64,000 nt of DNA from Shewanella sp. HN-41 (lineage in GTDB: Bacteria > Pseudomonadota > Gammaproteobacteria > Enterobacterales > Shewanellaceae): contig NZ_AFOZ01000013.1 in NCBI RefSeq assembly GCF_000217915.1, positions 186,001-250,000 on the forward strand, read 5' to 3'. Each line of letters opens with the position of its first letter. The stretch's first letter is position 1. Below the pieces are notes generated by a model, which was given only the letters and a program-made list of their open reading frames with translations, was not told the DNA's origin and ran no database searches. Shown here in pieces: positions 1 to 64,000 of the stretch. A program made the translations under genes and the position numbers.

Positions 1-356
1 TATTAGGTCAACTGAGTTCCACCGAAAAGAAAACGGTCACCTTCGGTAAGCCAAAATACAGTTTAGATTTTCGCAATACTAACCGTTTGGTTTACAAGGA
101 TAACTGGAATATTCACCTCACTAAAACCGGCTTTACTAACGAAGCGGGTCATTGCCTTGTGATGCGTACCGAAATGGCCAAACGTCAGGTCGCTTTTGTG
201 GTGCTCGATGCCTATGGCAAGTACACCCATATGGCCGATGCCAATCGTTTACGCAACTGGTTAGAAACGGGCAAAGTCACACCTATCCCTGCGGAAGCTA
301 AGCAATATAAGAAGCAGCGCAGTCAGCAGCAATTGGCTAAAGTGAGCCAACCTTAA
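1..356 (+). CDS. pbpG: D-alanyl-D-alanine endopeptidase (PBP7), 3' end only
   Basis: The reading frame is open from the left edge (first full codon at base 3), so this is the C-terminal ~117 residues of a longer gene. The KTG box of penicillin-binding proteins is visible at fragment residues 41-43 (KTGFTNEAG), followed by the hydrophobic strand typical of the S11 peptidase domain. By family it is a periplasmic low-molecular-mass PBP that cuts peptidoglycan cross-links. The SxxK and SxN boxes must lie outside the window. A hairpin terminator follows within 25 bp, so transcription probably ends here. TTG or ATG codons inside the fragment are not its start. Confidence 0.85.
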
Positions 357-377
357 GGTTTACAACTTGGGGAGCTA

Positions 378-405
378 AAGGTCAGATTTCAGTCTGGCCT
401 TTTTT
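378..405 (+). terminator. Rho-independent terminator of pbpG
   Basis: A 9-bp stem (AAGGTCAGA / TCTGGCCTT, with one G-U pair) and a 6-nt loop are followed by a T tract. It starts 22 bp after the pbpG stop. Confidence 0.75.
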
Positions 406-638
406 ATTCATAAGTCCATTTGGGCGTAAATACCTTTGCCTTTAGTGCGTTTTTCGACATTGGGCCCACATTGTGGCTTATTGAATATGCCGATCCCTTG
501 CTGTGGATCTTAGGGCCGCGCAATGGGTGGCAAGTATAAGAATCCTAACGTTTACACTATGTTGATGCTGCGCACTTTGGCCGAGTGCACAGCGCGTCAG
601 TTTACGCGAATGGCGTTAAGCTAAAAAGCTTACAGTCA

Positions 639-2369
639 CTAATAAAAGGGAAAGACGTTATCTTCAACCGGTAAGGCTGGCGGCGGTATTTCCTGATTCA
701 AAAACTGGCCGTGATTGTAATGATTAATGACTTGTATCCAGCCATGTTCATCAAACTCGTATTGCTTGCCATGCAACTTACCTTGGTCGTCATAGTTGGC
801 AATTTCGAGCACATATTCCTCGGGTGTACGCAGTTCCCAGTGGCCGACTTGCTTACCTTTGTCGAAGCGTCCATGCCAAGAGCGTCTTTCAGGATTCGGC
901 CTTGGACTATATTGGAACTCGGTATCGGTGAATACCCAATCACCCTCGCGCAGGTCATTACGGTATTCGCCTTTTTCATACACTTGGCCATTACTGGCAT
1001 AACGCTGGACTAATCCATCGGGCTTACCATGCTTAAAGTGAATAGATTCAAGCAACTGCCCCGAGTTAGTCTCATTGTGGAATTCACCGTGCAGCTCGCC
1101 GTTATCGTCATGGCTAAAGGTGAGGGTGGCGTCTTCCTGATATTTTTGCCAGGTGCCAGCGGGTTTGTCGTTGGCATACTGACCTTGCTCGGCCAGCCGA
1201 CTTTTGCCTGTGACTTGCTCAATATTCACCGTTTCATAGGCGCCTTCACGCTTACCCGCCTGATAATTATCGCGGGAGAGGGTGATGACATCGTTGTAAT
1301 CGAAAGATTTGATCTGTAAGCCATTTAATTGCTTATTGAGTCGCTCCTGGCGCTCGATTAACAGCCCATTTTTGAAGGTTTCGGAGAGTGCCCAGTCTTT
1401 GAGTCTGTCTTCTTCTTGAGTCTCAATCAATTGGCCGTCACGATAGCGCTGCTGCTTACGATACACCCAGCGATTACCTTGGTATTTGCTGTCGATGGTC
1501 TTTTTAATCTGACCCTTGTCATCGTATTCGATAGCCTTGATTACATCGCCCTTATCGTTGGTGACTTCCTTTAATTTGAGCTGGCCATTTTCAAAGTAAG
1601 TGAGCTGCTCACCAACCTTATAATCATCTTGATATTGAAAGTGCTGCTTTACCTTGCCATCAGAGAAATATTCGAAATAATCCCCGTGTTTCTTATCTTT
1701 CACATAAGCTTGGGTCGAAATGATTTTACCAAAGCCCCAATTCGTTTCGTTGCCATGTTTAAGCCCATCTACCATGGGGATTTCGAGGTGTAAGTTGCCA
1801 TTGTCATAGTACTGGGTAACACAAGTGCCACTATTGCAGACCTTGCCCCTAAGATTTCCATCGCTATCAAAGAGTTCGCTTATGCCGACCTCTTTGCCAT
1901 CTTTAAAGGTGGTTTTGTAGCGGATATTACCGCCTTCCCAGTAACCGGTTTCTAGGCCTTGTTTAACGCCATTTTCGTAGCGGGATTCAACGTACAATGC
2001 GCCGGTGGCTATGTACTTTTTGATTACGCCATCTAGTTGGCCTTGTGCGTTACGAGCGCCCTGTTCGTAGGGCTTACCATCATCGAAATTACATTGATAA
2101 GGCCCGCGAAATTGCTCACTGGTGAGCGCCTTGCCGATCTTTTTATCGGCGATGGCCGTTGAGCAGAAAAGCATATTCTTTTCTTTGTAGTAAACCTCGA
2201 CCTTATAGTAACCGTCTGTCAGAACAACGGGTTGCTCAAAATAGTACAGAGCCTGTTTTTCATCTTTGACGACATTCCAATGGGCATCGAGTAACACCTT
2301 TTCCGCATTGGCATGGGTACTGATGAGGGCGAGTGCTCCAAGGAGCAGTTTTACAGTAAATGGACGCAT
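639..2369 (-). CDS. Secreted MORN-variant (YwqK-type) repeat protein
   Basis: 576 residues with a Sec signal peptide (about residues 1-22, cleavage after HANA). The mature part is a long run of ~20-25-residue repeats of the type 'YxNGxLxxxxxYxNGxxxG' (for example YENGVKQG, YDNGNLH, YFENGQLK, YASNGQVYEKGEY). These are the MORN_2 / YwqK repeats that form an elongated beta-sheet. No catalytic domain is seen. In some genomes the repeat family is labelled 'YwqK antitoxin', but nothing here supports an antitoxin role; a periplasmic or surface structural function is an inference. It is the second gene of a pair, 9 bp after the 757-aa lipoprotein gene, so the two are probably co-transcribed and may work together. 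Confidence 0.75.
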   Translation of the reverse strand: MRPFTVKLLLGALALISTHANAEKVLLDAHWNVVKDEKQALYYFEQPVVLTDGYYKVEVYYKEKNMLFCSTAIADKKIGKALTSEQFRGPYQCNFDDGKPYEQGARNAQGQLDGVIKKYIATGALYVESRYENGVKQGLETGYWEGGNIRYKTTFKDGKEVGISELFDSDGNLRGKVCNSGTCVTQYYDNGNLHLEIPMVDGLKHGNETNWGFGKIISTQAYVKDKKHGDYFEYFSDGKVKQHFQYQDDYKVGEQLTYFENGQLKLKEVTNDKGDVIKAIEYDDKGQIKKTIDSKYQGNRWVYRKQQRYRDGQLIETQEEDRLKDWALSETFKNGLLIERQERLNKQLNGLQIKSFDYNDVITLSRDNYQAGKREGAYETVNIEQVTGKSRLAEQGQYANDKPAGTWQKYQEDATLTFSHDDNGELHGEFHNETNSGQLLESIHFKHGKPDGLVQRYASNGQVYEKGEYRNDLREGDWVFTDTEFQYSPRPNPERRSWHGRFDKGKQVGHWELRTPEEYVLEIANYDDQGKLHGKQYEFDEHGWIQVINHYNHGQFLNQEIPPPALPVEDNVFPFY

Positions 2370-2378
2370 AACCGCTCC

Positions 2379-4652
2379 TTAAGGCAAAGGTTTAAAGGTG
2401 AATTCATAGGGGATGTCGACGGGATCTTTGGAGATCGTCATATAGCTCACCTTAGCGGCGGCGCCCGTGACACTTAAATAGCGGCCATCGACGAGTACCT
2501 CGTTAATCCTAAGCTCGCTTGCTTCGGGTAGGCGAATGGTTAATGGTTTGCCTTGGGCATCCTCGACCCTAAAGTAGTTGGGCAGATCTTTACTCGGCTC
2601 CTTGCCATAATCTGTGTCGGTCAGCCAAGATTGTAAATCGATTAACCAAGGGCGATCAGTCACTGACTGCGCTAAAGCTTGCCAGCTGATATCCCCTTTG
2701 CAATGAATGGTGCCTTGAATGCGCTTATCGTAGAAGTACTGGCGCACGCGATCGGGCGTCATCAAATGGTAAGCTGCGCCTTCTGGCCCTTTGGGCACAA
2801 ACTGCCAAGTCACCGTCTGTTTTCCTTCATTAAAGCCTTGTTCTATTTCAGGTTTACAGGCAGTTGCTAACGCGGCTGACATGGGAATATATAAGTTGTG
2901 ACCATTTTCAGTGGCAGGTTTAATATCTTTAACTGTGCCGATTTCAGCCTTTGGCGACGTAAGATCCCCATAGATGAAGTTATCCATGCTGGCATTGCCA
3001 AACTCACTCTGGGGATTAGCGAGATTTTGGTTGTACTCGGTATAAGGCACAAAACGGATATTCTTGGTTTGGGTGAGTTCGGCTTGTGGCTGACTCTCCA
3101 CTAACAGTACGGTCTTTGGGATCTCGTCTAACTTCAGCACTAAGGAGCGGGTCATCAGGTGAGTGTTTTCATCAACACCGATTAGTTGCTCCAGCAGTTC
3201 CTTATCGGAGACGGTAAGCCACTCGGGGTAATCCCCTTCGGGACGCGCCTCGGCCATTTTGCCTGTTAACTGCTGAATACCAAGGTTAATGTTGTGGGTT
3301 TTGCTCTGTTTAATCACCACTTTAAAGAGTTTGGCATCCGCATCTAGGGGCTGGATTGTCAGGCTGGCATAGCCAAAGGTATAGGGCTTAGCCAGCAATT
3401 CATCCCAGGATTTATCGATGACGTTATTCGCCTCGGGGATTAGGGTGAGCTTGGCGTTGATATAGCTGATTTGACTGAGTTTAGCGGCGGTGTTATCCCA
3501 ACCTGTGGCTATGATATCGGCCGAAGACTCTATATTGCGGCTGAAATTAATTGCCGAGCCAGTGCTGTGTTGCCAGAAGTTGAGATCTAGTGCTTTACCA
3601 CTCTCATCAAAGGCGGTGATGTCCCCGTAACGCATATCTGCGGCAACATATTGCGGACTCATGGCATGCACAAAGCGTAGTTGCATCTCTTCGGGGGAAT
3701 TGCTGCCCCAGTCGCCGATATTATCAATAATACCTTGTTGATCAGCTAATAAGGATTGGATAAATGCCTTGTCGTTAGGCTTATATTCCCGCTGCACATG
3801 GCTTATGGGGTACAGCTCTTTGTGCAGATCGTCTACATTCCGCTCGGCATCGTAGTTGTCATCGGCATGCCAAAGAATGCTCATCACATAGGGGCGATCC
3901 TTAGGTGCCATCACTATGCGTTGGGTGAAGGTTTTACCGCGCTGCTTGTCCTGTTTAAACAGCGCCATGCTCTCTAGCCAACCAGTCTTACGGTTAAGCT
4001 CGAACTTGCCATAGGCTTTAAAGCTATCTTTCTCCCCTTGTAGTACGGCGAATAACTTATCTTCACTCACTTGCTCAACCGTCCAGGTTAAGCGCTCATC
4101 CATGGGGGCGCTGACGCTATAACCCACGCGGGGTTCGAGCACCACGGGCAGGGTAGGTGACTGTTCAAACAAGGACTTAAGATTTGCCCAACGGTTAAAT
4201 AGCTCGGCGATATCCTGCTCTTCTATCTTGGTGACTGGGGTGAGGCGATTGTTATCACCATTTCTCAGCTCCAGATTAAAGCCCGCTTTAATGATGGAGG
4301 TGAGTTCCCTGGCGCTATTTTTGGGATCGATATTACTGATGGGGATAGGCATGCCGTGATCGCTCAATTGCATCAGGCTCGGCTGAACGAAAAACTGTGC
4401 ATTATTGGTTAATGGCGTGGTTAAGCTATCCACTTTGCCTTTTGCGTCCTGCAACTGGTAATTCAGCAGCACGCGTCCCTGCATGTTTTTCTGGGTTTCA
4501 ATACCATCATTAATGCTGAGGGTCGAAATCAGCTGATATTCGCGGGCGGTGGGGATGCCAGCCGACTTGTCGGAAGCTAGATTATCGCAAGCCGTTAACC
4601 CCAGCGTGAGTGTGAGAGTGGTACAAATTACCCTGCATATCCCTATAGCCAT
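2379..4652 (-). CDS. Large lipoprotein of unknown function
   Basis: 757 residues. The N-terminus is a lipoprotein signal with lipobox LTAC (Cys22) after a hydrophobic stretch, followed by Asp-Asn; the Asp at +2 could mean inner-membrane retention if the E. coli Lol rule holds. I do not recognise a domain in the rest, which reads as a mixed alpha/beta soluble protein with no membrane segments and no obvious active-site motif. It is the promoter-proximal gene of a two-gene minus-strand unit with the MORN-type protein (9-bp gap). The upstream 270 bp (4653-4922) is shared with the divergent dienelactone hydrolase gene and must hold both promoters; no clear operator was seen there. Confidence 0.7.
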   Translation of the reverse strand: MAIGICRVICTTLTLTLGLTACDNLASDKSAGIPTAREYQLISTLSINDGIETQKNMQGRVLLNYQLQDAKGKVDSLTTPLTNNAQFFVQPSLMQLSDHGMPIPISNIDPKNSARELTSIIKAGFNLELRNGDNNRLTPVTKIEEQDIAELFNRWANLKSLFEQSPTLPVVLEPRVGYSVSAPMDERLTWTVEQVSEDKLFAVLQGEKDSFKAYGKFELNRKTGWLESMALFKQDKQRGKTFTQRIVMAPKDRPYVMSILWHADDNYDAERNVDDLHKELYPISHVQREYKPNDKAFIQSLLADQQGIIDNIGDWGSNSPEEMQLRFVHAMSPQYVAADMRYGDITAFDESGKALDLNFWQHSTGSAINFSRNIESSADIIATGWDNTAAKLSQISYINAKLTLIPEANNVIDKSWDELLAKPYTFGYASLTIQPLDADAKLFKVVIKQSKTHNINLGIQQLTGKMAEARPEGDYPEWLTVSDKELLEQLIGVDENTHLMTRSLVLKLDEIPKTVLLVESQPQAELTQTKNIRFVPYTEYNQNLANPQSEFGNASMDNFIYGDLTSPKAEIGTVKDIKPATENGHNLYIPMSAALATACKPEIEQGFNEGKQTVTWQFVPKGPEGAAYHLMTPDRVRQYFYDKRIQGTIHCKGDISWQALAQSVTDRPWLIDLQSWLTDTDYGKEPSKDLPNYFRVEDAQGKPLTIRLPEASELRINEVLVDGRYLSVTGAAAKVSYMTISKDPVDIPYEFTFKPLP

Positions 4653-4922
4653 CTGAACTCCATTGGTAACTTATGTTATTGAAATGTAAATCTATTAAGC
4701 TAAAATTTGGCGACAGTATACACAAAAAAGTCTCTAGGAATAAAAAGCTCATGCCAATCTGGGCGCAAGATCAGTCATAAGTTTACATGATGAATATCTG
4801 CCTAAGGTGAGAAAGCCGATTGCCCTGATAAGGCTTCATCCTTTACTCTTGTTAACGCCGCTAGATAACTCACAAGCTAGGGAAGATAAACCTGTGGTAG
4901 CTTGTTCAATGGAGAAAGAACG

Positions 4923-5885
4923 ATGAGCCCACAACACAAATCCGACAGTGCAACGCCCGCCTCCCACCCTATCCCGCAGGAAGCCTTCGATTGGTACGAT
5001 GAATATGCCCACGGCATTATCGATCGCCGTGAGTTTATGGCGCGCCTCGCAGGCTTAGTGGCACTGGGTTTTACCATGACCACGCTCACCGGCGCACTTA
5101 TGCCTAACTACGCCTTAGCCGAGCAAGTCTCCTTTAACGATCCCAGTATTCAAGCCAGTTATGTGAAGTTTCCATCCCCAGAGGGCTATGGCGAAGGGCG
5201 CGGCTACTTAGTGATACCAAGCTCGCTGCTGATCCCTGGTAAAGAGGCGGGCGATCCTAAGACCTTAGATCCCACTAAAAAAGCCGCCGTAGTGTTAGTG
5301 GTGCACGAAAACCGCGGCCTTAATCCCTATATCGAAGATGTCGCCCGCCGCTTAGCGGCCAAGGGCTATATCGCCTTTGCCCCCGACGCCCTCTATAGCC
5401 TCGGCGGTTATCCCGGCAATGACGATGCGGGCCGCGCGATGCAAAGCAGTTTAGACCGGGCCAAAATCGAGCAGGACTTTATCGCCGCCGCCCGCTTTTT
5501 AAAGGCGCATCCCAATAGTAATGGCAAACTCGGCGCCGTCGGTTTCTGTTTTGGTGGCTATATAGTCAATATGCTCGCCGCCACCATTCCCGATGAACTC
5601 AATGCTGGTGTGCCTTTCTATGGCACCCCTGCGGCAACAGAGCTACGCAGCCGAGTGAAAGGGCCGCTGATGCTGCAATTTGCCGCCTTAGATCAACGAA
5701 TTAACGATACTTGGGCCGAGTATGAAAACCAATTAAAAGCCAATAAAGCCGAGTATATTGCCTACCTCTATCCCAATGTGAATCATGGTTTCCATAATGA
5801 TTCCACCGGCCGCTATGATGAGCCAACCGCCGAGCTTGCATGGGCAAGAACCTTGGATTTTTTTGGTAAATATCTACAAGGTTAG
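4923..5885 (+). CDS. Dienelactone hydrolase family protein with Tat-type leader
   Basis: 320 residues from the ATG at 4923, chosen because GGAG lies 8-11 bp upstream; an in-frame TTG at 4902 lacks a ribosome site. The N-terminus has a cytosolic-looking ~30-residue stretch, then Arg35-Arg36-Glu-Phe-Met and a hydrophobic segment ending in ALA, which fits a twin-arginine signal. The alpha/beta-hydrolase core carries the dienelactone hydrolase triad: Cys209 in GFCFGG, Asp257 and His288 in NHGFHND. By family it is an esterase or carboxymethylenebutenolidase-like enzyme; the true substrate is unknown. Tat export would place it in the periplasm. It stands alone, with no catabolic genes beside it. 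Confidence 0.85.
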   Translation: MSPQHKSDSATPASHPIPQEAFDWYDEYAHGIIDRREFMARLAGLVALGFTMTTLTGALMPNYALAEQVSFNDPSIQASYVKFPSPEGYGEGRGYLVIPSSLLIPGKEAGDPKTLDPTKKAAVVLVVHENRGLNPYIEDVARRLAAKGYIAFAPDALYSLGGYPGNDDAGRAMQSSLDRAKIEQDFIAAARFLKAHPNSNGKLGAVGFCFGGYIVNMLAATIPDELNAGVPFYGTPAATELRSRVKGPLMLQFAALDQRINDTWAEYENQLKANKAEYIAYLYPNVNHGFHNDSTGRYDEPTAELAWARTLDFFGKYLQG

Positions 5886-5914
5886 ATTTTGCCGAATTGC
5901 AAAGGGGAATTTTG

Positions 5915-6260
5915 GGATGCGGCCTATCGGCCGAGGTGAATCAAAGTCGTGGGGCTTCACCCCCTGATTTTTTATCAAGAGTCGACCACAAGGGGAAATG
6001 CTTGTTTCCCTTTTGGAAATCCCTTGCCGAACAAGGTCCATGTCTAACCGCCAGTTTGCCCTCCCTTGCTCTGGTTCGAAACGTTGCTACGCAGCACTCA
6101 CGCTAGCGAAGTTACATGCCTTAGCCCTTCATTTATAAATCAGAGCTTAGTGCTTATTCGAAAATCGCTAACCCTTTCGATGGGGCGCCCTATTCATTTA
6201 ACCAAGAGTCCGAAAGCTAGCTTGGCATCTGATAGGCAGGATGCCTGAATGTCGTGAAGA
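5915..6260 (+). repeat. Structured intergenic repeat, copy 1
   Basis: This begins with the conserved block GCGGCCTATCGGCCGAGG (a 5-bp stem with a TATC loop), then GGTGAATCAAAGTCGTGG and a GGTGAA/TTCACC hairpin, then a second hairpin around AAGGGGAAA / TTTCCCTTT. The same block recurs at 7291 and 7919 and, inverted, near 13460. The copy grades into a region matching the inverted copy (CTTGCCGAACAAG, GTTGCTACGCAGCACTCAC). The remaining gap, 6261-6619, holds only a poor 56-codon ORF (6310-6480) with no ribosome site, and nothing else I can identify. Confidence 0.7.
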
Positions 6261-6619
6261 GCATGGTCAATGATGTTATATACATCATCCTGACATTTTC
6301 CATTTCCCTATGGATCAGATGCACGGAAACGACCATGACCAGGCTCACTCCATCTGTTTAATAAAGTGTCTTCAATGCCCTTCAGCAACTTTGCAAGAAT
6401 ATGGTTTTGGGCGTTGTTGCCGAGTTATTAAGACAAAAAGAAAGCGGTTTGTCCCTCTTCTATCACACCTATCAATCTAATTGAAGATCCAATTAAAATT
6501 CAGTTAGTTGACCGTGGTCAATAAACCATAAAATCACAGTGTTATATTTTTGTTGGTGCTGTTGTGGGCTTATCCCAGACTTGTTTAACAACCGTATAAG
6601 CAGCATATAAGGGGGATGT

Positions 6620-7213
6620 ATGAGTCAGCATATGAAGTTACCTTGGCTATTACTGGCATTATTTATTATGTCAGCAGGCTTAATGGCGGGAGCAGAGGCC
6701 GTGGCTAAGGATCAGGGCGCGAAACAGGCAGAGGTCCCGTGTAAGTGTATATGGGATAAAAATCGTAAATTTAATCCTGATAAAATTAACTATAAAGGCA
6801 ATATTTGGCGTTGCAGTTTGTATTTAGACAATGGTGCCTGTAATGAGGTGGAGCTTATTGGCCCCGCCGATAATGCTGGCGAATTAAATCCGAGCCGTGT
6901 CTATAGCCTGATGAGCGATGTGCAAGCGGGTAAAGTGCGAATGGCTGATTTGTCCAAGGCCGAGCGTAAAGCTGTGCTCGACTCCCATTTAGCCGCGAGC
7001 AAGTACCCACACCAAACAACTAATATGTCCTGTGATGAGGTTAAATCACGAGCTGCGAGCACTAAGGCAAGAATACTCGAGGTGGTGACGGGCTTACATA
7101 CCTGTTTGCAGGGGGAATTAAGGCAAGATTGCGACAACTTTTATCTGGACCAAAGGCGGCAGTGGGATGAATATGCCACCATGCGGACTGAACAGTTATT
7201 CCATTGCGAGTAG
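6620..7213 (+). CDS. Secreted cysteine-rich hypothetical protein
   Basis: 197 residues, not recognised. It has an N-terminal hydrophobic signal (about residues 8-29, ending AEAVA), then a mature part with cysteines in a CKC pair near residue 43 and further cysteines spread over the chain (CSLY, GAC, MSC, HTC, DC, HC), an even number suggesting disulfides in the periplasm. The middle holds the phrase LNPSRVYSLMSDVQAGKVRMADLSKAER. A strong purine tract GGGGG lies 4 bp before the ATG; an in-frame ATG at 6632 is also possible. It sits alone between two copies of the structured repeat, with no operon partner. Confidence 0.6.
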   Translation: MSQHMKLPWLLLALFIMSAGLMAGAEAVAKDQGAKQAEVPCKCIWDKNRKFNPDKINYKGNIWRCSLYLDNGACNEVELIGPADNAGELNPSRVYSLMSDVQAGKVRMADLSKAERKAVLDSHLAASKYPHQTTNMSCDEVKSRAASTKARILEVVTGLHTCLQGELRQDCDNFYLDQRRQWDEYATMRTEQLFHCE

Positions 7214-7290
7214 TGTTTTAGTTTCAATCCACAACCCTATGACATTGCTGGTTCGCTTGGTGTTGCGAATGGGCAATGTTATTGCTTATT

Positions 7291-7560
7291 GGATGCGGCC
7301 TATCGGCCGAGGTGAATCAAAGTCGTGGGGCTTCACCCCACACCCGACCAAAAGGGGAAAAGCGCCTGTTCCCCTTTTGGATATCCCCCGGCGTCCCTAA
7401 CGGAGTTGAAAGCCCCTTGGGCATTAAGCGTCCTTATGCTAACGCGTCAGACGCTCGTCCCTGATTCGACTGACGCTATCTCGGCATCCATGCCTCGCTC
7501 ACGCAACGAACGCAAATGCCCTGCGGCAACTCCGAGGGGATGGTGTATTCCTTTGGTTGT
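7291..7560 (+). repeat. Structured intergenic repeat, copy 2
   Basis: Same opening as copy 1: GGATGCGGCCTATCGGCC, then GGTGAATCAAAGTCGTGG and the cttcacccc arm. It continues with a strong hairpin (CCAAAAGGGGAA / TTCCCCTTTTGG), an ACGGAGTTGAAAGCCCCTTGG arm, and ends with GCGGCAACTCCGAGGGGATG, whose AACTCCG can pair back to CGGAGTT. Copy 3 shares both the opening and the closing block, so the element appears to have defined ends about 270-300 bp apart. After it, 7561-7780 is AT-rich with no gene seen. Confidence 0.7.
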
Positions 7561-7780
7561 GGAGTTGTGGGCTTGCTCCTAAAAGCTAAATACTAAAATT
7601 AGTTATCACTTAACTATCTAATTTGTAATGCTAAAGTTATAGACAAGTGTACGCTATGTCGTTATCTTAGGTTTTTAACAAGGATGAAACTTAATCGTGA
7701 CCACGGTTAAGTTCACTTGCATCAGGAAGATGTATCTTTATTTCGCTAGAAACGCCTCCTGAACAATATGCGATTAGCAT

Positions 7781-7840
7781 CTAGAGCCTAGAGCCTAGAG
7801 CCTAGAGCCTAGAGCCTAGAGCCTAGAGCCTAGAGCCTAT
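7781..7840. repeat. Tandem 7-bp repeat, CTAGAGC x8
   Basis: Eight perfect head-to-tail copies of CTAGAGC are followed by a partial copy (CTAT). No spacers are present, so it is not a CRISPR. Such a perfect short array is expected to vary in copy number by slippage. Similar CTAG-rich tracts occur at about 17448-17520, 33645 and 40465. Confidence 0.9.
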
Positions 7841-7918
7841 AAAAGCATTACAGCAGTGCAATCCCTTGGCTAATGGTTGTTAGCCAAGTGCGGTAGCCAT
7901 GGCGGGGCTTTTGTTTTT

Positions 7919-8214
7919 GCGGCCTGTCGGCCGAGGTGAATCAAGGTCGTGGGACTTCACCCCCTAATTTTTAAACAAGAGTCGACCAAGAGGGGGAGCA
8001 ACAGCAATTCCCTCATGCCTCTTTGTTAATAAGAGTCCTTGCCGCCCCCAACGGAGTTGAAAGCCCCTTGGACTCATTGGCAAATTTGCTATCGCTTCCG
8101 AAGGATGCGTCCCTGCACCTGCGAAAGCTAGCTCGCCATCCATGGCGAGACTCACGCAATTTGCCTATTCGCCCCGCGGCAACTCCGAGGGGATGGTGTA
8201 CTCCTTCGGCTCAG
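7919..8214 (+). repeat. Structured intergenic repeat, copy 3
   Basis: It opens with GCGGCCTGTCGGCCGAGG; the loop base change keeps the stem. It continues with GGTGAATCAAGGTCGTGG and cttcacccc, an ACGGAGTTGAAAGCCCCTTGG arm, a GCTCGCCATCCATGGCGAG hairpin, and closes with GCGGCAACTCCGAGGGGATG as in copy 2. The segment 8215-8531 that follows is AT-rich and without a recognised gene. It must contain any promoter driving the cassettes downstream. Confidence 0.7.
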
Positions 8215-8546
8215 GTGTTATTGGTCGATTATTAAGGCATAAAAATGTGCCTGTCCGATCTTTTCTAAAACGCTTCTCGGTATGTAAGGTCTCGATTTTT
8301 CTGCATGAAAAAATGTTGAAAACTGATCTTGATTGACACTAAGTTATTGAAATATTTTAATTATTTATTCTGGCTGTTCGAAGGTTAAGCCATTTACGGC
8401 TTGGGTTTCGTTAGAAGTCCGGGTAATACACTTTTAGCTGAATTCATCGTCATGTGAGTGGACTGCTCTTTTACTGACATACTTCAACGATTTGTATACC
8501 AATCAAAATTATAGTCTGTGAGTCTATCTAAATGGATGTAGGAACT

Positions 8547-8792
8547 ATGAATAAAGACCTCAAAAAAGTAACTGCAAATGATCTTTCGAAGATGTACGGC
8601 AGTGCAATGGAGAACTCCATCCAACGAAATGCGACTGAGGGTGAATTCAAACGTCGTGAACTATTTTGGATTCGGTTTACTGCTATAGTCGCGATCATTT
8701 CTTTATTAATTATGGGAATTACTGCAATAGGCTCGTTTGCACTTGATTATTATAGTGTGATAACTACAAAAGAGGTTATCGTACCTAAATAG
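8547..8792 (+). CDS. Small single-pass membrane protein, cassette gene
   Basis: 81 residues from ATG 8547 (TAGGA lies 3 bp upstream); an in-frame ATG at 8532 would add five residues. The N-terminal half is charged and soluble (MNKDLKKVTANDLSKMYG), and one hydrophobic segment (roughly FTAIVAIISLLIMGITAIG) follows RRELFWIR, giving a probable N-in topology. No family is recognised. The stop is 6 bp before the first base of a VCR-like attC, so gene and attC form a standard integron cassette. Small membrane proteins are common cassette cargo. Function unknown. Confidence 0.6.
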   Translation: MNKDLKKVTANDLSKMYGSAMENSIQRNATEGEFKRRELFWIRFTAIVAIISLLIMGITAIGSFALDYYSVITTKEVIVPK

Positions 8793-8798
8793 ACATTC

Positions 8799-8924
8799 AG
8801 CTAACAAACTGTTCAAGAGGGATTCGCAACGCGTGGCGTTTTTACTATGCGTTGGTTTAAGTGATTAAGGTGGTCTGCGGCGGCTTCGGTATTGCATTGT
8901 CCACCCCTTAACAGGGCGTTATGG
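8799..8924 (+). other. attC recombination site (VCR-like)
   Basis: 126 bp. The left arm TAACAAACTGTTCAAGAGGG pairs with the right arm CCCCTTAACAGGGCGTTA after extrahelical bases are bulged (CTGTTcAAGaGGG against CTGTTAAGGGG). The interior includes AACGCGTGGCGTTTTTAC and GGTTTAAGTG, closely resembling Vibrio cholerae repeats. The right core GCGTTATGG carries the expected G/TT crossover position. This identifies the region as integron-derived. Confidence 0.85.
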
Positions 8925-8947
8925 CAGGCCATAGAGTAGAAGACACA

Positions 8948-8971
8948 ATGGACTTTGGAATTATTAAATGA
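8948..8971 (+). other. Seven-codon leader ORF coupled to the effector gene
   Basis: ATG at 8948 encodes MDFGIIK. Its TGA (8969-8971) overlaps the ATG (8968) of the next gene as ATGA. Only 44 bp separate the attC core from that gene, so a short coupled ORF could supply ribosomes where no good Shine-Dalgarno is visible. Translation of the leader is an inference. Confidence 0.35.
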
Positions 8972-9888
8972 TCCACACTACGTACGGAATTTTTGACGGG
9001 GATTCATGGGAAGACCTGTGTCAAATAATTTTTAAATCAAAGTATAAAGATAAACAATACCAAGAAATGGTTGCATCTCCTGGTGATTTCGGGATCGAAG
9101 GGTTTACGAAATTAGACGGGATGGCATTTCAGTGTTATTGCCCAGATACCAACTACACTCAAAAAGAATTGTACGATAAGCAGAGAGACAAAATAACTAA
9201 AGACCTTGAGAAGCTTAGAACATATGAAAATGAAATTTCTCGTCGAATGGGTAAAACGAAAATCAAAGAGTGGGTTTTCGTTACTCCGATAATCACCGAC
9301 AATAAATTGCTCCGTCACGCGCAAGCGAAGCAAGAAGAGGTTGTCAAATGGGGGCTTTCAATTATACATCCTGACTTCAAAGTTATTCTTCAAGACGCTG
9401 ATTTTTTTGCAACTGAAATCAATGAAATCCTAACAGCGAAAGGAAAAAAGATTACTCTTTTTTCTGCATTAGAATTGGCAAGTCAAGCAGAAGAAAAAGA
9501 TGTCTCAGAATATGAGGAGAATATCAGTAGGAAAAATAAAGTTCGCTGTACATTCAATGGAGTTTTAAATGAAGAAAAGCATCTAAAATTGAATCGCCTA
9601 ACTTCAAATAAATGGCTCCAAAGTGAGCTATTCCTAAAAGATATTGAGAAAAAGGCCTCGGAAATCTACTTTCATGTGATGAGGGTAATAAACCAATATG
9701 AAAGTGAAGTAGAAGAGTTGTGTATAACTTGGCGCGGAGACGCTGAAGAATTGATATCTAAGGTTCGAGACGAATTAGCTCAAAGATTGGGAGAGGCAAC
9801 TCCTACTTTAGGAGAGGCAGAGAGGTATCGGATAGCTGATCAAATGACTTCAAAGTGGATTGCATTGTGTCCGTTAGGTATTGAATGA
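8968..9888 (+). CDS. ABC-three-component effector-like protein with PD-(D/E)XK-type nuclease domain
   Basis: 306 residues. The N-terminal ~130 residues look like an Mrr-type restriction-endonuclease fold: a Glu in GDSWEDL (near residue 13), Asp in SPGDFGIEGF (near 45) and the strand AFQCYCP (near 60) in the place of the usual Q-x-K strand. A helical, charged C-terminal part follows and would be the partner-binding region. The gene lies directly upstream of a small winged-helix-like protein (4-bp overlap) and an SMC/Rad50-like ATPase, the order described for ABC-3C conflict systems. Role as the toxic effector of an anti-phage or anti-plasmid system is inferred from context. The Tyr where Lys is expected may affect catalysis. 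Confidence 0.6.
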   Translation: MIHTTYGIFDGDSWEDLCQIIFKSKYKDKQYQEMVASPGDFGIEGFTKLDGMAFQCYCPDTNYTQKELYDKQRDKITKDLEKLRTYENEISRRMGKTKIKEWVFVTPIITDNKLLRHAQAKQEEVVKWGLSIIHPDFKVILQDADFFATEINEILTAKGKKITLFSALELASQAEEKDVSEYEENISRKNKVRCTFNGVLNEEKHLKLNRLTSNKWLQSELFLKDIEKKASEIYFHVMRVINQYESEVEELCITWRGDAEELISKVRDELAQRLGEATPTLGEAERYRIADQMTSKWIALCPLGIE

Positions 9889-10328
9889 TGAATAAACTTA
9901 CATTTCACAGAAAGCCTATGCCACTTATGGCTGAGCATAGACCTATCTATAAAATCACTCAACTACTATTAGTATTAAATCTCTCGTCAAGAGGAAAGCA
10001 ATCTAGCTTAATTCGACTACATTTGTTCAGCTGGGTGTTGAAGGATGATAGAAGAAAAAAGATGTTGTTAGAGTCGGCGAACCAAAACCAAATTTTATTT
10101 GGAGTTTGGGGGGTTGACCCAGCGGTCAATATATCGCTTCAGTATGCTGAAGCAGAAGGACTGATTAGCAAATCTGGATTGTCATATAAGTTAACTAAAA
10201 ATGGCGCTAAATACATTGCAAAAATTGATAGCGAGATAGCTTTTAAAGATGATTACTTTTTTCTTGAGACTTTAGGTTCGAAAATTACTGAAGGCATGGT
10301 GGAAAATATTATTGGGGAATGGGAATGA
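9885..10328 (+). CDS. ABC-three-component middle component
   Basis: 147 residues. The start ATG overlaps the preceding stop (ATGATGA), and the end overlaps the next gene by 10 bp, so the three genes are tightly coupled. The sequence is mostly helical, with a C-terminal segment GLISKSGLSYKLTKNGAKYIAKI that reads as a winged-helix wing followed by a recognition-like helix. This size and position match the 'middle component' of ABC-3C systems, thought to link the ATPase with the effector. Assignment is by context and weak pattern similarity; no enzymatic motif is present. Confidence 0.55.
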   Translation: MMNKLTFHRKPMPLMAEHRPIYKITQLLLVLNLSSRGKQSSLIRLHLFSWVLKDDRRKKMLLESANQNQILFGVWGVDPAVNISLQYAEAEGLISKSGLSYKLTKNGAKYIAKIDSEIAFKDDYFFLETLGSKITEGMVENIIGEWE

Positions 10329-12379
10329 TTGGCTTGCAGCTAGAAAAATTCAAAATAGTTCTCTATACAACTGGCGGGGAGTACGGATTTGAATGTGAAT
10401 TTAAATCTGGATTAAACGTTGTGCGCGGTAATAATTCCTCAGGTAAAAGCACATTGGTTAATTCTCTTGTCTATTCACTTGGCATGGAGGAGATTCTTGG
10501 AGGAAAAGGTGAAAAGACCTTGCCTTATGCATTGAAGGAATATGTTGAAAGTGAAGAAAAGGATAAGGTAAAGATAGTATCTTCTTACGTCTATTTACAG
10601 ATTTCAAATAAGAATAATGATGTTGTAACGTTAAAAAGAGCAATAAACTCGTCTGAAAAGGATACGAAACTAATTGAAGTCATACATGGGGATTATCTTT
10701 CGAAAAGTGATAAAAAATTTGATATATCTCCAAAGTATTTACATGATAAAGGCTCTGCACAGAACGCTGAATCAGGCTATTTTACATTCCTTGAAAATTT
10801 TTTAAATTTAAGCCTTCCGTTTGTTCCTGGAGCCAATGGTGGAGAAGTTAAACTCTATATTCAAACCATTTTTTCCGCTCTCCTAATTGAGCAAAAGAGA
10901 GGGTGGACTGATTACATAGCGAATACTCCCTATTACGCTATCCGTGATGTGAGAACAAAAATCGTTGAATTTATTCTGGGGTTGGATGTTTTCGAAAACG
11001 AAAGACTTAAATCAACTTTGACAACAGAGCTGGCCAATATTCAATCCAAATGGTCTGAGGAAAAGGTTAAAATTGGACTACTGGAAGAGGATCATTCTAT
11101 CAGTGTGATGGGTGTTAAACGTACAGCTGATGATATTTTTGACCCGAAACTAGTCAGAATTACTAAGCAAGTTGAGGATTCTACCTTTGTTCTAAGTGAT
11201 TACATTGTTGAATTGGTAAGAAAAATTGAGGCTATTGATGAGGCTGAGAAAAAACAAGAGATGATGTTGCTATCGATTTAATAGAGGCATATGAAAGTTC
11301 AAAAGCAGAGTTAGACCAGCTGGCTTCTATGCTTGATTCTGCTAATGCGGAGATTCGGCTTTCCAAAGCTAGGCTGGCTGAGTATTTATCACTTAAATCA
11401 GAAATAGAAAAAGACTTAGAAAAAATAAGATTGCTAAAAAACTCAAGGAATTTGGTGCGGAGAGTGGTTTAAGCCTTGCGCTTGATAGTTGTCCGGCTTG
11501 TCATCAACACGTAGATGATGCCTTGTTTTTAGCAGATACCCTTATACAACCGATGAGTATTGATGAAAATGTAAAGTACTTGGATAGCCAGAAAAAGATG
11601 GTATCTAGATATATTTTAGGGTTAGAAAAACAATTAGAAAATTAGAGTCACAAGCACGTGAATATTCAGAAAATGTTTCTGATAAACGTGCAGTATGCAT
11701 GAGTTTTAAGAGGCAGATACGATTATCTGGCAGTGCAGAAGAGACTGATTTAAGAGTTAGGCTACAACTTGAGCTTAAAGTAGAAAACCTCTTGAAAGCG
11801 GAAAAATTCATAGATAGCTCAGTCGACAAATTAGTAAATATCAGTAATGAGCTTCGGAATGTTAAGGCCAAGTTAGCAGGCTTGCCGGAACGGAAATCAT
11901 CTATTGAGGATATCAAAAAGTATAATAAATTTCAGAATCATTTCCGAAGCTATGCAAACATTTTTGGCTATAAGAGTGCGCCAACTTCAGATATAGAAAT
12001 AAATAGAGACACATTATTTCCATACTTGGCAGGGCTGGAGTTGAGGGAAGTAAATACGGATATAAAATCTGATTCTTCAGCAAGTGACTTTGTGAGGCTT
12101 ATCTGGGCTTATTTACTAGCAGTATATACAGCTTCAGAAGAGTTAGGCGGGAATCACCCAGGATTAGTTCTTTTGGATGAGCCAGGTCAGCATTCAATGG
12201 GAGTTACAAGTGTAAATGCACTTTTGACGACTATCTCTAAACAGCGAAATATTCAAGGCATTGTGGCTGCGTCTTTTGATGAGAGTGATGAAGTATTTGA
12301 TGAGTCTGTGCTTGGAGTCAATCATCACTTAATAGAGTGCGGCTACAAGCTTTTGAAACCTGTAAGTCAGATGCCATAA
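10319..12379 (+). pseudogene. ABC-three-component SMC/Rad50-like ATPase, three frame breaks
   Basis: The frame starts at 10319 (MGMIGLQLEKFKIVLYTTGG). Walker A is GNNSSGKST at residues 37-45. The first frame stops at 11281, but the protein continues in other frames: a coiled-coil stretch, a Rad50-hook-like CPACHQH (about 11492-11512), then a C-terminal part with Walker B LVLLDEPGQHS. Adding one A at each of three A tracts (11249-11254, 11436-11441 and 11626-11630 or 11638-11641) restores one frame of about 687 residues. The stop (12377-12379) lies inside the next attC. As written the gene is broken and the system would be inactive; homopolymer sequencing errors would explain all three breaks. 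Confidence 0.7.
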
Positions 12380-12477
12380 CAAGCGCCTGCAATCAGACCT
12401 CCGGCCACTGTCTCCTTTTGTGCAAAAAACGCACAAAAGGCGCCAGTAGCCTACGGCAGTTGAGGCGAGCATTATAC
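12374..12477 (+). other. attC-like site with altered core
   Basis: 104 bp. The left arm CCATAACAAGCGCCTGCAA faces the right arm TTGAGGCGAGCATTATAC. GCCTGCAA pairs with TTGAGGC after bulging one G, the extrahelical base typical of attC. A strong central hairpin (CCTTTTGTGC / GCACAAAAGG, 12414-12440) fills the middle. The right core reads ATTATAC instead of GTTATAC, so the crossover G is an A; this copy may not recombine. It also overlaps the stop of the ATPase gene. Confidence 0.65.
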
Positions 12478-12486
12478 GAAACCAAT

Positions 12487-12812
12487 ATGAAAGAATGGAT
12501 TGATGTAAAAAAAGATTTTGAGCCAATTTTGAGCCAGAAGGTTCGTTGAGAGATATCTATATTGAAGATATCAATGAGTCCGTTTGGAATCTCTTTTTAC
12601 GCAATCTACCTGATTCGGGTTATCAGTTAAGCTTTACACATGGTCAGAACGTTGTAGCTTTGCCAAAGTCTTTTGCCGAAATTAAGCAGTTGCAAGAAAC
12701 TGAACCAACAACCCTTGGAATTGCTATAGAGAATGGTATTTGGATAAATTGCCATTTTTTCATAGAATCGGAAATAGAGTTAGATTTATCACCGAAAGAT
12801 ATTGATATCTAA
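12487..12812 (+). pseudogene. Cassette gene broken by an 11-bp tandem duplication
   Basis: ATG at 12487 opens MKEWIDVKKDFEP and soon stops at 12547-12549. The 11-mer ATTTTGAGCCA occurs twice in a row (12515-12525 and 12526-12536). Removing one copy joins DFEP directly to EGSLRDIYIEDINESVW and gives one 104-residue protein ending at 12812. No family is recognised; it is a small acidic soluble protein. It follows the second attC by 9 bp, so it is the next cassette. A possible decayed attC start (TATAACAAAG near 12933) lies downstream, without a clear partner arm. Confidence 0.6.
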
Positions 12813-13039
12813 AGTAAATTTGAAATCCTTGTTGGCTTTCTACACTGGCTGCATTTAGGTCTACAAAAGCCTGTAAAATTAACTCATGAAAACGCTCAAA
12901 CAGAGGTTATTCTTTGTTTAAGCTAAAATCGTATAACAAAGTTTTAACGAGCCACCCATTGTTAAATTTCTAAAATTGGTAGTAAACATTATTCGGTTTG
13001 CTTTGCATGGCTAGCGAACAACACAAAATCAGCAGAAGT

Positions 13040-13470
13040 TCACCTATCCCCTGCGAAGTTGCTGAATGGCGTTGAAGACTATTTATTGAAAGAATGGCGC
13101 GTGACGCAGACAGGACGTCTGCGTAGCTTTCGGGGAAGGGGCGAATGGAAATTGGTGATTTTCGCGCTTATGAGCGAGAGGCTGGGACTGCCGAACTGGA
13201 TGGCTTTACATTGATGTAAAGCGGAACCATCGGAAGCGATAGCAATTTATCCATAAGACCAAGGCCAGTCTCTAATGCATGTAACTTCGCTAGGGTGAGT
13301 GCTGCGTAGCAGAGTTACGAACGAGAGCCATGGATGGCGAACTGGCAGTTAAACATGGATGTTGTTCGGCAAGGACTCTTGGTAACTAAGATGCAAGAGG
13401 GGGATTGCTGTTGATCCCCTTCTTGCCCTGGTGTGGAATGGAATTCCACGACTTTGATTTTGACTTATAA
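13040..13470 (-). repeat. Structured intergenic repeat, inverted copy 4
   Basis: Read on the minus strand, it opens with AATCAAAGTCGTGG near 13466, matching copies 1-3, and closes near 13040-13062 with GCAACTTCGCAGGGGATAGG, matching the closing block of copies 2 and 3. Interior blocks shared with copy 1 include AACTTCGCTAG, GAGTGCTGCGTAGCA and TTGTTCGGCAAGG. It is longer than the direct copies. Together with 12813-13039, which holds no gene I can support, it fills the gap before metH. Confidence 0.65.
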
Positions 13471-13527
13471 ATTCAAACGAAGTTTGAATCAGCTTTTCAA
13501 ACCGCGTTAGCGTAAGTCCGATCCTGA

Positions 13528-16500
13528 TTACTCAGGGTCATAGTCCAACACTGGCGCCAGCCACTTCTCCGTTTCTGCGACTGTCATCCCCTTACGCTTG
13601 GCGTAATCCTCCACCTGATCGCGGCCGATATTACTTACACCAAAATAGCGGGATTTAGGGTGGGCAAAATACCAACCCGATACCGCCGCCGTGGGGAACA
13701 TGGCGTAGCTTTCGGTGATGTTCAGGTCTATGGTTTCATTCGGCTTTAACAGCTCCCACAACAGGCCCTTTTCGGTGTGATCCGGGCAGGCGGGGTAACC
13801 CGGTGCCGGACGAATACCTTTGTATTTCTCGCGGATTAAGGCTTCGTTATCCAATTGCTCATCGGCGGCATAACCCCAAAACTCCTTACGCACGCGCTCG
13901 TGCATCCGCTCGGCAAAGGCTTCGGCTAAACGGTCGGCTAAGCACTTGAGCATAATGGCATTGTAGTCGTCATGGTTGGCCTCGAAACGCGCTACATGCT
14001 CATCAATCCCATGGCCTGCGGTCACAGCAAAGCCGCCCATATAGTCGGCGACGCCGCTGTCTTTGGGCGCAACGAAGTCGGCGAGACAGAAGTTATCGTT
14101 ACCGACCCGCTCAAGCTGCATCCTAAGATGATGGGTGGTCATTTCGACTTCGGTGCGTGACTCATCGGTATACAACTCAATATCATCAAAGTTGACGGTA
14201 TTGGCGGGGAACAGCCCAATCACGCCCTTGGCGGTGAGCCATTTTTCCTCGATGATTTTTTTAAGCATGGCCTGACCATCGGCGAACAGTTTTTGCGCCT
14301 CAACGCCCACCACTTTGTCGGTTAAGATCTCGGGGTAATGGCCGTGTAATTCCCAGGCGCGGAAAAACGGTGTCCAGTCGATACGGTCGACTAAATCGGT
14401 TAATGGATAATCTTCAAACACTTGGCGGCCGAGCACCTTAGGTGTGAACGGGGTGTAATTGGCCCAATCGTGTTGGCAGCGGTTATCGCGCGCCGCTTCG
14501 AGTGACACTATTTCTTTGCGCTTGGCCTGGGATAAACGCTTAGTGCGCATATCATCGTACTCGGCGTAGGTTTCATCGATTGTGGCTTGGCGGGTCTCGT
14601 TATTCACCAGTTTGCTCACCATAGGCACGGCGCGGGAGGCGTCGGCAATATAGATGGCGCCATGGGGATAATGGGGCGCAATTTTGACCGCGGTATGGAT
14701 TTTCGAGCAGGTCGCGCCGCCGATAATGGCGGGGATGGTTAAGCCCTCACGGTGGAAGGTTTTTACGTTGTGGACCATCTCATCTAGGCTTGGGGTGATA
14801 AGGCCGGACATGCCGATAATGTCGATATTGTGCTCTTTCACCGCCTCGAGAATCCGCTCCACCGAGACCATCACACCTAAATCGAATACCTCAAAGCCGT
14901 TACAGGCCAGCACCACGCCGACAATATTTTTGCCGATATCGTGCACGTCGCCCTTAACCGTCACCATCAAAATCTTGCCGTTAGACTGGCCTGCGACCTT
15001 TTCCTTTTCAATAAACGGATTGAGGTAGGCCACGGCCTTTTTCATCACCCGCGCCGACTTAACCACCTGCGGCAGGAACATTTTACCCGAGCCAAACAGG
15101 TCGCCGACGATATTCATGCCGTCCATCAGCGGGCCTTCGATCACATCCAGCGGACGCGATGCTCCTTGGCGGGCGGCTTCGGTATCTTCATCGATAAATT
15201 CGGTAATGCCTTTCACCAGCGCGTGGGCTAAACGTTCGTTGACTGGCCATGAGCGCCATTCTAAATCTTCTTTTTTGGCTCCTGTGGAGCCGTCACCGCG
15301 GAATTTTTCTGCAATTTCAAGTAACTGCTCAGTGTTGCTCGACCCCTCAACCGGGCAGGGCAGGTTGAGTACGACATTTTCAACCCGCTCTTTAAGCTCA
15401 GGGTCGATATCATCGTAAATCGCTAATTGGCCGGCGTTAACTATACCCATATCCATGCCGACTTTGATGGCATGGTAGAGGAATACCGCGTGGATCGCCT
15501 CACGCACTGGGTTATTACCACGGAAAGAGAACGACACGTTCGACACGCCGCCCGAGATCATCGCATGGGGCAGGGTGGCTTTAATCTCTTTAATGGCATC
15601 AATAAAATCGACGGCATAGTTGTCATGCTCATCGATACCCGTGGCGATGGCAAAAATGTTCGGGTCGAAGATGATGTCTTCTGGTGGAAAGCCGACCTTA
15701 TCGACCAGCACGCGGTAGGCGCGGGTACATATCTCTATCTTGCGGGCCTTAGTGTCGGCCTGACCTTGCTCGTCGAAGGCCATGATAATGGCCGCGGCGC
15801 CGTAGCGTTTGACTAGGGTCGCCTGTTCGATAAATTTGGCTTCGCCTTCTTTGAGGGAAATCGAGTTAACTATGCCCTTGCCTTGAATGCATTTGAGGCC
15901 AGCTTCAATCACTTCCCATTTAGAGGAGTCGATCATAATAGGTACGCGGCTGATATCGGGCTCGGAGGCAATCAAGTTTAAAAACTTGTGCATGATCTCC
16001 ACGCCATCGAGCATGCCTTCGTCCATGTTGATATCGATGATCTGCGCGCCGCTCTCGACCTGCTCGCGGGCGACATCGAGTGCCTGCTCAAACTTGCCTT
16101 CTTTGACAAGCTTTAAAAACTTGGCCGAGCCCGTGACGTTGGTCCGTTCACCCACGTTAACGAATAGGGTCTGGGCGTCGATAGTGAGTGGTTCCAAACC
16201 CGAAAGACGACAGGCGACGGGGATGTCGGGTAATGTTCTAGGGCTATATCTTTCAACCGCTTGACGAATAACGCGAATATGTTCAGGCGTGCTACCACAG
16301 CAACCGCCGATAATATTGAGCATGCCCTCACGTGCCCAATCTTCGATAACGTTGGCCATATCCTCAGGGGTTTCATCGTAGCCGCCAAACTCGTTTGGCA
16401 GGCCTGCGTTTGGGTGAGCCGACACATAACACTCGGCGATACGGGAGAGTTCCTCCACATAGGGACGCAGTTCTTTTGGCCCGAGTGCGCAGTTAAGGCC

Positions 16501-17262
16501 GATAGATAAGGGCTTGATATGGCGCAGGGAATTGTAAAAAGCTTCGGTCGTTTGGCCTGTTAATGTGCGGCCTGAGGCATCGGTAATCGTGCCCGAGATC
16601 ATTATGGGTAATCTGTCGTTGGAATGCTGACCAAATAGGTCATCAAATACAGATTCAATCGCAAACAGTGCGGCCTTGGCGTTTAAGGTATCGAAAATGG
16701 TTTCAACCATAATGATATCCGCGCCGCCTTCGATCAGCGCTTTGGTGGATTCTTTGTAAGCGGTCACTAACTCATCGAAACTGACGTTACGATAACCTGG
16801 GTCGTTCACATCTGGGCTTATCGAACAAGTGCGGTTAGTGGGCCCTAACACTCCGGCGACGTAGCGCGGAATTCCCGTGGCTGCGGCGATTTCATCACAG
16901 GCCTCGCGGGCGAGGCGGGCACCCTCGCGGTTAATCTCGGCGGACAGCGACTGCATATCGTAGTCGGCCATGGCGATAGTCGTGGCGTTAAAGGTGTTGG
17001 TTTCAATAATGTCGGCACCGGCGTTTAGGTAGTCGGTGTGAATCTGTTTGATGATATGTGGCTGAGTTAAGACTAATAGATCGTTATTGCCTTTGACATC
17101 GGTATGCCAATCCTTAAAACGTTCGCCGCGATAATCCTCTTCTTCCAGTTTGTAGCCTTGGATCATAGTGCCCATGGCACCGTCTAAGATCAGAATGCGC
17201 TTGGACAACTGGTTGCGAATGTCTGCCAGTATTTGGCTGGCTCGATGGGTAGATATCGCCAT
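13528..17262 (-). CDS. metH: Cobalamin-dependent methionine synthase
   Basis: 1244 residues from the ATG at 17262 ([12 protein letters not shown]), close to the E. coli length of 1227. Upstream in-frame codons exist, but they run through a MetJ-type operator, and AAAGGT sits just before this ATG. Domains in order: homocysteine/zinc domain with Cys321-Cys322 in GGCCGS; methyl-H4folate (pterin-binding) domain; B12 domain with DVHDIG (His774, the lower cobalt ligand); and the C-terminal AdoMet reactivation domain ([12 protein letters not shown]). It transfers a methyl group from 5-methyl-H4folate to homocysteine in the cytosol. It is divergent from cobC and close to the B12 uptake/salvage operon, which supplies its cofactor. 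Confidence 0.97.
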
Positions 17263-17356
17263 AAAATGATTACCTTTACTACAGCTAAGTTGAGTCCAAA
17301 GTACGCAATCCTGTGGCAAATTGCATTTTATTATTGGATGTCGGGCGTTTTGTTTT

Positions 17357-17380
17357 GGACATTTAAACGTATAGACGTCC
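17357..17380 (-). promoter_or_regulatory. MetJ-type operator (met boxes) of metH
   Basis: Three consecutive 8-mers GGACATTT, AAACGTAT and AGACGTCC compare with the MetJ consensus AGACGTCT (the last matches 7 of 8). They lie about 100 bp upstream of the metH ATG, where MetJ-SAM repression of metH would be expected. Assignment is by consensus only. Confidence 0.65.
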
Positions 17381-17414
17381 ATAATACGCGACATCGGATT
17401 GTCAGGGCAAGATG

Positions 17415-17475
17415 AAAGTCAAAGTCAAAGTCAAAGTCAAAGTCATTAGAATCGAGAATCGAGAATCTAGAATCT
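17415..17475. repeat. Short tandem repeats, AAAGTC x5 then AGAATCG/T x4
   Basis: Five perfect copies of AAAGTC (17415-17444) are followed, after ATT, by four 7-mers AGAATCG, AGAATCG, AGAATCT, AGAATCT (17448-17475), then CTAGG-rich sequence to about 17520. This low-complexity run lies between the metH operator and cobC and probably varies between strains. Confidence 0.85.
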
Positions 17476-17548
17476 AGGCCCTAGGCATTAGCTTTGGTTC
17501 CTAGCACCTAGGCCCTAGGCTTTAGCACTTAAGTTTTTAAAGGCAGAT

Positions 17549-18283
17549 ATGAGACAAGTTCGCTTATTACTGTTGCGCCACGGTGAGTGCGAAGGTGGCT
17601 CCATTTTACGGGGGCGTGTGGATGTGCCGCTGAGCGCAAAGGGGTGGCAACAAATGTCGGCGGCCGCAGAGGCACAGCCGGGAATTCGCCATGGGATTTA
17701 TAGCTCAACCTCGCGGCGCTGCGCCGAATTTGCTAAGGCATTTGCCGGCTCTGTGGTCGTGAAGGATCAGCATTTGAATGTCCCTAACCCCTTGAGCGTC
17801 ACCTTGCTTGATAGCTTGCAGGAACTCGATTTTGGAGATTGGGATGGGCGTACATTCGAGGAGCTATACCAGCAAGAGGGTGAACGGTTAGCGGCCTATT
17901 GGCAAAATCCATGGTTAGCACCGCCACCCCAAGGGGAATCCATGGCGAGTTTTGAGCAGAGGGTTAATGCTGCCATCGAGGGCATTTTGGACCAAGCCTT
18001 TGCTCAAATGATACAGGATAATCAAGCTGCCCCTACTGAGTTAAGCAAAATGCTAAGCGTCGAATCGAGTGCCGCCCAAACGGCCACTATTTGGGTCATT
18101 AGCCATGGTGGTGTGCTCCGTCATTTAATGGCAAGGGCGCTTGGCGCGGTGCAGGTGCAGGGTTTTTATAGCCAATTGACACTGCCAGAGGCCGCTGTGG
18201 TTGGCATCAATGTGCTCGAAGATGCGTTCGGTGAGCGTTATTGGCGTTTAGACTGGCCCGGTGCCATGTCAAGGTGTACTTGA
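17549..18283 (+). CDS. cobC: Histidine phosphatase family protein, probable alpha-ribazole phosphatase
   Basis: 244 residues. The catalytic RHGE is at residues 10-13, with downstream Arg in GRVDVPLSAKG and Glu in LQELDFGDWDG, and the second catalytic His in VISHGGVLRH. This matches the CobC branch of the phosphoglycerate-mutase-like superfamily, which removes the 5'-phosphate of alpha-ribazole phosphate (or of B12-phosphate) at the end of nucleotide-loop assembly. The location next to cobT, cobS and cobU supports that role. It is upstream of the riboswitch, so it is probably transcribed separately. It is somewhat longer than the ~200-residue enterobacterial enzyme, mainly by a Ser/Ala-rich insert before the second His. 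Confidence 0.8.
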   Translation: MRQVRLLLLRHGECEGGSILRGRVDVPLSAKGWQQMSAAAEAQPGIRHGIYSSTSRRCAEFAKAFAGSVVVKDQHLNVPNPLSVTLLDSLQELDFGDWDGRTFEELYQQEGERLAAYWQNPWLAPPPQGESMASFEQRVNAAIEGILDQAFAQMIQDNQAAPTELSKMLSVESSAAQTATIWVISHGGVLRHLMARALGAVQVQGFYSQLTLPEAAVVGINVLEDAFGERYWRLDWPGAMSRCT

Positions 18284-18460
18284 TGTGGGAGATCCTGTTA
18301 GCACAATCAATATCAGCGTTTTATCATTTAAACGGCATTGCCTTACAAGCTAGATATAGGATAATGCATTTTCTTGATGTTTCTGCTTAAGCAGAAATAT
18401 CGCAGCAATAGGTGTTGGGAATCTACCCTTGGATATTTTGCTACTGCGCCGTATGGTGAA

Positions 18461-18660
18461 AAAGGCAGATATTCCATGCGTATATCAACCCATACATAAT
18501 AGGGAATCGGGGCGCTCTGTCAGCCAGCCCGAACTGTACCCGCAACTGTGAGTAGTAAAAGAAGAACCTAAAGCCTTCTTCCCCTACAAGTCAGGAGACC
18601 TGCCTATTGCTGTTATCGCTGCGTGCAGCTTTAGTTCTCGAGCGGGTAACTCGAGGGAGC
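18461..18660 (+). promoter_or_regulatory. Cobalamin riboswitch
   Basis: AGGCAG (18463-18468) can form P1 with CTGCCT at the 3' end. The core has GGGAATCGGGGCG, GCCAGCCCGAAC, CCCGCAACTGTG and the B12 box AGTCAGGAGACCTGCC (18589-18604). The expression platform looks translational: CTCGAG (18637-18642) pairs with CTCGAG (18650-18655), which overlaps the Shine-Dalgarno GAGGGAG of the short leader ORF at 18666. Adenosylcobalamin would thus lower expression of the whole uptake/salvage run downstream. Confidence 0.93.
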
Positions 18661-18665
18661 AGAAT

Positions 18666-18731
18666 ATGATGATCAATATATCGGCCTTTTGGGCAACGGT
18701 TTGTTTTTACGCGGGGGTTTTGTCTCAGTGA
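18666..18731 (+). CDS. 21-residue hydrophobic leader ORF
   Basis: ATG at 18666 follows a strong GAGGGAG Shine-Dalgarno placed right after the riboswitch hairpin. It encodes MMINISAFWATVCF plus seven further residues ending LSQ, a hydrophobic peptide. Its TGA overlaps a GTG (18728) that is in frame with the ABC ATPase, giving GTGA coupling. The ATPase gene has no equally good ribosome site of its own. So the riboswitch may act on this ORF and pass control on by translational coupling. The peptide itself resembles nothing I know. Confidence 0.45.
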   Translation: MMINISAFWATVCFYAGVLSQ

Positions 18732-19609
18732 AGCCGTCCCAATTACAGCCAATGAAAACCTCTATCCCAGATACCGCACTCAAGGTGAGTGATTTGAGCT
18801 GGGTTATCGAGGGTAAAACCATTCTCGCGGATATTAATTTTGCTTTGCAAACTGGCCAGATGCTGGGGCTTATTGGCCCCAACGGTGCGGGCAAGTCGAG
18901 TCTGCTGCGTTGTATTTACCGTTTTGTGCGCCCAACCCATGGCAGTATTAGCCTTTTTAATCAAAATATTGAGCAGCTATCGCCCAAGACTTTCGCCTGC
19001 AAAGTTGCCGTTGTACAGCAGGATACGCCCCATTATTTTGATATGACGACCGAGCAATTGGTGGCGATGGGATTAACGCCCCATAAGGGCATGTTCGATA
19101 CCAATTCTAGCTGTGACAGGCAAAGGATTGCTAAGGCTCTGGAAAAGGTGGGTCTAAGCCACAAACTACACCAACAGTATGAGCGTTTGTCCGGCGGCGA
19201 AAAACAGCGAGCCCTGATCGCACGCGCCATAGTCCAACAACCACAATTGCTCATTTTGGATGAGCCAACCAATCATCTAGATGTGCGTTATCAGATCCAA
19301 ATCCTTGAATTAGTAAGGAGCCTTGGCATTAGCGTAATAGCCTCAATTCATGATCTCAATTTAGCCAGTGCCCTGTGTGACCGTTTGTTATTGCTCGATA
19401 AGGGGGCTGTGAGTGCTATTGGCACGCCGACCGAGGTGTTAACCGAGGCGCGTATCGGCGATGTCTTTGGTGTCTGCGCGCAGGTATCGCGTCATCCTCA
19501 ACATGGCAATCCTTTGATCAGTTACTTCTATGGTTACCAAAAGCAGCAGATCTTACACGAGTCGCAACTCCCCGAACTCTACCCCTGCGGACTTAAGGGG
19601 GATGAATGA
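18728..19609 (+). CDS. btuD: ABC transporter ATP-binding protein, cobalamin uptake
   Basis: 293 residues from GTG 18728, chosen for its coupling to the leader ORF; TTG 18689 and ATG 18752 are alternatives. Walker A GPNGAGKS is at residues 50-57, the signature is LSGGEKQR, Walker B is LLILDEPTNHLD and the H-loop is in SIHDLN. It is of the FecE/BtuD type that powers import through a FecCD permease. It overlaps the permease gene by 4 bp. The riboswitch upstream and the B12 genes downstream indicate corrinoid rather than siderophore import; the binding protein BtuF is at the end of the same run. Confidence 0.85.
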   Translation: MKPSQLQPMKTSIPDTALKVSDLSWVIEGKTILADINFALQTGQMLGLIGPNGAGKSSLLRCIYRFVRPTHGSISLFNQNIEQLSPKTFACKVAVVQQDTPHYFDMTTEQLVAMGLTPHKGMFDTNSSCDRQRIAKALEKVGLSHKLHQQYERLSGGEKQRALIARAIVQQPQLLILDEPTNHLDVRYQIQILELVRSLGISVIASIHDLNLASALCDRLLLLDKGAVSAIGTPTEVLTEARIGDVFGVCAQVSRHPQHGNPLISYFYGYQKQQILHESQLPELYPCGLKGDE

Positions 19610-20754
19610 AACAGGCAATGACGCATATGCTCGGCAATATGATGAATCGTATTTTAACACCGTTAACTCAACAGCAATGGTTGATCCTAGGATTAGTGAT
19701 CCTAGGGATATTAACGCCAATAGCCGCGGCGAGTTTTGGGGCGGCAACTATTAGTTTTTTAGATGTATTACATGTGGTTATCAGTAAGTTATCCCAGAGT
19801 TTTGACACGCTAAACACAACGAATGCGAATGGCATCACCGAGCGCATTGTGATGGAGCTCAGGCTGCCACGGATTTTGCTCGCCTTTGTGGCGGGGGCGG
19901 GTCTATCCCTTGCGGGGAGTGTGCTGCAAACTGTGACCCGCAATCCACTGGCCGATCCCTATTTATTCGGTATTAGCTCAGGCGCCTCCTTTGGGGCGGT
20001 CGTTATGCTCACCCTGTTCACAGGATCAGGTTTATTTGAGAGCGCCGGGGTTGTCGCCAATGCGGGGATCTTCAGTGGTTCGGGGGTATTTGCAGGTTTA
20101 CTCTGGTTTAGCTTGCCCTTTGGCGCCTTTATTGGTGCCAGTTTATCTGTGCTGATTGTACTTGCCTTGTCTGGACTTGGGCTTAACAGTCAAGTGGAGC
20201 GTATGCTGCTTTCCGGTGTGGCGACCTCTTTTATGTTTGGCGCCTTGACGAGTTTGTTATTGTATTTTGCTAGCCCGCAGGCAACGGCATCGGTGCTTTT
20301 TTGGAGTTTAGGCAGTTTTGCGAAGGCCAGTTGGCCGCTGTTGATTTTGCCTACTTTAGTCGTCGGCGCGAGTCTGTTGATTATTTTAGGGATGAAACGG
20401 CAGATTATGGCATTACAGGCCGGGGATGAAACCGCCCATACCTTGGGGGTAAACGTGCCCAAACTGCGGCTCAATATGTTGCTGCTTTGCTCTTTGATTA
20501 CGGCGATTTTAGTCGCGACCTGTGGCGGTATTGGCTTTGTGGGATTGATGATCCCCCACACGGTACGATTACTATTTCCTGGACAGCAGCCCATAGTGCT
20601 AACCGCGTTGGTGGGGGGATTATTTATGGTGTGGATAGATGTACTCGCCCGCTGTTTGCTCGGTAATCAAGAGTTACCCGTGGGGATTATCACCGCCGCC
20701 CTCGGGAGTTTCTTCTTTTTGCTTATCCTGCGTCGGCGTAAAGTGGCCATGTAA
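19606..20754 (+). CDS. btuC: FecCD-family permease, cobalamin uptake
   Basis: 382 residues, strongly hydrophobic, with about ten membrane segments. Family hallmarks are visible: LRLPRILLAFVAGAGLSLAGSVLQTVTRNPLADPxLFGISSGAS-like sequence in the first half (residues ~80-130) and GFVGLMIPHTVR in the second, which contacts the ATPase. The ATGA overlap with the ATPase gene indicates coupling. By context it moves cobalamin or cobinamide across the inner membrane with BtuD and BtuF. It is slightly longer than E. coli BtuC (326), owing to an N-terminal extension and a Gly-rich loop near residue 150. Confidence 0.85.
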   Translation: MKQAMTHMLGNMMNRILTPLTQQQWLILGLVILGILTPIAAASFGAATISFLDVLHVVISKLSQSFDTLNTTNANGITERIVMELRLPRILLAFVAGAGLSLAGSVLQTVTRNPLADPYLFGISSGASFGAVVMLTLFTGSGLFESAGVVANAGIFSGSGVFAGLLWFSLPFGAFIGASLSVLIVLALSGLGLNSQVERMLLSGVATSFMFGALTSLLLYFASPQATASVLFWSLGSFAKASWPLLILPTLVVGASLLIILGMKRQIMALQAGDETAHTLGVNVPKLRLNMLLLCSLITAILVATCGGIGFVGLMIPHTVRLLFPGQQPIVLTALVGGLFMVWIDVLARCLLGNQELPVGIITAALGSFFFLLILRRRKVAM

Positions 20755-20833
20755 TTTAATGCTTAAGACGTATGGAAAATTGGCGTGGGATGCGTCGTAG
20801 TGATTCAATTTGGATTTAGCAAGTGGAGTGTAA

Positions 20834-21901
20834 ATGCCTCAATCAGCCGTTTCGTTTCAAATAAACCCTGTGAGCAAAGTACAAGATCAGACGATTCAAC
20901 AGAAAATAGATCTTAAGACTAAGCCACCCGGCTCCCTTGGGCTGCTCGAATCCTTGGCATTGCAAATTGCTCGTATACAGGGCGCAGAGCAGCCACAAAC
21001 TGATGTGCTAAAAATAGTCCATCCTACTCTGTTAGTGTTTGCGGGTGATCATGGCATTGCGGCAGAAGGTGTGTCGATTGCGCCCAGCGAAGTGACCCGC
21101 CAAATGGTGCAAAACTTTGCCCATGGCGGTGCGGCGATCAATGTGTTCTGCCGTCAGGTGGGGTTTAAGCTCGAAGTCATTGACTGCGGTATTTTAACGC
21201 CGGTTGAAGGTGTTGAAGGCATTATCGATCAACGTCTTGGCGCAGGGACTGGCGCTATTCACTTAGAACCCGCTATGGCGCTTGAAACCGTGGATAAAGG
21301 GTTTGCCATGGCGCGGGACTTAATTGAACGCCACCACCAGAGCGGGTGTAATCTGGTCGCCTTTGGCGAGATGGGCATAGGTAACACCTCTGCAGCATCT
21401 GCAATTATGGCGGCAATCATGCAGCTTGATGTGGTTGAGTGCGTTGGCTGTGGCACGGGCATCAACAGTGAAACCCTAGAACGTAAGTTGATGTTAGTTG
21501 AGTTGGCCCTGTTACAACATCAAAGCGCCTTAACGGGTCCAAGGGCCGTGTTAGCCTGCCTCGGTGGATTCGAAATAGTGCAGATGACAGGGGCCATGCT
21601 GGCCGCCGCCGAACGTAATATGTTGGTGGTTGTGGATGGTTTTATCGCCACAGCGGCGGCATTAGTCGCAGTACAAATTGCCCCCAATGTGCGTGATTAT
21701 TTAATTTTCGCCCATCAGTCCGAGGAACAGGGACACCAGCGCATGTTGGCCTTTTTGCAGGCAAAGCCCCTGTTGTCCCTTGGCCTTAGATTAGGTGAGG
21801 GGACTGGCGCCGCCTTGGCATTACCGCTGATCCAAGCCGCAGTAAATTTTTACAATGAAATGGCGAGTTTTAGTGATGCAGGTATTGAGGCTGTTGTATG
21901 A
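20834..21901 (+). CDS. cobT: Nicotinate-nucleotide--dimethylbenzimidazole phosphoribosyltransferase
   Basis: 355 residues, the usual length. Family motifs are [39 protein letters not shown] and the C-terminal [13 protein letters not shown], whose Glu is the catalytic base in Salmonella CobT. It makes alpha-ribazole 5'-phosphate from dimethylbenzimidazole and nicotinate mononucleotide for the lower ligand of B12, in the cytosol. It lies 79 bp after the permease gene and is followed by cobS, so nucleotide-loop assembly genes are contiguous. Confidence 0.95.
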
Positions 21902-21999
21902 TGTGTGCCAGCTAAGTCGCTTATTTTAAAATAATAACTTTTAGCCAACCGTTTTAATCTTAAACCTTGCAGCAAGTGTTAATTCACTAAGGATGCTTT

Positions 22000-22788
22000 A
22001 TGTCAGAACGCGAAAGCTGGCACAAAGAGATAGATTTATTTTTAGTTGCCATGGGTTATTTTACCCGCATTCCTATGCCCAAATGGGTGGAGGTCGATGC
22101 GGATAAATTAAACAAGGCTAGTCGTTATTTTGGTTTAGTCGGTTTGTTGGTCGGCCTGTTAAGCGCCATCGTATTTTGGCTGACGCAGAACTGGTTGCCT
22201 GCAGGGGTGTCTGTGCTCCTAGCTATGGTGACCGGTGTCTTACTCACCGGCGGATTCCACGAGGATGGATTGGCCGATACTTTCGATGGCTTTGGCGGGG
22301 GCTGGACGGCCGAAGACAAGCTACGCATCATGAAAGACTCGCGCCTTGGTAGCTATGGTGCTCTGGCCTTGATGTTAGTGTTGTTGCTTAAATGGCAAAT
22401 GTTGGTTGAGTTGGCGCTATATGACCCTGTGGTCGCGGGCTCGGCACTGATTGTGGCGCATACTGTGAGTCGCGTGGTCGCCGCCAGTATTATCTTTACT
22501 GAAAAGTATGTGCGTGACGATGAGACCAGCAAGTCTAAACCATTATCGCAACATCAAGGAATTAACGAGTTATTTATTCTCGTCGCCAGTGGTGTGCTAG
22601 TGCTGCTTTTCCTTAAGGGCTTAGCCGCACTGTCCCTATTATTAGTGATGATAGGTTTACGTCGATTGTTTGTGGTTATTTTTAGGCGTCAGATTGGTGG
22701 TTATACGGGAGATACCTTAGGTGCTGCGCAGCAAATAGCTGAAATAGTGTGTTATTTTGTGCTGTTAGTCGTGGGTAGCATTCTGTGA
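22000..22788 (+). CDS. cobS: Adenosylcobinamide-GDP ribazoletransferase (cobalamin synthase)
   Basis: 262 residues, a polytopic membrane protein. The conserved acidic motif GGFHEDGLADTFDGFGGG (about residues 84-101) binds Mg2+ and the activated cobinamide, and MKDSRLGSYG follows. It joins alpha-ribazole (phosphate) to adenosylcobinamide-GDP at the inner membrane. The last bases overlap cobU by 4 bp (GTGA), so the two are translated together. Confidence 0.95.
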   Translation: MSERESWHKEIDLFLVAMGYFTRIPMPKWVEVDADKLNKASRYFGLVGLLVGLLSAIVFWLTQNWLPAGVSVLLAMVTGVLLTGGFHEDGLADTFDGFGGGWTAEDKLRIMKDSRLGSYGALALMLVLLLKWQMLVELALYDPVVAGSALIVAHTVSRVVAASIIFTEKYVRDDETSKSKPLSQHQGINELFILVASGVLVLLFLKGLAALSLLLVMIGLRRLFVVIFRRQIGGYTGDTLGAAQQIAEIVCYFVLLVVGSIL

Positions 22789-23408
22789 TCCACTTAGTCC
22801 TAGGCGGTGCCCGTAGTGGCAAGAGCCGCTATGGTGAATCCCTTGTGCGCCAATACACTGCGCTGGGGTTCGATGCCTGTTATGTGGCGACGGCGCAGGC
22901 ATTGGATGCTGAAATGGCAACGCGCATCGCAATGCATCAAGAGGAACGCTTAGGCGATGATATCGAGTGGCAACTCTTCGAGGAGCCACTCGCCCTAACG
23001 GCACTGCTAAAACGATTAGCAAGGCCGGGGAGGGTTATTTTAGTCGATTGTTTAACCCTTTGGTTAACCAATCAATTACTCGCCTCTACTGCCAAGATGG
23101 ATGAACCCGCACCGACCGAGTGGCATGCTGCAACGGACTTCGCGACAGACTTTGCAACCTCAAACTCCGGTAATGACGCGCTGGCGAATTGGTCAGTAGA
23201 GAAAGCCGCTTTCATCGATTCCCTTGCCGAACTCGAAGGGGTGGTGATTTTGATCGGCAATGAAGTCGGCTCTGGCATAGTGCCCTTAGGCGAGTTAAGC
23301 CGGCAATTTGTTGACGAGGCGGGTTGGCTCAATCAAGCCGTGGCAGCCTTAGCCGACAATGTCACCCTAGTAGTGGCGGGTTTACCCTTAGCATTAAAGC
23401 CCATTTAG
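22785..23408 (+). CDS. cobU: Bifunctional adenosylcobinamide kinase / guanylyltransferase
   Basis: 207 residues from a GTG start overlapping the cobS stop. The P-loop GGARSGKSR is at residues 7-15, ATAQALDAEMATRIAMHQ and LVDCLTLWLTN follow, and EVGSGIVPLGELSRQFVDEAGWLNQ is the C-terminal family signature. It phosphorylates adenosylcobinamide and then attaches GMP. A Thr/Asp/Ala-rich stretch at residues ~100-130 is longer than in the Salmonella enzyme and probably a surface loop. Confidence 0.95.
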   Translation: MIHLVLGGARSGKSRYGESLVRQYTALGFDACYVATAQALDAEMATRIAMHQEERLGDDIEWQLFEEPLALTALLKRLARPGRVILVDCLTLWLTNQLLASTAKMDEPAPTEWHAATDFATDFATSNSGNDALANWSVEKAAFIDSLAELEGVVILIGNEVGSGIVPLGELSRQFVDEAGWLNQAVAALADNVTLVVAGLPLALKPI

Positions 23409-23498
23409 CATTTAAAGGCAGTATAGACTTGGCTGAGGTGAGCTAAGCCAATCTGGCTGTTCGGTTAATATTCGTCAACGAGAATCAGTTGTTAATCT

Positions 23499-25104
23499 AT
23501 GTCCTCTCCCAACCCTGACAAAGCCTGTACCGATGCACTTAATCAACTGGCCCAACACCGCGCTAAGGTGCTGATGGTGCAGGGCACAACCTCGGATGCG
23601 GGCAAAAGTACCCTAGTGGCCGGTATTTGTCGTCTGTTTGCCCGTGAGCAAGTGAATGTTGCGCCCTTTAAGCCGCAAAATATGGCGCTTAATAGCGCAG
23701 TGACAATCGATGGCGGCGAGATAGGCCGCGCACAGGCATTGCAAGCTGCGGCCTGTTACCTCGCGCCCCATACGGATTTTAATCCTATTCTGCTTAAGCC
23801 GAGTTCGGACACGGGGGCGCAGATTATTGTTCAAGGGAAAGCGTTAACGACACTGGAAGCCTCGGCCTTTTTTTGGCCCTAAATCTAAAGATTATAAAGC
23901 GATGGCACTCGGGGCTGTGCTTGACTCCTTCGAGCGATTGACGGCTCAGTATCAAACCATTGTGGTTGAAGGTGCGGGCAGCCCGGCCGAAATCAATTTG
24001 CGCGAGGGCGATATTGCCAATATGGGGTTTGCCGAAGCCGTGGATTGCCCTGTGATCATCATTGCCGATATCGATAAGGGCGGGGTATTTGCCCATTTAG
24101 TCGGAACCCTAGCCCTGTTATCTGAGTCGGAACAGGCGCGGGTAAAGGGCTTTGTGATCAATCGTTTTCGAGGCGATATTAGCCTATTGCAACCAGGGAT
24201 TGATTGGTTAGAAGCCTATACCAAAAAGCCCGTGTTAGGCGTGCTGCCCTATCTGCAGGATCTGCATTTGGATGCCGAAGATGCCCTAATCAACACGCCG
24301 ACTAAAGGCGCTAACAGCCGTTTAACAGTGCGGGTATTGGTCTACCCTAGGATCAGCAATCATACTGATTTTGATCCGCTGCGGCTGCATCCCGATATTG
24401 ATTTTGACTATGTGTCATTGCAAACCTTGGCTGCGGATCCCGTGGCTCATTTGCCTGCCGCCGATTTATTGATCCTGCCAGGCAGTAAGAATGTGCGCGC
24501 CGATTTGGCCTTTTTACGCCAACAAGGTTGGGATAAAGAGATCGCAAAACACCTGCGCTATGGTGGCAAAGTGTTAGGTATTTGCGGTGGTTATCAAATG
24601 CTTGGGCAGAGTATTGCTGACCCCTTAGGCATAGAAGATCGCGCGGGCGACACAGCTGGGCTCGGTTACTTGCCGCTGAGCACCGAACTTAAGGCCGAAA
24701 AGCAGTTGTGGCGGATGAGTGGTAAGCTAAATTTGCTTGGACAAAGTGCTGCCGTGCAGGGGTATGAAATCCACTGCGGCGAGTCACGTTATCTTGCACC
24801 AGTGCTAGAACAGAAGAATACACCCTTGCGGTTAATCCCTGAATCGACAACCTTACATGAACCTGCGATCGGTTTTGCCGATGGGATAGTCAGCGAAGAT
24901 GGACACATTTTGGGGACCTATTTGCATGGGCTATTTGATAGCCCGGATGCCTGTCAGTTACTTCTGCAATGGGCGGGATTAAACGATGCTAAGGCAATTG
25001 ATATCAATCAGATACGTGAGCAGCAACTGGACCGCTTAGCCGATGTGCTTGCCGAGCATTTGGATATACATACATTGCACGCCATTTTGGCTGGCGATAT
25101 TTAG
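23499..25104 (+). pseudogene. cobQ: Cobyric acid synthase, one frameshift
   Basis: The N-terminal part (from ATG 23499) has the P-loop [13 protein letters not shown] and KPQNMALNS, then reads off-frame into TAA at 23880. Removing one T from the T7 run at 23868-23874 gives [19 protein letters not shown] and one frame of 534 residues to 25104, a normal CobQ length. The C-terminal glutamine amidotransferase part ([13 protein letters not shown] with the Cys, and GTYLHGLFD with the His) is intact. The enzyme amidates adenosylcobyrinic a,c-diamide four times. All flanking B12 genes are intact, so a sequencing error is at least as likely as a real mutation. Confidence 0.85.
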
Positions 25105-25136
25105 CCGTTTTTAAACAGTAGAGCGAAAATAACAGC

Positions 25137-25757
25137 ATGACGGAACAGAATAAGGAACAAACGCAACTTAAGGCCGAACGCCACAGGGCGCGCCAACAGA
25201 AATTAAAGGCGGGTGTTGATGCCAAAATCGCCGCCGCCCAGGACGAAAAGGGCATATTGTTAGTCCTTACGGGCAATGGCAAAGGCAAGTCGACCTCAGG
25301 TTTTGGTACGGTTGCCCGCGCCGTTGGCCATGGGAAAAAAGCCGCAGTGGTACAGTTTATCAAGGGCACTTGGGAGTGTGGCGAGCGTAATTTACTCGAA
25401 AGTGCAGGGGTCGAATTTCATGTGATGGGTACAGGTTTTACCTGGGAAACCCAAGATAAAGAAAAAGATACCGCCGCAGCCGAGCTTGCGTGGGAAGCCG
25501 CCGAAAAACTGCTGCAAGACGAATCTATCGATTGCCTTATGCTCGATGAGCTGACCTATATGGTGAGTTACCATTATTTGGATGTGGAGCGAGTACTCAG
25601 CGCACTTAAAAATCGTCCGCCCATGCAACATGTGATCATCACAGGCCGCGCTTGCCATCGCGCCATTATCGAATTGGCCGATACTGTCAGTGAAGTACAA
25701 CCGATAAAACATGCCTTCGAAGCTGGCATAAAAGCGCAGCAAGGATTTGATTATTAG
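25137..25757 (+). CDS. cobO: Cob(I)yrinic acid a,c-diamide adenosyltransferase
   Basis: 206 residues. The P-loop LTGNGKGKSTSGFG is near residues 41-54, followed by AVVQFIKGTWECGERN and LDELTYMVSYHYLDVE with RPPMQHVIITGR, all typical of the CobA/BtuR family. It transfers the 5'-deoxyadenosyl group from ATP to Co(I) corrinoids, including salvaged cobinamide. It is 32 bp after cobQ. The charged, Gln/Lys-rich N-terminus is typical. Confidence 0.95.
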   Translation: MTEQNKEQTQLKAERHRARQQKLKAGVDAKIAAAQDEKGILLVLTGNGKGKSTSGFGTVARAVGHGKKAAVVQFIKGTWECGERNLLESAGVEFHVMGTGFTWETQDKEKDTAAAELAWEAAEKLLQDESIDCLMLDELTYMVSYHYLDVERVLSALKNRPPMQHVIITGRACHRAIIELADTVSEVQPIKHAFEAGIKAQQGFDY

Positions 25758-25898
25758 GGTGAGCGGGCGAGTTGGTCTTGCGAATGTGTTACGCCGCACC
25801 GCGAGTCAAATCGGGCATTTAGGGCTGTTGTTTCAGGGATAAATCCGTTAGCGTTCTAGCGACAGCTTTAGTGGCATAAGTAACTCAAGGATGATGCG

Positions 25899-26936
25899 AT
25901 GAATAAACGTATTGTGATCTGTGCCGATGGCACTTGGAATCGACCCGAGAAAGACCTTAAGGTCGATTTCCCTACCAATGTGCTGCGCCTCGCGCGGGCG
26001 ATAAGCCCGATTGCCGACGACGGTAAACCTCAGCAAGTGTTTTATGATTGGGGGGTTGGCTCCTATTACGATGAGGTAATTGGCGGCGCAACGGGGCGAG
26101 GGCTACATAAAAACATCATGGATGGTTACCGCTACATAGTGCAAAACTACTCCCCCGGCGATGAGATTTATCTGTTTGGCTTTAGTCGTGGAGCCTACAC
26201 AGTGCGCTGTCTGTGTGGCTTAATCAATAATTGCGGCATACTCAAGCGCCCCGATGCCCGGCTTATCCAGCAGGCTTTTGATCACTACAAAAAAAGTAGT
26301 GCACCATTTGCCCCAAGCGGCGATAAATCCCTTGAGTTTAGGCAAAAGCATAGCCATGAGTCGCGGGAGATAAAGTTTGTCGGGGTGTGGGACACGGTTG
26401 GCGCTATGGGTATTCCGCTCTCATTTTTAGGTTTTTTCGAGGATAAAGACGAATTCTACGACACTAAAATCGGCCGTAATGTGCGCGTTGCACGCCATGC
26501 CTTAGCCCTAGATGAACATCGCAGTGACTTTGAACCGACCATCTGGCAAGTGCGTGAAAATATGGATATGCAGCAGGTGTGGTTTGTGGGCGCCCATAGC
26601 AATATTGGTGGTAGCTATAAACCCGATAGGGATGGTTCCCTGTTGTCGGACAACGCGCTTCTGTGGATGATAAATGAAGCACAGCGATTTAACTTAGGCC
26701 TTGAGCCCCATTTGAAGGCGAGCCTGCATCCCAACCCTTTGGCGACGCTACATGATTCACGGCGTAATTTTTATCGCATAAAGCAGGCCTATTTACGTCC
26801 ACTCGATCCTAGTAAAGCGCCTATATTATTGCATCGCTCGGTAAAAGTTCGTTGGGAGCAAGATCCCCAATATCGGCCCAAAAATTTGCAAGCCTACTTG
26901 GATCGCTATGGCTGGCCGACTGAGCTGATAAATTAA
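25899..26936 (+). CDS. DUF2235 alpha/beta-hydrolase (Tle1-like)
   Basis: 345 residues. It starts KRIVICADGTWNRPEKD, and the nucleophile elbow is GFSRGAYT (Ser96). FVGVWDTVGAMG and a C-terminal FVGAHSNIGGSY His region complete the DUF2235 pattern. The family includes type VI phospholipase effectors (Tle1), but stand-alone members without secretion partners are widespread and of unknown role. No signal peptide and no T6SS genes are nearby. It is inserted between cobO and btuF, with only 17 bp to btuF, so it is probably transcribed with B12 genes. A link to B12 is unproven. Confidence 0.85.
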   Translation: MNKRIVICADGTWNRPEKDLKVDFPTNVLRLARAISPIADDGKPQQVFYDWGVGSYYDEVIGGATGRGLHKNIMDGYRYIVQNYSPGDEIYLFGFSRGAYTVRCLCGLINNCGILKRPDARLIQQAFDHYKKSSAPFAPSGDKSLEFRQKHSHESREIKFVGVWDTVGAMGIPLSFLGFFEDKDEFYDTKIGRNVRVARHALALDEHRSDFEPTIWQVRENMDMQQVWFVGAHSNIGGSYKPDRDGSLLSDNALLWMINEAQRFNLGLEPHLKASLHPNPLATLHDSRRNFYRIKQAYLRPLDPSKAPILLHRSVKVRWEQDPQYRPKNLQAYLDRYGWPTELIN

Positions 26937-26952
26937 ATAGTTAAGGAATAAT

Positions 26953-27780
26953 ATGTATAAACAAGGTGCTATTGGACTGTTTTTAGGACTATGTCTGTTC
27001 TGTTCGAGCAATGTGTTGGCCCAGCCAGCTAAACGCATTGTTGCTCTCTCGCCCCATGCGGTTGAAATGCTATACGCCATCGGCGCAGGGGATGCCATAC
27101 TGGCCACGACCGATTTTGCCGATTATCCCGAGGCTGCCAAGCACATTCCCCGTATTGGCGGTTATTACGGTATTCAGATAGAACGAGTGCTGGAACTTAA
27201 TCCCGATCTTATCGTCGTGTGGGATTCGGGCAATAAGGACGAAGATATTCAGCAATTGAAGACGCTGGGCTTTAATCTTTATGCTAGCGATCCCAAAACC
27301 TTAGAAGGGGTTGCAAAGGAGCTTGAGGAGTTAGGCCAATTAACGGGCCATATTGAAGAGGCGAGGGAAGCCGCTGCGGCTTATCGTGCGCAGCTTATGG
27401 CATTACGCCTTGAAAATGCTAAAAAAACTGAGCCTAAAGTGTTTTACCAACTCTGGTCGACACCTTTGATGACTGTCTCTAAAAACAGTTGGATCCAGCA
27501 GATAATCGATGTGTGCCATGGGCAAAATGTGTTTTATGCTGCCGATAGTGATTACCCACAGGTGAGTTTAGAAAATGTGTTACTGACAATGCCCGAGGTG
27601 ATTTTGCAAAGCCAAGAGGAAGGCAATGTGAAGGGAATTGATTGGAGTCAATGGCCAGAGATCCCAGCGGTTAAAAAACAACAGATCTTTCAAATTAATG
27701 CCGATTTATTACACCGCGCGACCCCTAGGGCCTTACTCGGTGTTCAAGCCCTATGTAATGCCTTGGATAGTGCGCGTTAA
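26953..27780 (+). CDS. btuF: Cobalamin-binding periplasmic protein
   Basis: 275 residues. The Sec signal peptide (residues 1-23, ending VLA) is followed by AKRIVALSPHAVEMLYAIGAGDAILATTDFADYPEAA, which matches the start of BtuF-type class III binding proteins. The EAA-like helix and FYQLWSTPLMT are in the expected places. It would deliver B12 from the outer-membrane receptor to the BtuC/BtuD pair encoded at the front of the same run. No BtuB-type receptor is in the immediate cluster. Confidence 0.88.
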   Translation: MYKQGAIGLFLGLCLFCSSNVLAQPAKRIVALSPHAVEMLYAIGAGDAILATTDFADYPEAAKHIPRIGGYYGIQIERVLELNPDLIVVWDSGNKDEDIQQLKTLGFNLYASDPKTLEGVAKELEELGQLTGHIEEAREAAAAYRAQLMALRLENAKKTEPKVFYQLWSTPLMTVSKNSWIQQIIDVCHGQNVFYAADSDYPQVSLENVLLTMPEVILQSQEEGNVKGIDWSQWPEIPAVKKQQIFQINADLLHRATPRALLGVQALCNALDSAR

Positions 27781-27864
27781 CCTCGCCTTGTAGGCTTTTT
27801 TACTTTTGGCAAAACCGCCGAGAGAATAGATAACTCACAATATGAATAAAAATAAGGACACCCT

Positions 27865-28248
27865 ATGAATACCCTATTAATCTGCTTATTTATCGCCATG
27901 TTATTGCCCTATCTCGCTAAGGGCCCCGTCGCTTGGGCAATGGCAAAGGCGGGCGGCTATGACAATAACCACCCTCGCACTCAACAGGCGCAGTTAACCG
28001 GGTTTGGTGCTCGCGCCTTAGCGGGGCATCAAAATGCCTTCGAGTCGCTGTTGGTGTTTGGTCTCGCCGTATTGGTGGTTATCGCTACGGGCAAAGTAGA
28101 TCCCACCGCCGAGTGGCTCGCGATCACCCATGTCGCGGCACGTTTTGTGTACCACATTTTGTACCTTGCGAATAAGGGCACCCTAAGATCCCTTTCATGG
28201 TTTGTTGCCATCTTCAGTGCCTTTGGTATTTTCTTTCGGGCATTTTAA
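27865..28248 (+). CDS. MAPEG family membrane protein
   Basis: 127 residues with four hydrophobic segments. The conserved MAPEG pattern HQNAFESLLVFGLAVL (residues ~56-71) and the Arg-Tyr region ARFVYHILYLANKGTLRS are present. AAGGA precedes the ATG at good spacing. The family includes membrane glutathione transferases; many bacterial members are uncharacterised. The following 313 bp (28249-28561) is AT-rich and holds no gene I can support. Confidence 0.85.
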   Translation: MNTLLICLFIAMLLPYLAKGPVAWAMAKAGGYDNNHPRTQQAQLTGFGARALAGHQNAFESLLVFGLAVLVVIATGKVDPTAEWLAITHVAARFVYHILYLANKGTLRSLSWFVAIFSAFGIFFRAF

Positions 28249-28561
28249 ACGTCAAAAAAACAAATTGCTGATTTTATCGCCAGTATTCTGACATTAGTTA
28301 AGCTAAGCATGATTTATTGGCGTCCAATAAACTCCGTCAAATAAGGCTACTTTTAATGTCTTTAGTATTGGTTTTTGGCACCTTGAGGGTTGATTCGTTT
28401 TGAAATAGCTAAAGTGATGATGTATAAGGATTTTGGTTTTATGTATCCTATTGAAATTAGTTGTTTATTTGACGATTTCAAGCCAGTAAATTGACAGTTT
28501 TCTTTACTAAAAACCTCAGCTATAGTCACCTGGTTGATACACTTGTTGAGGTTTAGATATC

Positions 28562-28783
28562 ATGTTACGTCCGCTGATCTTCGGTTTAGTTGCTTCTGCA
28601 TCTTGGTTTATTTACCAGGATGTTTCTGCTTACTTTGGCGTTGAAACAATTGATAAGTCATTTATTGCAACCGTGCAGCATAAGGTTGAAGAACGCAAAG
28701 CCAAGGCTGCCCGTGAGCAGTATGCCCAGCAAGCAAAGATAAATGTTGTAGATTGCAGCATCACAAAGACATGTACTAACTGA
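28562..28783 (+). CDS. Small membrane-anchored hypothetical protein
   Basis: 73 residues. One N-terminal hydrophobic segment (LIFGLVASASWFIYQD) is followed by an amphipathic, Lys/Ala/Gln-rich helix (HKVEERKAKAAREQYAQQAK) and a C-terminal pair of cysteines (VDCSITKTC). GAGGTTTAGATATC precedes the ATG. It is not recognised, but the composition is a plausible protein, and a hairpin (28803-28834, AAAGAGACCA / TGGTC..TCTTT, no T tract) follows it. Confidence 0.6.
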   Translation: MLRPLIFGLVASASWFIYQDVSAYFGVETIDKSFIATVQHKVEERKAKAAREQYAQQAKINVVDCSITKTCTN

Positions 28784-29019
28784 GTCGTATTGCTAACCCG
28801 TTAAAGAGACCAAGTGATTCGATGGTCGCTCTTTAGGAGCTTTAGGAGCTAGAGCTTTAGGTGGGAGGCGCAGTTAGCGTGACTTGTGTTTAAAAATGTA
28901 TAGCGTTTAAAAAAGCATAGCGTTTAAAAAGGCGTAGATCTGTCTACCTTAAGGGAACCTATGCCCAATTCAATTGGAACAGTGATGGCCGCATTATTGT
29001 ACCGCATAGCCTTTGCCTG

Positions 29020-29447
29020 TTAAGCAGGTGGCATTGGCTTTTCAAATTCTACGGCGGCAGGTGTTGGTGTAGCTTGTGACTGTTGGGCTTGGGCCTTCGC
29101 GGCATTTCTCTCGGCGCGGCGATTACTCGATCTTTGTCCTACCAATCCAACGACGGCACCCGCAGCGCGGCAGCACTCTTATCATTATCTGTCATGGCCG
29201 CGGCACCAGAGGCAATGGCCGTCCCTTTTAGCACTCCGCCCCTTTGTTTTTCTGTTGCTGCCGCCGTCGCCATGGTGGGAGCCTAGCCTGTTTGTGTGAT
29301 TACCCATGCAATGCAAGCTTCTTCATCTGCTTTTTGTGTTTCTGGTGTTTGTCCCTGTGCAGGGTAAACATATTGAGCACCGTAGCAAATTGGGCTGATA
29401 GTGACAGCAGTGATAACGGCGAAGGATAAAAAGCTGAATTAAGCCAT
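29020..29447 (-). pseudogene. Decayed glycine-zipper envelope protein gene
   Basis: Read on the minus strand from ATG 29447, the pieces are FLSFAVITAVTISPICYGA (signal peptide), YVYPAQGQTPETQKADEEAC, then an in-frame TAG after ITQTG. The same frame continues with ATAAATEKQRGGVLKGTAIA and DNDKSAAA, after which a one-base shift leads to AGAVVGLVGQRSSNRRAE and a stop at 29020. An early in-frame TAA also follows the ATG. The pattern (YPxQGQ..Q..D..C..W...QTG, then an Ala/Gly zipper) is that of small YMGG/glycine-zipper lipoproteins. Several independent lesions argue for true decay. The flank 29448-29687 shows nothing else. Confidence 0.65.
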
Positions 29448-29687
29448 TCGACAGATCTAGCGCACTCGAGCAATGAGTCTAGTCGTTTTAAGCTAATGTT
29501 GGTGGCAATTTGGTCAGCCTAGAGGTAAAGAGCTTAAGAGCGGCTAAGCCTCGGACGGTCGCTTCCATGATAGCTCTTCATTGAGTTAATCCCTGTGTAC
29601 ATCAGATAACCATTTTTACCAAAATTTATGGCTGTCCGCTCTTTTCTCGACTCTTTTCTCCTATGGCTCCATTTGGCCCTAAAATAC

Positions 29688-29718
29688 AAAACGCCTGATG
29701 AGTCTCATCGGGCGTTTT
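29688..29718. terminator. Bidirectional hairpin terminator
   Basis: AAAACGCCTGATGA pairs with TCATCGGGCGTTTT (one G-U pair) around a 4-nt loop, with A and T tracts on either side. It lies downstream of the minus-strand lipoprotein gene (stop at 29797). Confidence 0.75.
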
Positions 29719-29796
29719 AGGTGGAACTAAGTGTCAACTTATTTCAATACTAGACACTCTAAATTAATTACATCTAAGGCGTTTAGTGTAGATTAG

Positions 29797-30255
29797 TTAG
29801 TAAGTTTCATAGGAGAAGTACCAACCATTTGATAGTGGCATATCAAAATAATAGCGTTTCATCTTATCTCTTATGCTAGCTTTATCAGTTTTATCATCAT
29901 ATAATTTTGGGTTTTTTAGGTTGAAGTTTAAATAGAATACGGTGGCTGTATTAAAAAAACCCTCACCAAAATAAATGAGTTGTAATCGACATTCTCCATC
30001 TCTCCGATTAATATAAATAGAATCTCTTTCTAGTTGTTTTAAATTATTAGCTATAATTGGGTGTTTCTTATCGTTGCTGGTAATCTCTACGATTTCGCCA
30101 CTGGCAAGATCCTCAAATTGAGAACACGATTGCTTTGCTAGCTCATTATACAGAACCGAATTATCATAATAATGTTTTATAACTTCATCATCTGTAACAT
30201 TACGATGTGAACAACCTGATATTATCAATAAAATTAGCAATAACATTTTTTTCAT
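29797..30255 (-). CDS. Small lipoprotein downstream of putative toxin
   Basis: 152 residues with a lipoprotein signal (MKKMLLLILLIISGC, Cys15). The mature part is acidic, with motifs such as SCSQFEDLASGEIVEI, and no recognised domain. It starts 20 bp after the putative polymorphic toxin gene on the same strand and is equally AT-rich, so both probably arrived together. Position suggests an immunity protein or an accessory factor for the toxin; this is inference only. Confidence 0.6.
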   Translation of the reverse strand: MKKMLLLILLIISGCSHRNVTDDEVIKHYYDNSVLYNELAKQSCSQFEDLASGEIVEITSNDKKHPIIANNLKQLERDSIYINRRDGECRLQLIYFGEGFFNTATVFYLNFNLKNPKLYDDKTDKASIRDKMKRYYFDMPLSNGWYFSYETY

Positions 30256-30275
30256 GAAAATACCTCTAAACTCAG

Positions 30276-31523
30276 TTAATGTCTTTTAGTTGCAACATAC
30301 CAACAAAATCTCACTGTACCACTTTGCACTAAACACCATGCTTCTCCTCCTGAAGGTCCGCTTCCTAAATATCCGCCACTATTACCCAAATCACCAGAAC
30401 CCTCACCACCGCCAGAACCAATATTTGATCCTGAGTCATTCGCTTCTTCAGCTACTTCTGGATATGAGTCAATAGATTCATCATCTAAACAGCTTAATAA
30501 ATTAGAATCATTTTGATTCTTATCAAAAACTTCATCGTGATATTTGATACCTCTCATGACTTCTTCTGGGTCACCAGAATTATCACCAGTGTTCAATACA
30601 AAGTTTACCCCGCCTTTAAACCAGCTACCGTCAATACCGTGTTGACCTTGTGCGGCTGCGGAAAAACTTAAAATGTAATCAGTTGACATGCCCATTGCTC
30701 TTAAATTTGCACCATATAAAAAGTTACCCATAGACGAACTACCTACAAAATCGGTGTTTTGAGCATGAGTTAAATCTAAAGCGCCACCATATTTATGCAT
30801 CACGTAAGCACGAGCAAAAACAGCAGCAGCAATATCATGTGGAAATGCTTGGTCCATTTTTTGAGACCATGCTTTTGATGTTCTTAATAAATTGTTCACA
30901 TTTAATGGGGTGTTTCCAGTTTGAGTAACAGGAGCCGTGGTTGGTGGTCTATTACCATCATTACACTGTGCGGCTTCTCCAATGCTACTGGTGCTAATTG
31001 CAGTTGATAAGCTAGAGGAGACCGCCTGCATTTGAAATGACGTTGAATTTAATTGAATTCTAGGTTCTACAGGATCTCTTGGAGCTTTACTTTTTACAGT
31101 CTGTAGGCCTATATATATAGTTGTACTGCCTGTAGTTATATTTTCATCATGAATAACAGTATATGTGTAATCTACGAGTGAAGTTAATGGTTGTAAAGAA
31201 ATTGAAATGTCTGAGCTATATATATTGTTTAGTTTTTTTGCTATTACAAATTGATTGGCTGCAAAACTTATATCCTCAGCCAAAATGATAGTGCCAGAAC
31301 TGTTTTTAATTTTTATTCGATAGGCACCATCTTTTTTTATACTTGAGTCAGCCACAAAGTATGTATCATTTAAATTGACATTTTTTATATTTACACAAGC
31401 AGTTTCTCTATACGCACTTACCTTTTTTGTGGTATTAGGTAAGACATCATCACAAGCATTAGCAGAAGCTATATTTCCCAAAAAAATTAATACACCAATA
31501 GGTACAGTGTACTTGCGAATCAA
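30276..31523 (-). CDS. Secreted protein with putative type-44 polymorphic toxin domain
   Basis: 415 residues. The signal peptide (~1-23, ending SANA) is followed by a cysteine-bearing beta-rich N-terminal region (to ~160), a linker rich in Ser/Thr, and a domain at ~205-330 with SMGNFLYGANLRAMGMS, YILSFSAAAQGQHG and GDNSGDPEEVMRGIKYHDE. The pattern 'GNFxYGAxxxAxG...GDxxxDPxxVxxGIxYH' resembles the polymorphic toxin type 44 family. The C-terminus is Gly/Ser-rich and ends with paired cysteines. It is strongly AT-rich against its neighbours, a sign of transfer. No secretion system genes are beside it, so a periplasmic or Sec-dependent role is possible. Confidence 0.55.
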   Translation of the reverse strand: MIRKYTVPIGVLIFLGNIASANACDDVLPNTTKKVSAYRETACVNIKNVNLNDTYFVADSSIKKDGAYRIKIKNSSGTIILAEDISFAANQFVIAKKLNNIYSSDISISLQPLTSLVDYTYTVIHDENITTGSTTIYIGLQTVKSKAPRDPVEPRIQLNSTSFQMQAVSSSLSTAISTSSIGEAAQCNDGNRPPTTAPVTQTGNTPLNVNNLLRTSKAWSQKMDQAFPHDIAAAVFARAYVMHKYGGALDLTHAQNTDFVGSSSMGNFLYGANLRAMGMSTDYILSFSAAAQGQHGIDGSWFKGGVNFVLNTGDNSGDPEEVMRGIKYHDEVFDKNQNDSNLLSCLDDESIDSYPEVAEEANDSGSNIGSGGGEGSGDLGNSGGYLGSGPSGGEAWCLVQSGTVRFCWYVATKRH

Positions 31524-31773
31524 TTTTTTAAATATAAATAATTGAGATTCATGATATTTCCTTTATCCATGATTTTGAAGCTGAAAACTATACACATCAA
31601 GATTAAAAAACTCAAACAAAATTCAACATATATCACACATGTTGGTTTCTTTTGCACTAATAAAAATTGCAAAAGATCGGGTATGCATAACTAAGTTCAG
31701 ATAAGCAGCCAACACAAAGCTAACGTAATACAGCTTGGGCAATGGATTAGGGATGAGCAAGATTGCAAGTCAA

Positions 31774-31810
31774 ATACCCCAATACTCTTAGGTTATTGGG
31801 GTATTTTTTA
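31774..31810. terminator. Hairpin terminator
   Basis: ATACCCCAATA / TATTGGGGTAT form an 11-bp stem with a 9-nt loop and T6 on the plus strand. It sits 6 bp beyond the stop of the minus-strand DUF3144 gene and probably ends that gene, although the T tract is better in the plus direction. Confidence 0.65.
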
Positions 31811-31815
31811 AGTCG

Positions 31816-32109
31816 TTACTTCTGTGTTGCGCGGTAGTGGTCGAAGTTCTCAATATAATCTTCCAGATTGGCGTCGAGCATCTCTTTATAGCGCTCCATA
31901 TAATAGTCCATCATTTCCTGCTTTTTGGACTGCATTTGCTCCTTGCTTTCAAAACTGGTGGAGCCAAACCAAGCGTTGTAGCGGGCGACGGCCCACATAA
32001 AGGAAGCGCTGACCTCACCGGTTTGGATCTCGGTGTTCTGGTTTTGCTGGTTCGCTAGCTTAATGATCTCAGTTGCGCGGGCGTAAAAGGCTTTTTCGTT
32101 ATCAGACAT
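31816..32109 (-). CDS. DUF3144 family protein
   Basis: 97 residues from ATG 32109 (MSDNEKAFYARATEII), chosen because AGGAA lies 8 bp upstream; a TTG six bases earlier is less likely. It is a helical, charged cytosolic protein with the conserved SASFMWAVARYNAWFGSTSF segment of DUF3144. Function unknown; common in Shewanella and related marine bacteria. The gap 32110-32430 to the pyrC terminator holds no supported gene: an 81-codon ORF there has low-quality composition and overlaps this gene. Confidence 0.8.
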   Translation of the reverse strand: MSDNEKAFYARATEIIKLANQQNQNTEIQTGEVSASFMWAVARYNAWFGSTSFESKEQMQSKKQEMMDYYMERYKEMLDANLEDYIENFDHYRATQK

Positions 32110-32430
32110 CAGCAATTCCTGTTGTTGGGCAAAGTGGCTAAATAAAACGGGCGTGGTTTGCTTTCGCCCTTTGGGTTATTGCCACTTACCCTAAGATATT
32201 TTGCGGCCAAGGGACAGTCGCACATCTCACAGAATGCGTTGATATCACGCCAAAATAATGCGCCGAAACTCAATTTGGGATAGGTGTAACACTTTTCAGC
32301 GAGTAGCAAAACTCCACATGGTTTGGATGAGCCCGTCAGACACCTCAAAAACAACCATCACTTCAATCGGTTCATCCTTAATGCTTTATACAACGTCTTA
32401 ATTCCAGCAGGGAGCTGTGTACTAGGGAGG

Positions 32431-32459
32431 TTAAAAATAAAGCCGCAGATGCGGCTTTA
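32431..32459 (-). terminator. Terminator of pyrC
   Basis: TAAAGCCGCA / TGCGGCTTTA form a 10-bp stem with a 2-nt loop, followed on the minus strand by TTTTTA. It lies 54 bp past the pyrC stop. Confidence 0.8.
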
Positions 32460-32512
32460 GGGTAGTTGTGCTGATTTAAAACTGGCTAGAGAAATTTGGT
32501 TTACTCAATTAC

Positions 32513-33544
32513 TTATTTAACTTGCCAATCAATGGTTTCGCCTGCACGAATAGGCACTACGTTAGTGTCGCCCAACGGGTAAGTCGCGGGGACATTCCAT
32601 GGAGTTTTCACCAGTGTGATGGTATCGCTATTGCGTGGCAGGTTGTAAAAATCCGGGCCGTTAAAGCTGGCAAAGGCTTCGAGTTTATCTAGCGCATTGA
32701 CCGACTCAAACGCTTCGACATAGAGCTCAATGGCGGCGTGGGCGGTATAAGAGCCCGCGCAGCCACAGGCGGCTTCTTTTTTATCTTTGGCGTGGGGCGC
32801 CGAATCTGTGCCGAGGAAGAACTTTTTATTGCCGCTTGCCGCAGCCGCTAAAAGGGCTTGCTGGTGGGTATTACGTTTTAAAATCGGTAGGCAGTAGAAA
32901 TGTGGGCGAATACCGCCAGCCAGCATGTGATTGCGGTTATACAGCAAGTGGTGGGCCGTGATGGTTGCGGCCACATTGTCAGAGGCTTGGGTAACAAAAT
33001 CCACCGCATCTTTGGTGGTGATATGTTCAAGCACGATTTTAAGCTCGGGGAAATCGACGACAATTTTGCTTAAGGTCTTTTCGATAAAGACGCGCTCGCG
33101 GTCGAAAATATCAATCGCTGAATCTGTGACTTCACCGTGCACTAGGAACAACATGCCTACTTCTTGCATGGCTTTGAGGGCTGGGTAGATTTTTTTGAGA
33201 TCGGTCACGCCGGAATCTGAGTTAGTCGTCGCGCCCGCGGGGTAGAGTTTAGCGGCGACAATTTTACCCGAGGCTTTGGCTTTGCGGATTTCATCTGGAC
33301 TAGTTTTGTCGGTTAAATACAACACCATCAAAGGTTCAAACTGTGAGCCCGCTGGCACCTGCGCTTTAATGCGATCGTAATAGGCCAGTGCGGTTTCGGT
33401 ATCGATAGCGGGGGGCACTAAGTTTGGCATCACGATAGCGCGGCCCATATAGCGGCTGATGTCGCGCACTGTATCTTTAAGCTGGGCGCCATCCCTTAAA
33501 TGAATATGCCAGTCGTCTGGACGAGTGATTGTTATTGTAGTCAT
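32513..33544 (-). CDS. pyrC: Dihydroorotase
   Basis: 343 residues, class II length. [10 protein letters not shown] gives the metal-binding HxH near residue 13, [16 protein letters not shown] holds the carboxylated Lys near 100, HGEVTD and [10 protein letters not shown] give further His ligands, and FLGTDSAPH holds the catalytic Asp. It closes carbamoyl aspartate to dihydroorotate in pyrimidine synthesis. It is monocistronic, with its own terminator. The divergent sigma-54 efflux locus begins about 350 bp upstream. Confidence 0.97.
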
Positions 33545-33679
33545 AGGGTTTTGTCTTCTGATCGTTTTTGCTGCGAGGGTGGCGGGATCTTATGTGGCAA
33601 GGATTTTACTGTAAAGGGAAACTCGACGGTTTCGGCTAATAAATCTAGGTTCTAGATTCTAAGTCCAACTCTCCTCAAT

Positions 33680-33742
33680 CGGACACTTTTCAATAAACTG
33701 CCGCGGACACTTTTGAGGTTAAGTCCCTGTGTCCGCGGACAC
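33680..33742 (+). promoter_or_regulatory. Upstream activator sites of the sigma-54 efflux promoter
   Basis: One perfect 14-bp palindrome GTGTCCGCGGACAC (33729-33742) plus two related sites, CCGCGGACACTTTT (33701-33714) and the half site TCGGACACTTTT (33680-33691). They lie about 80-140 bp upstream of the predicted start, the usual place for NtrC-type activators. A further half site GTGTCCGC is at 33835-33842. The likely ligand is the regulator encoded at 38971. Confidence 0.7.
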
Positions 33743-33792
33743 TTTGTCGTTAAAAATTAGTTAATTTATTTAAAAACAATTAGTTAACTTAT

Positions 33793-33809
33793 TTGGCATA
33801 GGCTTTGCT
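33793..33809 (+). promoter_or_regulatory. Sigma-54 promoter of the efflux operon
   Basis: TTGGCATAGGCTTTGCT matches TTGGCAC-N5-TTGCT, with the invariant GG and GC separated by exactly 10 bp. Transcription would start near 33820, about 70 bp before the adaptor gene. Confidence 0.8.
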
Positions 33810-33889
33810 ATTTCCATCACATAGATTACCAATAGTGTCCGCTTGATTTTGCTGACACAGATGATCCAGACAGGGAAGCGAGTAACAAT

Positions 33890-35152
33890 ATGATAAAAGA
33901 TACCAGCGGCCAAGATACCCTCCTTGTGCCATCGACCACTAAACGCCTCAAATTACCCATGATCATTGCTGGCTGTACTTTATTAGTCAGTGCCTTAGTG
34001 TGGGCAAGTTTTGGAACCGATAGTGTGAGTAAATCCTTAAGCCGTAGCGATATCACCACGGCGACGCTCTATATGGGCACACTAACCCGCGATGTGGCGA
34101 CCACAGGTAAAATTGTGGCGGCTAATGCGCCGATTTTGTATAGCACTGAGGAAGGCACTGTGACGCTACTGAGTAACCCTGGCGACACAGTCAATAAAGG
34201 CGATGTGGTTGCCAAACTCGATAGCCCAAGACTCACGAATCAGTTAGAGCAGGCTAAGTCAGTATTAGCCGGCATGGAGAGTGCATTAGAGCGGGCTAAG
34301 TTGGATGCCAGACGCGATCAATTGCAGGCTTACCAAACCTTAGATATGGCAACGGTCGATCTTGAGGCCGCCGATAGGGAGAGCCGCCGCGGAGAGCTGC
34401 TTATTCAAAGTCAGCTAATTGGTCAAATTGATTATGAAAAGGGCAAAGATGATTTGCACAAGGCTAAGCTTAAATTTGCCCATGCTCAGCAGGAAGTGGC
34501 GCTAACCAAAGACACGCTCACCTTTGAAATAAAAAACAAAGCGTTAGAAGTCGAGCGCCAGAGTCTTGCGGTGCAAGAACTCGAGCGCCAAGTCGAAGCG
34601 CTGAATATCACGGCACCCGTTGCTGGCATCATAGGCAACTGGCTCACCGAACAAAAAACGCGTCTGAGCGCCAACCAACCCATCTTAACCGTCGTCGATT
34701 TAAGCGCCTATGAAGCTGAACTTGCCGTACCAGAGTCCTACGCCGACGATTTGGGGTTAGGTATGGAAGTCGAGTTGAGTTTCGGCAGCGTGAAGATAAT
34801 GGGTAAGTTATCGTCCATTTCCCCCGAAGTGCGTAATCGTGAAGTGACCGCAAGGGTGCAGTTTGAACAAAGCGATAGCTTAACATTGCGTCAGAATCAA
34901 CGTATCTCGGCCCGAGTATTGTTAGAACACAGGCCCAATGTGCTGATGGTAAAACGTGGCGACTTTATGACCAGTGGCGGTGGCGATAAGGTTTATCAAA
35001 TAGAGGGCGATTTAGCCAGTCGCCGCACAATCAAACTCGGTAGCACTAGCCTGAGCCAAGTCGAAGTGCTCGATGGTGGCAAAGCCGGCGATGAGTGGGT
35101 CATTTCAAGCACCAACCCCTTTAATAACGCCGAACAGGTCAGAATTCATTGA
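33890..35152 (+). CDS. HlyD/MacA-type periplasmic adaptor protein
   Basis: 420 residues. One N-terminal membrane anchor (about residues 25-45, LPMIIAGCTLLVSALVW) precedes a biotinyl-lipoyl half (GTLTRDVATTGKIVAANAP, NPGDTVNKGDVVAKLDSP), a long coiled coil (residues ~115-235) and a beta-barrel/MP domain. It would join the inner-membrane ABC permeases to an outer-membrane channel. It is the first gene of the sigma-54 driven locus, followed by a small membrane protein, an ATPase and two permeases. Substrate unknown; peptides or macrolide-like compounds are typical of the family. Confidence 0.85.
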   Translation: MIKDTSGQDTLLVPSTTKRLKLPMIIAGCTLLVSALVWASFGTDSVSKSLSRSDITTATLYMGTLTRDVATTGKIVAANAPILYSTEEGTVTLLSNPGDTVNKGDVVAKLDSPRLTNQLEQAKSVLAGMESALERAKLDARRDQLQAYQTLDMATVDLEAADRESRRGELLIQSQLIGQIDYEKGKDDLHKAKLKFAHAQQEVALTKDTLTFEIKNKALEVERQSLAVQELERQVEALNITAPVAGIIGNWLTEQKTRLSANQPILTVVDLSAYEAELAVPESYADDLGLGMEVELSFGSVKIMGKLSSISPEVRNREVTARVQFEQSDSLTLRQNQRISARVLLEHRPNVLMVKRGDFMTSGGGDKVYQIEGDLASRRTIKLGSTSLSQVEVLDGGKAGDEWVISSTNPFNNAEQVRIH

Positions 35153-35226
35153 TAACTGAAGGAATTTAACACCGCGGTGGCTAAGGTTAATGGCGAGCAT
35201 GCTGCGATATGGAATAGGAGCGAGAT

Positions 35227-35490
35227 ATGCACAATAAAGACTTTGATATTCGTGAGTTAATATCGCCAAAAATGTGCGGTGTGCTGGCCTTAGGGTTACT
35301 TGTGATAGCGGTAGAACTCGGTATCGGTGAGGCCAATAGCTGGTTTTTCCTCGGACTGAATTTGTTGGAGTGGATCAATCCTTTGGATGAGGTTCGCCAA
35401 GTGGGTGAGGTTTCGGTCGAAAGCGCCGACCTTATATTGGGCGCTTTTGTGTGGCTGTTAGAGTCTGTCGTTGAGCCATTTTTTGGCTGA
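35227..35490 (+). CDS. Small membrane protein in the efflux operon
   Basis: 87 residues with an AGGAG ribosome site. It reads as a charged N-terminus, one hydrophobic segment (MCGVLALGLLVIAVELGIG), an amphipathic stretch NSWFFLGLNLLEWINPLD, and a hydrophobic C-terminal part (LILGAFVWLLESVVEPFFG). It is not recognised. Location between the adaptor and the ATPase, in the same direction, suggests a transporter accessory subunit or the target or cargo of the pump. No homologue can be named. Confidence 0.6.
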   Translation: MHNKDFDIRELISPKMCGVLALGLLVIAVELGIGEANSWFFLGLNLLEWINPLDEVRQVGEVSVESADLILGAFVWLLESVVEPFFG

Positions 35491-35567
35491 TCCTGCGGTT
35501 ATGCATAACGCCGTTTAGACGCAGAGTCAGGGCGTAAAATTGATTTGATTATTTTAAGGAAATTAGC

Positions 35568-36314
35568 ATGTTATCTATGAAGAGTGTGAACAAGGTTTTT
35601 AAAACGGATTTAGTGGAAACCCACGCCCTGCGCGATTTTAACCTCGAAGTGAATGAAGGCGAGTTTGTCGCGGTAACGGGTCCTTCTGGCTCAGGTAAAA
35701 CGACTTTTTTAAATATCGCTGGGTTGCTCGAAGGTTTTACCCACGGTGACTATTTTCTCGATGGCATTAATGTCTCTAACCTCAGTGATAACAAGAGCGC
35801 CGCTATCCGTAACGAGAAAATCGGCTTTATCTTCCAAGGTTTTAACTTAATTCCTGACCTTAACTTGGCCGAAAATATCGAAGTGCCGCTACGCTACCGC
35901 GGTTTTAATGCCAAGGAACGCCAACGCCGCGTACAGCAGGCATTAGAGCAAGTGGGTTTAGCTTCACGCCTCAAGCATTTTCCTACTCAGCTTTCGGGCG
36001 GACAGCAACAAAGGGTGGCGATTGCCCGCGCATTAGCCGGTGAACCACGCTTCCTGCTCGCCGATGAACCTACGGGGAACCTCGACAGCTTAATGGCACG
36101 TCAAGTGATGGAGTTACTTGAAAATATCAATCAGGCGGGCACGACCATCATTATGGTAACCCATGACCCTGAACTGGCTCGCCGCGCCCAGCGCAATATT
36201 CAAATTGTCGACGGTCAAGTGTGTGATTTTACGATGTATCAGCCCCATGGCAGTGTGCAAACTGTGGTTACTCCGCACTCATTGGATAAACTTGTTGCCA
36301 ACGCCGACCGTTAA
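35568..36314 (+). CDS. ABC transporter ATP-binding protein (MacB/LolD type)
   Basis: 248 residues. Walker [10 protein letters not shown] is near residue 40, the Q-loop is in [28 protein letters not shown]-type sequence, the signature [16 protein letters not shown], Walker [13 protein letters not shown] and the H-loop MVTHDP. The 'FQ.FNL...' and 'EPTGNLDS' features place it with the MacB/LolD/FtsE group, whose permeases are of the mechanotransmission type rather than classical importers. It is 2 bp before the next permease frame, so it is translationally coupled. Powers the two FtsX-like permeases that follow. Confidence 0.9.
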
Positions 36315-36325
36315 GGATGCGCATT

Positions 36326-37636
36326 ATGTTCTTTTATTATATTGACTTAGCTTGGCGCAGCATTAAGAAAACCCCTATGCTGTCGCTGTTAATGGTGTTG
36401 GCGATTTCGATTGGTATTGGTATCACGATCACCACGTTAAACGTGTACAAGATGATGTCGTTTAACCCAGCGGGTGAGCGTTCTGACGAGCTGAATGCGG
36501 TGCAGCTTTGGAGTCAAGGTCTCGATTCTTGGGACGAGTTTCACTCATTAGTGACTTATCAAGACGCGATGAATTTACGCAACAATACCTTACCCAAACG
36601 CCAAGCCGTGATGTTTCGTTCTGGGATGGCAGTACAAACAGACGATGTCAATTTTGTGCCTATTTTACAAGCTATAAGGGTGACGGATAGCGACTTTTTC
36701 AAGATGTTTGACGTGCCATTTTTATACGGCAACGTGTGGGATAAATCCGTCGACACTGAGCCTGCTTATCAAGTGGTGATTAGCGATAAACTCAATCAAA
36801 AATTGTTTGAGGGGCAAAACAGTGTTGGCAAAGTTATTTATCTTAATCGCAAGCCTTATCAAGTGGTTGGAGTGATTAAAGCCTGGAATCCTGAACCTAA
36901 ATACTACGATCCCACTAACGGTGCTTTTAACGAGTCGGAACAAATTTTTGTGCCGTTTTCGCTAACGCCTATCGAAGAGTTTGATGTATGGGGTAATACC
37001 TCGGGTTGGAAGTTTGAGCCGACGAATAGTTATAGCGATCGTCTTAACTCTGAAAAAGTGTGGTTGCTGTATTGGGTTGAGCTGCCAAATAAAGACGCTG
37101 TAGCCAGTTACCGTACTTGGCTGAGCAATTATGTCGCCGAACAAAAAGCCCTAGGCCGTTTTACGGATAATAAGTCTGCTGCTGACTCAGTCAAAGTCTC
37201 CGATGTGGCGACTTGGCTTGAATACAATCATGTGGTGCCCGAAGACAATAAAATCTTGGTTGGCTTGAGTGTGCTGTTTTTAAGTGTTTGTTTAGTCAAT
37301 ATATTAGGTTTGATGCTCACCAAGTTCCTCAAGCGAGCGCCCGAAGTGGGGGTACGCCGCGCAATCGGCGCTAGCCGTGCACAAATCTTCGCTCAATATA
37401 TGGTGGAGGTGGGCATGATTGGCTTACTAGGGGGCCTGCTGGGACTGGTTTGGGCCTATGCCTCACTTTACGGCTTATCGGCTCAGTTTGAGGTCGCTAA
37501 GGGCTTAACCCACTTATCGGCGAGTATGTGGATTATCACCCCAAGTATTGCGGTTGGCACAGCGTTATTAGCTGGCTTATATCCAGCATGGGTCGTGTGC
37601 CGCACTAAACCTAGCGTTTATCTAAAAAGCCAGTAA
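36326..37636 (+). CDS. FtsX-like ABC permease 1 (MacB type)
   Basis: 436 residues from ATG 36326 (MFFYYIDLAWRSIKKTP), chosen because AAGGA lies 8 bp upstream; the ATG at 36317 overlaps that site. One membrane segment near the N-terminus (MLSLLMVLAISIGIGITITTL) is followed by a large periplasmic domain (residues ~50-310) and three C-terminal segments with VGVRRAIGASRAQIFAQYMVE, the MacB/FtsX signature. It pairs with the second permease 10 bp downstream; the two probably form a heterodimer on the ATPase. Confidence 0.88.
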   Translation: MFFYYIDLAWRSIKKTPMLSLLMVLAISIGIGITITTLNVYKMMSFNPAGERSDELNAVQLWSQGLDSWDEFHSLVTYQDAMNLRNNTLPKRQAVMFRSGMAVQTDDVNFVPILQAIRVTDSDFFKMFDVPFLYGNVWDKSVDTEPAYQVVISDKLNQKLFEGQNSVGKVIYLNRKPYQVVGVIKAWNPEPKYYDPTNGAFNESEQIFVPFSLTPIEEFDVWGNTSGWKFEPTNSYSDRLNSEKVWLLYWVELPNKDAVASYRTWLSNYVAEQKALGRFTDNKSAADSVKVSDVATWLEYNHVVPEDNKILVGLSVLFLSVCLVNILGLMLTKFLKRAPEVGVRRAIGASRAQIFAQYMVEVGMIGLLGGLLGLVWAYASLYGLSAQFEVAKGLTHLSASMWIITPSIAVGTALLAGLYPAWVVCRTKPSVYLKSQ

Positions 37637-37646
37637 GGGACTCATT

Positions 37647-38846
37647 ATGTTGCATATTAAACCTATTATCAGCAGTTTATTGCGCAGTAAAAGCGGCCCA
37701 ATCTTACTGCTTATTCAGATTATCTTGTCTGTGGCGATTGTGGCTAACGCGAGCTTTATTATTCAGGAGCGTTTAGCCCTGATGCAGCGTGATTCGGGGA
37801 TTAAAGAGTCAGAAGTCTTGACCTTTAGCTTATACAACTTCGATCCATTGATTGATAAAACCGCGCAAAACAAAATCGATCAGCAAATTTTACGGGGTTT
37901 GCCCAATGTAATTGATGCGACCTCAACCAATATGCTGCCGTTAAGCGGTGGTGGCTGGTCGAGTACCTTAAATTTGGGGCCCGATCCGGATAGTGCTAAA
38001 TCGACACCACAGTTTGCCATGTATTTAGGGACAGACCATACCATTGAAACCTTAGGTCTTAAGTTGATTGAGGGGCGTAACTTCTATCCCCATGAACTTA
38101 AGGATAATCTCGATAGTCCGAGTCGATTAGCGATCATCTCCAGCACGTTAGCTAAAGCCGTTTGGCCTGATGAATCCGCACTTGGCAAAGTGTTGTACGA
38201 GGGCAAGGATGCGCAGATCACTGTGATTGGTGTCGTCGATAAATTGCAAGGTGCGTGGATTGATAGTGCAGATCTTGAAAACAGTATGATTCAAAATGTG
38301 GATTATGGCGGCAGTTCGTATATGGTGCGCGCTCAACCTGGGCACCACGGCGAGCTGAAAACGGTGATAACGGCGGCGCTACTGGCTGAGAATCCTAATC
38401 GAGTGCTGGACCGATTTAAATCAATTGAGACCTTGAAAGATGGTTCATACCGTGACCATAAATTGATGATCACAGTGTTAACTATGATGGTAGTGTTATT
38501 ACTGCTTATCACCTCACTCGGCTTAACAGGCATGGTTATGTTTAATATCCAACGTCGCACTAAGCAGATAGGCACCCGCCGAGCACTTGGCGCCAAGAAG
38601 CGCGATATTATTAGCTACTTCCTGGTGGAGAATTATCTGATTTGTCTAGCTGGAGGCGTGTTGGGCGGCTTACTAGCGATACAGTTGGGGCAACAGTTAA
38701 TGAAAATCTATAGCTTGCCTATGTTGGACTTAAGCTATCCATTATTTACTGTGGCAGGTTTGTTTATTGTCACCACGCTGGCGGTTTACTTACCGGCACG
38801 TAAGGCGGCAAATATTTCACCAGCAACGGCAACCCGCAGCGTATAG
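37647..38846 (+). CDS. FtsX-like ABC permease 2 (MacB type)
   Basis: 399 residues, same layout as permease 1: N-terminal segment (GPILLLIQIILSVAIVANASF), periplasmic domain, then three segments with QIGTRRALGAKKRDIISYFLVEN and a last helix ending in PARKAANISPATATRSV. It differs enough from permease 1 to suggest an old duplication and a heterodimeric pump. A ~120-bp gap separates it from the regulator gene, which lies on the same strand. Confidence 0.88.
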   Translation: MLHIKPIISSLLRSKSGPILLLIQIILSVAIVANASFIIQERLALMQRDSGIKESEVLTFSLYNFDPLIDKTAQNKIDQQILRGLPNVIDATSTNMLPLSGGGWSSTLNLGPDPDSAKSTPQFAMYLGTDHTIETLGLKLIEGRNFYPHELKDNLDSPSRLAIISSTLAKAVWPDESALGKVLYEGKDAQITVIGVVDKLQGAWIDSADLENSMIQNVDYGGSSYMVRAQPGHHGELKTVITAALLAENPNRVLDRFKSIETLKDGSYRDHKLMITVLTMMVVLLLLITSLGLTGMVMFNIQRRTKQIGTRRALGAKKRDIISYFLVENYLICLAGGVLGGLLAIQLGQQLMKIYSLPMLDLSYPLFTVAGLFIVTTLAVYLPARKAANISPATATRSV

Positions 38847-38970
38847 CGACACATTAGATGTCACTTAAACTAGGATAAAAGTACGATAAAAGTGCGATAA
38901 CAATAGGATGTTATTGCACTTTTTGTTACTTTACGGTTAACAGATTTTACTTAGGACAGAACTCATTCTT

Positions 38971-40453
38971 ATGGATACCATCCTTATCGTCGACGACAAT
39001 CATGCCATCTGCCAGGCCCTCGCTTTGATGCTAGAGCTTAATGATTATCGGGTGCTGACTTGCCACAGCCCAGAGGATGCCCTTGGATTATTGGCGACTC
39101 AAGATGTGGATTTAGTGATCCAAGATATGAACTTTACCCGGGATACCACTTCGGGTGAGGAAGGTCGGCAACTGTTTTACGCCCTGCGTGAACGCCAAGG
39201 GGATCTGCCTATTATTTTGATGACAGCCTGGACCCAGCTCGAAACGGCAGTTGAATTAGTGAAAGCGGGCGCCGCCGATTATATGGGCAAACCTTGGGAT
39301 GATGCTAAGCTGCTCAATAGTATCACTAATCTGATTGCGCTATATAAACTCTCCCGTGCAAATCATCGTTTGGAGCGGGTTAATCATCAACGCCAAGTGG
39401 CAATTGCCGATGCGGACCTCTGCGGGATTGTCTTTGGCAGTGGCGCGATGCAGCGTTGTATTGATTTAGCCCTGCAATTGGCGCGCTCCGATGTGTCTGT
39501 GTTGATCACTGGCCCCAATGGCGCGGGCAAAGATAAACTTGCTGATATTCTTCACGCAAATTCTCCCTTAAAAAAACAAACCCTTTATCAAGGTCAATGT
39601 GGGGGCCTTGCCGATGGATTTATTAGAGGCCGAACTGTTTGGTGCCGAGGCGGGGGCTTTTACGGGCGCGACTAAGGCGCGTATTGGCCGCTTCGAAGCG
39701 GCCGACGGCGGCACATTGTTTTTAGATGAAATCGGTAATTTACCTTTATCTGGTCAAGTGAAATTATTGCGGGTGTTACAAACCGGCGAGTTTGAGCGTT
39801 TAGGTAGCCATAAAACTCAAAAAGTGAAAGTACGGGTGATCAGTGCGACCAATGCGGATCTGGCCCAAGATATCGCCGAAGGGCGTTTTCGCGAAGATTT
39901 ATTCTACCGCTTAAATGTGATTGAGTTGGCATTGCCGCCGCTGAATCAACGCATCGATGATATCTTGCCCTTAGTGCAACATTTTGTGGGGGTTAAGTTT
40001 AGTTTGAGTAAACCTGCACAACAGGCGTTATTGCAGCACCGCTGGCCGGGGAATGTGCGCGAGCTTGAGAATGCCTGTAAGCGAGCGGTATTGTTGGCAC
40101 AAAGCCATGTGTTGACGGAAGCTGACTTTGGCTTGACACCTGTTATGAGTGCCGCAAGATCCGCCTCTTCCCCTATTTCGACGACATCTGTTTCGCGCCC
40201 CTCTGAAAAGGAACTGTCTGTTCCTCTGCACGTTTATGTGCCAACTTCTATTCCCGTAAATACCGCATTTTCTGATGACGCTGCCCGTGCCCAAGCGCTA
40301 TCCACCCATGAGGCGATAGAGGTGAGCCGAGAAGATATCGAAGCGGCGCTAAAACAGCATCATGGCGTGATTGCGAGAGTTGCAAAAGCGCTTGGACTCA
40401 GTCGTCAGGCGCTGTATCGACGTATGGATAAGTTTGGTTTAGATAAGTCATAG
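38971..40453 (+). pseudogene. NtrC-family sigma-54 response regulator, one frameshift
   Basis: The receiver domain has phospho-acceptor Asp52 (VIQDMNF), then Thr/Ser and Lys in LMTAW and GKPWD. The AAA+ domain has Walker A TGPNGAGKD, after which the frame breaks at the A7 run 39570-39576. Dropping one A gives [13 protein letters not shown] and the sigma-54 contact loop GAFTGA, then [14 protein letters not shown]-like sequence and a Fis-type helix-turn-helix ([18 protein letters not shown]). Restored length is 493 residues. It most likely activates the sigma-54 promoter at 33793 through the GTGTCCGCGGACAC sites. As written it would lack activation, so a sequencing error should be excluded first. 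Confidence 0.85.
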
Positions 40454-40531
40454 GTTAAGCGCAGGTGCTAGGTCCCAGCTTCTAGGCAACAGATACTAGG
40501 CTAGAGAAAGGCTATCGATTAAGGAATGTGA

Positions 40532-42214
40532 GTGTTAATTCGAACTAAACTTATCATTTATTCAATGGGTTGCTGCGCACTTGGCGTCTTGCTTAGCTTT
40601 GCTTTGGTGAAATATATCTCACCCGAGTCATCGGTTGCCTCTACGCCTCGCGCGATTGAAATCCCTGATGTGAATGTGCAGCTCGACTTTGCAGAGTTGG
40701 AAAAGACCGCTGCTTCCATCGAGCTTGCCCTTAAAAATACCGAACAACTGCAGTTGGCGGCAGCGATGCAAGCGCGCCAGAGGGCCGAACAGATTAAAGC
40801 TGAACTGCAAAAGCTTGAACAACTTAAACAAGAGCAGTTGCAGATAAAACTCTTCAAGTTAGAACAGCTTAAAGAAGGGCAGTTTAATTCTATCCCTCAT
40901 ATTGTTGAGCCTTTACGTGTTGAACCGCTATCCATTTTACCGCCTAAAGCTCCCTCTGCGGTGCCCGCCGAGATCGCAAAGGACGAGCGTATCCCGAGTT
41001 TGACCTTAGGTGAAGGTTTGATTGTGTTACTGCTCGCCTGTGGTATTTGTGGTCTTGGTATCGCTTGGTTAACGCGGCATATTGGTCGCAGTTTGGACTC
41101 ACTCGAAATAGGTCTGCTGAACTTTAGCGATAATGATTTTAGCGTGAGTATTCCAGAGCATGGTGACGGTCAGCTCAAAACCTTAGCCCAGTTATTTAAT
41201 CATTCTGCGGCAAAATTGCGCCAGGAAAGGCAATACATTTACCAGCGGGAGTTATTGCTAGATAAGGTTATCCAAAGTTCACCCAATGTGATGCTATTAC
41301 TCAACGATCACCAAAAGTTGATTTACGCTAACGATGCGGCCCGTCATCTATTTCATATCAAAGGGAAAATGGAGGGGTTAAGTTTAGATGAATTGCTGGT
41401 GAATTTACCCGAGGAATTTGCCTTAGCGCTTAAGCATGAAAAGAGTGGCCTCTTTGCGATGGGGGAGGATGAAGTTGATACTTGGTATCTGAGTCGTGGT
41501 GAGTTTTTACTGAATAACCAACAGCATCACTTAATCCTACTTAAGCAGATGACCCGAGAACTCAATCGCCAAGAGGTGGCCGTGTGGAAGAAAGTGATCC
41601 GCATTATTAGCCATGAACTTAATAACTCGGTGGCGCCCATCGCTTCTATGGTGAACTCGGGACGACTGCTCACCAAAGAGATGGACAATCCTAAGCTCAA
41701 GTTGATTTTCGATACGATTGAGAATCGCACCAACCACTTAAGTCAGTTTATTTTCAACTACGCGCGCTTCGCTAAGCTGCCATTACCCCAACGCAGCTAT
41801 GTGAATTGGGCGCAGTTTACTAGCCAATTAACCCAGCATTATCCCTTCAAACTCACCCATGCCTTACCCGATGAGGATGGCTATTTCGACCGAGGACAGT
41901 TGGAGCAAGTGCTGTTAAATCTGCTGAAAAACGCCCATGAATCGGGGTCAAAGCCCGAAGACGTCAGCCTGTCTATCCGGCATCAAACCTTAGTGGATGG
42001 TGTAGGTTTTAGCATTAAGATTGAGGATCGTGGTGCGGGTATGTCCGGAGAAGTGTTAGAGCAGGCACTATTGCCATTTTACTCGACAAAACAATCGGGT
42101 ACTGGATTAGGCCTCCCCCTGTGCCGGGAGATTATCGAGGCCCACGATGGCAGTATTAGCATGCATAATCGCAGTGATGGTGGTCTTGCTGTACAGTTAT
42201 GGCTGCCACAATAA
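40532..42214 (+). CDS. Membrane sensor histidine kinase
   Basis: 560 residues from GTG 40532 (AAGGA 6 bp upstream). A membrane segment at ~8-27, a periplasmic coiled coil rich in Glu/Gln/Leu (residues ~45-120), a second segment at ~162-182, then a PAS-like region. The H-box is IISHELNNSVAPIASM (His361), the N-box LLKNAHESG, G1 DRGAGMSG and G2 GTGLGLPLCREI. It is NtrB-like in the kinase core. It is 78 bp after the regulator gene and should phosphorylate Asp52 of that protein. The periplasmic coiled coil may sense the transported compound or envelope state. Confidence 0.88.
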   Translation: MLIRTKLIIYSMGCCALGVLLSFALVKYISPESSVASTPRAIEIPDVNVQLDFAELEKTAASIELALKNTEQLQLAAAMQARQRAEQIKAELQKLEQLKQEQLQIKLFKLEQLKEGQFNSIPHIVEPLRVEPLSILPPKAPSAVPAEIAKDERIPSLTLGEGLIVLLLACGICGLGIAWLTRHIGRSLDSLEIGLLNFSDNDFSVSIPEHGDGQLKTLAQLFNHSAAKLRQERQYIYQRELLLDKVIQSSPNVMLLLNDHQKLIYANDAARHLFHIKGKMEGLSLDELLVNLPEEFALALKHEKSGLFAMGEDEVDTWYLSRGEFLLNNQQHHLILLKQMTRELNRQEVAVWKKVIRIISHELNNSVAPIASMVNSGRLLTKEMDNPKLKLIFDTIENRTNHLSQFIFNYARFAKLPLPQRSYVNWAQFTSQLTQHYPFKLTHALPDEDGYFDRGQLEQVLLNLLKNAHESGSKPEDVSLSIRHQTLVDGVGFSIKIEDRGAGMSGEVLEQALLPFYSTKQSGTGLGLPLCREIIEAHDGSISMHNRSDGGLAVQLWLPQ

Positions 42215-42461
42215 CGCTAGTATCTATTATCCGTTCGTTAAGGCGAAACAGCTTAACTAACGCCCTCTTAGCGCATTACCCAAATGGGCTATTTTGGCCT
42301 TTTTACCTTAGCTCTTCGGGCTAATTTACCCCTAGGCATAATGACGAAGGATCTTTAACCCTGTTAACCTGCGCTATCGAAAATATGTGCAGGGATTGAA
42401 CCGTTTCTCCTATGCCCTTATTTTCAAAACCAGAATGACTCGAGGTTAAAGGGAGGGGCAA

Positions 42462-42872
42462 GTGAGATCCTTAAAACAGTGTTTACTGATCTGTATTTTA
42501 TGCCCATTCCTGCTGTTGGCCTCTCCAGACTCTTTTGCCGATAACGACATTGAAATTAGTGGCTTAGTGATAGATAGAACCTTGACTCGACTCGGTAAGG
42601 ACTTTGGTTTTTACTACTCAAGTTACTGGCGAGATCTGCCTTTTACCCAGGGCTTTAACGTGACCCTGTATGAGACAGTGTTTCCACAGGCCGGGACGGT
42701 ATTAACGTTGGAAGTGAACGGGACTCGGATCTACAGCACCCATTTTGGCCGCCGTGCAAACCCAATAAAAGAGAGTGCAGAGCAGGCGATTTTGATCACG
42801 ATTGATTATTTAGCGCAAGTGCGAGCCAATGCAATAACAGGTGACTTTTCAGGAACATCGGACGACTTTTAG
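42462..42872 (+). CDS. csgE: Curli assembly protein CsgE
   Basis: 136 residues from GTG 42462 with a strong GGGAGGGG upstream. The signal peptide (~1-26, ending SFA) is followed by DIEISGLVIDRTLTRLGKDF and FYYSSYWRDLPFTQGFNVTLYE, typical of CsgE, the periplasmic cap that gates the CsgG pore and guides curli subunits. It heads a tight csgEFG unit. No csgA, csgB, csgC or csgD is within the window on either side. Confidence 0.93.
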   Translation: MRSLKQCLLICILCPFLLLASPDSFADNDIEISGLVIDRTLTRLGKDFGFYYSSYWRDLPFTQGFNVTLYETVFPQAGTVLTLEVNGTRIYSTHFGRRANPIKESAEQAILITIDYLAQVRANAITGDFSGTSDDF

Positions 42873-42882
42873 GATAATAATA

Positions 42883-43278
42883 ATGACTTACAGGACGTTA
42901 CTTACCCTTATCACACTCTGTGTGCTAGGCAGTGGCCAAGCCACTGAACTGATTTACACCCCAGTGAATCCCAGCTTTGGCGGTAATCCATTGAATGGTG
43001 CCTTCCTACTGAATAAAGCCCAATCGCAGAATGATAATCAAGCCAGTTCGACCGAGAAGGACTTTGTCACTCGTTTTAAAGAATCCCTAGAACGTAACAT
43101 TATCAACTCGATCACCCGAGGGGTTGCCGATGGTGAAATTACCGATGGGGTCTATGATACTGGCGATTTTCGTATCGAAGTCGCCTCGACGGGCAATGGC
43201 GTAATGCTGACGATCACCAATCTAGAAACTGGGGAAGTCACAGTGATAGAAATGCCGACGTTTGGGGGGGGCAACTAA
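42883..43278 (+). CDS. csgF: Curli assembly protein CsgF
   Basis: 131 residues from ATG 42883 (AGGA upstream; a longer frame from 42841 overlaps csgE and lacks a signal at its start). The signal peptide ends SGQA, and the mature part begins TELIYTPVNPSFGGNPLNGAF, the conserved segment that inserts into the CsgG channel. The C-terminal part has VTNL..GEVTVIEMP. It is 10 bp after csgE and overlaps csgG as TAATG. CsgF attaches the nucleator to the cell surface. Confidence 0.95.
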   Translation: MTYRTLLTLITLCVLGSGQATELIYTPVNPSFGGNPLNGAFLLNKAQSQNDNQASSTEKDFVTRFKESLERNIINSITRGVADGEITDGVYDTGDFRIEVASTGNGVMLTITNLETGEVTVIEMPTFGGGN

Positions 43279-44084
43279 TGGCCCGTTTAATCATTTTGGG
43301 TCTATTGCTGTTAAGCATGTCGGCCTGTAGTTTGATCCCTAAACCCGATTTAAATATCACGCCTGCCGAGGTTAATCCGGTGAGCGAGGTCATGCGTGGA
43401 TTGCAAACCCAGCCTGGCCCCAAATTCCCTATTCCTGTAGCCGTGTATTCCTTTCGCGATCAAACTGGCCAATATAAGCCACAGGCGAATGTGAGTTCAT
43501 TTTCGACCGCAGTGACTCAGGGCGCAACCTCTATGTTGATGCAGACATTGCTCGATTCGAAATGGTTTACACCAGTCGAGCGTGAAGGGCTACAGAATCT
43601 ACTCACAGAGCGCAAGATAAGCAACAAGCAGAATGGAGGGAAGGCAGATGAAGTGCCAGTCTTATCCACCGCTAGATTATTGCTTGAAGGTGGGATTATC
43701 AGTTATGAGACCAACACCAGTACGGGCGGTAGCGGTGTCGAATACTACGGCATTGGCGCTTCGGAAATGTACCGTGAGGATCTGGTTACTATCTACCTGC
43801 GGGCCGTCGATGTGCACACGGGGAAAGTGATGATGTCGGTCTCGACCAGCAAACGTGTTTTATCCCAGGAAATGCGTGCTGGCCTATTCCGTTACACTAG
43901 TTTAAATCGCCTCGCCGAGGCAGAAGTGGGATTCACGACAAATGAACCAGTTCAGTTTTGTGTGTTGCAAGCCATTGAACTGGCTGTCGCTGAGCTGATT
44001 GATAAGGGCATTAAGCAAGGCTACTGGAGCCCAACCCAAATGGCGCAGCCGGCAGAAAAAGCGCAGGAGTTAGGTCAGAGCTAG
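43278..44084 (+). CDS. csgG: Curli secretion channel lipoprotein CsgG
   Basis: 268 residues with lipobox LSMSAC (Cys17). PIPVAVYSFRDQTGQYKP, VTQGATSMLMQTLLDSKWFTPVEREGL and GVEYYGIGASEMYREDLVTIYLRAVD are CsgG hallmarks. It is the nonameric outer-membrane pore for curli subunits. The start ATG overlaps the csgF stop. A terminator 67 bp downstream closes the unit. CsgEFG without subunits here implies csgBA-like genes elsewhere, or export of other amyloid-like proteins. Confidence 0.95.
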   Translation: MARLIILGLLLLSMSACSLIPKPDLNITPAEVNPVSEVMRGLQTQPGPKFPIPVAVYSFRDQTGQYKPQANVSSFSTAVTQGATSMLMQTLLDSKWFTPVEREGLQNLLTERKISNKQNGGKADEVPVLSTARLLLEGGIISYETNTSTGGSGVEYYGIGASEMYREDLVTIYLRAVDVHTGKVMMSVSTSKRVLSQEMRAGLFRYTSLNRLAEAEVGFTTNEPVQFCVLQAIELAVAELIDKGIKQGYWSPTQMAQPAEKAQELGQS

Positions 44085-44150
44085 TGAGTGCAAGAGCTAA
44101 CTCGGTTTTAGCGTTAACATTAATGATGAGCATCAATAGCATAGAAGAAA

Positions 44151-44179
44151 ACTGAGCCAGTTAACTGGCTCGTTTTTTT
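44151..44179 (+). terminator. Terminator of csgEFG
   Basis: GAGCCAGTTAACTGGCTC, a perfect 18-bp palindrome, is followed by GTTTTTTT on the plus strand. Confidence 0.85.
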
Positions 44180-44213
44180 ATGGGACAATTTCGGTTGCGG
44201 GACAATGGCGATG

Positions 44214-44840
44214 TCAATCCGCTGCCATTGCCTTCCAAAACAGTTCAAAACTGGCATTACGGTACACAGGGTTGGTGCCTAGGTGCGGGTTATCGATAAA
44301 GAATCGGGTTGCCGCCAGATATTGGCCATGGCAATTTTCAAGCATCAGTTCCACCGGATAGTGGGCGATTAATCCCATCATTTGTCCTTGCTTAATAAGC
44401 TCGGCGATAAAGCCTAGGATACTGTTCATCGCTTGATCGCGCACCTTAACGGCTATCATGGGCGACATTGAATATTGTTGAAAAAACAGCTGCTTGATAG
44501 GGTTGTCCAGCGACCAATCAATTGCACTTTGCCATAGCTGTAGGGCATTGAGTTTTAGATCGCTGCCCTTATGGGTGTTTAACAGCAAGGCATCGGCAAA
44601 TTCTTGTTTTATGGTAAGAAACAAAGATTCCATCAAGGCTTCCTTGGAAGGAAAGTGATGGAATAGGGTCCCCGTTGCTACGCCTGCTTGCTTAGCAATC
44701 GAGGCGGTGGACGTACCATGAAATCCTTGGCTGACAAAGAGCGTCAAGGCGGTATCGAGTATCGCCTGTCGCTTGTCCGTTATGGGTTTATTTATTTTTA
44801 ATGGGGTATCCGGCATTGGCTTTCCTATATCGGCTGGCAT
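44214..44840 (-). CDS. TetR-family transcriptional regulator
   Basis: 208 residues. The N-terminal helix-turn-helix reads TSTASIAKQAGVATGTLFHHFPSKEALMESLF (within residues ~43-75), the usual TetR DNA-binding unit. The C-terminal ligand domain is unremarkable. It is 18 bp after the aldehyde dehydrogenase gene on the same strand, so it is the second gene of that operon. The 28-bp inverted repeat upstream of the operon is its likely operator, giving autoregulation. An ATG at 44816 is an alternative start. Confidence 0.88.
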   Translation of the reverse strand: MPADIGKPMPDTPLKINKPITDKRQAILDTALTLFVSQGFHGTSTASIAKQAGVATGTLFHHFPSKEALMESLFLTIKQEFADALLLNTHKGSDLKLNALQLWQSAIDWSLDNPIKQLFFQQYSMSPMIAVKVRDQAMNSILGFIAELIKQGQMMGLIAHYPVELMLENCHGQYLAATRFFIDNPHLGTNPVYRNASFELFWKAMAAD

Positions 44841-44858
44841 TTATCATTCCTGTGTGGA

Positions 44859-46283
44859 TTAACGCAGGAACATTTTCATCAGCATACGTTGGATAAAAGT
44901 ACCATAGGGTGGATGCACAAATTTGCCCGTGTTGAAGCGGCCACGGCTGAGCACAGTTTTAGCGTGGCTAAAGGTTAAGAAACCTTCCTTACCGTGATAA
45001 TGTCCCATGCCCGATGGACCAATGCCGCCAAAGGGCGCGTCATCCGCCGCCACATGAAAAACGGTTTCGTTAATGCAAACACCACCCGAGTGGGTCTGCT
45101 TAAGAATTTGTTGCTGGCTTGGCTCATCAAAACTCATCACATAGAGTGCTAAGGGCCTTGCCCTTTGGTTGATGTATTCAATTGCCTCATCTAGCGAGTC
45201 GTAACCAATAATGGGCAATAATGGACCAAAGATTTCCTCCTGCATCAATAGCATATCTTCGCTGGTATGGGTGATTAACTGGGTAGCGAGCTTGCGATTA
45301 GCGCTGTCTATGGTTTCATCCGTCGCCGAAATAACACGGGCCCCTTTGGCTTTCGCATCTTCGAGCACTGCCATAAGCCGGTCAAACTGACGCGCATTAA
45401 TAATGCTGCCGTAGTCCTTGTTGTGATTGATTGCACCGTACATGGCATTAAATTTAGCTTTGTAGGCGGCGATAAAGTCATCCACCTTGGCTTTAGGGCA
45501 CAGAACATAATCGGGTGCAACGCAGATTTGCCCAGCATTGAGGCACTTACCATAAATCATTCGCTCTACGGCTACTTCAAGCGGCATATCGGGGGCGATA
45601 ATGACGGGGGATTTACCACCGAGTTCGAGTGTCACTGGGGTCAGATTATTGGCCGCTGCCCGCATCACATGGCGGCCGACTGTGGTGGAGCCGGTAAAGA
45701 GCAAATGATCGAAGGGCAGGGCTGAAAATTGCGCGGCCACATCGGCTTCCCCTTCGACCACTGCCACATGGGATGTTTCAAACACCTCGGCCAGTAATTG
45801 CGTTATCACCTTATTGGTTGCCGGGGTAAATTCTGACAATTTAAGCATGGCACGGTTGCCCGCGGCGATGGCGGTGACGAGCGGGCCAATTGACAGCATC
45901 ACGGGAAAGTTCCACGGCACGATAATGCCGACAACCCCCAGAGGCTGATAATGCACTGTCACCCTCGCTGGGGCAAGCAAGAGCCCCGCATGGCGCGCAC
46001 TAGGTTTTAGCCATTTTTTGAGGTTTTTCAAACTGTAATTGATGTTGTTGATCACCGGCATAATATCAGAGATCAGGCTGTCATCTTGGGATCTATGACC
46101 GTAGTCTTGGCTCAATGCCGTCACTAAAGGGACTTGATACTTTAATACCGCGGCTTTAAGTCGAGTTAGTTGCCCATGGCGGGTGCCATAATCGGGATTG
46201 GGGTTGGCGAGGTAACTTAGACGTTGGTGCTGGAGTAACGCTGTGAGTGGTGAAGCATTAGCGGGAGTGCTGGCCATATTCAT
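44859..46283 (-). CDS. Coniferyl-aldehyde-dehydrogenase-type ALDH
   Basis: 474 residues. PLGVVGIIVPWNFPVML (cofactor-site start), FTGSTTVGRHVM, TLELGGKSPVI with the general-base Glu, and NAGQICVAPDYVL with the catalytic Cys are all present. The short length and the C-terminal hydrophobic, basic tail (FIQRMLMKMFLR) match the coniferyl/fatty aldehyde dehydrogenase branch, and the tail may bind membrane. It oxidises aldehydes to acids with NAD(P)+. It is first in an operon with a TetR regulator; induction by an aldehyde or fatty-acid-like ligand is plausible. Confidence 0.88.
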   Translation of the reverse strand: MNMASTPANASPLTALLQHQRLSYLANPNPDYGTRHGQLTRLKAAVLKYQVPLVTALSQDYGHRSQDDSLISDIMPVINNINYSLKNLKKWLKPSARHAGLLLAPARVTVHYQPLGVVGIIVPWNFPVMLSIGPLVTAIAAGNRAMLKLSEFTPATNKVITQLLAEVFETSHVAVVEGEADVAAQFSALPFDHLLFTGSTTVGRHVMRAAANNLTPVTLELGGKSPVIIAPDMPLEVAVERMIYGKCLNAGQICVAPDYVLCPKAKVDDFIAAYKAKFNAMYGAINHNKDYGSIINARQFDRLMAVLEDAKAKGARVISATDETIDSANRKLATQLITHTSEDMLLMQEEIFGPLLPIIGYDSLDEAIEYINQRARPLALYVMSFDEPSQQQILKQTHSGGVCINETVFHVAADDAPFGGIGPSGMGHYHGKEGFLTFSHAKTVLSRGRFNTGKFVHPPYGTFIQRMLMKMFLR

Positions 46284-46356
46284 TGTGGTTGCTCCAGATA
46301 TGAATGGGTGTAATGGATAAATACTATGCGCAATTTTAGTGTGTACTGGATCAATG

Positions 46357-46384
46357 GATAAACCGACTGATTAGTCGGTTTATC
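46357..46384. promoter_or_regulatory. TetR-type operator
   Basis: GATAAACCGACT and AGTCGGTTTATC form a perfect 12-bp inverted repeat with a 4-bp spacer. It lies 74 bp upstream of the aldehyde dehydrogenase start, in the position of its promoter. Size and symmetry suit a TetR dimer; the operon's own regulator is the natural candidate. Confidence 0.8.
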
Positions 46385-46499
46385 TTAGCTGGCTTAGTGA
46401 GGTAGTGCAAGCTATCTGGTGCATTTATGAACAAGATCACAACTTAGCAGGGGCTTAGCGTCTACACTCGTAAAATAATTTGTTAGACAAGGAGTATCT

Positions 46500-46883
46500 A
46501 TGACATTGTTAAAACACGGAATTTCTATCGGTATCGAACGATATGGCGATGATGATTTTTTTGTTGCCTTTAAGGCCGTCGGAAAGTTAACCCATCAAGA
46601 TTACGAGATGATGGTGCCAGTGCTAGAGTCCGCACTGGAAGGTGTGAAAGATCCTGATATTTATGCCCTAGTGGATGTGACTGAACTCGATGGTTGGGAA
46701 TTACAGGCCGCTTGGGATGATCTAAAATTAGGGGTGAAGCACGCTCGTCATTTTGAAAGAATTGCCATAGTCGGTAAGACGACCCTGCAGGAAGTCATGG
46801 CGAAATTGGCAAATTGGTTTACGCCCGCCGAGGTGAAGTTTTTTGTGGATAAAGGTGATGCAGTTGCTTGGTTAAAAGACTAG
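46500..46883 (+). CDS. SpoIIAA-like (STAS/SEC14-type) protein
   Basis: 127 residues. MTLLKHGISIGIERYGDDDFFVAFKA..GKLTHQDYE, YALVDVTELDGWELQAAWDDLKLG and FTPAEVKFFVDKGDAVAWL match the PF11964 SpoIIAA-like family. It is a small cytosolic protein that may bind lipid or act in anti-anti-sigma-like switching; its role in proteobacteria is not defined. AAGGAG precedes the ATG. It is followed 62 bp later by a universal stress protein gene, so the two may share stress regulation. Confidence 0.85.
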   Translation: MTLLKHGISIGIERYGDDDFFVAFKAVGKLTHQDYEMMVPVLESALEGVKDPDIYALVDVTELDGWELQAAWDDLKLGVKHARHFERIAIVGKTTLQEVMAKLANWFTPAEVKFFVDKGDAVAWLKD

Positions 46884-46945
46884 CGAGAGCCCCTTAACAG
46901 AAAACAACTCGGCATTCCATTAGTGCCATAGAAGGAGTCAAGATT

Positions 46946-47377
46946 ATGCGTACAGGTCAAATACTCTGGCCCACAGATTTCTCTGAAACTGCGGCCCATG
47001 CTCTGCGATATGCTATTGAAATGGCAAACCTATATCACGTAGGGCTAAAAATTTTACACGTGGTTGAACAGCCTATGGGGGATGAAAATTTTATGATTCT
47101 ATCTATCACCCCAGAAGAACTTGCTAAGAGTATGGAAGAGGCTGCTGCGACTAAGATGCAGGCTTTACTCGCGGGACTGAAAACGGAACTGCCAATTACA
47201 ACTTTGATCCGCAGGGGCGATCCCGTCGAGCAAATTTTGGAGGAGGCGAAGGGAAAAGATGTCGGCATGGTGGTGATCGCGAGCCATGGTCGTACTGGGA
47301 TCTCTCACTTTTTACATACTAATGTTGCCGAAGCGGTAGCGAACAGCGCGGCTTGCCCAGTGCTCGTTGTTAAATAA
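46946..47377 (+). CDS. Universal stress protein (UspA family)
   Basis: 143 residues. MRTGQILWPTDFSETAAHAL at the start and the C-terminal nucleotide-binding pattern MVVIASHGRTGISHFLHTNVAEAVANSAACPVLVVK (G-x2-G-x9-G-S/T class) mark an ATP-binding-type Usp. It is cytosolic and expected to rise in stress or stationary phase. A close paralogue is encoded 190 bp downstream. Confidence 0.92.
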   Translation: MRTGQILWPTDFSETAAHALRYAIEMANLYHVGLKILHVVEQPMGDENFMILSITPEELAKSMEEAAATKMQALLAGLKTELPITTLIRRGDPVEQILEEAKGKDVGMVVIASHGRTGISHFLHTNVAEAVANSAACPVLVVK

Positions 47378-47399
47378 CAATGAGTTTATAGCCGGATGC

Positions 47400-47428
47400 A
47401 AAGGGCGCTATTGCGCCCTTTGTTTTTG
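47400..47428 (+). terminator. Terminator of first usp gene
   Basis: AAAGGGCGC / GCGCCCTTT with a TATT loop, then GTTTTTG. It separates the two usp paralogues into distinct units. Confidence 0.85.
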
Positions 47429-47567
47429 ATTAATAAGGAATAATTGGTTAAAATGTCCTAGTGGAAAATATAGCTTACTACTATAAAAGAGTGCTATTTT
47501 GATACTGAATAGATAGGTTTTACCCCTGAGATAAGCCAACTTAAAAACTCAAACGATGGATATGATT

Positions 47568-48005
47568 ATGCGTACTCAAGAAGTGTTATGCCCTACGGAT
47601 TTTTCTGCAACCGCTGCCCATGCTCTTAAATATGCAGTTGAAATGGCTAATTTTTATCAAGTTAATATCCGATTGTTGCATGTGACTAGCCCATCTAGAA
47701 GCGCTCATTTTTACGGTGTTGCCGTGGATACTCCAGCAACATTAGAAAAGGCATTGGCAACTTTTGTTGAGGCTAAAATGCAGACATTACAACAGGACAT
47801 GCAACGGGATTTAGCAGCGGGTTTAAGCATAAAAACCGTTATTCGCCATGGTGATGCGAGCGAGGAAATTTTGGCAGAATCCGCCGATGTGGGCATGGTC
47901 GTGATTGCCAGTCATGGCTGTAGTGGTTTAGCCGATTTTCTAAAGCCCCATGTGAGCCAAGACATAGTCAAACTGGCTAAATGTCCGGTACTGGTTATTA
48001 AATAG
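47568..48005 (+). CDS. Universal stress protein (UspA family), paralogue 2
   Basis: 145 residues from ATG 47568, so that the start (MRTQEVLCPTDFSATAAHALKYA) aligns with its neighbour; an ATG at 47556 would add four residues. The C-terminal MVVIASHGCSGLADFLKPHVSQDIVKLAKCPVLVIK keeps the Usp nucleotide pattern with Cys in place of Arg-Thr. It clearly arose by tandem duplication of the first copy. The terminator between them implies separate promoters and perhaps different conditions of expression. Confidence 0.9.
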   Translation: MRTQEVLCPTDFSATAAHALKYAVEMANFYQVNIRLLHVTSPSRSAHFYGVAVDTPATLEKALATFVEAKMQTLQQDMQRDLAAGLSIKTVIRHGDASEEILAESADVGMVVIASHGCSGLADFLKPHVSQDIVKLAKCPVLVIK

Positions 48006-48021
48006 AGTGATTTCTTCGCCC

Positions 48022-48873
48022 TTAGAGTGGGTCGTTTTTAAGGATGGCAGGATCCAGTATAGTGCTCGTCGCCTCGCTCTCTAGGGATAGGAGGCGTTGA
48101 TATTTTTCCTGTAGCGCTGCTAACGTACCATCTCCCGTTATTTGTTTGAGACCCACATTAAAATCATCCCGAATATGGGCATCTAAAAAGGCGAAGCGGT
48201 ATTCGGTAGGTGGGAATATTTTATTGCATATAGCGACTTGCTTTATTTCTTTTTCGGTCAGCTTTCCTTCAAGGTAGGCCTGTTTTAGATAGTACTTGAA
48301 AATATTTTTATCCATCACAACCACATCGGCCCTATGTTTCATCAACATATATACCTGTTGTATTTGCCGCGCCTGCTCTTGATAGCTGCTATTGGCCTTA
48401 GCCATGCGGGTAAATTCCTCCCCGAGCAGAAATGAGGCACGCTGGAAGGCAACCACTTTTAGATGGTGTAAGTCATCTATGTTATTAATCTTAAAATTTT
48501 TATTTTCAAGGGTGATGGCACAGTTTTGGTAGGTGATGGCGACATCCGAGTAAAATACCTTATCGATCATGCCCTCTTTGATATTGATAATGCCATCGAG
48601 TTTCCCCTCCTTTAACTCATGGAAAGTACGGGCAAAAGGAAGATATTGAATGGAGGCGTTATGTCCCTTGACTGCAAGTGCTTGATGGAGCAGTTCGAGT
48701 TCGAGTCCGCTGTTTGTCTCTTGGATCACATAGGGGGGAATTGAGAGACTCACTCCAATTTTAAGCTCGGTCGCTTGGCTAATTTGATAATTGAATAGGG
48801 CGAATAACCCTATCCATCTGCAACAGTTAGGGGAAATATTTGAGTAATTGGAGATAATTTTATTATGTAACAT
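48022..48873 (-). CDS. Periplasmic solute-binding protein (family 3 type)
   Basis: 283 residues with an N-terminal hydrophobic signal. LKIGVSLSIPPYVIQETNSGLELELLHQALAVKG and LDGIINIKEG follow the SBP_bac_3 pattern, as found in amino-acid-binding proteins and in sensor-kinase input domains. No permease or ATPase is next to it; such orphan proteins are frequent in Shewanella. The ligand is unknown. It converges with the second usp gene, 16 bp apart. Confidence 0.8.
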   Translation of the reverse strand: MLHNKIISNYSNISPNCCRWIGLFALFNYQISQATELKIGVSLSIPPYVIQETNSGLELELLHQALAVKGHNASIQYLPFARTFHELKEGKLDGIINIKEGMIDKVFYSDVAITYQNCAITLENKNFKINNIDDLHHLKVVAFQRASFLLGEEFTRMAKANSSYQEQARQIQQVYMLMKHRADVVVMDKNIFKYYLKQAYLEGKLTEKEIKQVAICNKIFPPTEYRFAFLDAHIRDDFNVGLKQITGDGTLAALQEKYQRLLSLESEATSTILDPAILKNDPL

Positions 48874-49003
48874 AAATGACTAAAACCTCCACGGGACTCA
48901 GAAGTTGCTGTATTCGAGACTCGCTACACCATTCCATGGCTCACTTAGATAAGTGTAGTGTGTCTAGGTATCTCTCAACTTAATTTATTCAAATATTCGG
49001 CTA

Positions 49004-49555
49004 TTAAAAGGATGAACCAGGTTCAGTTAAAAAGGCAATCTCATCGGTAGTCGACTCTCTGCCTAAAATGTTATTTCTGTGGGGGTAACGGCCAAATCTA
49101 TCGATAATGGCCTTATGGCGAAGTTCAAATTCGAGGTTAGCCAGTGCCGCTTCGCGATTAAAAAGTTTTACCGCCACTTGGTGAATGATAGCCGACTCAC
49201 TGTGCATATAAGGCATAAAGAGAAAGGGAACTTGTTTGGGTTTTAGGGCCAAATCTACCTGCTGAGCGACGGCTTCTTGAGCTAGCACTAAGGCGATGGC
49301 ATCGGCTTCGAAGGCGGCGGGGGTATCGCGGTAAATATTACGTGAGAATTGATCTAGCACGATAATCTCGGCTAATCGCCCCTGTGGGGTGATACGCCAA
49401 TGCGCGAGTTCGGCCCGTTTGGCTTGTTGCAGGATCCCTTCGAAACGCGCTTTGATTTGTGCATCAAAGTCAATGTCTTTTATCCACCAATATTTGGGAG
49501 GGATTTCCTCAAACCAAAAGCTAAGCACTTGATCTGCGGTGATTGTCTGGTTCAT
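49004..49555 (-). CDS. DUF924 family protein
   Basis: 183 residues from ATG 49555 (MNQTITADQVLSFWFEEIPP); upstream in-frame codons look non-coding. VLSFWF, KYWWIKD, IIVLDQFSRNIYRDTPAAFEAD, FLFMPYMHSES and FGRYPHRNNILGRESTTDE are the DUF924 hallmarks (TPR-like helical fold). Function unknown; widespread and usually monocistronic, as here. Confidence 0.9.
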   Translation of the reverse strand: MNQTITADQVLSFWFEEIPPKYWWIKDIDFDAQIKARFEGILQQAKRAELAHWRITPQGRLAEIIVLDQFSRNIYRDTPAAFEADAIALVLAQEAVAQQVDLALKPKQVPFLFMPYMHSESAIIHQVAVKLFNREAALANLEFELRHKAIIDRFGRYPHRNNILGRESTTDEIAFLTEPGSSF

Positions 49556-49688
49556 GTTGGCATTCTTTCTTCGGTGGATACTTGCCCTATGAATAACAGC
49601 GATAGGGGGACGAATACAAGCTTTTGCTGAAATACCCAGTCTCATCGCTGTTCAGAATTATCTACAGCTTTATTGGATGAGCAGGGTT

Positions 49689-50430
49689 TCGCTAAGCAGG
49701 CTCTCTGCGTCAAGGGTGAGCATCACAAACTGATAAACTGTATGGATTCGCTGTATGTATGAACTGTATGTATTACTGTGGGGAAAAGGACAACAATTTA
49801 ACGCTGGCTATTGCCTTATTGACTGAATATCAAGTAGTTTTAATGCTAGTTCCCTTTGTTTTTTAATGAGCCATCCTATGCCACTTCCTCAGCCAGTTTC
49901 ACAACAGGTTTCAAAGCAACATAAGGCGTTTTTGCGTAAGCTCTATTTAGCGCATTTAATGGATGATGACCGCCATAATCTATTATCACTCAATAAGTTA
50001 ACTGGTATGCCACGGCGTACGCTACAGGATGCCATTGCGGCGTTTGAGGATATAGGCATCAGTGTCGAATTCGTGCAGGAAGGTAGCCGTAATAATGCGG
50101 GCTACTATCGAGTTGTGACTTGGGGGCCGATCAGCAGTGCTTGGGTTGACACCCATATGGCGGATATTGCTGATCTTATTGGGATAACCACCGATAACTA
50201 GCCGTTTTACATCATTCGTTATTAAACCGATACCACAATTAACCTAGATCAATATGCTACCCGTGTTTTGAGCATTTTTTATGCTGTAACCTAAATAGCA
50301 GTTTCGAATTGTAGCTCACTTTGTAGAGCGAGCAAGGTATCGTTAAGCAGGCCCTCTGCGCCATGGTGAGCATCGCATAGCGATACGCTGCGAACGAGAG
50401 CTATGGTGAGCGAACTGGTTTTTGTGTATG
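49689..50430. repeat. Repeat fragments flanking the small HTH gene
   Basis: GCTAAGCAGGCTCTCTGCG and following GGTGAGCATC (49689-49726) recur as GTTAAGCAGGCCCTCTGCG and GGTGAGCATC (50343-50378). The second copy continues with CGAACGAGAGCTATGG and GCGAACTGG, close to the inverted structured repeat at 13310-13350. So pieces of the same dispersed family lie on both sides of the gene at 49866. Confidence 0.5.
49866..50201 (+). CDS. Small winged-helix-type DNA-binding protein
   Basis: 111 residues. The middle reads LLSLNKLTGMPRRTLQDAIAAFEDIGISVEFVQEG..NNAGYYRVVTWGPI, a helix-turn-helix followed by a wing-like hairpin. ATG 49866 is taken; ATG 49878 is possible. By fold it is probably a DNA-binding regulator of unknown target. 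It stands alone; repeat fragments lie on both sides. Confidence 0.7.
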   Translation: MSHPMPLPQPVSQQVSKQHKAFLRKLYLAHLMDDDRHNLLSLNKLTGMPRRTLQDAIAAFEDIGISVEFVQEGSRNNAGYYRVVTWGPISSAWVDTHMADIADLIGITTDN

Positions 50431-50533
50431 GGGTGCAGTTGGCGCGGTGGAGCCCCCAGGGAAGAGTTAATGGCGTGCCAGCGTGCGATACCCAGCGATG
50501 TAGCATAATCGGGAACAGTTATTTAGGTTTGGC

Positions 50534-50896
50534 TTAGCCGCCCGTGGCGGGGGTTGCCATCCAGTAATATGCTGCAAATCCAATCCAACTTAAGAGTAAG
50601 AGTGCGATGGCAACCCAAGTGGCGCTGGTAAACTGGCCTTGGGACTCAAGATGCTCGGTAAAAGTATCTGAATCTTCACCCTCAACGGTTGGGCGTGATT
50701 TTGTTTTCAACTGTTGTTTACGGAACTTATCCCGTTCGCGGGCTTTGGCTTTTTGAAGTTTCTTGTATTCGGCTATGCCTTTTTCAATCCCTTGGGCGAT
50801 GAATTTAGTTTGCTCTTTAGTTTGCCCCGGTCTTTGGGTGGCCTTGGCTGCGGCTAGGGCCTCTTGCTGAGTTTCGGTTGAGATATTGGGTTTCAT
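50534..50896 (-). CDS. DUF2956 family protein
   Basis: 120 residues. ISTETQQEALAAAKATQRPGQTKEQTKFIAQGIEKGIAEYKKLQK is the conserved N-terminal helix, followed by a basic stretch and one C-terminal membrane segment (TSATWVAIALLLLSWIGFAAYYW). The C-tail anchor suggests an inner-membrane protein with its charged part in the cytosol. Function unknown; typical of Shewanella and Vibrio relatives. The next 715 bp (50897-51611) contain a doubtful 71-codon ORF at 51232-51447 with no ribosome site and otherwise nothing I can support except the hairpin at 51468. Confidence 0.85.
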   Translation of the reverse strand: MKPNISTETQQEALAAAKATQRPGQTKEQTKFIAQGIEKGIAEYKKLQKAKARERDKFRKQQLKTKSRPTVEGEDSDTFTEHLESQGQFTSATWVAIALLLLSWIGFAAYYWMATPATGG

Positions 50897-51467
50897 CTGT
50901 TTTCTACTTGGGCTGTAAGGGTTAAAAGTCTATACGTGCCGATTATACCTGTATTCTGGTTTAAAAACTTAAGGCCAATATCTTCATTTTACTCAAAAAT
51001 CAGCGGATGCCTCCTGCGAAGCTGCATCCTAAATTTAGTGTATAGTCTTAACCGATAAGGCTTCACTAAGCTTACCTTCACTCACTATTTGCCCTTGTTT
51101 TAATCGCGGGGGCTGAGTGCTAGAACGGGCGGTTTAATGAAGATCCTGTAGCACTAAGACTGCGGTATAAGCCTGTTTATGGGTTAAACGCTGGGTCAAT
51201 TCCAGCCCCCTGTACTGCAGGGCAAGACCTAATGCCGAGGTCGACTCATCCTGTACAATATGGGAAGAAGAGCGATTGGTACAATGCCTTAAGTGGAGTG
51301 GGTTTTATTGCACCATTTGCCTTGGCTGCCGATGGTTGTTACAGCTTAACTGGCGCCGAATTGCGCGATGTGAATTGGCAGCATGACGGCCACCATGCAC
51401 ACCCGAAACCCCAGAGAATGTGCATGTCGCTTAAATTGCTCACTTAAGTTTCTCACTTAAGCGAGCT

Positions 51468-51497
51468 AAATAAACCGCACTCGCTGCGGGTTTATTT
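51468..51497. terminator. Hairpin terminator
   Basis: AAATAAACCGCA / TGCGGGTTTATTT (one G-U or bulge) with a short CTCGC loop and T tracts on both strands. It lies 20 bp past the end of the doubtful ORF 51232-51447, which could mean a small transcript ends here. Confidence 0.7.
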
Positions 51498-51611
51498 TAT
51501 CCTTCTTCAGTAACATAAGCCCGAGCCCTTGAATTTAACTGCAGCAGGTCGCATGTTAGCCATAAAGCGGCATGGTTAGCGGCTTTAAGATTACCCCTAA
51601 AGGATGTCACC

Positions 51612-53495
51612 GTGGCCGAGCCAACAGTAAAATCACCGGAACCGATCAAAATGCAGCCATCACAGGCGGATAAGTCATCGTTGACTATTTTGTCTGAGGG
51701 CGCCTTAAAGCCAACACTCACCATTTCGGTACGGCAAAGAGCCGTGCTACCTTGGATTGCAGGCTTTCTTAAACCCTACAAATGGAAAGTCGCCGCGGCC
51801 GTTCTGTTCCTATTGATTGGCTCACTCGCTTGGTTGTCCTTAGGGCAAGGTGTGCGTTTGATGGTCGATGAGGGCTTTGTGCGGGACAACGCGCAGCGGC
51901 TGAATGAAATTATCCTCCTCGTGCTCGCAATTACCGCCGTTAGCGGTACGGCCGTGTTCTGTCGCTTCTATTTGATGACTTGGCTGGGGGAGCGAGTCAG
52001 CGCCGATATTCGTCTAACTGTTTACAATCAACTGCTTAAACTCTCACCCGCCTTTTACGCTAAGGTGCGTACCGGTGAAGTGATCTCCCGTTTTACCGCC
52101 GACTCTACTTTGCTACAAACTGTGGTGGGCTCGAGTTTATCCATGGCGCTGCGTTCGGGGGTGACAGTGGTAGGGGGCCTAGTGATGATGGGCATTACGA
52201 GCGTTAAGATGACATTGCTCGTGTTATTAGCTGTGCCTTTAGTACTTGGGCCAGTGATCTTTTTCGGTCGCAAAGTACGCGTTTTAGCACGAGAAAGCCA
52301 AGACAGGGTTGCGGATCTGGGGGCCTATGTCGATGAAACACTCCATGAAATCCATACAGTACAAGCCTATGGCCATGAAGATAAAGATCGTAGCTTATTC
52401 AAAACCCGCGTCGAAGATGTGATGTCCGCGGCAAGTGGCCGGATCCGTTATCGTGCTTTGCTGATTTCGTCCGTGATGTTTTTAAGTATCGCCGCGATTG
52501 CGATGGTGACTTGGGTCGGTGCCCACGATGTGATGGTGGGTAAGATGACGGGCGGTGAGCTATCGGCCTTTATGTTTTACGCTGTGATGGTCGCGGGCGC
52601 CGTAGCGACCATTAGTGAAGTGATAGGCGAGATCCAGCGGGCCTCGGGCGCCGCGGAGCGCTTAATCGAACTGGCTGAAACCCCAGTGGATATTCCCGTT
52701 GCGACTCATCCAGTGACTTTACCCGCCAAGGTGAGTGGTGAGTTAGTCATCGAGGGGCTTAATTTTGCCTATCCAGAGCAGGATGCCTTAGTGCTAAAAC
52801 AGCTCAATATGGCCATTGCCGCGGGGGAGCGGGTCGCCTTAGTCGGTCCAAGTGGCGCGGGTAAGAGCACCCTGTTCCAGCTGTTGCAGCGCTTTTATGT
52901 GCCTAGCGCTGGCAGCATTCGATTAGAAGGAATCGATATTGCGAACTTAACCCCACAGGACCTGCGGGCGCAATTTGCCTTAGTGCCGCAGGATTCTGTG
53001 ATCTTTGCGACCAGTGTACTTGAAAATGTGCGCTATGGCCGAGTCGGTGCAACCGAGCAGGAGGTGATAGACGCCTGTATTGCGGCCCGCGCCCACGAGT
53101 TTATTAGCGAATTTACTGAGGGTTATCAAACCTATTTAGGTGAGCGTGGTGTGCGACTTTCTGGCGGACAAAAACAGCGGATTGCCATAGCGCGGGCGAT
53201 TTTAGCCGACAGACCCATATTGTTACTCGACGAGGCGACCAGCGCCTTAGATGCCCTGAGCGAGCAAAAAGTGAAACAAGCGCTGGATGTATTGATGGCG
53301 GGTAAAACGACCTTGATTATTGCCCATCGCCTATCGACGGTAATCAATGCCGATAGGATTTTTGTCTTCGATAAGGGTGAGATTGTTGCCTGCGGCCGTC
53401 ACCAAGAGTTGATGCAATCCAATGCCTTATACCGTGAGTTTGCCAATTTACAGCTACTGACCGAAGAGGCCTCAGGCAACGTCTTGAATGATTGA
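51612..53495 (+). CDS. MsbA-like ABC exporter (membrane domain fused to ATPase)
   Basis: 627 residues from GTG 51612 with AAGGA upstream. Six membrane segments (about residues 55-345) are followed by the nucleotide-binding domain: Walker A GPSGAGKST, signature LSGGQKQRIAIARAI, Walker B ILLLDEATSALD and H-loop IAHRLST. This is the type IV exporter layout of MsbA-like lipid and drug exporters. It is a homodimer by family habit. Monocistronic; converges on the acyl-CoA ligase with a shared terminator. Confidence 0.92.
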   Translation: MAEPTVKSPEPIKMQPSQADKSSLTILSEGALKPTLTISVRQRAVLPWIAGFLKPYKWKVAAAVLFLLIGSLAWLSLGQGVRLMVDEGFVRDNAQRLNEIILLVLAITAVSGTAVFCRFYLMTWLGERVSADIRLTVYNQLLKLSPAFYAKVRTGEVISRFTADSTLLQTVVGSSLSMALRSGVTVVGGLVMMGITSVKMTLLVLLAVPLVLGPVIFFGRKVRVLARESQDRVADLGAYVDETLHEIHTVQAYGHEDKDRSLFKTRVEDVMSAASGRIRYRALLISSVMFLSIAAIAMVTWVGAHDVMVGKMTGGELSAFMFYAVMVAGAVATISEVIGEIQRASGAAERLIELAETPVDIPVATHPVTLPAKVSGELVIEGLNFAYPEQDALVLKQLNMAIAAGERVALVGPSGAGKSTLFQLLQRFYVPSAGSIRLEGIDIANLTPQDLRAQFALVPQDSVIFATSVLENVRYGRVGATEQEVIDACIAARAHEFISEFTEGYQTYLGERGVRLSGGQKQRIAIARAILADRPILLLDEATSALDALSEQKVKQALDVLMAGKTTLIIAHRLSTVINADRIFVFDKGEIVACGRHQELMQSNALYREFANLQLLTEEASGNVLND

Positions 53496-53507
53496 GCTTA
53501 AAGGAAA

Positions 53508-53556
53508 CCCAGTAAGCTCGAAGTTTTGAGTTAACTCAAATGAGCCGCTTACTGGG
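53508..53556. terminator. Bidirectional terminator between convergent genes
   Basis: CCCAGTAAGC / GCTTACTGGG form an outer stem and TTTTGAGTTAACTCAAA an inner one. It lies 13 bp past the exporter stop and 9 bp past the ligase stop. Confidence 0.7.
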
Positions 53557-53565
53557 CGCGTGTCA

Positions 53566-55161
53566 TTAGTTTTTAAGTTCGCGGCGTAGAATTTTACCGA
53601 CAGTGCTCTTAGGTAATTGCACCATAAACTCGATCATTTTAGGTATCTTGTAGCCCGTTAATTGCTCGCGGCAATAGGCTAAAATGGCCTCCTTAGCCTG
53701 CTGCTGATCCTGGTTATTATCCTTGAGCACGATAAAGGCTTTGACCGCTTCGCCCGAATGATCATCTTTGACTCCCACCACGGCGCATTCGATCACATTT
53801 GGGTGGCTAGCAAGGACATTTTCCACTTCGTTGGGATAGACGTTAAAACCTGAGACGATAATCATATCCTTTTTGCGATCAACAATTTGATGGAAACCTT
53901 CAGCGGTTGCTACGGCAATATCCCCGGTTTTAAAGAAGCCGTCTTCGGTCATTACATTGGCGGTTTCCTGTGGATTATTCCAGTATCCTAGCATCACCTG
54001 AGGGCCGCGGGCGGCGAGTTCACCGGCTTCTCCGGGAGCGACTTCATTGCCGTTTTCATCTAAGAGTTTAACTTCAGTGCTAATCACGGGTTTACCAATA
54101 GTCCCAAGCTTCTGATAACCTGGGGCATTGAGTGAGATCACCGGCGAGGTCTCAGATAATCCATAACCTTCACTGATCATATTGCCTGTGGTTTGTTGCC
54201 AAATATTGGCCGCCGCGGCCGTGAGTGCTGTGCCGCCCGATATAGTGATTTTTAAGTGGCTAAAGTCCAGCGCCTTAAACTCGGGTTGATGGCATAGGGC
54301 GACAAAGAGGGTATTGAGCCCCGCAAACCCAGTGAAGGGATATTGGGCAAGCGTTTTAATTAAGCCACCAATATCCCGTGGATTTGGAATTAACACCGAG
54401 CAACCGCCGCACTCGAAATACAGCACTAAATTCACCATAAAAGCGTAAATATGGTAAATCGGCAGCGGTGCTACGAAGATATCCTCACCCTCGGTAATCA
54501 CACTGCCAATGCGGGATTTCACCTGCGCCGCATTGGCAAGCATATTGCCGTGGGTCAACATGGCACCCTTGGATAATCCCGTTGTTCCCCCCGTGTATTG
54601 CAGGGCCGAGAGGTCATCGAGTTTAGGGCTTAAGCGGGTGAAGGGGAGTTCAGCACCTTGTTTTAAGATCTGACAAAACTCCACATTCTTAAGGCCAGTT
54701 TTAGGTTGCACATGGGGATCGATCAAATCCAGCGGGTGAGTTGAGATAACGAGCTCGATATTGGTGCTGTCGACGACCTTAGCTAAGGTCGGCAATAGGT
54801 CGGATAATATGACTAAGGCTTTAGCGCCGGAATCATTGAACTGATGAATAAGCTCACGTTCAGTATAGAGGGGGTTAGTGTTAACGAGGATAAGGCCCGC
54901 CCTGAGTGCGCCATAGGCCGCGATAACAAATTGGGTAATATTGGGCAATTGAATGGCAATGCGATCGCCGGGTTTTAGGTCGGTTTTGTTCTGTAAATAG
55001 GCGGCAAAGTAACGCGAATCGCGTTCTATCTCATTAAAACTGCTGGTTTTACCAAGGCAGGCATAGGCGGGTTTATCGCCATAACGCAGGCTGGTTTTCT
55101 CGATCAAATCGACGAGTGATGAGTAGTTGAGTTTGAGTTGGGAGTCTTGATCGTATGCCAT
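53566..55161 (-). CDS. Long-chain acyl-CoA synthetase (FadD-like AMP-binding protein)
   Basis: 531 residues. The P-loop-like A3 motif is YTGGTTGLSKGAM, A5 is GYGLSETSPV, A7-A8 is KTGDIA and KKDMIIVSGFNVYPNEVE, and A10 is KSTVGKILRREL with the catalytic Lys. It activates fatty acids to acyl-AMP and then acyl-CoA at the inner face of the membrane. It is close to FadD but shorter (E. coli 561), so it may be a paralogue with a different chain preference. The 543 bp upstream (55162-55704) hold its promoter and no other gene that I can see. Confidence 0.9.
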   Translation of the reverse strand: MAYDQDSQLKLNYSSLVDLIEKTSLRYGDKPAYACLGKTSSFNEIERDSRYFAAYLQNKTDLKPGDRIAIQLPNITQFVIAAYGALRAGLILVNTNPLYTERELIHQFNDSGAKALVILSDLLPTLAKVVDSTNIELVISTHPLDLIDPHVQPKTGLKNVEFCQILKQGAELPFTRLSPKLDDLSALQYTGGTTGLSKGAMLTHGNMLANAAQVKSRIGSVITEGEDIFVAPLPIYHIYAFMVNLVLYFECGGCSVLIPNPRDIGGLIKTLAQYPFTGFAGLNTLFVALCHQPEFKALDFSHLKITISGGTALTAAAANIWQQTTGNMISEGYGLSETSPVISLNAPGYQKLGTIGKPVISTEVKLLDENGNEVAPGEAGELAARGPQVMLGYWNNPQETANVMTEDGFFKTGDIAVATAEGFHQIVDRKKDMIIVSGFNVYPNEVENVLASHPNVIECAVVGVKDDHSGEAVKAFIVLKDNNQDQQQAKEAILAYCREQLTGYKIPKMIEFMVQLPKSTVGKILRRELKN

Positions 55162-55704
55162 GCTGAACTACCTCAAAGATGATGTTTATTAATTGTTATT
55201 GTTCTAGAGTTAAACAGGTGTTTAGATTAGAGGCTGCTAGCACTGGAGGTCAATGCTTATCGTGAAAAAAGATCGCTATGCCAATAAGGTATCTTTATGT
55301 AACAAATAGTATTTTTACTCTAAAGTTTAGAGCTTAACTATAGCTTAAGTTTGAGCTTTTTGATGCGTTGGGAGTGAGAAAGTGCAGTGACTCTACTGTG
55401 ATTTTAGTACCGAGGCTAGGTTAATGCTGAGTTAATTTGGCGCGCAAGAGATATCGAAGGCAGAGTGGGATAGCCAATATCCCTTGGTATTGGATGGGTA
55501 AAATGGTGTGTGCTTTGCCTCCCCAGGAGTATTATTAGTAGCCTATGTTCTTTGTATCTGTGCAGATCCTATTTTAAATCAATAGAGTATATGAGTTTAT
55601 AACTTGAATCGGCGCTTAGGTTTATTCCTTAAGCGCCGAACTAGTCGTTAATGTGGATGGCTACTCATATTGGCAGCTCTAGTATGACTGTCTAAAGGTT
55701 AGCG

Positions 55705-57149
55705 CTAGGGGCTAAAGAATCCGGTTTCTTGGCTAACCTGTTGCTTTGGTTCTTGAATATCCGTTACTGAAAATTGGATTATTTTACGCCCAGAGGGAAT
55801 GGCTGCCTTATCTGCTAATACCGTCACTGGGTACTCCGACTGCTCGCCCGCGGCCAAGGTGATAACAGGTTCGGCAATGAGGCTAAAGGGCATTTCACTC
55901 AGCACAGCGATTTGATATTGCTTGGTTTGCTGCGTCTTGTTGCGAATTTTCAGTTGATAGGTGTTTTCGACTTTATTATCCACAGTTTCGCGGTAGAGAC
56001 TCTGGCGATCGCGAATAACGTTAAGCTGAATTTCACTGCGGCTATTTAAGTCTAATCCTATGACAACCAGCATTATGATAACGGCTGCACCATAACCGAT
56101 AAAACGCGGTGAGCGCCAATAGGAATGGGATACTCCCTTTAGCTCGTTCTCGCTGATATAACCAATCAGATTTTGTTGGTAATCGAATTTCAACATGGTT
56201 TCATTGCAGGCATCGACACAGGCACCGCAGTTGATGCACTCGTATTGCAAACCATTACGAATATCTATGCCTGTTGGGCAAACCTCGACACATAAATTAC
56301 AGTCCACACAATCGCCTAGCCCATGCTCACTGGGGGGGATCTCTTGCTTACGTTTACGGGGACCTCGGGATTCACCACGCTGCGCATCATAGGTCACGGT
56401 TTTAGTATTAGCATCAAACATCACTGCTTGAAAGCGAGCATAGGGACAGCAGTGTAAGCACATTTGCTCACGCATCCAACCCGCATTGAGGTAAGTGCAA
56501 ATAGCGAAAAACCAGACCCAAGCCGTGACCCAGAAACTGGCATTGCCGGTGAATATCTCCAAGTAGAGTTCGCGGGCAGGAATAAAATAACCAATAAAAC
56601 CACAGCCCGTGAGCAGAGCGGCGAGCCCCCAGAGTAGGTGTTTTGCACTGCGTTTGCCGATTTTACTGCCAGACCATGGCGCTTTGTCGAGTTGTTTTCT
56701 CTTATTGCCGTTGCCTTCGATACGGGCCTCGATCCACACAAAAATAAAGGTCCATGCGGTTTGCGGGCAAAGGTATCCGCACCAGACTCGACCCCAGAAT
56801 ACTGTGATAAAGAATAGACCGAAGGCGGCGGCAATAAAGACCCACGCTAGCAGTGTAAAGTCCTGTGGCCAGAGCGTGATCCCAAAAAAGAAAACTGCTG
56901 TTTGTCTACATCTAAGAGTATCGCTTGGCGGCCGTCGATGGAGATAAATGGCAACACAAAAAACAGCACTATTAATAGACTGTTCATCATAGTTCTAAGG
57001 CGTTGAAAGTAGCCTTTTTGTTCACGAAAATGAATGCGACTAGAGCGGTTCGCTGTTGTATTGGGCTGGGTTGAGATGTCCCTTATCGGAATATAGTGCT
57101 TAGCTGAAGAGGGGGTGTCCGCATTCGGGGTTATTTCACTCTTTGGCAT
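55705..57149 (-). pseudogene. ccoG: Cytochrome c oxidase accessory protein CcoG, one frameshift
   Basis: The N-terminal part (from ATG 57149) has FLPFISIDGRQAILLDVDKQQF and then runs off-frame to a stop at 56847. Adding one T (minus strand) at the run 56884-56889 gives SFFGITLWPQDFTLLAWVF and continues through CGYLCPQTAWTF, CPYARFQAVMFD, then the two 4Fe-4S motifs CVDCNLCVEVCPTGI and CINCGACVDACN, and a C-terminal Ig-like domain. Restored length is 481 residues, normal for CcoG, which has several membrane segments and reduces copper for cbb3 oxidase. No ccoNOP is nearby. It has its own sigma-54 promoter and upstream palindromes. Confidence 0.85.
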
Positions 57150-57188
57150 ATTGAGGTCCTAACGGCTTAAATAAGATTTAACCCCTAT

Positions 57189-57205
57189 AGCAAGCGGCAG
57201 GCCAA
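57189..57205 (-). promoter_or_regulatory. Sigma-54 promoter of ccoG
   Basis: On the minus strand TTGGCCTGCCGCTTGCT matches the -24/-12 consensus, with GG and GC exactly 10 bp apart. The start would be near 57178, about 30 bp before the ccoG ATG. Confidence 0.78.
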
Positions 57206-57268
57206 GAATAAAGTTAACTTAATGTATTGATATTTAAATATAAAATCTTAGTGGTCATATTTAATTGT

Positions 57269-57300
57269 CACGATATATCGCTAAGTGGCGATATATCGTG
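57269..57300. promoter_or_regulatory. Paired activator sites, CGATATATCG x2
   Basis: The 10-bp palindrome CGATATATCG occurs at 57271-57280 and 57289-57298, extended outward to CACGATATATCG and CGATATATCGTG. The centres are 18 bp apart and about 97 and 115 bp upstream of the predicted ccoG start, ideal for an enhancer-binding protein. A third full copy lies before the adjacent activator gene. Confidence 0.75.
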
Positions 57301-57319
57301 AATTTAGGCCGAGTGTGAG

Positions 57320-58783
57320 TTAGTTGCTATGCAATAGGCGTTGGATCCCCAGTTTTTTCATTCGAGATCTTAAGGTGCTGGGCGGCACGCCTAGTACATT
57401 GGCGGCGCCAGCAGGACCAGATATTCGCCAGTTTAACCGCTTAAGTGTTTGTTCTATATGGAGAGCTTCTGCTTCTGCCAGGGTTTGTTGCTGAAGGGGG
57501 GAATGGTTTACTGTGACATTACCCGTGGGCATAGTATGAATATGCAGTATCTCCCCTTGGGAGAGAATGGCCTCACGCTCGAGAATATTCTGCAGTTCGC
57601 GCACATTGCCCGGCCAAGTATAGGCCATCAATTGTTGTAATCCCTTTTGGCTGACGCCGAGAATTTTTTTACCGAGTTTTCTATTAAGGTTATGCAGTAT
57701 ATGGCCGACGAGTTCGGGGATATCATCGAGCCTAGAGCGCAGCGGCGGTACTTGAATTGGGAATACATTCAAGCGGTAGTAGAGATCCATTCGAAATAAC
57801 CCTTGCTCGACTCGCTTGAGCAGATCATGGTGGCTGGCGGCGACTAAACGAATATCCACTTGGATGGTGTCGATGCCCCCGAGGCGTTCGAAGGATTGTT
57901 CTTGGATGACCCTTAGCAATTTCGATTGGGCTTCTAAGCTTAATTCGGCCACTTCATCGAGGAACAAGGTGCCTTGGTGAGCAAGTTCAAATCGACCTTT
58001 ACGGCGACTAGTGGCCCCAGTAAATGCGCCTTTCTCGTGGCCAAAGAGCTCGCTTTCCAGTAATGAGGCTGAAAATGCGGCGCAGTTGACACTGATCATC
58101 GGTTTATCTTTGCGGCGACTGAGTTGATGTAAATTTCTGGCAACTAACTCTTTTCCTGTGCCATTTTCACCGCAAATAAGCACTGTGCTATCGGTATTAG
58201 CGACCATATGCAATTGCTGGATCATATGGCGAATGGCGGCACTATTACCTGAAATATCCACATCGCCAGTCTTATCGGCTAGTTCGGCCTGCAGATAATG
58301 ATTTTCCGAGGCGAGTCGTTCAGATAGGGCTTGTACTTGGGCTAAAGCTTGACGTAGCGAGTGTTCGGTTTGTTTTTGAATGCTAATGTCACGAAATATC
58401 GCGACTACGCCAATGAGTTCATTGTCACGGTAAACCGGGGTTGAACTGTAGTGTACGGGAAAACTGCTGCCATCTTTACGCCAAAACACATCGTGGGTAA
58501 TTTCACGGGTGATGCCATCCTTCAAGGTGTTGTAAATCGGACAATCCTCTTGGGGATAATGGCTGCCATCGGCATGGCTATGGTGGTGGCAGTTGTGAAT
58601 ATTTTTACCCAGTAACTCCTCATTTTTCCAGCCTGTCATGCGTTCGGCTGCCGGATTGATAAAGACAGCATTTCCATTCAAATCAAAACCATAAATACCT
58701 TCACCTACGGCATTGAGCAGTAATTGGTTCTCTGGCAGAAAATGTTTATCCAGTGGTTGTTTGGGCTCGGATGATAGCGTCAT
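57320..58783 (-). CDS. PAS-domain sigma-54-dependent activator
   Basis: 487 residues. The N-terminal PAS (about 18-130) has an unusual Cys/His cluster: Cys65, His66-68, His70, His75 and Cys81 in [19 protein letters not shown] short coiled coil follows, then the AAA+ domain with Walker A GENGTGKE (205-212), GAFTGA (252-257) and [10 protein letters not shown]. The C-terminal helix-turn-helix is [20 protein letters not shown], of the FhlA-like class. There is no receiver domain, so it senses its signal directly, perhaps a metal, haem or redox cue through the PAS cluster. It probably activates ccoG next door and controls itself. Confidence 0.88.
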
Positions 58784-58838
58784 GGATTGGGAACCAAAGT
58801 AGCAGGTTAGTACACGAGTATACGCTGATAATGCAGAT

Positions 58839-58852
58839 CACGATATATCGTG
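58839..58852. promoter_or_regulatory. Operator palindrome CACGATATATCGTG
   Basis: A perfect 14-bp palindrome 56 bp upstream of the activator start. A TATACT box (minus strand, near 58819-58824) would put the site on the -35 region of a sigma-70 promoter, which suits autorepression. It shares its core with the two ccoG-side sites. It also lies on the far upstream side of the divergent TonB-dependent receptor gene. Confidence 0.65.
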
Positions 58853-59152
58853 TGCCATTAACGCCATAAAACTCATTTTGCATTCGGTGAATTGCTTTGA
58901 GATGTCGAGAAATAAATGTTTATAGCATTGCCAACCGTAAAAAATATTAGTTTTTAGTACATTGATATTTAACAAAATAATTTTTAAATCACCCAAGCGT
59001 TGTATTTATTACTGGAGAATGCTTTTGTTTTGTTATAAGAATGTTTCCGTTATGTAAAATAAATTGTATTGACCACAGTTGCAGATTTTAGGGATCAAAA
59101 TCGGATCGAGCAGGTCAGGTATTCTAAAAATAATAAGCAGGTGGGATGAGTA

Positions 59153-61756
59153 ATGATGACCTCAAAAAAGCAAAAGTTTGGATTGAGTGCGGTTAGTCTG
59201 GCAATCACTCTGGCACTGTCTGGTAGTTTAATAAGCCCGCAGGCAATGGCAGAAGAAGATGACACAGCCGTTAAAAATGACAATGTCGAGAAAATTGCGG
59301 TTGTCGGTTCCCGTGCTGCTCCACGCTCGATCGGCGATTCCCCCGTGCCTATTGATATCATCAGTAGTGACGACCTTAAGAAGAATGGTTCTACTGACAT
59401 GATAGATATGTTGGTCACTTCTATCCCTTCTTTCAACTCACGTGCTCAACCTATCAGCGATGCCGCAACCTTAGTCCGTCCCGTTAACCTACGTGGTCTG
59501 CCATCCGACAGCACCTTAGTGTTAGTCAATGGCAAGCGTCGTCACCGCGCAGCTGTGATTGCCTTCCAGGGCGGTGGTATTAACGATGGTGCCCAAGGCC
59601 CTGATATTTCGGTTATTCCTGGTTCTGCATTGAAGCAAGTTGAAGTGTTGCGTGATGGCGCTGCTGCGCAGTACGGCTCGGATGCGATTGCCGGGGTAAT
59701 GAACTTTGTTTTAAAAGATAATTCCGATGGCGGTTCCATCACTGTGACTCAAGGTGAGTATTACGAGGGTGATGGTGCCACGACCACAGTAGAAGGCGAT
59801 GTTGGTCTACCGCTGACCGATAATGGCTTTGTTAACTTAAGCTTCCAATATAAAAATGCCGACGCGACTAGCCGTAGTGTGCAGCGTCCCGATGCGGCTA
59901 ACTTAGCCGAACAAGGCAATACAGAGATCAGTAACCCTGCTCAAGTGTGGGGAAATCCTGAAATTAATGATGACTACTCGGTCTTTATCAACTCAGGCTT
60001 AGACATTAATGCCAATATGCACGCCTATGCCTTTGGTAACCTGTCATCCCGTGATGCTGTGGGGGGATTCTATTACCGTTATCCGCAGGACCGCAGTAAT
60101 GTGTACTCCAACGATGGGGGCCAAACCCTGTTAGTCGGTGCCGTGAATGGAGATCAATCCACCTGTGGGGTGGTTCCCATTCCTAAAATTGATACTAACG
60201 GAGATGGTATTCCCGATGCGGATGGTAACGTCTTAGACACAGATGCTTATAAGGCTATGGTTGCCGATCCAAATTGCTTCGCAATGAACCAGATATTCCC
60301 TGGTGGTTATACGCCACAGTTCACTGGAACCATTGAGGATATGTCCTTCTTCGCCGGTGTAAAGGGCGATATCGGTGAGTGGAATTATGATTTCAGTGCA
60401 GGTACGGGCAGCAACAAAGCCAGTTTTGGCCTTAAAAACTCGTTAAATCCATCATTAGGGTTAGACACCCCAATCGACTTCGATACCGGAGCCTATGAGC
60501 AAGTTGAAACCACAGTTAACCTCGATTTCTCGCGTTTTATTACCTTAGGTGGCATCGAAGATATTAGTTTTGCCAGTGGTTTTGAATGGCGAAATGAATC
60601 TTTTGAGATAACCCAAGGTGATGAAGCCTCGTGGATTGCCGGTCCCTATGCCGATCAAGGTTTCAACATTGGTGCACATGGATTTAAAGGTTTTGGCCCT
60701 GAGTCTGCGGGTAAAAACTCTCGTCATAACATAGGTATCTATACTGATTTAGAAGCCTATTTAAGCGATGATTGGTTGGTGGGCGTCGCACTGCGCTATG
60801 AAGACTTTTCGACCTTCGGTGACACATTAAATTACAAGTTGACGGCGCAGTATGCTGCGACGGATGAGTTGTCGCTGCGCGCGTCACATAGCACGGGTTT
60901 CCGTGCACCAACGGTTGGCCAAGAAAACGTCATCAATACACAGACATCGATTATTGAGGGCGAATTGATCCAGACCTTTATTGCCCCACCGACCGATCCT
61001 TTGGCGGCATTCTATGGCGGGGAAGTGTTAGAGCCTGAAGAGTCAGTAAGTTATGCGTTAGGTGCCGTGTATGAGTATGAAAACTTTTTCTTAACCATCG
61101 ATTACTACAATATTGCCGTTGAGGGGCGTATTGCACAGTCGAGTAAAATCGATGTAAAAGCAGAAGACTATGATGCGTTGCGAGCGGCGGGGGTTGAGTT
61201 TCCTGAGTTAATCCAAGGGGTGAGTTATTACACCAACGACTTTGATACTACCACTCAAGGTATTGATATCGTAGCCTCCTATGATGCGGAAATGTTGTCG
61301 GGTAATGCTAAGTTCAGTCTTGCCTATGGCTGGACCGATACCAGTGTTGATAAATACGATCCTGAGACCACAGACGAAGGTAAAGTTCGTCGATTAGAGG
61401 ACGGTATTCCAGCGCATCGTGCGACCTTAACCTGGGCTCAGTCTTGGGATAAGTTAAGTATGTCGCTGCGCGGAAATTACTACGGCGAATACTATGCAAC
61501 CCATGCCGATGATACCTCTGATTGGGGTTCTGAGGTCGCGGATGCAGCGGTGACTGTCGATCTTGAAGTGAGTTATGAAGTACTCGATGGGCTCACACTG
61601 GCTGTGGGGGCTAACAACCTATTCGACCAAGAAGCGCAAAAGCTGAAAATGGGTGATGATTTCGCCTATGGTCAATTGGGTGGTGTGTATTACGAGAGTG
61701 GGCCATTCGATTATAACGGCGGCTACTACTATGGCCGAGTGAACTATCGTTTTTAA
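59153..61756 (+). CDS. TonB-dependent outer-membrane receptor
   Basis: 867 residues. The signal peptide (~1-33, ending AMA) is followed by the plug domain (VEKIAVVGSRAAPRSIGDSPVPIDII, LRGLPSDSTLVLVNGKRRH, VLRDGAAAQYGSDAIAGVMNFVLKD), then the beta-barrel ending in NYRF with the C-terminal Phe needed for insertion. An extracellular loop (residues ~347-364) has DTNGDGIPDADGNVLDTD, a calcium-binding-type acidic repeat. The substrate cannot be told from sequence; the large loops suit a siderophore, B12-like or oligomeric nutrient. Monocistronic, followed by a terminator. Confidence 0.92.
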   Translation: MMTSKKQKFGLSAVSLAITLALSGSLISPQAMAEEDDTAVKNDNVEKIAVVGSRAAPRSIGDSPVPIDIISSDDLKKNGSTDMIDMLVTSIPSFNSRAQPISDAATLVRPVNLRGLPSDSTLVLVNGKRRHRAAVIAFQGGGINDGAQGPDISVIPGSALKQVEVLRDGAAAQYGSDAIAGVMNFVLKDNSDGGSITVTQGEYYEGDGATTTVEGDVGLPLTDNGFVNLSFQYKNADATSRSVQRPDAANLAEQGNTEISNPAQVWGNPEINDDYSVFINSGLDINANMHAYAFGNLSSRDAVGGFYYRYPQDRSNVYSNDGGQTLLVGAVNGDQSTCGVVPIPKIDTNGDGIPDADGNVLDTDAYKAMVADPNCFAMNQIFPGGYTPQFTGTIEDMSFFAGVKGDIGEWNYDFSAGTGSNKASFGLKNSLNPSLGLDTPIDFDTGAYEQVETTVNLDFSRFITLGGIEDISFASGFEWRNESFEITQGDEASWIAGPYADQGFNIGAHGFKGFGPESAGKNSRHNIGIYTDLEAYLSDDWLVGVALRYEDFSTFGDTLNYKLTAQYAATDELSLRASHSTGFRAPTVGQENVINTQTSIIEGELIQTFIAPPTDPLAAFYGGEVLEPEESVSYALGAVYEYENFFLTIDYYNIAVEGRIAQSSKIDVKAEDYDALRAAGVEFPELIQGVSYYTNDFDTTTQGIDIVASYDAEMLSGNAKFSLAYGWTDTSVDKYDPETTDEGKVRRLEDGIPAHRATLTWAQSWDKLSMSLRGNYYGEYYATHADDTSDWGSEVADAAVTVDLEVSYEVLDGLTLAVGANNLFDQEAQKLKMGDDFAYGQLGGVYYESGPFDYNGGYYYGRVNYRF

Positions 61757-61830
61757 GTGTGAACCGTTTATAAAAGCAATTTCCAACCCACCTTTCTGGA
61801 AATAACGCTTTTATAAATTTGAAGTGAAGT

Positions 61831-61857
61831 AAAAAAGGCTGCCCAGCAGCCTTTTTT
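61831..61857. terminator. Bidirectional terminator
   Basis: AAAAAAGGCTGC / GCAGCCTTTTTT form a 12-bp stem with a CCA loop. It serves the receptor gene and the convergent thioredoxin-like gene (stop 11 bp away). Confidence 0.9.
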
Positions 61858-61867
61858 ATGGCTGTAA

Positions 61868-62425
61868 TTAATGGACTTTTGCCGCTGCTATGCCATTGAG
61901 TACGTCATCAATGGTGAGCTTTGAGGGGAGCACTATGCCATTGGGGGCACTTGGACCATAAACCTTATTGTAGGGTGTGCCGGGGACACCTTCATGGCGC
62001 ATATAGCTTTCAATGGTGTTGTTGGCCTCACTCCAGTTACCTTGCATCAGGATAATGTTGTCGGCCATTAAGGCAGTCACAATTTGTTCCCTGTGGGTTA
62101 CTTCGGCTTTATTGGTTTGGCAGATGGTGCACCAATCAGAGGTGATATCGACAAACACCGTATAACCTTGGTCAACCAGAGGTGCGATTTTCTCCGGTGC
62201 TAAGCTGTGCCATTTTAGTTTTTGATAGGCTTGATAATCCTCGCCTTTATGCACAAATCCAATGATAGCGCCGAGTCCTAGGGCGAAAAATCCTAAGACA
62301 AAAACAACGGCTAAAGGAATCGCTTTACCTTTTTTTCGCTGCCAGAGCAGTAACAGAATTGCGCTCAGTAATAAGCAGAGAATTACCAGACTGATAAGAG
62401 TGATGGTGCCCATAAATGTCCACAT
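61868..62425 (-). CDS. Membrane-anchored DsbD-like thioredoxin protein
   Basis: 185 residues. Two N-terminal membrane segments (about 5-28 and 36-58) are followed by a thioredoxin-fold domain with TSDWCTICQTNKAEV (CTIC redox pair near residue 110) and VPGTPYNKVYGP, where the proline faces the active site. This resembles the C-terminal domain of DsbD/ScsB without its transporter core. It would reduce or isomerise disulfides in the periplasm, but how it is itself reduced is not clear. It is divergent from the S10 peptidase gene. Confidence 0.82.
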   Translation of the reverse strand: MWTFMGTITLISLVILCLLLSAILLLLWQRKKGKAIPLAVVFVLGFFALGLGAIIGFVHKGEDYQAYQKLKWHSLAPEKIAPLVDQGYTVFVDITSDWCTICQTNKAEVTHREQIVTALMADNIILMQGNWSEANNTIESYMRHEGVPGTPYNKVYGPSAPNGIVLPSKLTIDDVLNGIAAAKVH

Positions 62426-62609
62426 AGAATTGTCATAACCTCAGCGCTATCTTAGTCACTAACAGCTTAAATATGCGTGAATTTAGCGAACTATTAGCAT
62501 ATGAGGGCATAAAAGTCCTTTGACGCATTCAGTTGCAATTGTGCTTTTGCGCCTATCGAGCACTCTTTGTAAGCTTGGGCAGATTATAAATATCACAAAT
62601 AAAGGAAAT

Positions 62610-64000
62610 ATGATGACTAGTCTAAGAAGCGGTAGCCGACGATTTAACATGCCATTTGGGTCGCTACTTATACCATTCTTCCTGCTTTTCTCGGTCCTAG
62701 GCCATGCTGAACCCACCCAAAAGGCAGAGGATAAAGCCGACAAGATTGTTCCCGAGATTGTCGAAACCGAGCATAAGATGACGATCCAAGGTGAGAAAAT
62801 TAGCTACAAGGCGATAAGTGGTGAGACCATTTTAGAGGACGATAAGGGCGAACCACTGGCGAGTATTTTTTCGATAACTTACTTACGGGATGACGTTAAA
62901 GATAACAGTCAACGCCCTGTGACGTTTATTTTCAATGGTGGCCCTGGCTCGGCATCGCTCTGGCTGCATATGGGGCTCTTCGGGCCTAAACGTGTCGTCG
63001 TTCCTAGTGATGCCAAGGATGATGGCGCCGCGCCTTATCGTATTGAGCTTAACGATGACTCTATGCTCGATGAGTCTGACTTAGTGTTTATCGATCCCGT
63101 TGGAACGGGTTTTAGCCGTGCCCTAGGTGAAAAGAAAGGAGCCGATTTTTGGGGCGTGAAAGAAGATGCCCAATCGATTGCCGAGTTTATGCGCCGCTGG
63201 TTGATTGAACATAAGCGCTGGAATTCGCCTAAATATCTCGCCGGTGAAAGTTATGGCACGACCCGAGCGGCGGCTCTGATTGATGAACTTCAAGGCGGCT
63301 GGACCGATATCTCTGTTAATGGCGTGGTGTTGATTTCATCGATTCTCGACTTTAGCCATGCCCGCTATCAACCGGGAAATAACCAACCCTACATTGGCTT
63401 TTTGCCAACGATGGCGGCAACCGCGTTTTACCATAACAAGGTTAGCGGTGCCGACAAGGCATTAGGACTCGAGGCGTTTGTCGAGCAGGCGCGCCAATTT
63501 GCCATTAAGGATTATGCCTTAGCGTTATTGCAGGGCAGTCGTTTAGTGCCTAGTGACTATCAAGCCGTGCGCAAACAGTTGGCACGTTTTACAGGCCTGA
63601 GTGAAAACTATCTAGACAGAGTCAATCTGCGGGTGAGTGCCAGTCGATATACCAAGGAATTACTCAGGGATCAGGATCTCACGGTTGGACGTTTAGACAG
63701 TCGCTATACAGGCAAAGATTACGATAGTGGCGGTGACTCAACCGATAATGACCCTTCCGGTTATGGCATCGATGGCGCTTATACTGCGGCTATCCATCAA
63801 TATTTATACGAAGATTTAGGGGTTAAATTATCGCGCCCATTCAATGTGCTCTCCACAGATGTGAACCGTGGCTGGAACTGGAATATTAGCGGTAAGCAGA
63901 TGCATTATGTCAACGTCGCCCCCTATCTTGGGCAGGCACAGCGTGAAAATAAAGATCTACGGATTTTTGTCGGCAACGGTTACTTCGATTTTGCGACGCC
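62610..64000 (+). CDS. S10 serine carboxypeptidase family protein, 5' part
   Basis: Runs off the right edge; 463 full codons are present. ATG at 62610 or the adjacent 62613 (AAGGA upstream) opens a basic N-terminus and a hydrophobic signal (SLLIPFFLLFSVLGHA). The family motifs are FNGGPGSASLWLHMG (oxyanion region), DPVGTGFSR and the nucleophile elbow LAGESYGTTRAA. The catalytic Asp and His lie later, partly beyond the edge (VGNGYFDFAT is near the Asp). It is a secreted peptidase with acidic-pH relatives. It is divergent from the thioredoxin-like gene. Confidence 0.88.
   Translation, partial: MMTSLRSGSRRFNMPFGSLLIPFFLLFSVLGHAEPTQKAEDKADKIVPEIVETEHKMTIQGEKISYKAISGETILEDDKGEPLASIFSITYLRDDVKDNSQRPVTFIFNGGPGSASLWLHMGLFGPKRVVVPSDAKDDGAAPYRIELNDDSMLDESDLVFIDPVGTGFSRALGEKKGADFWGVKEDAQSIAEFMRRWLIEHKRWNSPKYLAGESYGTTRAAALIDELQGGWTDISVNGVVLISSILDFSHARYQPGNNQPYIGFLPTMAATAFYHNKVSGADKALGLEAFVEQARQFAIKDYALALLQGSRLVPSDYQAVRKQLARFTGLSENYLDRVNLRVSASRYTKELLRDQDLTVGRLDSRYTGKDYDSGGDSTDNDPSGYGIDGAYTAAIHQYLYEDLGVKLSRPFNVLSTDVNRGWNWNISGKQMHYVNVAPYLGQAQRENKDLRIFVGNGYFDFAT

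Follow-up and report, generated by a model that had tools for sequence, protein, structure and literature searches.

A cobalamin riboswitch of Shewanella as the probable first element of a translational relay from a leader ORF to a transporter ATPase

Ordinary translational B12 riboswitches, like that of the btuB type in Escherichia coli, consist of an aptamer and control a Shine-Dalgarno sequence by a loop-loop contact. Leader-peptide attenuators (mgtL, tna and similar systems) carry a short ORF between the promoter and the controlled gene.

A third arrangement has been described for the B12 riboswitch of ppe2 in Mycobacterium tuberculosis. According to the available extracts of this study, the masked Shine-Dalgarno belongs to the upstream ORF uPPE2, which overlaps ppe2 in an AUGA motif (Kipkorir et al., 2024, PMC11260477). 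The same extracts state, based on reporters and tags, that ppe2 depends on translation of the upstream ORF, mainly by termination-reinitiation, and that this relay was unexpected to its authors. It is the one B12 riboswitch acting via an upstream ORF by reinitiation which we found in the open-access literature, and a search of this literature for Shewanella together with B12 riboswitches yielded no description of such an arrangement. Termination-reinitiation as such is known from overlapping gene pairs; removal of the internal Shine-Dalgarno lowered it in four of five E. coli pairs tested, as given in the available part of the publication (Huber et al., 2019, PMC6728339).

The locus of Shewanella sp. 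HN-41 presented here shares three features with ppe2 as described in those extracts (PMC11260477), namely a B12 riboswitch, a hairpin with a likely L13 partner at the Shine-Dalgarno of a short ORF, and an overlap of stop and start codon. It differs in that it comes from another phylum and that the controlled gene belongs to a B12-type ABC transporter operon. Furthermore, the arrangement is found genus-wide with turnover of the peptide and is known from sequence comparison, whereas ppe2 is known from experiment. While ppe2 is reported in the extracts to have no Shine-Dalgarno of its own (PMC11260477), the ATPase gene has one inside the leader, with a duplex energy of -9.3 kcal/mol at this locus and a median of -6.4 kcal/mol in the genus. 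We hold that the missing downstream Shine-Dalgarno is inessential to this kind of relay.

Unlike in the btuB type, the Shine-Dalgarno to be hidden is that of the leader, and the direct arrangement is limited to 10 of 128 loci in the genus. With the overlapping gene pairs the locus has in common an overlap of the ATGA/TGATG type and a Shine-Dalgarno inside the upstream gene, as far as the extracts describe them (PMC6728339), but here the upstream gene would be a disposable leader under a riboswitch. In contrast to the mgtL and tna attenuators, no peptide is conserved across the groups of leaders.

Riboswitch, leader and transporter genes at the locus

In the window, which is the whole analyzed stretch of 64,000 nucleotides, the cobalamin riboswitch (RF00174) is the only Rfam family with a match at the gathering threshold. 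The aptamer is located at positions 18437 to 18621 on the forward strand, like all features up to the permease gene, and was found by cmscan with 50.2 bits (gathering score 31.5), spanning the full model from 1 to 189. The initial annotation had recognized the riboswitch correctly, but the aptamer match begins 24 nt earlier than the region it had assigned. The second RF00174 match of the genome (L111) is on a different contig and is placed directly on its gene.

The L5-like aptamer loop UACCCG (18537 to 18542) is the exact complement of CGGGUA in the loop of a P13-like hairpin (18637 to 18655), which forms in the local fold. The hairpin consists of two CTCGAG arms (18637 to 18642 and 18650 to 18655) enclosing the loop CGGGTAA (18643 to 18649). 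Loops that complement each other and a stable hairpin downstream are the marks of an L5-L13-type expression platform, the loop-loop contact itself being predicted. The 3' arm is directly adjoined by the Shine-Dalgarno GGAG (18656 to 18659; duplex with the anti-Shine-Dalgarno -7.7 kcal/mol), and no terminator-like site was found between 18250 and 18850. This corresponds to a translational OFF switch, for which the direction of the response is predicted.

As the initial annotation had stated, this Shine-Dalgarno serves a short ORF starting with ATG at 18666 and not the ATPase gene. The leader ORF (18666 to 18731) has 21 codons and the stop codon UGA (MMINISAFWATVCFYAGVLSQ). Its TGA (18729 to 18731) overlaps a GTG at 18728, which is in frame with the ATPase ORF, to form a GUGA (18728 to 18731); GTG and overlap are retained in the loci L082 and L083. 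Inside the leader a GGGGG (18713 to 18717) resembles a Shine-Dalgarno for this GTG, with the duplex energy given above. The ATG at 18752, which the initial annotation had kept as an alternative start, has no Shine-Dalgarno (+1.2 kcal/mol, the GTG having -9.3 kcal/mol) and is replaced by ACG and ATC in the two nearest relatives, both of which retain the GTG. Judged by these sequence features, GTG 18728 is the likeliest start of the ATPase. For the annotation this means that the ATPase start moves to GUG 18728 and that one short ORF is added.

The gene thus delimited (18728 to 19609) encodes an ABC transporter ATPase of the BtuD/FecE type (Pfam ABC_tran, 120.6 bits). Since it scores below the cut-off of every NCBIfam model among the 25 matches listed, including the BtuD equivalog NF002981 (133.2 bits, cut-off 281 bits), the BtuD-type label and the role in B12 transport are assigned by context. 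It is followed by a FecCD/BtuC-type permease (19606 to 20754; Pfam FecCD, 270.8 bits), whose ATG overlaps the ATPase stop in an ATGA (19606 to 19609). Leader, ATPase and permease form a chain of stop/start overlaps. Downstream are cobT (20834 to 21901; TIGR03160, 442.3 bits) and further ORFs, which are presumably cobS, cobU and cobQ. The gene which we take to be cobQ is apparently split into two ORFs in different frames (23499 to 23882 and 23902 to 25104; positions 23499 to 25104 of the window), as a frameshift or a faulty assembly would produce.

Occurrence of the arrangement in the genus and beyond

Of 129 genomes searched in the genus, 128 contain the ATPase (E ≤ 1e-60). One locus per genome, the DNA upstream of the best ATPase match, was scored by a fixed rule based on the aptamer loop motif, a hairpin with a CGGG loop, a Shine-Dalgarno and the first start codon. 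The rule gave 99 leaders and 9 direct starts. Five leaders with a Shine-Dalgarno or loop motif missed by the rule (L130, L132, L133, L137 and L148) and one direct locus (L126) were added by eye, and the start codons of L085 and L163 were corrected. The 128 loci then comprise 104 with a leader, 10 direct ones, 13 without a riboswitch and one (L191) which is cut by a contig end. In the 10 direct loci the same kind of hairpin Shine-Dalgarno lies directly on the ATPase gene, which indicates that the riboswitch is aimed at ATPase expression.

The 13 riboswitch-free loci, which were called by motif, are precisely those of the 13 genomes in which RF00174 matches once; it matches two or more times in each of the remaining 115 with a match. 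This agreement refers to counts per genome and not to positions one by one. A tree of 126 rows and 56 columns, in which 39 of 111 inner branches are open and from which no dating is drawn, requires at least 10 changes among the leader, direct and riboswitch-free states. In L174, a natural direct version, the riboswitch Shine-Dalgarno and an ATG lead in frame into the ATPase; its neighbors in this poorly resolved tree carry leaders. Another search for relatives gave 80 loci, which were set aside as too distant, the best having 49% identity.

The hairpin arms diverge widely in the genus, and their pairing is nonetheless kept. Among 30 variants, taken from 47 distinct stretches of which the remaining ones repeat the same hairpins, each of the six pairs is altered on both sides somewhere, and 96.1% of the cells are paired, compared to at most 60.0% in slid controls. 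One of five covariation measures, the number of further pair types, was not above shuffles (9 versus 9.7). The search rule itself demands the CCCG/CGGG core of the loop contact. Of 113 scored loci, 82 have A-U or G-U as the next pair, and most of the others have a mismatch there.

A short ORF begun by a hairpin-adjacent Shine-Dalgarno, which would be masked as in ppe2, is present in 104 of 128 loci, and, as in that system, its stop codon runs into the start of the controlled gene. A stop within -8 to +5 nt of an ATPase-frame start was found in 93 of the 99 rule-scored loci and, after the corrections by hand, in 100 of 104; in this test the nearest in-frame start stands for the true ATPase start. 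The distances are -1 in 53 leaders (NUGA), -5 in 33, +2 in nine, and +4 and -11 in two each, with single loci at -8, +3, +5, +14 and +57. ATG is the start codon in 55 of the 93 coupled rule-scored loci.

Four leaders lie outside this range. L175 and L185 (-11) still overlap, by 11 nt, and L190 (+14) has stop codons within a broken ATPase reading, due to which its ATPase match starts late. Only L151 (+57) departs clearly from the pattern. Inspection by eye showed that its leader stop coincides in part with the start of another short ORF, which ends near an ATPase-frame GTG; perhaps this is a two-step relay.

The overlap expected by chance was estimated by applying the same rule to dinucleotide shuffles of the stretch between the leader start and the ATPase homology. 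It amounts to 29.3 ± 3.6 of 108 loci (maximum 39 in 300 shuffles), far below the 93 of 99 observed. Average linkage sorts the 99 rule-scored leaders into 42 groups at 60% DNA identity and into 23 at 50%; single linkage, which lumped 91 of the 99, was set aside. With one locus per group, 37 of the 42 groups, which are not fully independent, some being visibly related, are coupled, compared to 9.0 ± 2.1 by chance (maximum 16 in 1000 shuffles); counting ATG starts alone, it is 19 compared to 4.3 (maximum 9). In the 23 coarser groups a mean of 21.3 was obtained with random representatives, compared to 5.6 ± 1.9 by chance (maximum 11 in 300 shuffles). Virtual starts in the two other frames of the same DNA were coupled in 2 of 61 and 6 of 41 cases, after exclusion of 38 and 58, respectively, that lie in the ATPase frame. 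A scan for coupled short ORFs which was blind to the riboswitch found one in 92 of the 104 loci with a leader, in 2 of the 13 without a riboswitch and in none of the 10 direct loci.

Outside the genus, 104 B12 riboswitch loci of the same order were compared. They derive from 112 listed places, of which six were below the family cut-off, one was truncated where its contig ends and one was a near-copy; together with seven loci from the genus (L111 and L315 to L320) they make up the 111 that were scanned (L111 and L211 to L320). In 54 of the 104 the first element is a direct start, in 16 it is a short ORF, and 34 have neither; the short ORF is coupled in four (L225, L226, L233 and L297). One of these places, in another family (L225/L345), has a clear relay before an ATPase relative, with 15 codons, a distance of -8 and its own Shine-Dalgarno. 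L233/L343 and L297/L346, also before ATPase relatives, are weaker candidates because no good Shine-Dalgarno precedes the ORF. The ATPase relatives in other families were read with the strand set by tblastn. As coupled cases are few outside the genus, the relay appears to be mainly a trait of the genus in this sampling.

Function of the leader and its meaning

The leaders have 8 to 86 codons after the corrections, and their peptides are hardly kept. Pooled over 103 pairs, dN/dS is 0.69 for the leader, whereas the first 50 ATPase codons of these pairs give 0.08; the pairs are non-independent, come from 72 loci and have leaders that are 70 to 99% identical. Frame-preserving indels do not support coding, since 10 of 51 gaps in pairwise alignments of similar leaders are multiples of three and 24 are single bases. 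Hydrophobicity, for which the ORF at 18666 had been singled out, was rejected as a common trait of the leaders, because their median hydropathy (0.17) is below that of one shifted frame (0.62) and above that of the other (-0.07). Of the expected conservation of the leader frame, the presence of the leader and its stop/start overlap hold in the genus, and the sequence of the peptide does not. L085 shows well how the overlap is constrained: compared to L088 it has one base fewer in a T run, and a second ATG 8 nt further on restores the overlap. In the clade of L130, L133 and L148 a similar hydrophobic leader of 31 residues, resembling a single membrane helix, was observed, which may be a real small protein.

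The hairpin ends 32 to 267 nt before the ATPase start (median 73 nt in 101 loci), so that direct masking of this start is unlikely in many loci. The median Shine-Dalgarno energies are -7.8 kcal/mol at the leader starts (n = 104), -6.4 kcal/mol at the overlap starts (n = 102) and -2.4 kcal/mol at random sites (n = 520). In 44 representatives the ATPase initiation region shows no excess of structure compared to flank-shuffled versions (mean z 0.16, p 0.59). A structure which would cover the ATPase start while the leader is idle is therefore unsupported, and nothing obvious keeps the start shut in this state.

Based on the comparison within the genus, the best-supported reading is the one raised by the initial annotation, that control of translation passes through the leader. 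We give a probability of about 0.74 to a riboswitch-controlled translational relay in which translation of the leader leads to reinitiation on the ATPase gene. Bound cobalamin, by analogy adenosylcobalamin, would promote the loop-loop contact that locks the hairpin, and the leader Shine-Dalgarno would be hidden. At low B12 the leader would be translated, and ribosomes terminating at the overlap would restart on the ATPase gene, aided by the Shine-Dalgarno within the leader; the ATPase stop in turn would place them at the permease start which it overlaps. The leader would act as a feeder of ribosomes with a disposable peptide, and we infer that ATPase expression requires its translation.

Against such a relay, the Shine-Dalgarno of the ATPase start would also allow initiation without the leader. 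The ATPase could then be translated from GTG 18728 on its own, with the leader translated but unneeded, which agrees with the good Shine-Dalgarno sequences at the overlap starts, here and in the genus, and with their not being hidden by special structure. Such independent initiation is nevertheless unlikely, as it leaves the kept overlap (100 of 104) and a hairpin aimed at the leader without a reason, and the riboswitch would control no translation of the transporter, although ten loci aim its Shine-Dalgarno at the ATPase. A Shine-Dalgarno at the overlap start also fits aided reinitiation, because its removal lowered reinitiation in the E. coli pairs described in the available extracts (PMC6728339). 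The control might instead be transcriptional, in that B12 leaves the leader untranslated and exposed to Rho, while without B12 the ribosomes on it shield the transcript. The lack of an intrinsic terminator between 18250 and 18850 and the free variation of leader length and peptide are what mere ribosome cover would lead one to expect. However, this gives no need for the stop to overlap the ATPase start, leaders of 8 codons would give little shielding, and for ppe2 the available extracts report stop-codon mutants according to which Rho is not the cause (PMC11260477), so that we regard a Rho-dependent mechanism as quite improbable.

It is very unlikely that the peptide itself is the sensor, as a stalling or attenuator peptide. 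Leader ORFs do occur in 104 of the 128 loci and the clade of L130, L133 and L148 retains its similar hydrophobic peptide, but the division into 42 and 23 groups, the dN/dS far above that of the ATPase and the hydropathy between those of the other frames are at odds with a conserved peptide as in attenuators. That a strong upstream start merely yields some short ORF, with overlaps at random, has practically no probability left. Chance alone gives about 29 overlaps in 108 loci and 9 in 42 groups, and of the UGA stops in the right frame three in four create an NUG start; the observed 93 of 99 and 37 of 42 are nonetheless above every shuffle, as is the number in the 23 coarser groups, which refutes chance as the full account.

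Beyond the relay at the single locus, we consider it fairly probable that the B12 riboswitch of this genus seldom touches the transporter gene itself and gates the entry of ribosomes to a disposable, repeatedly rebuilt mini-cistron. Selection would keep only the stop/start overlap, resulting in a sequence-free relay which arose apart from the mycobacterial one. What is surprising here is the apparent hold of the relay over a genus despite its disposable peptide, the kind of relay itself being known from ppe2. A second case, across a genus of the Gammaproteobacteria, suggests that such relays recur, and the natural variants, with leaders of 8 to 86 codons, direct loci and riboswitch-free loci, can be used to dissect reinitiation.
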